A stretch of 23,982 bases of DNA from Paracoccaceae bacterium (GTDB taxonomy: Bacteria > Pseudomonadota > Alphaproteobacteria > Rhodobacterales > Rhodobacteraceae), in NCBI GenBank assembly GCA_007131945.1, contig SLPP01000265.1, forward strand, positions 1-23,982, written 5' to 3'. The notes under the pieces were generated by a model. The model saw nothing but the letters and a program-made list of their open reading frames with translations, searched no databases and had not been told where the DNA came from. Positions within the stretch are counted from its first letter, which is position 1. Each line of letters begins with the position of its first letter. Shown here piece by piece: positions 1 through 23,982 of this stretch. A program made the position numbers and the translations under genes.

Positions 1-830
1 CGATCCGGACCCGCTGGCGCTGGACCGGCTTCGACGGGGACGCGCTGCGCTTCGAGACGCCGGACGGGCAGAAACACGTGGCCGCTGTGCGCACCGTCCT
101 TGCGCTGGGCGGGGCAAGCTGGGCGCGGCTCGGCTCGGACGGGGCTTGGGCGCCAATCCTCGCCGGGCGCGGCGTCGCGCTGGCGCCGTTCACCGCCTCG
201 AATGTCGGCCATCACGTCGCCTGGTCGGAGCACATGCGCGCGCATTTCGGCGCGCCGGTGAAATCGCTCGCGCTGCAGGCCGGCGCGATGCGCCTGCGCG
301 GCGAGATCGTGATCTCGCAAAGGGGGATCGAGGGCGGCGGCCTCTACGCGCTCGCCCGCCCGCTGCGCGAGGGCGCGCCGCTGACGCTCGACCTCTTTCC
401 CGACTGGAGCGTGGAACGCGTCGCCGGGCGTCTCGCCGCGCGACCGCGCCGCGAAAGCGCATCGAACCGCCTGCGCAAGGCGCTGGGGCTGCGGGGCGCG
501 CGGCTGGCGCTGGTGCGGGAATGGCTGCGCCCGCTGCCCGCCGACCCGGGCACGCTCGCCGCGCGGCTCAAGGCGCTGCCGGTGCCGCTCGGCCCGCCGC
601 GGCCGCTCGACGAGGCGATCTCGACCGCCGGCGGCATCCGGCGCGAGGCGCTCGATGCCGGCCTGATGCTGCGCGCGCTCCCCGGCGCCTTCGCCGCGGG
701 CGAGATGCTCGACTGGGACGCGCCTACCGGCGGCTACCTGCTCACCGCCTGCCTCGCCACCGGCCGCCGGGCCGGCCGCGCCGCCGCCGCCTGGACACCT
801 AACATGCGCGAAAAGTTTCGTTACGGTTAA
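1..830 (+). CDS. NAD(P)/FAD-dependent oxidoreductase, HI0933/TIGR03862-type flavoprotein, 5'-truncated
   Basis: The reading frame is open from base 3, so the gene starts outside the window; a GTG at 78 is internal. Only the C-terminal part is visible. The opening residues RWRWTGFDGDALRFETPDG and then TVLALGGASWARLGSDGAW resemble the segment of HI0933-like flavoproteins (TIGR03862 subgroup) where the substrate-domain insertion returns to the FAD fold. Near the end, STAGGIRREALDAGLMLRALPGAFAAGEMLDWDAPTGGYLL (given here only as key parts: TAGG, GEMLDWD, TGGY) matches the FAD-contacting C-terminal strand of that family. The N-terminal GxGxxG dinucleotide fold is not in the window. The specific substrate of this family is unknown to me. 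The last eight residues, MREKFRYG, and the TAA stop lie inside a dispersed repeat (806-885), so the natural C-terminus probably ended a little earlier. No partner gene follows; the next gene converges. Confidence 0.75.
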   Translation, partial: IRTRWRWTGFDGDALRFETPDGQKHVAAVRTVLALGGASWARLGSDGAWAPILAGRGVALAPFTASNVGHHVAWSEHMRAHFGAPVKSLALQAGAMRLRGEIVISQRGIEGGGLYALARPLREGAPLTLDLFPDWSVERVAGRLAARPRRESASNRLRKALGLRGARLALVREWLRPLPADPGTLAARLKALPVPLGPPRPLDEAISTAGGIRREALDAGLMLRALPGAFAAGEMLDWDAPTGGYLLTACLATGRRAGRAAAAWTPNMREKFRYG

Positions 831-885
831 TGGCGCGAAATCGTTGTTTTAAATCATAAGCTTGCTGAAGCGCACAATATTGTGC
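806..885 (-). repeat. Dyad-GTTAACC dispersed element, copy A
   Basis: Orientation is taken as dyad first, GTTAACC box last, so this copy reads on the minus strand, 21 bases after the gph stop. It holds a perfect 14-base dyad GCACAATATTGTGC (872-885), then on the minus strand a CAGCAAG block (first base 867) followed by an ATGAT.TAAAA patch, then ATTAACCGTAACGAAACTTT (831 back to 812) and CGCGC. Bases 811-890 align without net gap to 10269-10348 (copy B): the conserved box, the GCTTGC block and the dyad centre are all offset by exactly 9458. The element covers the stop codon and last codons of the upstream flavoprotein gene. The AT-rich middle (about 838-860) stands out against very GC-rich surroundings. 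Confidence 0.7.
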
Positions 886-906
886 ACCCTGCGCATTCGG
901 ACGGGA

Positions 907-1575
907 TCAGCGGACAGCCCCGGCCAATCCGGCCAGCGTCTCGGCGATCGACGGCAGGTCCGGGTACCGGTCGAAGGCGCGGTCATGCGGGATCGCCTCC
1001 ACCGGCGACTTCCGGTAACCCGGCGTGAAGAGCGCGAAGGGCACCGTCGCCGCCCGCGCCGTCGCCGCATCCACCTCGCTGTCGCCGACATAGACCACCG
1101 GACCCGGCCCCAGCCGCTCGATCACCGCCCTCAGCGGCGCCGGGTCGGGCTTGATTACCGGCAGCGAATCGCCGCCGACCACCGCGTCGAACACCCCCTC
1201 CCAGCCCAGATGCGCCAGCACCGCCCGCGCCGGCGCGACCGGCTTGTTGGTGCACAGCCCCAGCCGCCAGCCCGCGCCGCGCAGCACCGCAAGCGTCTCG
1301 GGCACGTCGGGATAGGGCCGGGTCCGGTCATGGGACATCTCGTAGATCTCGAGGAAGCGCGCCAGCATCCGCGCGTGCCGCGCGGGTTCGGACTGCCCGG
1401 CGGTCGCCTGTTCCAGCCGCGCGATGTAGACCGCCGAGCCGTTGCCGATGAAGCCGCGGCTCTGATCGGCCGTCACCGGCGGCAGCCCCTCGGCGGCCAG
1501 CGCGGCATTGGCCGCGGCGTGGATGTCGGGCGCGCTGTCGATCAGCGTTCCGTCGAGGTCGAAGACCAGGTTCAT
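907..1575 (-). CDS. gph: Phosphoglycolate phosphatase (HAD superfamily)
   Basis: This 222-residue protein is a HAD-superfamily hydrolase of the Gph type, which dephosphorylates 2-phosphoglycolate in the cytoplasm, a product of oxidised DNA-end repair and of Rubisco oxygenation. Motif I is FDLDGTLIDS at residues 5-14 with nucleophile D6 and acid D8; motif II is LCTNKP; motif III is the lysine of VIKPDP; motif IV is VYVGDSEVD with the Mg-binding aspartates. A helical cap domain lies between motifs I and II, as in family C1 caps. The ATG at 1575 overlaps the stop of the AhpD-like gene (ATGA), so this is the last gene of a four-gene translationally coupled operon. A related HAD phosphatase specificity cannot be excluded, but length and motifs fit Gph well. 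Confidence 0.85.
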   Translation of the reverse strand: MNLVFDLDGTLIDSAPDIHAAANAALAAEGLPPVTADQSRGFIGNGSAVYIARLEQATAGQSEPARHARMLARFLEIYEMSHDRTRPYPDVPETLAVLRGAGWRLGLCTNKPVAPARAVLAHLGWEGVFDAVVGGDSLPVIKPDPAPLRAVIERLGPGPVVYVGDSEVDAATARAATVPFALFTPGYRKSPVEAIPHDRAFDRYPDLPSIAETLAGLAGAVR

Positions 1576-2135
1576 CGCGCCTGGGCGTGGTATTCCGGGT
1601 TCGGCTCCATCCCTACGGCTGAAGCGACGCGGTTCGACATGTTGAAGAAGCCGGTGACCGCGGCGATGTCGAAGATGTCGCGATCGGTGAAGCCCTCGGC
1701 GCGCAGCGCGTTGCGGTCGTCCTCGGTGATCTCGGCGCTCGCCTTCGTCGCCTTCTCGACGAAGGCGAGCATCACCTTCTGCCGATGCGTGATCTTCGCC
1801 ACGCGCCAGTTCATGACCATCGCCTCGCCCAGCGCCGGGTCGCCCGAGATCGCTCGCACCGCGGCGCCGTGGGCAACCTGGCAGTACCAGCAGCGATTGA
1901 TCGACGAGACGACGACCGCGATCATCTCGCGCTCGAGCTTGGTCAGGCCCGAGGGCGCCAGCATCAGGTCGTTGTACATCGCCGTGAAGGCATCGAGCTT
2001 GGCGATGTCGAAGGCATAGGCGCGCAGGACATTGGGAACGAGGCCGAGCTTCTCCTGGCAGATCTCGAAATAGCGCGCGGTCGCCTCGGGCAGCGGATCG
2101 ACCTGCGGCAGGTTCAGGGCGGTGGGCTCTGTCAT
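1572..2135 (-). CDS. AhpD-like / carboxymuconolactone decarboxylase-family peroxidase-related protein
   Basis: A 187-residue all-helical protein of the AhpD/CMD superfamily, of the 'peroxidase-related enzyme' subgroup. The redox motif is RCWYCQVAHG at residues 81-90, giving the CxxC pair C82/C85 and H89, which in AhpD relay protons and electrons during peroxide reduction; a Glu about a dozen residues upstream (E70, in KLEREM) fits the usual proton-relay position. The physiological thiol partner is unknown from sequence. It starts with ATG at 2135 inside the 4-base overlap with the upstream acetyltransferase gene and ends overlapping gph, so expression is coupled to both. The position in an operon with damage-related genes suggests a detoxification role, but that is inference. 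Confidence 0.82.
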   Translation of the reverse strand: MTEPTALNLPQVDPLPEATARYFEICQEKLGLVPNVLRAYAFDIAKLDAFTAMYNDLMLAPSGLTKLEREMIAVVVSSINRCWYCQVAHGAAVRAISGDPALGEAMVMNWRVAKITHRQKVMLAFVEKATKASAEITEDDRNALRAEGFTDRDIFDIAAVTGFFNMSNRVASAVGMEPNPEYHAQAR

Positions 2136-2860
2136 GGCGTGTCCTCGGGGGCCTCTCGGTAATGGTAGCCGCCAGCCTCTTCCATGCCCAGCCCGCTGTA
2201 AAGTCCGCGCGCGGCGATGTTGCGCCGGGTGACAGCGAGCGCGAACCAGGCAGCGCCCTGTGCCCGCGCCCAGTCCGCCATGCCGCGCACCATGTAGCGC
2301 GCGACGCCCTGTCGGCGGAACGAGGGCTCGATCTCGAGCGCGTGCAGCATCGCCACCTCTTCGTCGAGCGCGCAGAAACCGACCCCGGCGGCGCGGTTCT
2401 GGAAACGCGCGATGAAGGCCGTGCGCGGCTCGGGCGCGCGCGCCATGACCGCCAGTCGCTCGGGCCCGATCCCGGCATCGCGCCAGATCTGCCTCTGCAG
2501 GGCGAGCGGCGGCCAGCACTGGAAAAGCGAGGAGGGCCGTGGCGTTTCGGCGATCGCGTCGATGGGGGCGGCGTAGAAGACCGTCGGGTCGACCGGGGCG
2601 TAACCTCTGGCGTCGAGCGCCGCGTCGAGCGCCTCGTCCCCCTCGCGGATCATGAAGAGCGGCCGCGCGCCGCGCGCGCGCAAGGTCGCCTCGGCGGCGG
2701 CAAGCGCCTCCTCCGACAACTTCCCGTCGAGCATCGACGCGCTGACCCGCTTGCCGCCGCCGGCCCCGTCGCGCAGCGTGAACGGGCCACAGGCCGCGCG
2801 CGCCGCCGGCGGCCAGGTCGCCTCCAGCGCCGCGTGCAGCCGGGCGGGCGACAGCGTCAT
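2132..2860 (-). CDS. GNAT family N-acetyltransferase
   Basis: A 242-residue protein whose C-terminal half carries a GNAT fold: the acetyl-CoA pyrophosphate loop is IEPSFRRQGVARYMVRG (R/Q-x-x-G-x-A type), preceded by the beta-4 strand EEVAMLHALE and followed by the AxxLYxxxGM-like segment ARGLYSGLGM near residues 217-226. The N-terminal half (about residues 1-110) is a second degenerate GNAT-like half, as in two-domain acetyltransferases. The substrate cannot be predicted. The ATG at 2860 sits in an ATGA overlap with the CinA-like gene, and its stop overlaps the next start, so it is the second gene of the operon. Confidence 0.85.
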   Translation of the reverse strand: MTLSPARLHAALEATWPPAARAACGPFTLRDGAGGGKRVSASMLDGKLSEEALAAAEATLRARGARPLFMIREGDEALDAALDARGYAPVDPTVFYAAPIDAIAETPRPSSLFQCWPPLALQRQIWRDAGIGPERLAVMARAPEPRTAFIARFQNRAAGVGFCALDEEVAMLHALEIEPSFRRQGVARYMVRGMADWARAQGAAWFALAVTRRNIAARGLYSGLGMEEAGGYHYREAPEDTP

Positions 2861-3585
2861 CCGTCGCGACCCACCAGCCGCGACAGCTCGACCATTGCCG
2901 CGTCCAGCCGGCCGGCATCGGTACCGCGCACCACGATCTGCGTTCCGTGCGCGCCATTGCGCAGATAGGGGTAGGAGCCGAAGCTGAGGTCGGGGAACTT
3001 CTGCGCCAGCGCGCCCAGCGGCGTCGCGATATCGCCCTCGCCGCGGCCGACATCGATCATCTGGCTCAGGAGCGGCACGCCCCCGGCGATCCGCGACAGG
3101 ACGCTCGCCAGCATCGCCTGGAAGATCGCCGGCACGCCGGCCATCACATGCACGTTGCCGAGGCTGAAGCCCGGCGCGGCCGAGACCGGGTTCTCGATCA
3201 GGTCGGCGCCATCGGGGATGCGGGCCATGCGCAACCGCGCGGGGTTCAGCTCCAGCCCGGTGCGCGCGTAATGCGCGGCCAGCAGTGCCCGGGCGTCGTC
3301 GCGTATGCCGATCGGTACGCCGAAGGCCGCGGCGACGGCGTCGGCGGTGATGTCGTCATGCGTCGGCCCGATTCCGCCCGAGGTGAAGAGGTGGTCGTTC
3401 TCGGCGCGCAGCCCGTTGACCGCCGCGACGATCCGGTCATGCACATCCGGCACGATCCGCACCTCGCGCAGCCGGATCCCGCGCCCGATCAGCTCGCCTG
3501 CGAGATGGTGCATGTTGGCGTCCCGCGTCCGGCCCGAGAGGATCTCGTCGCCGATAACGAGCATCGCGGCGGTGGGGTTGGTCAT
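2857..3585 (-). CDS. Molybdopterin-binding (MoCF) domain protein, CinA N-terminal-like
   Basis: A 242-residue stand-alone MoCF domain, usually annotated 'competence/damage-inducible protein A', lacking the C-terminal nicotinamide-nucleotide amidohydrolase domain of full CinA. The start of the fold is AMLVIGDEILSGRT (residues 7-20), and the phosphate-binding loop is SGGIGPTHDDIT at 69-80, both hallmarks of MoaB/MogA/CinA MoCF domains. In the family some members hydrolyse ADP-ribose or related damaged nucleotides; the activity here is unproven. An in-frame GTG-type extension to 3645 exists, but the ATG at 3585 (MTNPTAAML) begins exactly where the family homology begins, so I chose it. First gene of the minus-strand operon, divergent from map, with 119 bases between the two starts. 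Confidence 0.82.
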   Translation of the reverse strand: MTNPTAAMLVIGDEILSGRTRDANMHHLAGELIGRGIRLREVRIVPDVHDRIVAAVNGLRAENDHLFTSGGIGPTHDDITADAVAAAFGVPIGIRDDARALLAAHYARTGLELNPARLRMARIPDGADLIENPVSAAPGFSLGNVHVMAGVPAIFQAMLASVLSRIAGGVPLLSQMIDVGRGEGDIATPLGALAQKFPDLSFGSYPYLRNGAHGTQIVVRGTDAGRLDAAMVELSRLVGRDG

Positions 3586-3656
3586 CGCGGGTTCCGTTGC
3601 TTCGATCTGCCGCCGTTTCCTAGCAGGGGCGCGGGGGCTTTCCAATTCCCCCCCTC

Positions 3657-3685
3657 TGGCAATCGTGGATATGCGGCGCTATCTA
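3657..3685 (+). promoter_or_regulatory. Possible sigma70-like promoter for map
   Basis: A TGGCAA (-35 position) and TATCTA (-10 position) pair is separated by 17 bases, ending 19 bases before the GTG start of map. Each hexamer matches the consensus at only three positions, so the spacing is the main support. Confidence 0.3.
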
Positions 3686-3704
3686 GGGCGCAAAGAGGCT
3701 TGAG

Positions 3705-4514
3705 GTGTACGAAAAGGGCGGTCGCATAACGCGCGAAGGGATTCGCATCCACGAACCGGGCGATTTCGCCGGGATGCATGTGGCTGGCCGGGTGGTGGCA
3801 AGGATCCTCGACGACATTGCCGAACATGTCTTTCCCGGCCAGACCACGGCCGAGATCGACCGCATCATCACCGCGATGGTCGCCGCGCACGGCGCCACCT
3901 CGGCGACGATCGGCTATCGCGGCTACCAGCATGCCAGCTGCATCAGCGTCAACCACGTCGTCTGCCACGGCATCCCCGGCGCCAAGGCGCTGAAGGACGG
4001 CGACATCCTCAACATCGACGTGACCGTGATCGTCGACGGCTGGTTCGGCGACAGCTCGCGCATGTATGTCGCTGGCAATCTCAGCCGCAAGGCCGAGCGG
4101 CTGATCCAGGTCACGCATGACGCGCTGATGAAGGGGATAGAGGCGGTTCGGCCGGGCAACACCTTCGGCGACATCGGCCACGCGATCCAGGCTTTCGTCG
4201 AGGCGCACCGCATGTCGGTGGTGCGCGATTTCTGCGGCCACGGGCTTGGGCGGGTCTTCCACGCGCCGCCGAACGTGCTGCATTACGGCCGCCCCGGCCG
4301 CGAGGCGGTGCTGGAGGAAGGCATGTTCTTCACCATCGAGCCGATGGTGAATCTCGGCCGGCCCGAGACGAAGGTGCTGGCCGACGACTGGACCGCGGTG
4401 ACCCGCGACAAGTCGCTCTCGGCCCAATTCGAACACTCCGTCGGCGTGACCGCCAACGGGGCCGATGTTTTCACGCTGTCGCCGGCAGGAAAGTTCCACC
4501 CTACCTGGGGTTGA
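3705..4514 (+). CDS. map: Type I methionine aminopeptidase
   Basis: This 269-residue cytoplasmic metalloprotease removes the initiator methionine from nascent proteins. All five metal ligands of the pita-bread fold are present: D105 (NIDVTV), D116 (FGDSSR), H179 (FCGHGLG), E212 (FTIEPM) and E243 (QFEHSV), with H88 of VCHGIP as the substrate-contacting histidine. Length is typical of type Ia enzymes, with no N-terminal zinc-finger extension. Translation starts at GTG 3705, preceded by AGAGG at 3694-3698; a later ATG (3774) would cut the conserved N-terminal helix. The gene stands alone, divergent from the CinA-like gene and convergent with the BrkB-like gene 25 bases downstream. Confidence 0.95.
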   Translation: MYEKGGRITREGIRIHEPGDFAGMHVAGRVVARILDDIAEHVFPGQTTAEIDRIITAMVAAHGATSATIGYRGYQHASCISVNHVVCHGIPGAKALKDGDILNIDVTVIVDGWFGDSSRMYVAGNLSRKAERLIQVTHDALMKGIEAVRPGNTFGDIGHAIQAFVEAHRMSVVRDFCGHGLGRVFHAPPNVLHYGRPGREAVLEEGMFFTIEPMVNLGRPETKVLADDWTAVTRDKSLSAQFEHSVGVTANGADVFTLSPAGKFHPTWG

Positions 4515-4539
4515 ATTCCGCGCGCAAAGCCGGCTGAAA

Positions 4540-5391
4540 TCAGACCCGCCCCCGGCCGGAAACCGGACTTTCCTCCAGCACGTAATTGAGCGCGGCGCCG
4601 AGCAGCACCGCGTAGGCGGAAATGTAGAACCAGAGCATGAGCACGATAACCGCCCCGATCGAGCCATAGATTTCGTTGAAATCTCCGAAATGGGACAGGT
4701 ATAACGTGAAACCCAGCGAGGCCCCCGCCCAGAGCCCCAGCGCCAGAAACAATCCCGGTGACAGGAAAGCACTGCGCGCGGTGTCCGGCCGGTTCGGGCC
4801 GTAGCGGTAGAAAATGCCGAGGCCGACGACCAGGACCACGACCGAGATCGCCCAGCGCAGGACCTCGACGACGAAGGGAAACCAGCTGCCAGCCGGGATG
4901 AAGGGCGTCAGCAGCGCCAGGGTCAGCGGCGCGACCAGCATCGCGAAAAGCGCCGTCACGCCGACCCCGATCAGCACCGCCGTCAGGGAAAGCGCCATGG
5001 CAAGGCTCCAGAACCCGCCGCGCGGATCGCCGCCATAGATCGCGTTGACGCCCTGGATCAACGCATCGACACCCAGCCGCGCCGCCCAGGCGGCCGCGAG
5101 AAGCGAGATCAGCGAGGTCAGGCCGAGCGTCGAACTGGCCGCGCCGAGCAGCTTTCCCACCTGCTCCTCGATCAGCGCATAGGCGTCTTCGGGAAGGAAT
5201 TCCGACGCGACCTCAAGCGCTTCCTCGACAACCACAGGGTCGGCCCAGAACGCGATCAGGCCGATCACCGCAGCGAGCGCGGGAAAGACGGCGAGCATGG
5301 CGAAGAACGCAACGCCGGCAGCCATCATGCCGAGCCGGCGTTCGCCCATCAGTTGCCAGATGGCCAGTCCCGCAGAAAGAACCCGCGGCAC
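4540..5391 (-). CDS. YihY/BrkB-family inner-membrane protein
   Basis: A 283-residue polytopic protein with about six hydrophobic segments (roughly residues 22-50, 92-112, 128-160, 175-200, 212-236 and 243-270). Family signatures are the N-terminal GMMAAGVAFFAMLAVFPAL segment, the central STLGLTSLISLLAAAW, and the C-terminal YGSIGAVIVLMLWFYISAYAVLLGAALN (key residues YGS..A....L.W.Y....A.L.GA..N). Earlier annotation as ribonuclease BN is not supported for this family; function is unknown, probably an envelope or transport role. It starts with GTG at 5391, only three bases after the stop of the H-NS-like gene, so the two are probably cotranscribed and translationally coupled. Confidence 0.87.
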   Translation of the reverse strand: MPRVLSAGLAIWQLMGERRLGMMAAGVAFFAMLAVFPALAAVIGLIAFWADPVVVEEALEVASEFLPEDAYALIEEQVGKLLGAASSTLGLTSLISLLAAAWAARLGVDALIQGVNAIYGGDPRGGFWSLAMALSLTAVLIGVGVTALFAMLVAPLTLALLTPFIPAGSWFPFVVEVLRWAISVVVLVVGLGIFYRYGPNRPDTARSAFLSPGLFLALGLWAGASLGFTLYLSHFGDFNEIYGSIGAVIVLMLWFYISAYAVLLGAALNYVLEESPVSGRGRV

Positions 5392-5394
5392 CGG

Positions 5395-5706
5395 TCAGAT
5401 GGCGAGGTCGTCCAGGCTCTTGCCCTTGGCCAGCGCCTCTTCCAGCCAGCGCGGCCGCCGCCCGCGCCCGGTCCAGGTCTGCGCCGGATCGTCGGGATTG
5501 GCGTATTTCGGCTTGGCCGGCTTGCGGGTGCGCCGTTTCACAAGGTCCGACAGGTCGGCGGGATTGAGCCCGCGCTCGCGGGCAAAGGCCTCGACCTCGG
5601 CGAGCGCCTTTTTCTTTTCGCGATCCTTGAAATTCTTGATCTCGTTCGCAACGTCCTTTTGCAGCTTTTTCAGCTCGTCCAAAGACAGCTTTTCCAGGTC
5701 GATCAT
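5395..5706 (-). CDS. H-NS family nucleoid-associated protein, HvrA-like
   Basis: A 103-residue DNA-binding protein. Residues about 3-45 form a charged, heptad-rich coiled coil (LEKLSLDELKKLQKDV...) for oligomerisation; a basic linker KRRTRKPAKPKYANP follows; and the H-NS C-terminal AT-hook-like motif is TWTGRGRRP at 76-84 within an otherwise typical YANPDDPAQTWTGRGRR core. This architecture matches HvrA and other short alphaproteobacterial H-NS proteins, which bind curved AT-rich DNA and affect photosynthesis or nitrogen genes in Rhodobacter. The ATG at 5706 is preceded by GGAG at good spacing, and a 7-bp hairpin lies immediately upstream of that ribosome binding site. It is followed by the BrkB-like gene after three bases. 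Confidence 0.9.
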   Translation of the reverse strand: MIDLEKLSLDELKKLQKDVANEIKNFKDREKKKALAEVEAFARERGLNPADLSDLVKRRTRKPAKPKYANPDDPAQTWTGRGRRPRWLEEALAKGKSLDDLAI

Positions 5707-5719
5707 TCACGCTCTCCGC

Positions 5720-5737
5720 TTCCGGTTTCGACCGGAA
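5720..5737 (-). promoter_or_regulatory. Hairpin in the 5' leader of the H-NS-like gene
   Basis: A perfect 7-bp inverted repeat, TTCCGGT/ACCGGAA with a 4-base loop, ends 13 bases before the ATG and just before the GGAGAG ribosome binding site. In the mRNA the loop reads CGAA. Its place between an AT-rich stretch and the Shine-Dalgarno suggests translational or stability control, but no experiment or known motif supports a specific mechanism. Confidence 0.5.
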
Positions 5738-5786
5738 ATAAATCGAAAGACTGCACCGCGCAATAAAAATTCGCGAGCGAAAGGAA

Positions 5787-6776
5787 TCATTCGCGGTTTC
5801 TCGCCCGCGTTTCTCGCCAGATCATGTAGATTCCCGATCCGACGATCAACAGAATGCCGGTCCAGGACATCCCGTCGGGCAATTCGGAAAAGACCACGAA
5901 ACCCCAGAAGATCGCCATCGGCATGGCGACGTATTCCAGCGGCGCGATCAGGGCGGCCTCGCATATGCGATATGCCTGGGAAATTAGGAAGCCGCCGATG
6001 GCACTGCCCAGCCCGGTCAGCAGGAAGAGCAGGGCATCCGCCGGATCGGGCCAGACCCAGGCGCGCAGCAGGAAGGAAAGCGAGGCATGCGTGCCGGCAT
6101 CGAAGCGGCCATCGCCGATGCCGAGCCCGACGAGGACGCTGAAGACGAGGAAGGCCAGCTGCATGTAGACCGCCATCGTCGCCGCGCTGTCGGTGGCACC
6201 CAGCCGGCGGGTCAGCATGTGCAGCGCGGCATAGCAGGTCGCGGCGAGGAGCGGCAGCAGCGCCACCGGCGTGAAGGCCTCCGTTCCAGGCCGGATCATG
6301 ATCAGGACGCCCAGGAACCCCACCCCGATCGCCGCCCAGCGGCGCGGGCCGACCGTCTCGGACAGGAAGATAACCGAGAAGACCGCGATCACCATCGGGC
6401 TGATGAAGAAGATCGCGGTCGCATCGGCGATCGGCATCGCGGCGAGGGCGAGGAAGAAGGCCATGTTCGCGCCCAGAAGGAAACAGCCGCGCAGCAGGTG
6501 AATCACCGGGCGGCGCGTGCGCAACTGCGCCAGCCCGCCGGTGAACGGGATCACCAGCCCGACCAGCAGACCCAGCGCGACGAAGGCGCGAATCAGCGTC
6601 ACCTGGTGGAGCGGATAGCTGCCGGACAGCGACTTGACCGCCATGTCGCCCAGCGTGAAGGCGGCGGCGGCGCCCACGGCGCAGAGCGCGCCGAGAGTCG
6701 CCGCGGAGAGCGCCGGGCGGGAAGTCGGCTTCGGACGATGGATGCGCGCGGAGTCTTTCACAGGTGCAATGAACAC
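5787..6776 (-). CDS. DMT superfamily (EamA) transporter
   Basis: A 329-residue inner-membrane protein with ten hydrophobic segments arranged as two EamA repeats (about residues 27-165 and 170-320). Typical features are the LG.MAVKSL..YPLHQVTLIRAF opening helix pair, IADATAIFFISPMVIAVFSVIFLSE closing repeat one (key residues A.A.F...P......F.SE), and APLEYVAMPMAIFWGFVVFSELPDG in repeat two. Such proteins export small metabolites or amino acids; the substrate cannot be told. The start at GTG 6776 gives a 25-residue hydrophilic N-tail; GTG 6761 is an alternative, and neither has a strong ribosome binding site. It lies 33 bases downstream of the SH3/COG3650 gene on the same strand. Confidence 0.87.
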   Translation of the reverse strand: MFIAPVKDSARIHRPKPTSRPALSAATLGALCAVGAAAAFTLGDMAVKSLSGSYPLHQVTLIRAFVALGLLVGLVIPFTGGLAQLRTRRPVIHLLRGCFLLGANMAFFLALAAMPIADATAIFFISPMVIAVFSVIFLSETVGPRRWAAIGVGFLGVLIMIRPGTEAFTPVALLPLLAATCYAALHMLTRRLGATDSAATMAVYMQLAFLVFSVLVGLGIGDGRFDAGTHASLSFLLRAWVWPDPADALLFLLTGLGSAIGGFLISQAYRICEAALIAPLEYVAMPMAIFWGFVVFSELPDGMSWTGILLIVGSGIYMIWRETRARNRE

Positions 6777-6809
6777 CCTGCCCCCGCCGCCCGCAAGCCC
6801 GCGCGTCGG

Positions 6810-7424
6810 TCAGTCGCCGAGCGTGCAGCAGCCCGAGAGCCCGGTCGTGTCGCCACGCCAGTAGACCTGACCCTCGAGCCCGTAGAGCCGGTCGCTCATC
6901 CCGTCCGAACAGGCCGCGTTCTCGCGAATCACCACCATCCCCTCGCGCATGCCCGAAAAGGGCACCGCCAGCGTCGGCGGGAAGGCCGTGGTCGGCAGGG
7001 CGCCGGCATCGGCGACCAGCTCGAAGCCGCCGTGATCCGGCTCGTGAACCTCGATCCGGTGTGTCGGCAGGAAGATCGGCATCGACCAGAAGGGCTCGGT
7101 CCCGAAGCAGCGCAGCGACGTCTCGCCGTCGCGCCAGGTCTCCGGCCCCTGCCGCGCCAGGTGGCGCAGCGCGACCCAGCCGACCCCCTCGCCGGCATTG
7201 ATCCGCCCCCAGCGACCGCTTTCGGAAAGCGCCGTCACCTCGATCCCGGTGGCGTCATGCGCGAGCCCGCCGATGACCGCGAACCCGATGCCGGGCCCGG
7301 TTCGGATGTTCAGCCGATCGTCGGCCGCGACACCGGTGACGGCGTGGAGCGCCGGCAGCGGTCCCGCAGCCGCCGGGGCGCCGGCGAGGCCGAGCAGGAA
7401 AACCGCGATCGTCAGGCGCATCAT
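6810..7424 (-). CDS. Exported SH3-domain / COG3650-like protein
   Basis: A 204-residue predicted periplasmic protein. Residues 1-21 are a Sec signal peptide (MMRLTIAVFLLGLAGAPAAAG, basic start, hydrophobic core, AxA-type cleavage near 18-20). Residues about 28-90 form a bacterial SH3 fold, with the marker LNIRTGPGIGFAVIGGL and WGRI..GEGVGWVALRHL. The remainder opens with LRCFGTEPFWSM, the signature of COG3650 proteins, and contains C196-C197-type paired cysteines near the end. SH3b domains often bind peptidoglycan or peptides; the role is unknown. The start at ATG 7424 has GGGGAG upstream; ATG 7421 is nearly equivalent. The gene is divergent from cysQ across 129 bases. Confidence 0.8.
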   Translation of the reverse strand: MMRLTIAVFLLGLAGAPAAAGPLPALHAVTGVAADDRLNIRTGPGIGFAVIGGLAHDATGIEVTALSESGRWGRINAGEGVGWVALRHLARQGPETWRDGETSLRCFGTEPFWSMPIFLPTHRIEVHEPDHGGFELVADAGALPTTAFPPTLAVPFSGMREGMVVIRENAACSDGMSDRLYGLEGQVYWRGDTTGLSGCCTLGD

Positions 7425-7461
7425 GTCACTCCCCGCTTGCTCGGACCCGGTGCCGGCCTCG

Positions 7462-7495
7462 GGCCGGGCGCGCGGCTTGCCTTCCGCGCCCGGCC
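7462..7495. repeat. 11-bp perfect inverted repeat between the SH3 gene and cysQ
   Basis: GGCCGGGCGCG (7462-7472) pairs perfectly with CGCGCCCGGCC (7485-7495) around a 12-base loop, in the centre of the 129-base divergent intergenic region. It could be an operator or a leader hairpin for either gene; it is not followed by a T tract, and no gene ends there, so a terminator is unlikely. Confidence 0.5.
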
Positions 7496-7553
7496 GAAGG
7501 ATAAACGCCGCCGCCGCCCTCGGGCAACCGGCAAGCACGCAAAGGAGCGCGGC

Positions 7554-8351
7554 ATGCGCGAAGCCGAGTTCGAACGGATCGAGACCGCCTTGCGCGCCAT
7601 CGCGCTCGAAGCCGGGGCGCTGATCATGCATGTCTACGACCGGGCGATTTCGACGGCGCGGACGAAGGACGATTCGAGCCCGGTGACCGAAGCCGACGAG
7701 GCCGCCGACGCGCTGATCGCCCGCCGCCTGGCCGAGGCCTTCCCCGACATCCTGGTCGTGACCGAGGAGCAGGCCGCGAGCCACGACCGCCGCGCCAGCC
7801 GCTTCTTCATCGTCGACCCGCTCGACGGAACCAAGGAATTCATCAGGCGCCGGGGCGATTTCACCGTCAACATCGCGCTTGTCGAGGACGGAACGCCGCT
7901 GCGCGGCGTCGTCTACGCACCGGCAAAGGGCCGGCTCTTCTATACCCGCGCCGACGGCGCCAGCGTCGAGGAAAGCGGCCCGTTCGGCGACCGGCCGGGC
8001 GCCCGGCACCCGATCCGCGTCGCCCGGCCCGACAACAACGCCCTGCGCGTCGTCGCCTCGAAATCCCACCGCGACGCGGCGACCGACGCCTATATCGCCC
8101 GCTACCGGGCCGCCGAGGCCAAGAGCGCCGGCTCCTCGCTCAAGTTCTGCCTGATCGCCGCCGGCGAGGCCGACCTCTATCCCCGGCTCGGCCGGACGAT
8201 GGAATGGGATACCGCCGCCGGGCACGCCATCGTCCTCGGCGCCGGCGGAAAGGTCGTGCGGCTTGATGACCGGACGCCGCTCGCCTATGGTAAGGAAGGG
8301 TACGAGAATCCCTTTTTCCTTGCTTTCGCTCCCGGCGTCGTGCTGGCTTGA
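7554..8351 (+). CDS. cysQ: 3'(2'),5'-bisphosphate nucleotidase CysQ
   Basis: A 265-residue Mg-dependent phosphatase of the inositol monophosphatase superfamily, which converts PAP to AMP and keeps sulfate assimilation running. Metal-binding motifs are in order: the SPVTEADEAAD segment (residues 42-52), E71/E72 in VVTEEQ, D88-P-L-D91-G-T in the family signature, and EWDTAAGHAI near residue 223 closing the site. DPLDGTKEFI is diagnostic for CysQ over plain inositol phosphatases. The ATG at 7554 has AAAGGAG at 7541-7547. The frame stays open far upstream but without homology. It is followed 114 bases later by galU on the same strand; no clear terminator or promoter was seen between them. Confidence 0.92.
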   Translation: MREAEFERIETALRAIALEAGALIMHVYDRAISTARTKDDSSPVTEADEAADALIARRLAEAFPDILVVTEEQAASHDRRASRFFIVDPLDGTKEFIRRRGDFTVNIALVEDGTPLRGVVYAPAKGRLFYTRADGASVEESGPFGDRPGARHPIRVARPDNNALRVVASKSHRDAATDAYIARYRAAEAKSAGSSLKFCLIAAGEADLYPRLGRTMEWDTAAGHAIVLGAGGKVVRLDDRTPLAYGKEGYENPFFLAFAPGVVLA

Positions 8352-8465
8352 GCGAAGCGATTCCGCGGTGCCGGCCACGGCATTGCCATATCCGTGCCGC
8401 CTTTGGTGATCAGAAGATTTGCGGCGCGGCCGCGATAGTGATGTGACAAGGATTGGCAGGACAGC

Positions 8466-9359
8466 ATGCGATACAAAGTGACCAAGGCAATTTTTCCCGT
8501 GGCGGGTCTGGGAACCCGCTTCCTTCCCGCCACCAAGTCGATCCCGAAGGAGATCCTTACGCTCGTCGACCGCCCCCTGATCCAGTATGCGATCGACGAG
8601 GCGCGGGCCGCGGGAATCACCGAATTCGTCTTCGTCACCTCCCGCGGCAAGAGCGCGCTCGAGGATTACTTTGACCGCGCGCCCGAACTCGAATCGGCGC
8701 TGAAGGAGAAGAACAAGAGCGAGCTCCTGACCTTGCTCGAAGCGACGAACATGGAAAGCGGCGCCATCGCCTATGTCCGCCAGAACCAGGCGCTGGGGTT
8801 GGGCCATGCCGTCTGGTGCGCCCGTCATCTGATCGGCGACGAGCCCTTCGCGGTTATCCTGCCCGACGACGTCATCACCGGCGAGGAGCCCTGCCTCAAG
8901 CAGATGGTCGAGGCCTATGCCGAGCTAGGCGGCAACATGGTCGCGGCGATGGAAGTGGCGACCGACAAGGCCTCGGCCTATGGCATTCTCGACGTGCCGC
9001 CCTCGGTCAGCCGCTGCCTGCCGGTGCGCGGCATGGTCGAGAAGCCCGCCGCCGGCACCGCGCCGTCGAACCTTGCCATCATCGGCCGCTACATCCTGAC
9101 CCCGCAGGTGCTGCGCAATCTCGACGGCCAGCAGCGCGGCGCGGGCGGCGAGATCCAGCTTACCGACGCGATCGCGCAGGAGATCCGGAACTCGGACAAT
9201 GTCCACGGCTACCGCTTCAGCGGGCAGCGCTTTGACTGCGGCTCGAAGGCGGGCTACCTGCAGGCGACGGTCGCCTTCGCCCTGTCGCGGCCCGACCTGC
9301 GCGACGAACTCGAAGCCTATCTGCAGGAGCTTCTCGCCACGCGGCAGGCCGCGCAGTAA
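8466..9359 (+). CDS. galU: UTP-glucose-1-phosphate uridylyltransferase
   Basis: A 297-residue cytoplasmic nucleotidyltransferase that makes UDP-glucose for exopolysaccharide and lipopolysaccharide synthesis. The nucleotide-binding signature GLGTRFLPATKSIPKEIL begins near residue 13, followed by DRPLIQYAIDEA; the later motifs FAVILPDDVI, GMVEKP and NLAIIGRYIL, then GEIQLTDAI and FDCGSKAGYLQA, are all typical of bacterial GalU. Length and motif order are normal. The ATG at 8466 follows a purine-rich AAGGATTGGCAGGA leader. With the phosphohexomutase and Wza-like export protein further right it forms a polysaccharide precursor and export theme, although the genes are not one operon. Confidence 0.95.
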   Translation: MRYKVTKAIFPVAGLGTRFLPATKSIPKEILTLVDRPLIQYAIDEARAAGITEFVFVTSRGKSALEDYFDRAPELESALKEKNKSELLTLLEATNMESGAIAYVRQNQALGLGHAVWCARHLIGDEPFAVILPDDVITGEEPCLKQMVEAYAELGGNMVAAMEVATDKASAYGILDVPPSVSRCLPVRGMVEKPAAGTAPSNLAIIGRYILTPQVLRNLDGQQRGAGGEIQLTDAIAQEIRNSDNVHGYRFSGQRFDCGSKAGYLQATVAFALSRPDLRDELEAYLQELLATRQAAQ

Positions 9360-9373
9360 CCGGGCAGGCCGCG

Positions 9374-9386
9374 GCGCGAATCGCGC
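9374..9386 (+). terminator. Short dyad after galU, possible terminator hairpin
   Basis: GCGCGA-A-TCGCGC is a perfect interrupted dyad 14 bases after the galU stop. Its position matches the dyads of the dispersed elements, but there is no GTTAACC box and no T tract, and such a GC palindrome is easy to get by chance here. Confidence 0.25.
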
Positions 9387-9430
9387 GCGAAGGGCTTGCA
9401 GCCTGCGGCGCGCGGGCGTTCACTCGCGCC

Positions 9431-10225
9431 ATGGACTGGACGGCCGAAGGTCTTCTGCTGCAGACGCGCCCGCATGGCGAGAGCGCCGCGATCGTCACGG
9501 CGCTCACCGCCGAGCATGGCGTGCATGCGGGCGTCGTGCGCGGCGGGACCGGGCGGCGCATGGCGCCGGTGCTGCAGCCCGGCGCGCTCCTGCACCTGAC
9601 CTGGCGGGCGCGCCTGCACGACCATCTCGGCACCTTCACGGCCGAGCCGGTGCGCGCCCATGCCGCGGCGCTGATGGCCGATCCCGACCGGCTGGCCGCG
9701 CTGAGTTCGGCCTGCGCGCTCGCCGCCTTCGCACTCCCCGAGCGCGAGCCGCAGCCGCGGCTCTATCCGGCGACGCTGGCGCTTTTCGACCGGATGGCGC
9801 GCGGCGCGCCCTGGTTCGGCGCCTATCTCGCCTGGGAGCGGCTGCTGCTCGAGGAGACGGGCTACGGGCTCGACCTGACCCGCTGCGCGCTCAGCGGCGC
9901 GACCGAGGGGCTGGCGCTGGTTTCGCCGCGCAGCGGCCGGGCGGTGACGGCAGAGGCCGCGGGCGGTTTCGCGCCGCGTCTTCTGCCCCTGCCGTCGCTG
10001 CTCGCCGACCCGGAAGCCGAGCCCGCCGATCCCCGCGCCGAGATGGCGCTGGGCCTCGAGACGACCGGGCATTTCCTAGCCCGTGTCCTGGCCCCGGCGC
10101 TGGGCGAGAGGCCGCTGCCCGAGGCCCGCGCCCGCCTTGCCGCCCGCTTCGTTCCGGAAGACGGTGCTCGCTGGCGAGCAAACCAGCAAGAGCATGATAT
10201 AAAAAGAGAAAATGACAGGCGTTAA
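9431..10225 (+). CDS. recO: DNA repair protein RecO, with an element-derived C-terminal tail
   Basis: A RecF-pathway protein that anneals SSB-coated single strands and helps load RecA. Residues 1-80 form the OB-fold: the start MDWTAEGLLLQTRPHGESAAIV and the VVRGGTGRRMAPVLQPGALL segment are typical of alphaproteobacterial RecO (key blocks HGE, HG.H.G.VRGG, RRM.P.LQPG). The helical C-terminal domain covers about 85-240 with no zinc-binding cysteine cluster. The ordinary family C-terminus is reached near residue 240. The last 19 residues, ARWRANQQEHDIKRENDRR, are encoded entirely by dispersed element copy D and use codons such as ATA, AGA and AGG that are out of character for this genome. The TAA stop is part of the element's GTTAAC box. 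The ATG at 9431 lies 71 bases after galU. Confidence 0.88.
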   Translation: MDWTAEGLLLQTRPHGESAAIVTALTAEHGVHAGVVRGGTGRRMAPVLQPGALLHLTWRARLHDHLGTFTAEPVRAHAAALMADPDRLAALSSACALAAFALPEREPQPRLYPATLALFDRMARGAPWFGAYLAWERLLLEETGYGLDLTRCALSGATEGLALVSPRSGRAVTAEAAGGFAPRLLPLPSLLADPEAEPADPRAEMALGLETTGHFLARVLAPALGERPLPEARARLAARFVPEDGARWRANQQEHDIKRENDRR

Positions 10226-10250
10226 CCGCATGGAAAGTATTTCCCGCGCC
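10165..10250 (+). repeat. Dyad-GTTAACC dispersed element, copy D
   Basis: This copy has a perfect dyad TGCTCGC-TG-GCGAGCA (10165-10180), a CAGCAAG block (10184-10190) followed by an ATGATATAAAA patch (10194-10204), and the box GTTAACCGCATGGAAAG (10221-10237), ending near CGCGCC at 10250. The distance from dyad centre to the first base of the box is 48.5 bases. Bases 10184-10204 match copy A (867 back to 847) at 17 of 21 positions, and the 18 bases from 10220 to 10237 are identical to 12317-12334 in copy C. It lies within the 3' end of recO and supplies its last 19 codons and stop. Confidence 0.7.
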
Positions 10251-10262
10251 ACTGGGGCAGCC

Positions 10263-10343
10263 GGGCGCGAAAGTTTCGTTGCGGTTAACGGGCGCGTTTT
10301 CCCACGTTATTTCAAGCGCTTGCCGGAGTGTCCAAATTTGGAC
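10263..10343 (-). repeat. Dyad-GTTAACC dispersed element, copy B
   Basis: Reading on the minus strand, 19 bases after the SDR stop, this copy has a perfect 14-base dyad GTCCAAATTTGGAC (10330-10343), a CGGCAAG block (first base 10325), a moderately AT-rich middle, and GTTAACCGCAACGAAACTTT (10289 back to 10270), ending in CGCGCCC. The dyad-centre to box distance is 47.5 bases, the same as copy A. It lies head-to-head with copy D, 12 bases apart, so that GTTAACCGCA (10221-10230) and TGCGGTTAAC (10280-10289) form an inverted pair. A small additional palindrome CAAGCGCTTG lies at 10313-10322. Confidence 0.7.
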
Positions 10344-10362
10344 GCCCCGGACCGGTGCGCGC

Positions 10363-11148
10363 TCAGATCGTCGCGTTGATCGCGCCGCCATCGAGCAGGA
10401 TGTTCTGCCCGACGATGAAGCCCGCATGCTGGCTGCACAGGAAGGCGCACATCGCCCCGAACTCGGCCGGCGTGCCGTAGCGGCCGGCGGGGATGGTCGC
10501 CTCGCGGCGCCGGCGCGCCTCGGCGAGGTCGATCCCCTCGCGCTCGGCCACGCCGCCATCGAGCGCGGTGGCGCGGTCGGTGTCGTGGATGCCGGGCAGG
10601 AGGTTGTTGACGATCACCCCCTTGCCCGCCACCTGCCGCGCCATGCCGGCGACGAAGCCGGTAAGCCCGGTACGCGCGGTGTTCGAGAGCCCCAGCACCG
10701 GGATCGGCGCCTTGACCGAGCCCGAGGTGACGTTGACCACCCGCCCCCAGCCGCGGTCGATCATGCCGGGCACCAGCGCCTGCATCAGCGCGATCGGCGC
10801 CAGCATGTTGGCGTCGAAGGCGCGCAGGAAATCGTCGCGGCCCCAGTCGGTCCAGGCCCCCGGCGGCGGGCCGCCGGCATTGGTGACGAGGATGTCCACC
10901 GCGCCGGCCGCGTCCAGCACCTCGGCGCGGCCCGCCTCGCTGGTGATGTCGGCGGCGACCGGCGTCACCGGAACCCCATGCGCCGCCTCGAGCGCGCGCG
11001 CCGTTTCGGCCAGCGCCTCGGCGCCGCGGGCATTGATGACAAGCTCGACGCCCGCGCCGGCCAGCGCCTCGGCGCAGCCGCGCCCCAGCCCCCTGCTCGC
11101 CGCGCAGACCAGCGCGCGCCTTCCGCGAATTCCCAGGTCCATCCGCAT
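10363..11148 (-). CDS. SDR family oxidoreductase with an altered active site
   Basis: A 261-residue Rossmann-fold protein of the short-chain dehydrogenase/reductase superfamily. The N-terminal cofactor loop is AASRGLGRG (residues 16-24), DI follows at 67-68, NAGG at 90-93, and N114 and S142 occupy the usual structural and catalytic positions. The catalytic Tyr-x-x-x-Lys is missing: at the expected spacing the segment LGLSNTARTGLTGF puts S155 in place of Tyr and R159 in place of Lys. The C-terminal GQNILLDGGAI is normal. Such atypical SDRs are often annotated as 3-oxoacyl-ACP reductases, but the classical chemistry is doubtful here. ATG 11148 has GGGAG upstream; ATG 11142 is an alternative. 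The gene is divergent from the Usp gene. Confidence 0.85.
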   Translation of the reverse strand: MRMDLGIRGRRALVCAASRGLGRGCAEALAGAGVELVINARGAEALAETARALEAAHGVPVTPVAADITSEAGRAEVLDAAGAVDILVTNAGGPPPGAWTDWGRDDFLRAFDANMLAPIALMQALVPGMIDRGWGRVVNVTSGSVKAPIPVLGLSNTARTGLTGFVAGMARQVAGKGVIVNNLLPGIHDTDRATALDGGVAEREGIDLAEARRRREATIPAGRYGTPAEFGAMCAFLCSQHAGFIVGQNILLDGGAINATI

Positions 11149-11192
11149 TCTCCCGTTTTCCGCTCACTAACCGGAAGACGGGCCGGGCGCAA

Positions 11193-11222
11193 TTGACGCA
11201 TCCGGCGGTTGCAGCCTAGGAT
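11193..11222 (+). promoter_or_regulatory. Probable sigma70-type promoter for the universal stress gene
   Basis: TTGACG (11193-11198) and TAGGAT (11217-11222) are separated by 18 bases, giving five of six and four of six consensus matches. Transcription would begin near 11229, leaving a leader of about 90 bases before the ATG at 11319. The promoter lies in the 170-base divergent region shared with the SDR gene. Confidence 0.5.
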
Positions 11223-11318
11223 CGAAGTGCACGCAATCTCAGGATCCGGACCGATGCCCGTTGCACCGAGCGCCCTGCAGGCCCCGCGGGTCGGCGAACG
11301 CCTTGTCGGAGAAGGAAG

Positions 11319-12248
11319 ATGAGGCCCAGCGCGATTCTCGCGGCGAGCGACCTGTCGCCGCGCTCGGCGCAGGTCGGCGGGCGCGCCGCGCGAATCGCGC
11401 AGCGCCTCGAGGCGCGCCTGATCGTCGCCCATGTCGCGCCTGCCGACCTGGTGGAACTGCCCGAGGAAGCGCCCAGGGTGCCGGTCGAGGCGGTCGCCGA
11501 CGAAGGCGGCGGCGCGCTTGCCGAGGCGCCCTCCGGCCCGCTGCGCTCGCTGGGCCAGCGCCTGCTCGGCCGGCGGATGCGACGTGGGATCGACGGCCCC
11601 GCGCGGGCGCTCGACGCGGCCGCGCGCGGGCTCCTGCCGAAGCCCGAGTTGCGCCTGCTTGCCGGCGAACCCGCCGAGGAGCTGTCCCGGCTGGCGACGG
11701 ACGAGGGCGCCGCGCTAATGGTTCTGGGCCTGCACCGCGAACGCCGCGTGCTGGATGTCCTGCGCCTGACGACGATGGAGCGGATCGTCCTTGCCGCCCC
11801 GGTCCCGGTGCTGATCGCCCATCGCGACGCCGGCCGGCCCTATCGACGGGTTCTGGCGCTGACCGATTTCTCGCCCGCCTCGGCGGCCGCCCTGCGCTTC
11901 GCCGCCCGCCTCGCGCCCGAGGCGGAGTTCCACGCGATCCACGCCCTGCAACTGCCGCTCGGGGCGCGGCTGGCGGCGCCGGATGCGGCGCCGGACGATT
12001 TCCTCACCCAGGCCGAGCAGATGCGCGCCGCCTTCCTTGCCGCGCCGGGCCTGCCGCGGCTGGCCGAGGCGCCCGAGATCGTGCCGGGCGGCGTGCACGA
12101 GGTCCTTGCCTACCGGCAGGTCGAACTCGACGCCGATCTGGTCTGCATCGGCACCCATTCCGGGCGCGACCCCGAGCAGTTGGGAAACTATGCGCGCGAC
12201 CTGATGCGGGCGCCGCCGACCGATCTTCTGGTCGCGAAACCGGGGTGA
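11319..12248 (+). CDS. Tandem-domain universal stress protein (UspA family)
   Basis: A 309-residue cytoplasmic protein with two Usp folds. Domain one starts with AILAASDLSPRSAQVGGRAARIA and ends with LMVLGLHRERRVLDVL...APVPVLIAH near residue 165, with a long insertion (about residues 48-105) rich in Ala, Pro and Arg. Domain two starts with RRVLALTDFSPASAAALRFAARLA near 172 and ends with VCIGTHSGRDPEQLGNYARDL and DLLVAK. The ATP-binding GxxG-x9-G(S/T) loop is degenerate in both, GLHRERR in the first and GTHSGRDPEQLGNYA in the second, so nucleotide binding is uncertain. GAAGGAAG precedes the ATG. Stress or redox roles are family-level knowledge only. It is a single gene convergent with PBP1A. 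Confidence 0.85.
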   Translation: MRPSAILAASDLSPRSAQVGGRAARIAQRLEARLIVAHVAPADLVELPEEAPRVPVEAVADEGGGALAEAPSGPLRSLGQRLLGRRMRRGIDGPARALDAAARGLLPKPELRLLAGEPAEELSRLATDEGAALMVLGLHRERRVLDVLRLTTMERIVLAAPVPVLIAHRDAGRPYRRVLALTDFSPASAAALRFAARLAPEAEFHAIHALQLPLGARLAAPDAAPDDFLTQAEQMRAAFLAAPGLPRLAEAPEIVPGGVHEVLAYRQVELDADLVCIGTHSGRDPEQLGNYARDLMRAPPTDLLVAKPG

Positions 12249-12262
12249 TCGCCGCGCCGGCC

Positions 12263-12345
12263 GCTCAATTTGAGCACGCCGTTCAACTTGTTGATCTCGA
12301 TCGGGAATCCATGCGACGTTAACCGCATGGAAAGCTTTGTCCGGA
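12263..12345 (+). repeat. Dyad-GTTAACC dispersed element, copy C
   Basis: Fourteen bases after the Usp stop lies the dyad GCTCAA-T-TTGAGC (12263-12275). The box GTTAACCGCATGGAAAG (12318-12334) follows with a dyad-centre distance of 49 bases. The box and its preceding C are identical over 18 bases to copy D. The segment just after the dyad (ACGCCGTTCAACTTG) has lost the CRGCAAG block, so this is the most diverged copy in its left half; the right end after the box is less certain. Confidence 0.6.
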
Positions 12346-12352
12346 CGCCGCG

Positions 12353-12386
12353 GCGCCGGTCGGGGACGAGGCCGCGTGACCGGCGC
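12353..12386 (-). terminator. Hairpin downstream of the PBP1A gene
   Basis: GCGCCGGTC (12353-12361) pairs perfectly with GACCGGCGC (12378-12386), a 9-bp stem with a 16-base loop, 20 bases after the PBP1A stop on the minus strand. There is no T tract, so termination is plausible rather than shown. Confidence 0.4.
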
Positions 12387-12406
12387 GGGCCGCGATTGCG
12401 CCGCCG

Positions 12407-14611
12407 TCAGTTGCCGAGGATACCGCCCAGGATGTCGCGGATCGCGTCCTGCAGCCCGCCGCCGGACGCGCCGCCGCCGGCCCGCGGGCCGGGCGGGTCC
12501 CAGCCGCTGGGCGGGTCGAGTCGCGGCGGCTCGGGCACGATCATCGGCAAGGGCCGCGGCGGCTTGCCGGCATGGATGCGTTCCATCGTCTCGCGCCAGA
12601 TCTCTGCCGGCAACCCGCCGCCGGTGACGCCGACGAGCGGCGAGTTGTCGTCGTTGCCCATCCAGACGCCGACAACGTAATCGGCGGTGAAGCCGAGGAA
12701 CCAGGCGTCGCGCGCCGCCTGCGTGGTGCCGGTCTTGCCCGCCGCCTGTCGCCCGTCGGAAAGCCGCGCGCGCCGGCCGGTGCCATGGGGCGCCTCGATC
12801 ACCTGGGTCATCATCCAGGTCAGTTTCGCCGCCGCCTCCTGCGAGATCACCCGCGTGCCGATCCCGCCGCCTATGCCCATCAGTGGCTCGTTGTCGGCGA
12901 CCAGCCTGAGCGAGGTGAACCCGTAGGGCCGCACCGCACTGCCGCCGTTCAGGATCCCGGCATAGGCGGCGGTCATGTCGAGAAGCGTCGATTCGCTCGA
13001 TCCCAGCGCCAGCGCCGGGCCCTCGGCCAGTTCCGCCTGCAGCCCGAAGGCATTGGCGGCGCGGCGCACCTCGTCGCGGCCCATCGCCTCGGATATCCGC
13101 ACCGCGGGGATGTTCTGCGACCGGGCGAAGGCCTCGGTGAGCGTCATCATGCCGAGGAAATCGTTGGTGTAGTTGCGCGGGCTCCAGGCGCCGGAACCGG
13201 GGATGCGCATGGTCAGCGGCGCGTCCTCGACCATGTCGAAGGGCTCGTAGCCGACATCCATCGCCAGCGCATAGACGAAGGGCTTGAAGGCCGAGCCGGT
13301 CTGCCGGCGCGCCTGTGTGGCGCGGTTGAAGCCGCCGGGGACGTAGTTGCGCCCGCCGACCATCGCCCGCACCGCGCCGTCGGCCGACATCACCACGACC
13401 GCCGCCTCGGCCACCGAATCGGGGCGCACGCGCGAGGTGAAGACCTGGGCCAGCGCCTCTTCGGCGGCCCGCTGCAGGTCGGGGTCGAGCGTGGTCTGGA
13501 TGATCACGTCCTCGGTCGTCTCGCGCGTGAGGTAGGCCGGGCCCGACTGCATCACCCAGTCGGCGAAGAAGCCCCCGGTGCGCGCCTCGGCGGTCTGCGA
13601 GAGCGTGGCCGGCCGCGCGCGGGCCTCGGCCGCCTGGGCCGTCGTCAGGTAGCCCTCGCGCTCCATCAGCCCGACGACGAGGTTCGCGCGCTCCTGCGCC
13701 CGGCGCAGGTTGCGCGTCGGCGCGTAGAGCGAGGGCGCCACCAGGAGCCCGGCGAGCATCGCCGCCTGCGGCGGGTCGACCTCGGCCGCCGAGCGCGAGA
13801 AATAGCGCTGCGCCGCGGCCTCGAAACCGCGCGAACCGGCGCCGAGGAAGGCACGGTTCATGTAGATCGTGAGGATCTCGTCCTTCGAGTAGCGCAGCTC
13901 CAGCGCGAAGGCGTAGGGCATCTCGCGGAGCTTGCGCCAGACCGTCCCGCGGCGGCAGTCGGCCTCGTAGGCGGCCTCGCTCTCCCACTCGGCGGGGTCG
14001 AAGGGCACGCCGAGGCAGAGCAGTTTCGCCACCTGCTGCGTGATGGTCGAGCCGCCATGCCCGGAGAACGGCCCGCGCCCGGCGGCGAGGTTGATCCGCA
14101 CCGCGCCGATGATGCCGCGCGGCGAGATGCCGAAATGCCACCAGAAGCGGCGATCCTCGGTTGCCACGATGGCGTTCTTCAGATGCGGCGAGACGGTGTC
14201 GGTGGTGATCACGCCGCCGAAGCTCTCGCCGCGCCAGGCGAAGACCTCGCCATCGGCGTCGAGCATCGTGACCGAGCCGCGGGCGCGCCCGTCGAGGAGT
14301 TCCGACACGTCCGGCAGGCTGGCATAGAAATAGAGCGTCACCGCCGCGACGATCAGCGCGACAGCGGCGACCGCGCGCCAGACGACGCCCCAGACCACGC
14401 GCCAGATGAAGCCGAAGAAACCTACGATCGCGCGCGTGAGGAAGTTGCCGCGCCGCCCGTTGCGCCGCGCCGTGCCCCGGCCGGAAGCGGCACTGCCGCG
14501 CCCGTTGCCTGTGCGCCCGTTGCCGCCCCGGCCATTGCCGCCGCGCCCGCGCGGGGTGCCCGCGCGGCGCTCTGCCACCAGGGGAGGTCTGCGATTGCCC
14601 GTGCTGCCCAT
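12407..14611 (-). CDS. Class A penicillin-binding protein, PBP1A-type transglycosylase/transpeptidase
   Basis: A 734-residue inner-membrane enzyme that polymerises and cross-links peptidoglycan in the periplasm. Residues 1-60 are a cytoplasmic Arg/Gly/Asn-rich tail with repeated GGNGR units; a membrane anchor covers about 61-97. The glycosyltransferase domain (about 130-310) carries E152-D in TEDRRFWWHFGI, GGSTITQQ at 186-193 and the RKLREMPYAFALE block. The transpeptidase domain has S440-A-F-K443, S498-Q-N500 and K626-T-G628, so all catalytic motifs are intact. The C-terminus ends in a Pro/Gly-rich tail. ATG 14611 has AGAAGG unusually close upstream. It is a monocistronic gene, divergent from glnK and convergent with the Usp gene. 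Confidence 0.92.
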   Translation of the reverse strand: MGSTGNRRPPLVAERRAGTPRGRGGNGRGGNGRTGNGRGSAASGRGTARRNGRRGNFLTRAIVGFFGFIWRVVWGVVWRAVAAVALIVAAVTLYFYASLPDVSELLDGRARGSVTMLDADGEVFAWRGESFGGVITTDTVSPHLKNAIVATEDRRFWWHFGISPRGIIGAVRINLAAGRGPFSGHGGSTITQQVAKLLCLGVPFDPAEWESEAAYEADCRRGTVWRKLREMPYAFALELRYSKDEILTIYMNRAFLGAGSRGFEAAAQRYFSRSAAEVDPPQAAMLAGLLVAPSLYAPTRNLRRAQERANLVVGLMEREGYLTTAQAAEARARPATLSQTAEARTGGFFADWVMQSGPAYLTRETTEDVIIQTTLDPDLQRAAEEALAQVFTSRVRPDSVAEAAVVVMSADGAVRAMVGGRNYVPGGFNRATQARRQTGSAFKPFVYALAMDVGYEPFDMVEDAPLTMRIPGSGAWSPRNYTNDFLGMMTLTEAFARSQNIPAVRISEAMGRDEVRRAANAFGLQAELAEGPALALGSSESTLLDMTAAYAGILNGGSAVRPYGFTSLRLVADNEPLMGIGGGIGTRVISQEAAAKLTWMMTQVIEAPHGTGRRARLSDGRQAAGKTGTTQAARDAWFLGFTADYVVGVWMGNDDNSPLVGVTGGGLPAEIWRETMERIHAGKPPRPLPMIVPEPPRLDPPSGWDPPGPRAGGGASGGGLQDAIRDILGGILGN

Positions 14612-14710
14612 GCCTTCTCTGTGCCCGAACCGGCCTGCCTATCACCCGCACCATAGCCGTGGCAGCGGCCAAAGCGAAGCCCGCCCGCCGCCGGATGCAG
14701 CTTTCGTGAA

Positions 14711-14734
14711 TGACCAATTCTTGGGCAGTGGTCA
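14711..14734. promoter_or_regulatory. Inverted repeat in the PBP1A-glnK intergenic region
   Basis: TGACCA (14711-14716) and TGGTCA (14729-14734) are perfect inverted 6-mers with 12 bases between them, in an AT-richer island about 140 bases upstream of glnK. A weak -10-like AATAAT follows at 14747-14752. It could be an operator for glnK-amtB; it does not match the NtrC consensus TGCACC-N5-GGTGCA closely. Confidence 0.35.
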
Positions 14735-14873
14735 GAATTTGTGCGGAATAATGTCGAATCTGTCGGAATCCCCCTTGTCGACGGCGCGCCCGACCGTTGC
14801 TGCCGCCATCCCCTCGCGCCCTATCAGGAGCACGACGCCCGCGCGCCGGGCTCCATGAGCGAAGGGGAAGGAT

Positions 14874-15212
14874 GTGAAATACATCATCGCAGCGATCAAG
14901 CCGTTCAAGCTGGAGGAGGTCCGCGAGGCGCTGACCGCCATCGGCGTGCGCGGCCTGATGGTGACCGAGGTGAAGGGCTTCGGCTCTCAGTCGGGTCACA
15001 CGGAAATCTATCGCGGCGCCGAATACGCCGTGAATTTCGTGCCCAAGGTCAAGCTCGAGATCGCGGTCGGCGACGCGCTGGCCGAGCAGGTGGTCGAGAC
15101 GATCCAGCGCACCGCGCGGACGAACAAGATCGGCGACGGCAAGATCTTCGTCGTCGATCTGGAACAGGCGGTGCGGGTGCGCACCGGCGAGATGAATGAA
15201 GATGCACTCTGA
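14874..15212 (+). CDS. glnK: P-II nitrogen regulatory protein GlnK
   Basis: A 112-residue trimeric signal protein that senses 2-oxoglutarate, ATP/ADP and, through uridylylation, glutamine, and that blocks the ammonium channel when nitrogen is plentiful. The start MKYIIAAIKPFKLEEVREAL, the T-loop with Q39 and the uridylylated Y51 (YRGAEY), and the C-terminal TGEMNEDAL are all P-II signatures. Positions 38 and 40 of the T-loop are serine where many P-II proteins have Arg and Lys (GFGSQSGH). Linkage 16 bases upstream of amtB identifies it as GlnK rather than GlnB. Translation starts at GTG 14874, preceded by GAAGGGGAAGGA; an out-of-frame ATG at 14872 overlaps. Confidence 0.93.
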   Translation: MKYIIAAIKPFKLEEVREALTAIGVRGLMVTEVKGFGSQSGHTEIYRGAEYAVNFVPKVKLEIAVGDALAEQVVETIQRTARTNKIGDGKIFVVDLEQAVRVRTGEMNEDAL

Positions 15213-15228
15213 TCAGGGGTTGACGCAG

Positions 15229-16593
15229 ATGAAACTCAGAAACGCCCTACTCGCGGCCTCCGTGGCGCTGATGACGCCGCTGGCCGCCTTCGCGCAGGAG
15301 GCCGAGGAAGCCGCCGACCCGCTGGCCGAGATCGCCGCGGCGCTGGCGGCGAGCCAGGCCGAGACGATCTTCGTCTTCAACACGCTGCTGTTCGTCATCA
15401 GCGGCGTGCTGGTCTTCTGGATGGCCGCGGGTTTCGCCATGCTCGAGGCGGGCTTCGTGCGCTCGAAGAACGTCACGATGCAGCTGACGAAGAATATCGG
15501 CCTCTTCTCGATCGCGGCCTTCCTCTACTATCTCATCGGCTTCAACCTGATGTATCCGGGCGACGGCTGGATCATCGAGGGCTGGCTGGGCGCGTTCGGC
15601 CCGACCGTGCTGGAAGCCGTCGGGATCGGGGCCGACGAGGTCGACATCGAATACGCCTCGGTCGGGTCGGACTTCTTCTTCCAGCTGATGTTCTGCGCCA
15701 CCACCGCCTCGATCGTCTCGGGCGCGCTGGCCGAGCGGATCAAGCTCAACAGCTTCCTCGTCTTCGTCGTCGTGCTGACGGCGCTGATCTACCCGATCCA
15801 GGCCTCCTGGACCTGGGGCGAGGGTTTCCTGGACGAGGCCGGCTTCCTCGACTTCGCCGGCTCGACCATCGTCCATTCGGTCGGCGGCTGGGCGGCGCTG
15901 GTGGGCGCCATCATCCTCGGGCCGCGCATCGGCAAGTACGCCAAGGACGGCAAGGTCAACCCGATCCCCGGTTCGAACCTCGCGCTGGCGACGCTCGGTG
16001 TGTTCATCCTGTGGATGGGCTGGTTCGGCTTCAACGGCGGCTCGGAACTGGCGCTGGGCACGGCCGATGCGGCGGCGAATGTCAGCCGGGTGCTGGCCAA
16101 TACCAACGCCGCGGCCGCGGCCGGAGCGCTGGCGGCGCTGATCCTGACGCAGATCCTCTACAAGAAGACCGATCTCACGCTGGTCCTGAACGGCGCGCTG
16201 GGCGGGCTTGTCGCGATCACCGCCGAACCGCTGGAGCCCGGCCTCGGCCTTGCCTCGATGATCGGCGCGGTCGGCGGGATCATCGTCGTCTTCGCGGTGC
16301 CGATGCTCGACAAGATGAAGATCGACGACGTGGTCGGGGCCGTGCCGGTCCACCTCTTCGCCGGCATCTGGGGCACGCTCGCCGTGGTGCTCAGCAATGA
16401 GGAAGCGAGCCTGATGACCCAGCTCTACGGCATCGTCGTGATCGGCGCCTTCGTCATCGTCACCTCGGCCATCGTCTGGCTGGTGATCAAGGCGGCGATG
16501 GGCCTGCGGGTCGAGGCGGAGACCGAGGTTACCGGCCTCGACAAGACCGAACTCGGCATGGAGGCCTATCCCGAGTTCGCGCCGGGCAGCTGA
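15229..16593 (+). CDS. amtB: Ammonium transporter AmtB
   Basis: A 454-residue inner-membrane ammonium channel. Residues 1-22 form a cleavable signal peptide (ends PLAAFAQ), and a short periplasmic acidic stretch precedes eleven predicted membrane helices. The pore twin histidines are H216 (GSTIVHSVGGWAA) and H375 (VPVHLFAGIWGT). The ammonium transporter signature DFAGSTIVHSVGGWAALVGA (residues 208-227) is intact, and the C-terminal cytoplasmic tail (GLRV......GLD..E.GMEAYPEF) is the segment that docks GlnK. The ATG at 15229 was preferred over the in-frame 15196 start because it gives a clean signal peptide, has AGGGG upstream and does not overlap glnK. glnK and amtB form one operon that ends at a terminator. 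Confidence 0.94.
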   Translation: MKLRNALLAASVALMTPLAAFAQEAEEAADPLAEIAAALAASQAETIFVFNTLLFVISGVLVFWMAAGFAMLEAGFVRSKNVTMQLTKNIGLFSIAAFLYYLIGFNLMYPGDGWIIEGWLGAFGPTVLEAVGIGADEVDIEYASVGSDFFFQLMFCATTASIVSGALAERIKLNSFLVFVVVLTALIYPIQASWTWGEGFLDEAGFLDFAGSTIVHSVGGWAALVGAIILGPRIGKYAKDGKVNPIPGSNLALATLGVFILWMGWFGFNGGSELALGTADAAANVSRVLANTNAAAAAGALAALILTQILYKKTDLTLVLNGALGGLVAITAEPLEPGLGLASMIGAVGGIIVVFAVPMLDKMKIDDVVGAVPVHLFAGIWGTLAVVLSNEEASLMTQLYGIVVIGAFVIVTSAIVWLVIKAAMGLRVEAETEVTGLDKTELGMEAYPEFAPGS

Positions 16594-16618
16594 CGCCCGC
16601 TCCATGCCGACGAAGCCA

Positions 16619-16643
16619 CGCCCCGGGCCGCGCGCCCGGGGCG
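16619..16643 (+). terminator. Rho-independent-like terminator after amtB
   Basis: CGCCCCGGGC (16619-16628) and GCCCGGGGCG (16634-16643) form a perfect 10-bp GC stem with a 5-base loop, 25 bases after the amtB stop, followed by TTCGCTTT. The T run is interrupted, as is common in GC-rich alphaproteobacteria. Confidence 0.75.
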
Positions 16644-16895
16644 TTCGCTTTCGCGGGCGGGGTTTCCTGCAAGCGTGTCCGCGCGCCTGGCATGGCGTCC
16701 GCATTCGGGCCCTGCGCCCTTGACCAGGCCGCCGGACGCGGTCCACATCTTGCGCGCGGAGATTGCGGCTCGGGCGTTTCCACCGCATTCGAGACACGAC
16801 TTTCGGGGTGATGGAATGCCTGAACGCGTTTCACGCAGGGCGCGGATGACCACGGTGGCGGACACTTCCGGCGCCCCCGACTCCGGGCTGCGCCG
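16644..16895. other. Intergenic region between amtB terminator and acyl-CoA synthetase gene
   Basis: With the bases before it, the gene-free gap is 302 bases. Apart from the amtB terminator I find no RNA gene, repeat or convincing promoter. An open frame of 74 codons (16675-16899, GTG start, or from ATG 16816) ends in an ATGA overlap with the next start, but its composition (Arg/Ala/Pro-rich, no domain) gives no support beyond that overlap. Confidence 0.4.
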
Positions 16896-18893
16896 ATGAG
16901 GGATCTCGCGCGGCTCCTCCGCCCCCGTTCGATCGCCGTTCTCGGCAGCGGCTGGGCGGTCAACGTCATCGAGCAATGCCGGAAGATGGGCTTCGACGGC
17001 CCGGTCTGGCCGGTCCACCCGACCCGGCGAGAGATCGGCGGCATGCGCTCCTTCCGAGCGATCTCGGCGTTGCCCGAGGCGCCGGACGCGACCTTCATCG
17101 GCGTCAACCGGCACGCGACGCTGGCGGTGGTGGAAGAGCTCGCCGCGATCGGCGCCGGCGGCGCGGTCGCCTTCGCCTCGGGCTGGTCGGAGGCCGGCGC
17201 GGCCGATCTGCAGGCGCGGCTCGTCGCCGCGGCGGGCGACATGCCGGTTCTGGGGCCCAACTGCTACGGGCTGATCAACTATCTCGATGGCGCGCTGCTC
17301 TGGCCCGACCAGCATGGCGGGCGGCGGGTGGGCCGGGGCGTCGCGATCCTCAGCCAGTCCTCGAACATCGCGATCAACCTGACGATGCAGGCGCGCGGCC
17401 TGCCTGTTGCCTATGTCGCCTGCCTCGGCAACGCGGCGCAGACCGGGCTGGTCGCGCTTGCCGACGCGCTTCTCGCCGACGAGCGGGTGACGGCGCTGGG
17501 GCTCTATGTCGAGGGGATCGCGGATGCGCCGGCGCTGGCGGCGCTCGCCGAGGCGGCGCGCGATTCCGGCAAGGGCATCGTCGCCATCAAGGCGGGCCGG
17601 AGCGAGGCCGCGCGCAGCGCCGCGGCCTCGCATACCGCGGCGCTGGCGGGCGAGGGGGTCGTCTCCTCGGCGTTCCTCGCCCAGGCCGGCATCGCCGAGG
17701 TCGCCAGCCTGTCGGAACTGGTCGAGACGCTGAAGATCCTCCATGTCCATGGTCCCGGCCTTGGCCGGCGGCTTGCTTCGCTTTCCTGCTCGGGCGGCGA
17801 GGCCGGGCTCGTCGCCGATCTGGCCGCGCCGCTCGATCTCGATTTCCCGCCGCCGACCGCGGCGCAGCGCGCGGCGCTTTCCGCGACGCTCGGCCCGCTC
17901 GTCGCCATCGCCAACCCGCTCGACTACCACACCTTCATCTGGGGCGACCTGCCGCGCACGACCGAGGTCTTCACGACCATGCTCGCGGGTTACGATGCGG
18001 GGGTCTTCGTCATCGACCCGCCGCGCCCGGACCGCTGCGATCCGTCGAGCTTCGCCCCCGCGCTGGCCGCGATCGAGGCGGCGCAGGCCGCGACCGGCAA
18101 GCCCGCCTTCCCCGTCGCCTCGCTGCCCGAGAATTTCGACGAGGACCGCGCCGTCGCGCTGATCGAGCGCGGCATCGCGCCGCTGTTGGGGCTGGAGACC
18201 GCACTCGCCGCGATCCGTGCCGCGCAGACGCTTCCGGCGCGCCCGGAATGGCGCCCCTGGCCAGCCGCCGTCCCGCGCCCGCGGCGCCTGCTCGACGAGG
18301 CGGCGTCCAAGGCCCGGCTGGCGGCGGCGGGCATCGCCGTGCCCCGAGGGTTGAGCGCGGCCACGCTGGCGGAACTCACCCCGCTTGCCGCGGATCTGAC
18401 CGCGCCGATCGCGCTGAAGGGGCTCGGCTTCGCGCACAAGTCCGAGGCGGGCGCGGTGCGGCTGGGGCTCGATTCGCTCTGCGGTCAGGCGGAGATGCCG
18501 GGCGCGACCGGCTACCTGGCCGAGGAGATGGTGACCGGCGTGCTGGCAGAGCTGCTGATCGGTTTGCGGCGCGATCCGGTCTACGGCGCCAGCGTGACGC
18601 TGGGCTTCGGCGGGGTGACGGCGGAGCTGCTGGGCGATACGGTGACGCTCGTGGCGCCCGTGACCGGCAATGAAATCAGGCAGGGCCTGCGCCGGCTGCG
18701 GCTCTGGCCGCTGCTCGATGGTTATCGCGGGCGACCACGCGTCGATCTGGCGGCCGTCATCGCGGCAACCCTCGCGCTGCAGGCGCTGCTGGCGTCGGAC
18801 CCGGCGGTCGAGGAGATCGAAATCAACCCGCTGATGGTGCGCGCCGACGGCGCGGTGGCGGCGGATGCAGTGATCTGGGAGGCAGCGACATGA
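16896..18893 (+). CDS. NDP-forming acyl-CoA synthetase (acetate-CoA ligase family), fused alpha and beta domains
   Basis: A 665-residue cytoplasmic enzyme of the ADP-forming acyl-CoA synthetase superfamily, which interconverts acyl-CoA plus ADP and Pi with free acid, CoA and ATP through a phosphohistidine. The CoA-binding Rossmann domain opens with LLRPRSIAVLGSGW (residues 7-20); VLGPNCYGLIN follows at 118-128; the ligase domain contains ILSQSSNIAI (151-160, usually SQSG) and the catalytic H246 of AASHTAALAGEG. The ATP-grasp domain occupies the last third, with LLDEAASKARLAAAGI near 465, APIALKGLGFAHKSEAGAV near 510 and VEEIEINPLMVRADGA at the end. The acyl substrate is unknown; the overlapping CaiD-like gene suggests carnitine-like or related acyl-CoA chemistry. 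Confidence 0.88.
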   Translation: MRDLARLLRPRSIAVLGSGWAVNVIEQCRKMGFDGPVWPVHPTRREIGGMRSFRAISALPEAPDATFIGVNRHATLAVVEELAAIGAGGAVAFASGWSEAGAADLQARLVAAAGDMPVLGPNCYGLINYLDGALLWPDQHGGRRVGRGVAILSQSSNIAINLTMQARGLPVAYVACLGNAAQTGLVALADALLADERVTALGLYVEGIADAPALAALAEAARDSGKGIVAIKAGRSEAARSAAASHTAALAGEGVVSSAFLAQAGIAEVASLSELVETLKILHVHGPGLGRRLASLSCSGGEAGLVADLAAPLDLDFPPPTAAQRAALSATLGPLVAIANPLDYHTFIWGDLPRTTEVFTTMLAGYDAGVFVIDPPRPDRCDPSSFAPALAAIEAAQAATGKPAFPVASLPENFDEDRAVALIERGIAPLLGLETALAAIRAAQTLPARPEWRPWPAAVPRPRRLLDEAASKARLAAAGIAVPRGLSAATLAELTPLAADLTAPIALKGLGFAHKSEAGAVRLGLDSLCGQAEMPGATGYLAEEMVTGVLAELLIGLRRDPVYGASVTLGFGGVTAELLGDTVTLVAPVTGNEIRQGLRRLRLWPLLDGYRGRPRVDLAAVIAATLALQALLASDPAVEEIEINPLMVRADGAVAADAVIWEAAT

Positions 18894-19687
18894 TGCGGAT
18901 GCGAAGCGACGGACCGGTCAGGACTCGCCGCGAGGGGGCGATACTCGAGGTCACGCTCGACCGGCCGAAGGCGAACGCGATCGACCTGAAGACCAGCCGG
19001 GTGATGGGCGAGGTCTTCCGCGACTTCCGCGACGACGACGGCCTGCGCGTGGCCATCCTGCGCGCGGCGGGCGAGAAGTTCTTCTGCCCGGGCTGGGATC
19101 TCAAGGCCGCGGCCGAGGGCGACGCGGTCGACGGCGATTACGGCGTCGGCGGCTTTGGAGGGCTGCAGGAACTGCCGCAGATGAACAAGCCGGTGATCGC
19201 GGCGGTGCAGGGCATTGCCTGCGGCGGCGGGCTGGAACTGGCGCTGTCGTGCGACCTGATTCTCGCCTCGGAAACCGCCACATTCGCCCTGCCCGAGATC
19301 CGCTCGGGCACCGTCGCCGACGCCGCCTCGATCAAGCTGCCCAAGCGCATTCCCTATCACGTGGCGATGGACCTGCTGCTGACCGGCCGCTGGTTCGACG
19401 CCGCCGAGGCGCTGCGCTGGGGGCTGGTGAAGGAAGTCTGCACGCCCGAGGAGCTCCTGCCGAAGGCCTGGGAGCTGGCGCGGCTCCTCGAATCGGGCCC
19501 GCCGCTGGTCTATGCCGCGATCAAGGAGATCGTGCGCGAGGCCGAGGACATGCGCTTCCAGGACGCGCTCAACCGGATCACCAAGCGCCAGTTCGCCACC
19601 GTTGACCGGCTCTATGCCTCCGAGGACCAGCTCGAGGGCGCGCGCGCCTTCGCCGAGAAGCGCGATCCTGTCTGGAAGGGCCGTTGA
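18890..19687 (+). CDS. Enoyl-CoA hydratase/isomerase, carnitinyl-CoA dehydratase (CaiD)-like
   Basis: A 265-residue crotonase-fold enzyme. The oxyanion-hole segments are FFCPGWDLKAAAEG (about 64-77) and IACGGGLELALSCDLI (109-124), with candidate acid/base residues E116 and E136 (ALPEIRSG). The segment TVADAASIKLPKRIPYHVAM and the LLLTGRWFDAAEALRWGLV block closely resemble CaiD, which hydrates crotonobetainyl-CoA to carnitinyl-CoA. Other crotonases share the fold, so the exact substrate is tentative. The start ATG 18890 overlaps the acyl-CoA synthetase stop (ATGA) and has GGGAGG upstream at 18877-18882, so the two form a coupled operon. No CoA-transferase (CaiB) or dehydrogenase (CaiA) is in the window. 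Confidence 0.85.
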   Translation: MMRMRSDGPVRTRREGAILEVTLDRPKANAIDLKTSRVMGEVFRDFRDDDGLRVAILRAAGEKFFCPGWDLKAAAEGDAVDGDYGVGGFGGLQELPQMNKPVIAAVQGIACGGGLELALSCDLILASETATFALPEIRSGTVADAASIKLPKRIPYHVAMDLLLTGRWFDAAEALRWGLVKEVCTPEELLPKAWELARLLESGPPLVYAAIKEIVREAEDMRFQDALNRITKRQFATVDRLYASEDQLEGARAFAEKRDPVWKGR

Positions 19688-19742
19688 CCCGTGCTTCCGT
19701 CCGGCGCCCGGAGACAAGCCGGCACGATCGACGCGGATGGGC

Positions 19743-19770
19743 TGGACAGGCGGTCGGGCACCGTTATATC
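19743..19770 (+). promoter_or_regulatory. Probable sigma70-type promoter for the DUF1289 gene
   Basis: TGGACA (19743-19748) and TATATC (19765-19770) are 16 bases apart, with five and four consensus matches. They lie in the 112-base gap after the CaiD-like gene, about 30 bases before the DUF1289 start. Confidence 0.45.
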
Positions 19771-19799
19771 CGGTCGAACGGCGCGGGCAGGATACCGGC

Positions 19800-20051
19800 A
19801 TGAGCGAAGCATCGAAGGACCGGATCTGGTCCCGGAACGAGATCGAAAGCCCCTGCGTGAAGATCTGCGTCGTCCATCCCGAGGCGCGGATCTGCACCGG
19901 TTGCCACCGCACCATCGACGAGATCACCGGCTGGACGCGGATGAGCGCGGAGGAACGCCGCGCGGTCATGGACGATCTTCCATCGCGCGCCGGCCTTCTC
20001 AGACAACGCCGCGGCGGGCGCGCGGCCCGTCTGGGCCGCAGGAACGAATGA
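19800..20051 (+). CDS. DUF1289 domain-containing protein
   Basis: An 83-residue protein with the DUF1289 pattern: ESPCVKICVV (residues 16-25), ICTGCHRTIDEITGWTRM (31-48) and EERRAVMDDLPSR. The four cysteines C19, C23, C32 and C35 suggest a small metal- or iron-sulfur-binding module; function is unknown in the family. The C-terminus is an Arg/Gly-rich basic tail. The ATG at 19800 places the conserved cysteines at the usual distance from the N-terminus; a longer open frame upstream is a shadow of the CaiD-like gene. The next gene on the same strand starts 100 bases downstream. Confidence 0.87.
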   Translation: MSEASKDRIWSRNEIESPCVKICVVHPEARICTGCHRTIDEITGWTRMSAEERRAVMDDLPSRAGLLRQRRGGRAARLGRRNE

Positions 20052-20151
20052 GCGCGCCGACACCCGCCGCCTGACCGCCGGCTTGCGCCCCGGGCCCGAG
20101 CGGAGATAGACCGACCGGCGACGGGCCGGCAGGCCACAACCCGGGCGGGAC

Positions 20152-21513
20152 ATGCGCTGTTTCAAGACCTACGACATCCGCGGCAGGCTGGGGACCGATC
20201 TCGACGCCGGCATCATGGCCCGGATCGGGCGCGGCTTCGCGCGGGTGATGCGCGCGCGCCGGGTGGTGCTGGGCCATGATGCGCGCGCCTCCTCGCCCGA
20301 CCTCGCCGAGGCGCTTGCCGGGGCCCTGGTCGCCGAGGGCTGCGAGGTCCTCGAGCTTGGCCTATGCGGCACCGAGGAGGTCTATTTCGCCACCGCGCAT
20401 CTGCAGGCCTGCGGCGGGCTCTGCGTCACCGCCTCGCACAACCCGATCGAGGATAACGGGCTGAAGCTGGTGGGCCGCGGCGCCGCCCCGCTCGACCCCG
20501 AGGGCGAGCTGGCGGCGATCCGGCGGCTGGTCGAGGCCGATGCCTTCGGCCCCGGCCAGCGCGATGGGGCAAGGCGGCGGGTCGCGGCCGATGCCCGCGC
20601 CGCCTATGTCGAGCGCATCCTTTCCTTCGTCGCGATCGACGAGCTGCGCCCGCTGCGGATCCTGGTCAACGCGGGCAATGGCGCGGCCGGCCCGACCTTC
20701 GACGCGATCGCCGCCGCGCTGGCCGGGCGCGGGGCGCCGCTGACCTTCGAACGAATGAACCACGCGCCGGACCCGTCCTTCCCGAACGGCATTCCCAATC
20801 CGCTCCTCGAGGCGAACCGCGCCCCGACCGCCGCGGCGACGCGCGCCCTGGGGGCCGATTTCGCCGTCGCCTGGGACGGTGATTTCGACCGTTGCTTCCT
20901 CTTCGATCGCGCCGGCTGCTTCGTCGAGGGCGAATACGTGGTCGCCCTGCTGGCCGAGGCCTTTCTCGCGCGCGATCCCGGCGCGACGATCGTGCATGAC
21001 GGGCGCATCACCTGGGCGGTGCAGGACGCGGTCGCGCGGCATGGCGGGCGCGCGGCGCAGGCGCGCACGGGACATGTCTACTTCAAGGCGGCCTTGCGCG
21101 CGACCGGTGCCGTCTATGGCGGCGAGATGTCGGCGCATCACTATTTCCGCGGTTTCGCCTGCTGCGATTCGGGCATGATCCCGTGGCTGCTGGTCGCCGA
21201 ACTGGTCAGCCGGACGCGCCGGCCGCTGGCCGATCTGGTGGCCGAGCTGCGCGCCGCGCATCCCTCCTCGGGCGAGATCAACTTCCGCCTGCCCGATCCC
21301 GGCGCGGCGATCACGCGGGTGCGCGCCGCCCATGCCGGCAAGGCGCTGGAGATCGACGAGAGCGACGGGCTGGGGCTTTCCTTCGAGGACTGGCGGTTCA
21401 ACCTGCGCAGCTCGAACACCGAGCCGGTGCTGCGCCTCAATGTCGAGACGCGCGGCGATCCGGCCCTGCTGGCGCGGCAGGTCGCGGCGCTGCGCGGCCT
21501 GATCGGGGGCTGA
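20152..21513 (+). CDS. Phosphomannomutase/phosphoglucomutase (alpha-D-phosphohexomutase)
   Basis: A 453-residue cytoplasmic enzyme that interconverts hexose 6- and 1-phosphates for GDP-mannose or UDP-glucose synthesis. The four domain signatures are intact: the phosphoserine loop TASHNP with S95, the Mg site DGDFDR at 242-247, the sugar-specificity loop GEMSAHH at 324-330, and the phosphate-binding RSSNTEP at 419-425. GEMS.HH is the version found in dual-specificity phosphomannomutase/phosphoglucomutases (ManB/CpsG/AlgC) rather than GlmM. The start at ATG 20152 gives the standard CFKTYDIRG opening. It provides sugar phosphates to GalU-type enzymes and fits the surface-polysaccharide theme with the export lipoprotein further right. 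Confidence 0.93.
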   Translation: MRCFKTYDIRGRLGTDLDAGIMARIGRGFARVMRARRVVLGHDARASSPDLAEALAGALVAEGCEVLELGLCGTEEVYFATAHLQACGGLCVTASHNPIEDNGLKLVGRGAAPLDPEGELAAIRRLVEADAFGPGQRDGARRRVAADARAAYVERILSFVAIDELRPLRILVNAGNGAAGPTFDAIAAALAGRGAPLTFERMNHAPDPSFPNGIPNPLLEANRAPTAAATRALGADFAVAWDGDFDRCFLFDRAGCFVEGEYVVALLAEAFLARDPGATIVHDGRITWAVQDAVARHGGRAAQARTGHVYFKAALRATGAVYGGEMSAHHYFRGFACCDSGMIPWLLVAELVSRTRRPLADLVAELRAAHPSSGEINFRLPDPGAAITRVRAAHAGKALEIDESDGLGLSFEDWRFNLRSSNTEPVLRLNVETRGDPALLARQVAALRGLIGG

Positions 21514-21532
21514 ACCCGCCGCGCAGCGCCGC

Positions 21533-22483
21533 TCAGCGCCAGATCGCCAGCGCGATCAGCGCCAGGACCAGCGCCAGGAGCGCCATCGCCCGGCGATGGA
21601 GGCCGAGCGCCCGGTCGAGATCGGCCGCCTCCGGGTCGGGGGCGTCGGCGTTGAGCCACGGCTCGTCGGCGACGCGATCGGCGTAGCGGCGCGGCCCCGA
21701 CAGCCTTACGCCCAGCGCCCCGGCCATTGCCGCCTCGGGCCAGCCGGCATTGGGCGAGCGGTGGCGGCGGGCGTCGCGCGCCACGCAGGCGAGCGCGGCG
21801 CGCGGCCGGGCGCTGGCGAGCGCCAGTAGGAGCGCCGTCAGCCGCGCCGGGACGAGGTTCGCCAGATCGTCGATCCGCGCCGCCGCCCAGCCGAAGGCCG
21901 CGTACCGCGCCGTGCGATGCCCGATCATCGAATCGAGCGTGTTGATCGCCTTGTAGGCGGCGATCCCCGGCAGGCCGGCGAGCGCGCCCCAGAAGATCGG
22001 GGCGACGATCCCGTCCGAGCTGTTCTCGGCCAGGCTCTCGGTGGCGGCGCGGGCGATGCCGGCGGCGTCGAGCCGCGCCGGGTCGCGGCCGACGATCATC
22101 GCCACGCGCGCCCGCGCGGCGTCGATATCGCCCCGGGCAAGCGGGCGCGCGACCGCCGCGACATGCGCGTCGAGCGAGCGAAGCGCGACGAGCGGCCAGG
22201 CAAGCACGCCCGCGAGCAGCACGCCCGGCCAGCCGGCGGGAAGGCCGCGCTGCAGGGCGGCCGCGATCCCGGCGGTCAGGGCGATGACCAGAAGGGCGGC
22301 GACCGCGCCAAGGAGGCGGCGCCGAGGCGCGGTGTCCTGCGGCCGGTTCCAGCACCGGTCGAGCGCGGCGATCAGGGCGCCAATCCAGCTCACCGGATGG
22401 CCGATGCGCCGATGCAGCCGCTCGGGCCAGCCGATCGCCGCGTCGATCGCCAGCGCGACCAGCATCGCCGCCGCGAGGTTCAT
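21533..22483 (-). CDS. cbiB: Adenosylcobinamide-phosphate synthase CbiB/CobD
   Basis: A 316-residue inner-membrane enzyme of the late cobalamin pathway that attaches the aminopropanol (or its phosphate) to adenosylcobyric acid. Family marks are the opening LAIDAAIGWPERLHRRIGHPVSWIG (key residues D, GWP, HPV..IG), the catalytic core ATESLAENSSDGIVAPIFW near 147-165, NTLDSMIGHRT near 185-195 with the FGWAAARIDDLANLVPARL segment, and RSPNAGWPEAAMAGALGVRL in the C-terminal third. Four to five hydrophobic segments fit the known topology. It starts 17 bases after the stop of the export lipoprotein gene and may be cotranscribed with it; no other cobalamin gene is in the window, so it may belong to a split pathway. 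Confidence 0.93.
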   Translation of the reverse strand: MNLAAAMLVALAIDAAIGWPERLHRRIGHPVSWIGALIAALDRCWNRPQDTAPRRRLLGAVAALLVIALTAGIAAALQRGLPAGWPGVLLAGVLAWPLVALRSLDAHVAAVARPLARGDIDAARARVAMIVGRDPARLDAAGIARAATESLAENSSDGIVAPIFWGALAGLPGIAAYKAINTLDSMIGHRTARYAAFGWAAARIDDLANLVPARLTALLLALASARPRAALACVARDARRHRSPNAGWPEAAMAGALGVRLSGPRRYADRVADEPWLNADAPDPEAADLDRALGLHRRAMALLALVLALIALAIWR

Positions 22484-22500
22484 CGTGCCACCCCGCCGCG

Positions 22501-23682
22501 TCAGTCGCCGAGCGTTCGCGCCGAGCGGAAGAGCGCGATCGCGGTGGTCAGCATCGGCAGCGAGGCCTCGGTCGCCAGCACCACGTCGCCGGGATCGATG
22601 CGGAAGTTGCGCGCCGCGAACAGCCCGTCGGCGGTGGCGAGATCGAAGGAAAAGATCACCCAGGGCTTTTCCGGCGCGTTCCCCCCGGCGCGGACCGCGG
22701 CGGCGGGAAACTCGCGCAGGACCATCACCCCGCGGATATCCGCCCGCCGCTCGGAAAGCCCGCCGATCGAGGACAGCGCGTCGAGCGCGGTGATCTCCTC
22801 GCGCTCGAACTGCACGACCTGCTGCCGGCCGGTGGCGCCGAGGGCGATGAAATGCCGCCGGTCGGCTTCGATCACGATCCGGTCGCCGCCACGCAGGATC
22901 GTGTCGTTCGCCGGATCGGCGAGGAGGTCCTGCGCCGGGATCGCGTAGCTGCGCCCGCCCCGTTGCAGTCGCACCAGCGGATTGCGCAGCTCGGGCGCGA
23001 TGCCGCCCGCCTCGGCCAGCACGCCCATCAGCGTCGGGCTCGTCTCGGCCAGCGGATAGCGCCCCGGCCGCGCCACGCCCGAGACCATGTCGACCGCGTT
23101 CGCCGGACCGGGCGTGACCGCGAGCTGGACCTGCGCATCGGGCACGATCGGGGTCATCGCCCGCTGGATCTCGCGCCGGGCCTGTTCCGAGGTCATCCCG
23201 GCGAGTGCGAGCTCGCCGACATAGGGCACGAAGATCCGACCCGACGGCGCCACCGCGATGTCCTGCAGGTCGACGACGCGCTGCTGCTCGGCGGTCAGGA
23301 GCGAGTCGCGCTGGCTGTCCCAGATCGAGATGGTCAACAGGTCGCCGGGCCGGATCGGGCGCATGTTCGGCTGCAGGCCGGCGCCGATCCAGTCGCGGCG
23401 CACCGCCCCCGCCGCCCGCGGCCAGCGGTCGATCTCGGCCAGCGCGGCGCGGGTGACGGGTACGACCTGGACATCGGCCTCCGCGTCACGGGTCTGGCGC
23501 AGGATCTCGGCGGGCAGCGCCGCGCTGCGCGGCACGGTGCAGCCGGTTGCGGCGGGGACCGCCAGCGCCAGGAGCAACGCGATCAGGCAGCGAGGCAGCG
23601 TCGGCCGGTGTCTCCGCGCCTGTCTCTGCGCCCGAGGGGGACAATCACCGCCTGCCTGCATCCGCGCCAGGTCCCGCCGCAT
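22501..23682 (-). CDS. Polysaccharide export outer-membrane lipoprotein, Wza/KpsD-like
   Basis: A protein of about 393 residues. From ATG 23682 the signal peptide is LPRCLIALLLALAVPAATGC with the lipobox cysteine at C48, preceded by an unusually long basic N-region. The poly-export domain is seen in MRPIRPGDLLTISIWDSQ and in APSGRIFVPYVGELALAGMT, followed by SLBB-type repeats (for example VARPGRYPLAETSPTLMGVL and VFEREEITALDALSSIGGLS-like segments). Such proteins form the outer-membrane exit pore for capsule or exopolysaccharide. The start is uncertain: GTG 23703, ATG 23682 and ATG 23661 are all in frame, and GGGAGG lies 13 bases before 23682. No Wzc-like kinase is adjacent within the window. 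Confidence 0.85.
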   Translation of the reverse strand: MRRDLARMQAGGDCPPRAQRQARRHRPTLPRCLIALLLALAVPAATGCTVPRSAALPAEILRQTRDAEADVQVVPVTRAALAEIDRWPRAAGAVRRDWIGAGLQPNMRPIRPGDLLTISIWDSQRDSLLTAEQQRVVDLQDIAVAPSGRIFVPYVGELALAGMTSEQARREIQRAMTPIVPDAQVQLAVTPGPANAVDMVSGVARPGRYPLAETSPTLMGVLAEAGGIAPELRNPLVRLQRGGRSYAIPAQDLLADPANDTILRGGDRIVIEADRRHFIALGATGRQQVVQFEREEITALDALSSIGGLSERRADIRGVMVLREFPAAAVRAGGNAPEKPWVIFSFDLATADGLFAARNFRIDPGDVVLATEASLPMLTTAIALFRSARTLGD

Positions 23683-23768
23683 CAAGTTTCCGACGCCTCC
23701 CACAATCCATGCGCGCGCAAAGCGGCCTTAACTCTACTTTGGCGTGCAATCGTACCCCGCTCCGTCGG

Positions 23769-23802
23769 GCCGGGCAAGCCGTGTTCGTCAGCCTTGCCCG
23801 GC
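23769..23802. repeat. 10-bp perfect inverted repeat upstream of the export lipoprotein gene
   Basis: GCCGGGCAAG (23769-23778) and CTTGCCCGGC (23793-23802) flank a 14-base loop in the divergent region between the Wza-like gene and tRNA-Cys, about 90 bases upstream of the likely start. It may be an operator or a leader hairpin; there is no gene end here, so a terminator role is unlikely. Confidence 0.5.
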
Positions 23803-23869
23803 AGATGACCGGACCGCGCCCGTCAATGCACCCATCCCGACAGCTGGCGGAGAACCGACGGATGCAATC

Positions 23870-23898
23870 TTGACGCGCAGGGACGAACACCCTAAACG
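23870..23898 (+). promoter_or_regulatory. Probable promoter of tRNA-Cys
   Basis: TTGACG (23870-23875) and TAAACG (23893-23898) are 17 bases apart. The -10 match is weak, but the spacing and the distance of 10 bases to the mature tRNA 5' end fit a short-leader tRNA promoter. Confidence 0.45.
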
Positions 23899-23908
23899 GC
23901 ATCGTATC

Positions 23909-23982
23909 GGCGGGTTGGCGGAGAGGTTACGCAGCGGATTGCAAATCCGTGTAGACCGGTTCGATTCCGGTACCCGCCTCCA
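23909..23982 (+). tRNA. tRNA-Cys (anticodon GCA)
   Basis: A complete 74-base cloverleaf. The acceptor stem GGCGGGT pairs with ACCCGCC, followed by T73 and an encoded CCA that is the last base triplet of the window. The anticodon stem-loop is GCGGA-TTGCAAA-TCCGT with GCA at the anticodon position, and the T arm is CCGGTTCGATTCCGG. The D arm (GCGGAGAGGTTACGC) contains the usual GG. Integrating elements often use tRNA 3' ends, but nothing beyond the CCA can be seen. Confidence 0.95.

What the first reader, a model, noticed from the sequence alone, without database searches (positions are those of the whole stretch)
806..12345. Four copies of an undescribed ~80-bp 'dyad-GTTAACC' element at convergent gene junctions
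Copies at 806-885 (-), 10165-10250 (+), 10263-10343 (-) and 12263-12345 (+) share one architecture: a 13-16 base perfect dyad, a CRGCAAG block in three of four, an AT-rich middle, then a GTTAACCGCA..GAAA box. The dyad-centre to box distances are 47.5, 47.5, 48.5 and 49 bases. Copies A and B are offset by exactly 9458 bases at box, GCTTGC block and dyad centre. Copies C and D share 18 identical bases in the box. All three convergent junctions longer than about 70 bases contain at least one copy, while the two short ones (25 and 19 bases) contain none. I do not recognise this as a known repeat family.
Basis: seen in the sequence. Interest (0 to 1): 0.8.

Follow-up and report, generated by a model that had tools for sequence, protein, structure and literature searches.

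The report
Repeated DNA element between converging genes
This bacterium carries more than a hundred copies of a short, rigidly built DNA element, mostly where two genes run towards each other; two genomes of the same genus lack it, and its mirror-image part keeps changing letters while staying a mirror image.

Summary
A model built from 38 copies finds 148 matches in the own draft genome and 149 in Pararhodobacter sp. SW119, each at a ceiling of 150 scored candidates. The element is about 85 bp with three parts at fixed spacing: a 16-bp palindrome, an IHF-consensus site, and a TTAACC-led box that reads TTAA-N7-TTAA, the CtrA pattern, in a distant relative. In 400 unselected kb of SW119 it occupies 19 of 40 convergent, 3 of 85 codirectional and 0 of 58 divergent junctions of 90 bp or more. 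At 16 orthologous places the box is 91% identical, flanks 37-39%, and the palindrome changes mostly on both arms together. Two same-genus genomes lack it. A low-sensitivity pattern found it only in this family. No known family matched. Best reading: a RIB-like, IHF-bending extragenic element that separates convergent transcription units. The anatomy is shown; the mechanism (hairpin plus DNA-bound roadblock) is inferred. Covariation almost without G-U intermediates points to pairing or copying at DNA level and is the most surprising part.

The parts
815..831 (-). Copy A box (ATTAACCGTAACGAAAC)
852..864 (-). Copy A IHF-like site (CAAGCTTATGATT)
   Evidence: consensus
871..886 (-). Copy A palindrome (core GCACAATATTGTGC)
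10165..10180 (+). Copy B palindrome (TGCTCGCTGGCGAGCA), inside the recO frame
10187..10199 (+). Copy B IHF-like site (CAAGAGCATGATA)
10221..10237 (+). Copy B box (GTTAACCGCATGGAAAG), holds the recO stop codon
10273..10289 (-). Copy C box (GTTAACCGCAACGAAAC)
10310..10322 (-). Copy C IHF-like site (CAAGCGCTTGAAA)
10329..10344 (-). Copy C palindrome (CGTCCAAATTTGGACA)
12262..12276 (+). Copy D palindrome, odd (GCTCAATTTGAGC)
12284..12296 (+). Copy D IHF-like site (CAACTTGTTGATC)
12318..12334 (+). Copy D box (GTTAACCGCATGGAAAG)

Best explanation
A dispersed, vertically kept extragenic element that marks and insulates the ends of convergent transcription units. Shown: three parts at fixed spacing (palindrome at 0, IHF consensus at about +14 to +26, TTAACC-led 11-bp-period repeat at +48 and +59), strong convergent preference in the own/G297 clade, orthologous retention and arm covariation. 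Inferred: IHF bends the middle and an OmpR/CtrA-type protein sits on the box. Together they form a roadblock that halts RNA polymerase just as the palindrome's hairpin leaves the enzyme, so the proximal gene terminates without a proper U-tract and the opposing gene's polymerase is stopped from the other side. The arms stay matched because DNA-level templated copying (template switching) or DNA hairpin selection rewrites both together. A lineage that loses a required trans factor would lose the whole set.
For: Anatomy: 136 of 158 copies match at least 8 of 9 specified IHF positions at the fixed place, against 0 of 158 random places and 1 of 158 shuffles. TTAA-N7-TTAA in 17 of 19 G172 copies (+49/+60), TTAA at +60 in 10 of 17 G229 copies, at +58 in 6 of 10 G277 copies, at +48 or +49 in 76 of 79 own copies and 76 of 79 G297 copies. 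Place: 19/40 convergent, 3/85 codirectional, 0/58 divergent junctions of at least 90 bp (Fisher 8e-9 and 1.5e-9). 16 of 16 close pairs among the listed matches are tail to tail, palindromes outermost. Constraint: 16 orthologous pairs, box 91% identical, flanks 37-39%; 5 of 6 syntenic junctions keep an element. Hairpin dG median about -12 kcal/mol against -4 to -6 shuffled.
Against: No expression or binding data. T content after the hairpin is low (2-3 in 8 in 109 of 158 copies), and terminators found by my simple scan are equally rare at ends with and without the element (8/65 v 17/80 own, 8/66 v 9/92 G297), so termination is not supported directly. In distant carriers many copies lie elsewhere: in G229 7 of 17, and in the pooled g8, G125 and G238 set 9 of 20, lie upstream of a start codon between codirectional genes. 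In own/G297 the second half-site is GAAA, not TTAA. CtrA is present in carriers and non-carriers alike (14 of 14), so it does not explain the distribution. An RNA hairpin alone should show G-U intermediates in the core; they are almost absent.
Confidence: 0.4

Rival explanations
1. Nucleoid or topology site, as proposed for BIME/RIB elements: IHF and partner proteins fold DNA or recruit a topoisomerase where convergent transcription piles up positive supercoils; transcription effects are secondary.
For: Convergent preference, IHF consensus, little U-tract. RIBs bind IHF and lie at 3' ends of transcription units (title of Boccard and Prentki 1993, seen only in reference lists).
Against: Does not explain why the arms must match, nor the 16 of 16 tail-to-tail order of close pairs with each palindrome next to its own gene, nor copies upstream of start codons in G229 and g8.
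Confidence: 0.25
2. A non-autonomous mobile or REP-like repeat, spread in some lineages by a transposase or hairpin-recognising nuclease and now mostly inherited.
For: Patchy distribution (16 of 390 family genomes match a low-sensitivity pattern, one of them probably by chance), high copy number, genome-specific palindromes, mixed contexts in distant genera. The only 2 of 22 genomes with a Y1_Tnp match, G297 and G172, are both rich carriers.
Against: Orthologous retention; no Y1_Tnp match in 10 of 12 carriers tested, the own genome among them, which is 92% complete; no terminal inverted repeats seen in the consensus; constraint on box and IHF site.
Confidence: 0.2
3. A regulatory site for a two-component regulator of the CtrA/OmpR type that drives or blocks antisense or downstream transcription.
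For: TTAA-N7-TTAA geometry in G172 equals the CtrA full site (PMC6180460 passages); in G229 and g8 many copies lie upstream of genes.
Against: Own and G297 carry GAAA in the second half; 0 of 58 divergent junctions of at least 90 bp carry it in G297; CtrA occurs in all 14 genomes tested; the non-carrier G073 also has 21 TTAACC-N5-TTAA sites, so that pattern alone is not specific.
Confidence: 0.1

Closest known systems
RIB / RIP elements (IHF-binding BIME-1 of E. coli)
   Same: Repeated extragenic element with a palindrome and an IHF site, at 3' ends of transcription units.
   Different: No blastn match of one copy in the E. coli genome collection; one palindrome rather than paired REPs (recalled); adds a TTAACC direct repeat at fixed spacing; strong convergent preference.
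REP sequences with RAYT (GTAG and CGTC super-families)
   Same: High-copy intergenic palindromes, mostly between convergent or codirectional genes (PMC3733652, passages).
   Different: No Y1 transposase match in the own genome and 10 of 12 carriers tested; no invariant unpaired GTAG/CGTC tag; almost no G-T pairs in the core, whereas that paper notes frequent GT pairing.
Bradyrhizobium 3'-UTR REPs
   Same: An alphaproteobacterial repeat with palindromes in the overlapping 3'-UTRs of convergent genes (PMC5082802, passages).
   Different: Described there as holding three palindromes; I did not compare sequences.
Caulobacter intergenic repeats (CIR1-4)
   Same: About 110-bp intergenic repeats in alphaproteobacteria (PMC2229807, passages).
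   Different: CIRs carry a conserved GANTC; here GANTC occurs in 17 of 158 copies at no fixed place.
CtrA full site
   Same: TTAA-N7-TTAA in 17 of 19 G172, 3 of 10 G277 and a few g8 copies.
   Different: Own and G297 have TTAA-N7-GAAA plus further fixed letters; not at divergent (promoter) junctions; joined to an IHF site and a palindrome.

Membership tests
RIB/RIP (BIME-1) | IHF site within the repeat | tested here: met
   Consensus match in 136 of 158 copies; binding itself not tested
RIB/RIP (BIME-1) | Location at 3' ends of transcription units | tested here: met
   22 of 22 element-bearing junctions in 400 kb of G297 border a gene 3' end; less so in G229 and g8
RIB/RIP (BIME-1) | Homology to E. 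coli BIME/REP sequence | tested here: not met
   No blastn match in E. coli genomes, one query copy
REP with RAYT | Y1 (RAYT-type) transposase in the genome | tested here: not met
   PF01797: no match in the own genome (92% complete) and in 10 of 12 carriers tested; matches in carriers G297 and G172
REP with RAYT | Unpaired GTAG or CGTC tag at one end of the hairpin | tested here: not met
   No such invariant unpaired tag in the column table
CIR | Conserved GANTC | tested here: not met
   17 of 158, scattered
MITE | Terminal inverted repeats | tested here: not met
   By eye on the consensus: ends are G-rich..palindrome and ..YTTTSG, no inverted repeat between them
MITE | Target-site duplication at insertion | not tested
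   No clean empty site was examined
CtrA site | TTAA-N7-TTAA | tested here: inconclusive
   17 of 19 G172 copies; 0 of 158 own/G297 copies, which read TTAA-N7-GAAA
Intrinsic terminator | Stable hairpin followed by a U-tract | tested here: inconclusive
   Hairpin stable (median about -12 kcal/mol), T content low
Rfam families | Match to a curated family | tested here: not met
   Only a tRNA in the window; no match over an element in 5 loci at E up to 0.5

The most novel reading that the evidence does not exclude
Convergent gene ends in Rhodobacteraceae carry lineage-specific marker elements that are swapped as whole sets between species of one genus, depending on an unidentified trans factor. 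The palindrome of this one is kept symmetric not by protein recognition but by DNA-level copying of one arm from the other: six core pairs are Watson-Crick in 924 of 942 cells over 157 copies, with 4 G-U and 2 A-C cells, while four of these six pairs alternate freely between base-pair types.
Probability: 0.3. Interest if true: 0.85.

Novelty: new variant of a known kind. Interest (0 to 1): 0.66.

Why it matters
It offers about 150 or more natural replicates per genome of an element whose palindrome changes letters but not symmetry, with matched orthologous junctions and element-free genomes of the same genus. That makes two open questions testable: what separates convergent genes in bacteria with few classical terminators, and whether template switching, rather than slow compensatory mutation, keeps hairpins paired. 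It also adds a family of IHF-bearing extragenic repeats outside enterobacteria.

Tried and rejected
REP/RAYT transposition: no Y1_Tnp match in the own genome and 10 of 12 carriers tested, though both genomes that do match (G297, G172) are carriers, so this is not closed. Plasmid, phage and E. coli relatives of one copy: none; two viral contigs hold the 17-letter box pattern and were not followed up. Classical terminators: a home-made scan found them equally rare at ends with and without the element, so it decided nothing. Trans factor: CtrA was the only candidate tested and is in all 14 genomes. A first loose scan for relatives in G187 and G125 used too strict a pattern and found only one of the four window copies; it was repeated with a looser one, which found three of four in the window and nothing above control in G187 (3 v 3) and weak unconvincing hits in G125 (3 v 0). 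A first regex for the G187 motif was wrong and gave 0; corrected. CenR was considered because it is OmpR-type, but its published motif is TGA-N8-TGA. CIR was rejected on GANTC. LuxR/tra-box, attC, oriT and parS likeness came to mind from recall only and were not tested.

Full report
Observation. The box GTTAACSGCANNGAAA with up to one mismatch occurs 126 times in the own genome against 1 for the reversed control. Aligning 38 distinct copies on the box without gaps, the four window copies among them, showed a conserved element of about 85 bp. A covariance model of these gave 148 matches in the own genome and 149 in G297, each out of 150 scored candidates, so true numbers may be higher. G297 is Pararhodobacter sp. 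SW119: contig lengths agree with NZ_JADDJF records, for example 400459, 239678 and 196928. Two Rhodobacteraceae MAGs, by their names from sediment, also hold the box pattern, and one match lies in a Brocadia genome that I did not examine.

Anatomy. Measured from the palindrome centre in 158 copies (79 own, 79 G297: those that passed my filters in the fetched loci), the consensus is a G-rich lead; a 16-bp palindrome with near-invariant G at -7 and C at -4 and their partners; CTT; a GGCAAG-N3-TTGATAT block; an A-rich stretch; CGCC; then GTTAACCGCAAYGAAACYTTTG. The CAAGNNNYTGAWW part is the reverse complement of the IHF consensus WATCARNNNNTTR (consensus recalled): 136 of 158 match 8 or 9 of 9 positions, against 0 of 158 at random places and 1 of 158 in shuffles. 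The palindrome-to-box offset is 47 in 69 of 79 own and 68 of 79 G297 copies.

The box has an 11-bp period. In G172, 17 of 19 copies that pass the regex read TTAA-N7-TTAA at +49/+60; G229 keeps TTAA at +60 in 10 of 17; G277 at +58 in 6 of 10; own and G297 have TTAA at +48/+49 followed by GAAA. TTAA-N7-TTAA is the published CtrA full site (PMC6180460, passages). Genome-wide, TTAACC-N5-GAAA occurs 146 and 130 times in own and G297 but 2 and 3 times in the same-genus genomes G187 and G098. TTAACC-N5-TTAA occurs 5 and 6 times in own and G297 and 46 times in G172; the non-carrier G073 has 21.

Place. In 400 kb of one G297 contig, taken without regard to elements, 24 elements fall in 22 junctions: 19 of 40 convergent, 3 of 85 codirectional and 0 of 58 divergent junctions of at least 90 bp; none of 173 junctions under 90 bp has one (Fisher 8e-9 and 1.5e-9). 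In the element-centred loci own copies are 46 convergent, 15 and 8 codirectional, 0 divergent and 10 at edges; G297: 54, 16 and 7, 1, 1. Genes were called with my own codon-usage finder, not a published tool. All 16 pairs of listed matches starting within 400 bp (9 own, 7 G297) are tail to tail, palindromes outermost. In distant carriers the contexts are mixed: G172 (19 copies) 8 downstream codirectional, 5 convergent, 1 upstream codirectional, 1 divergent, 4 at an edge; G229 (17) 7 upstream of a start, 6 convergent, 3 downstream, 1 divergent; pooled g8, G125 and G238 (20) 9 upstream, 4 convergent, 3 downstream, 3 inside a gene call, 1 edge. Some g8 copies precede hpf-like and citramalate-synthase-like frames, named by my reading only. 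So the convergent rule belongs to the own/G297 clade.

Conservation. Of 25 locus pairs linked by protein similarity I kept 16 as orthologous and dropped 9 (low-identity paralogues, or the other copy of a double junction). In these 16 the box is 91% identical, the flanks 37-39% without gaps, and palindrome pairs 2-8 are unchanged in 67 cells, changed on both sides in 34 and on one side in 11; independent arms would give about 14 and 51. Among own copies whose neighbours lie in the 400-kb stretch, 5 of 6 junctions carry an element in G297; by copy, of 8, five in the same orientation, one flipped, two missing. In G187, none of 9 orthologous gene ends, inspected by eye, has it.

Covariation. Over 157 copies (one with fewer than 6 matched pairs dropped; the centre was chosen for best symmetry, which favours pairing a little), pairs 2-7 are Watson-Crick in 924 of 942 cells, with 4 G-U, 2 A-C and 12 other; pair 1 in 136 of 157; pair 8 has 18 G-U and 5 A-C; outer pairs 9, 11 and 13 pair above shuffles. 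Pairs 4 and 7 hardly vary; pairs 2, 3, 5 and 6 alternate. Positions 5, 6, 8 and positions 1, 2, 3 form two groups with only weak coupling between them. A homodimer cannot require that two half-sites match while their letters vary, so pairing or copying must be at work (inference). The lack of G-U in the core and the constraint on pair 2, too tight for an RNA loop, favour DNA. Template switching can make such both-sided changes (PMC8794818, abstract and introduction). Against this, the outer G-U bias favours a transcribed hairpin in the element's forward direction, though base composition may also cause it; both may hold. In G172 most palindromes carry one mismatch, which neither idea predicts.

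Distribution. The generic pattern hits only 16 of at least 148 own copies and is thus insensitive. It matched 16 of 390 family genomes with no control match in any; G012's match looks spurious. Rich genomes: G297 46, G000 16, G172 14, G277 12, G238 11. Of 385 genomes drawn from the class (5 from this family, 380 from others) only the own genome matched; one genome had a control match. With the model, G172 gave 53 matches, G229 23, G277 11, G167 6, G125 4, G007 2, G187 one weak and G098 none. CtrA is in all 14 genomes tested.

Print. My paper searches (open-licence PMC only) listed nothing that by title or abstract start describes this element. I saw passages of PMC9275681, PMC6180460, PMC2229807, PMC3733652, PMC12306157, PMC5082802 and PMC9071471. 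Other papers are not covered, so an earlier description remains possible.

Verdict. A real, constrained element, seen in one family only, closest in kind to RIB elements, with a new composition. Function is inferred, not shown.

Noticed in passing
L083-L092 (G187, same-genus genome without the element): A different motif, GGATATTTNNGGAACAAAGATG, often after a run of C: 11 regex matches in 200 kb, 0 reversed control; of 10 intergenic ones 7 are convergent, 3 codirectional, none divergent; no match in 400 kb of G297, 200 kb of G125 and the window. It may fill the same niche in a related lineage.
   Followed up: partly
window 9431-10225 +: recO frame (Pfam RecO_N and RecO_C) runs through copy B and stops at the TAA of its box, so the element encodes its last residues.
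   Followed up: partly
window 3-830 +: HI0933-like flavoprotein gene ends at a TAA inside copy A's box.
   Followed up: partly
L093-L102 (G125): G125 has its own runs of adjacent perfect palindromes (such as GAAAACCCGGGTTTTC) spaced 23 bp apart.
   Followed up: no
L068-L142 (G172 loci): Most G172 palindromes carry one mismatch at pair 5 or 6 (commonest TGTTCGCGCGCGGACA); the perfect TGTCCGCGCGCGGACA was not among the 27 printed.
   Followed up: no
L341, L342: Two IMG/VR viral contigs hold the box pattern GTTAACCGCAAYGAAAC.
   Followed up: no
window 23909-23979 +: tRNA gene near the window end.
   Followed up: no
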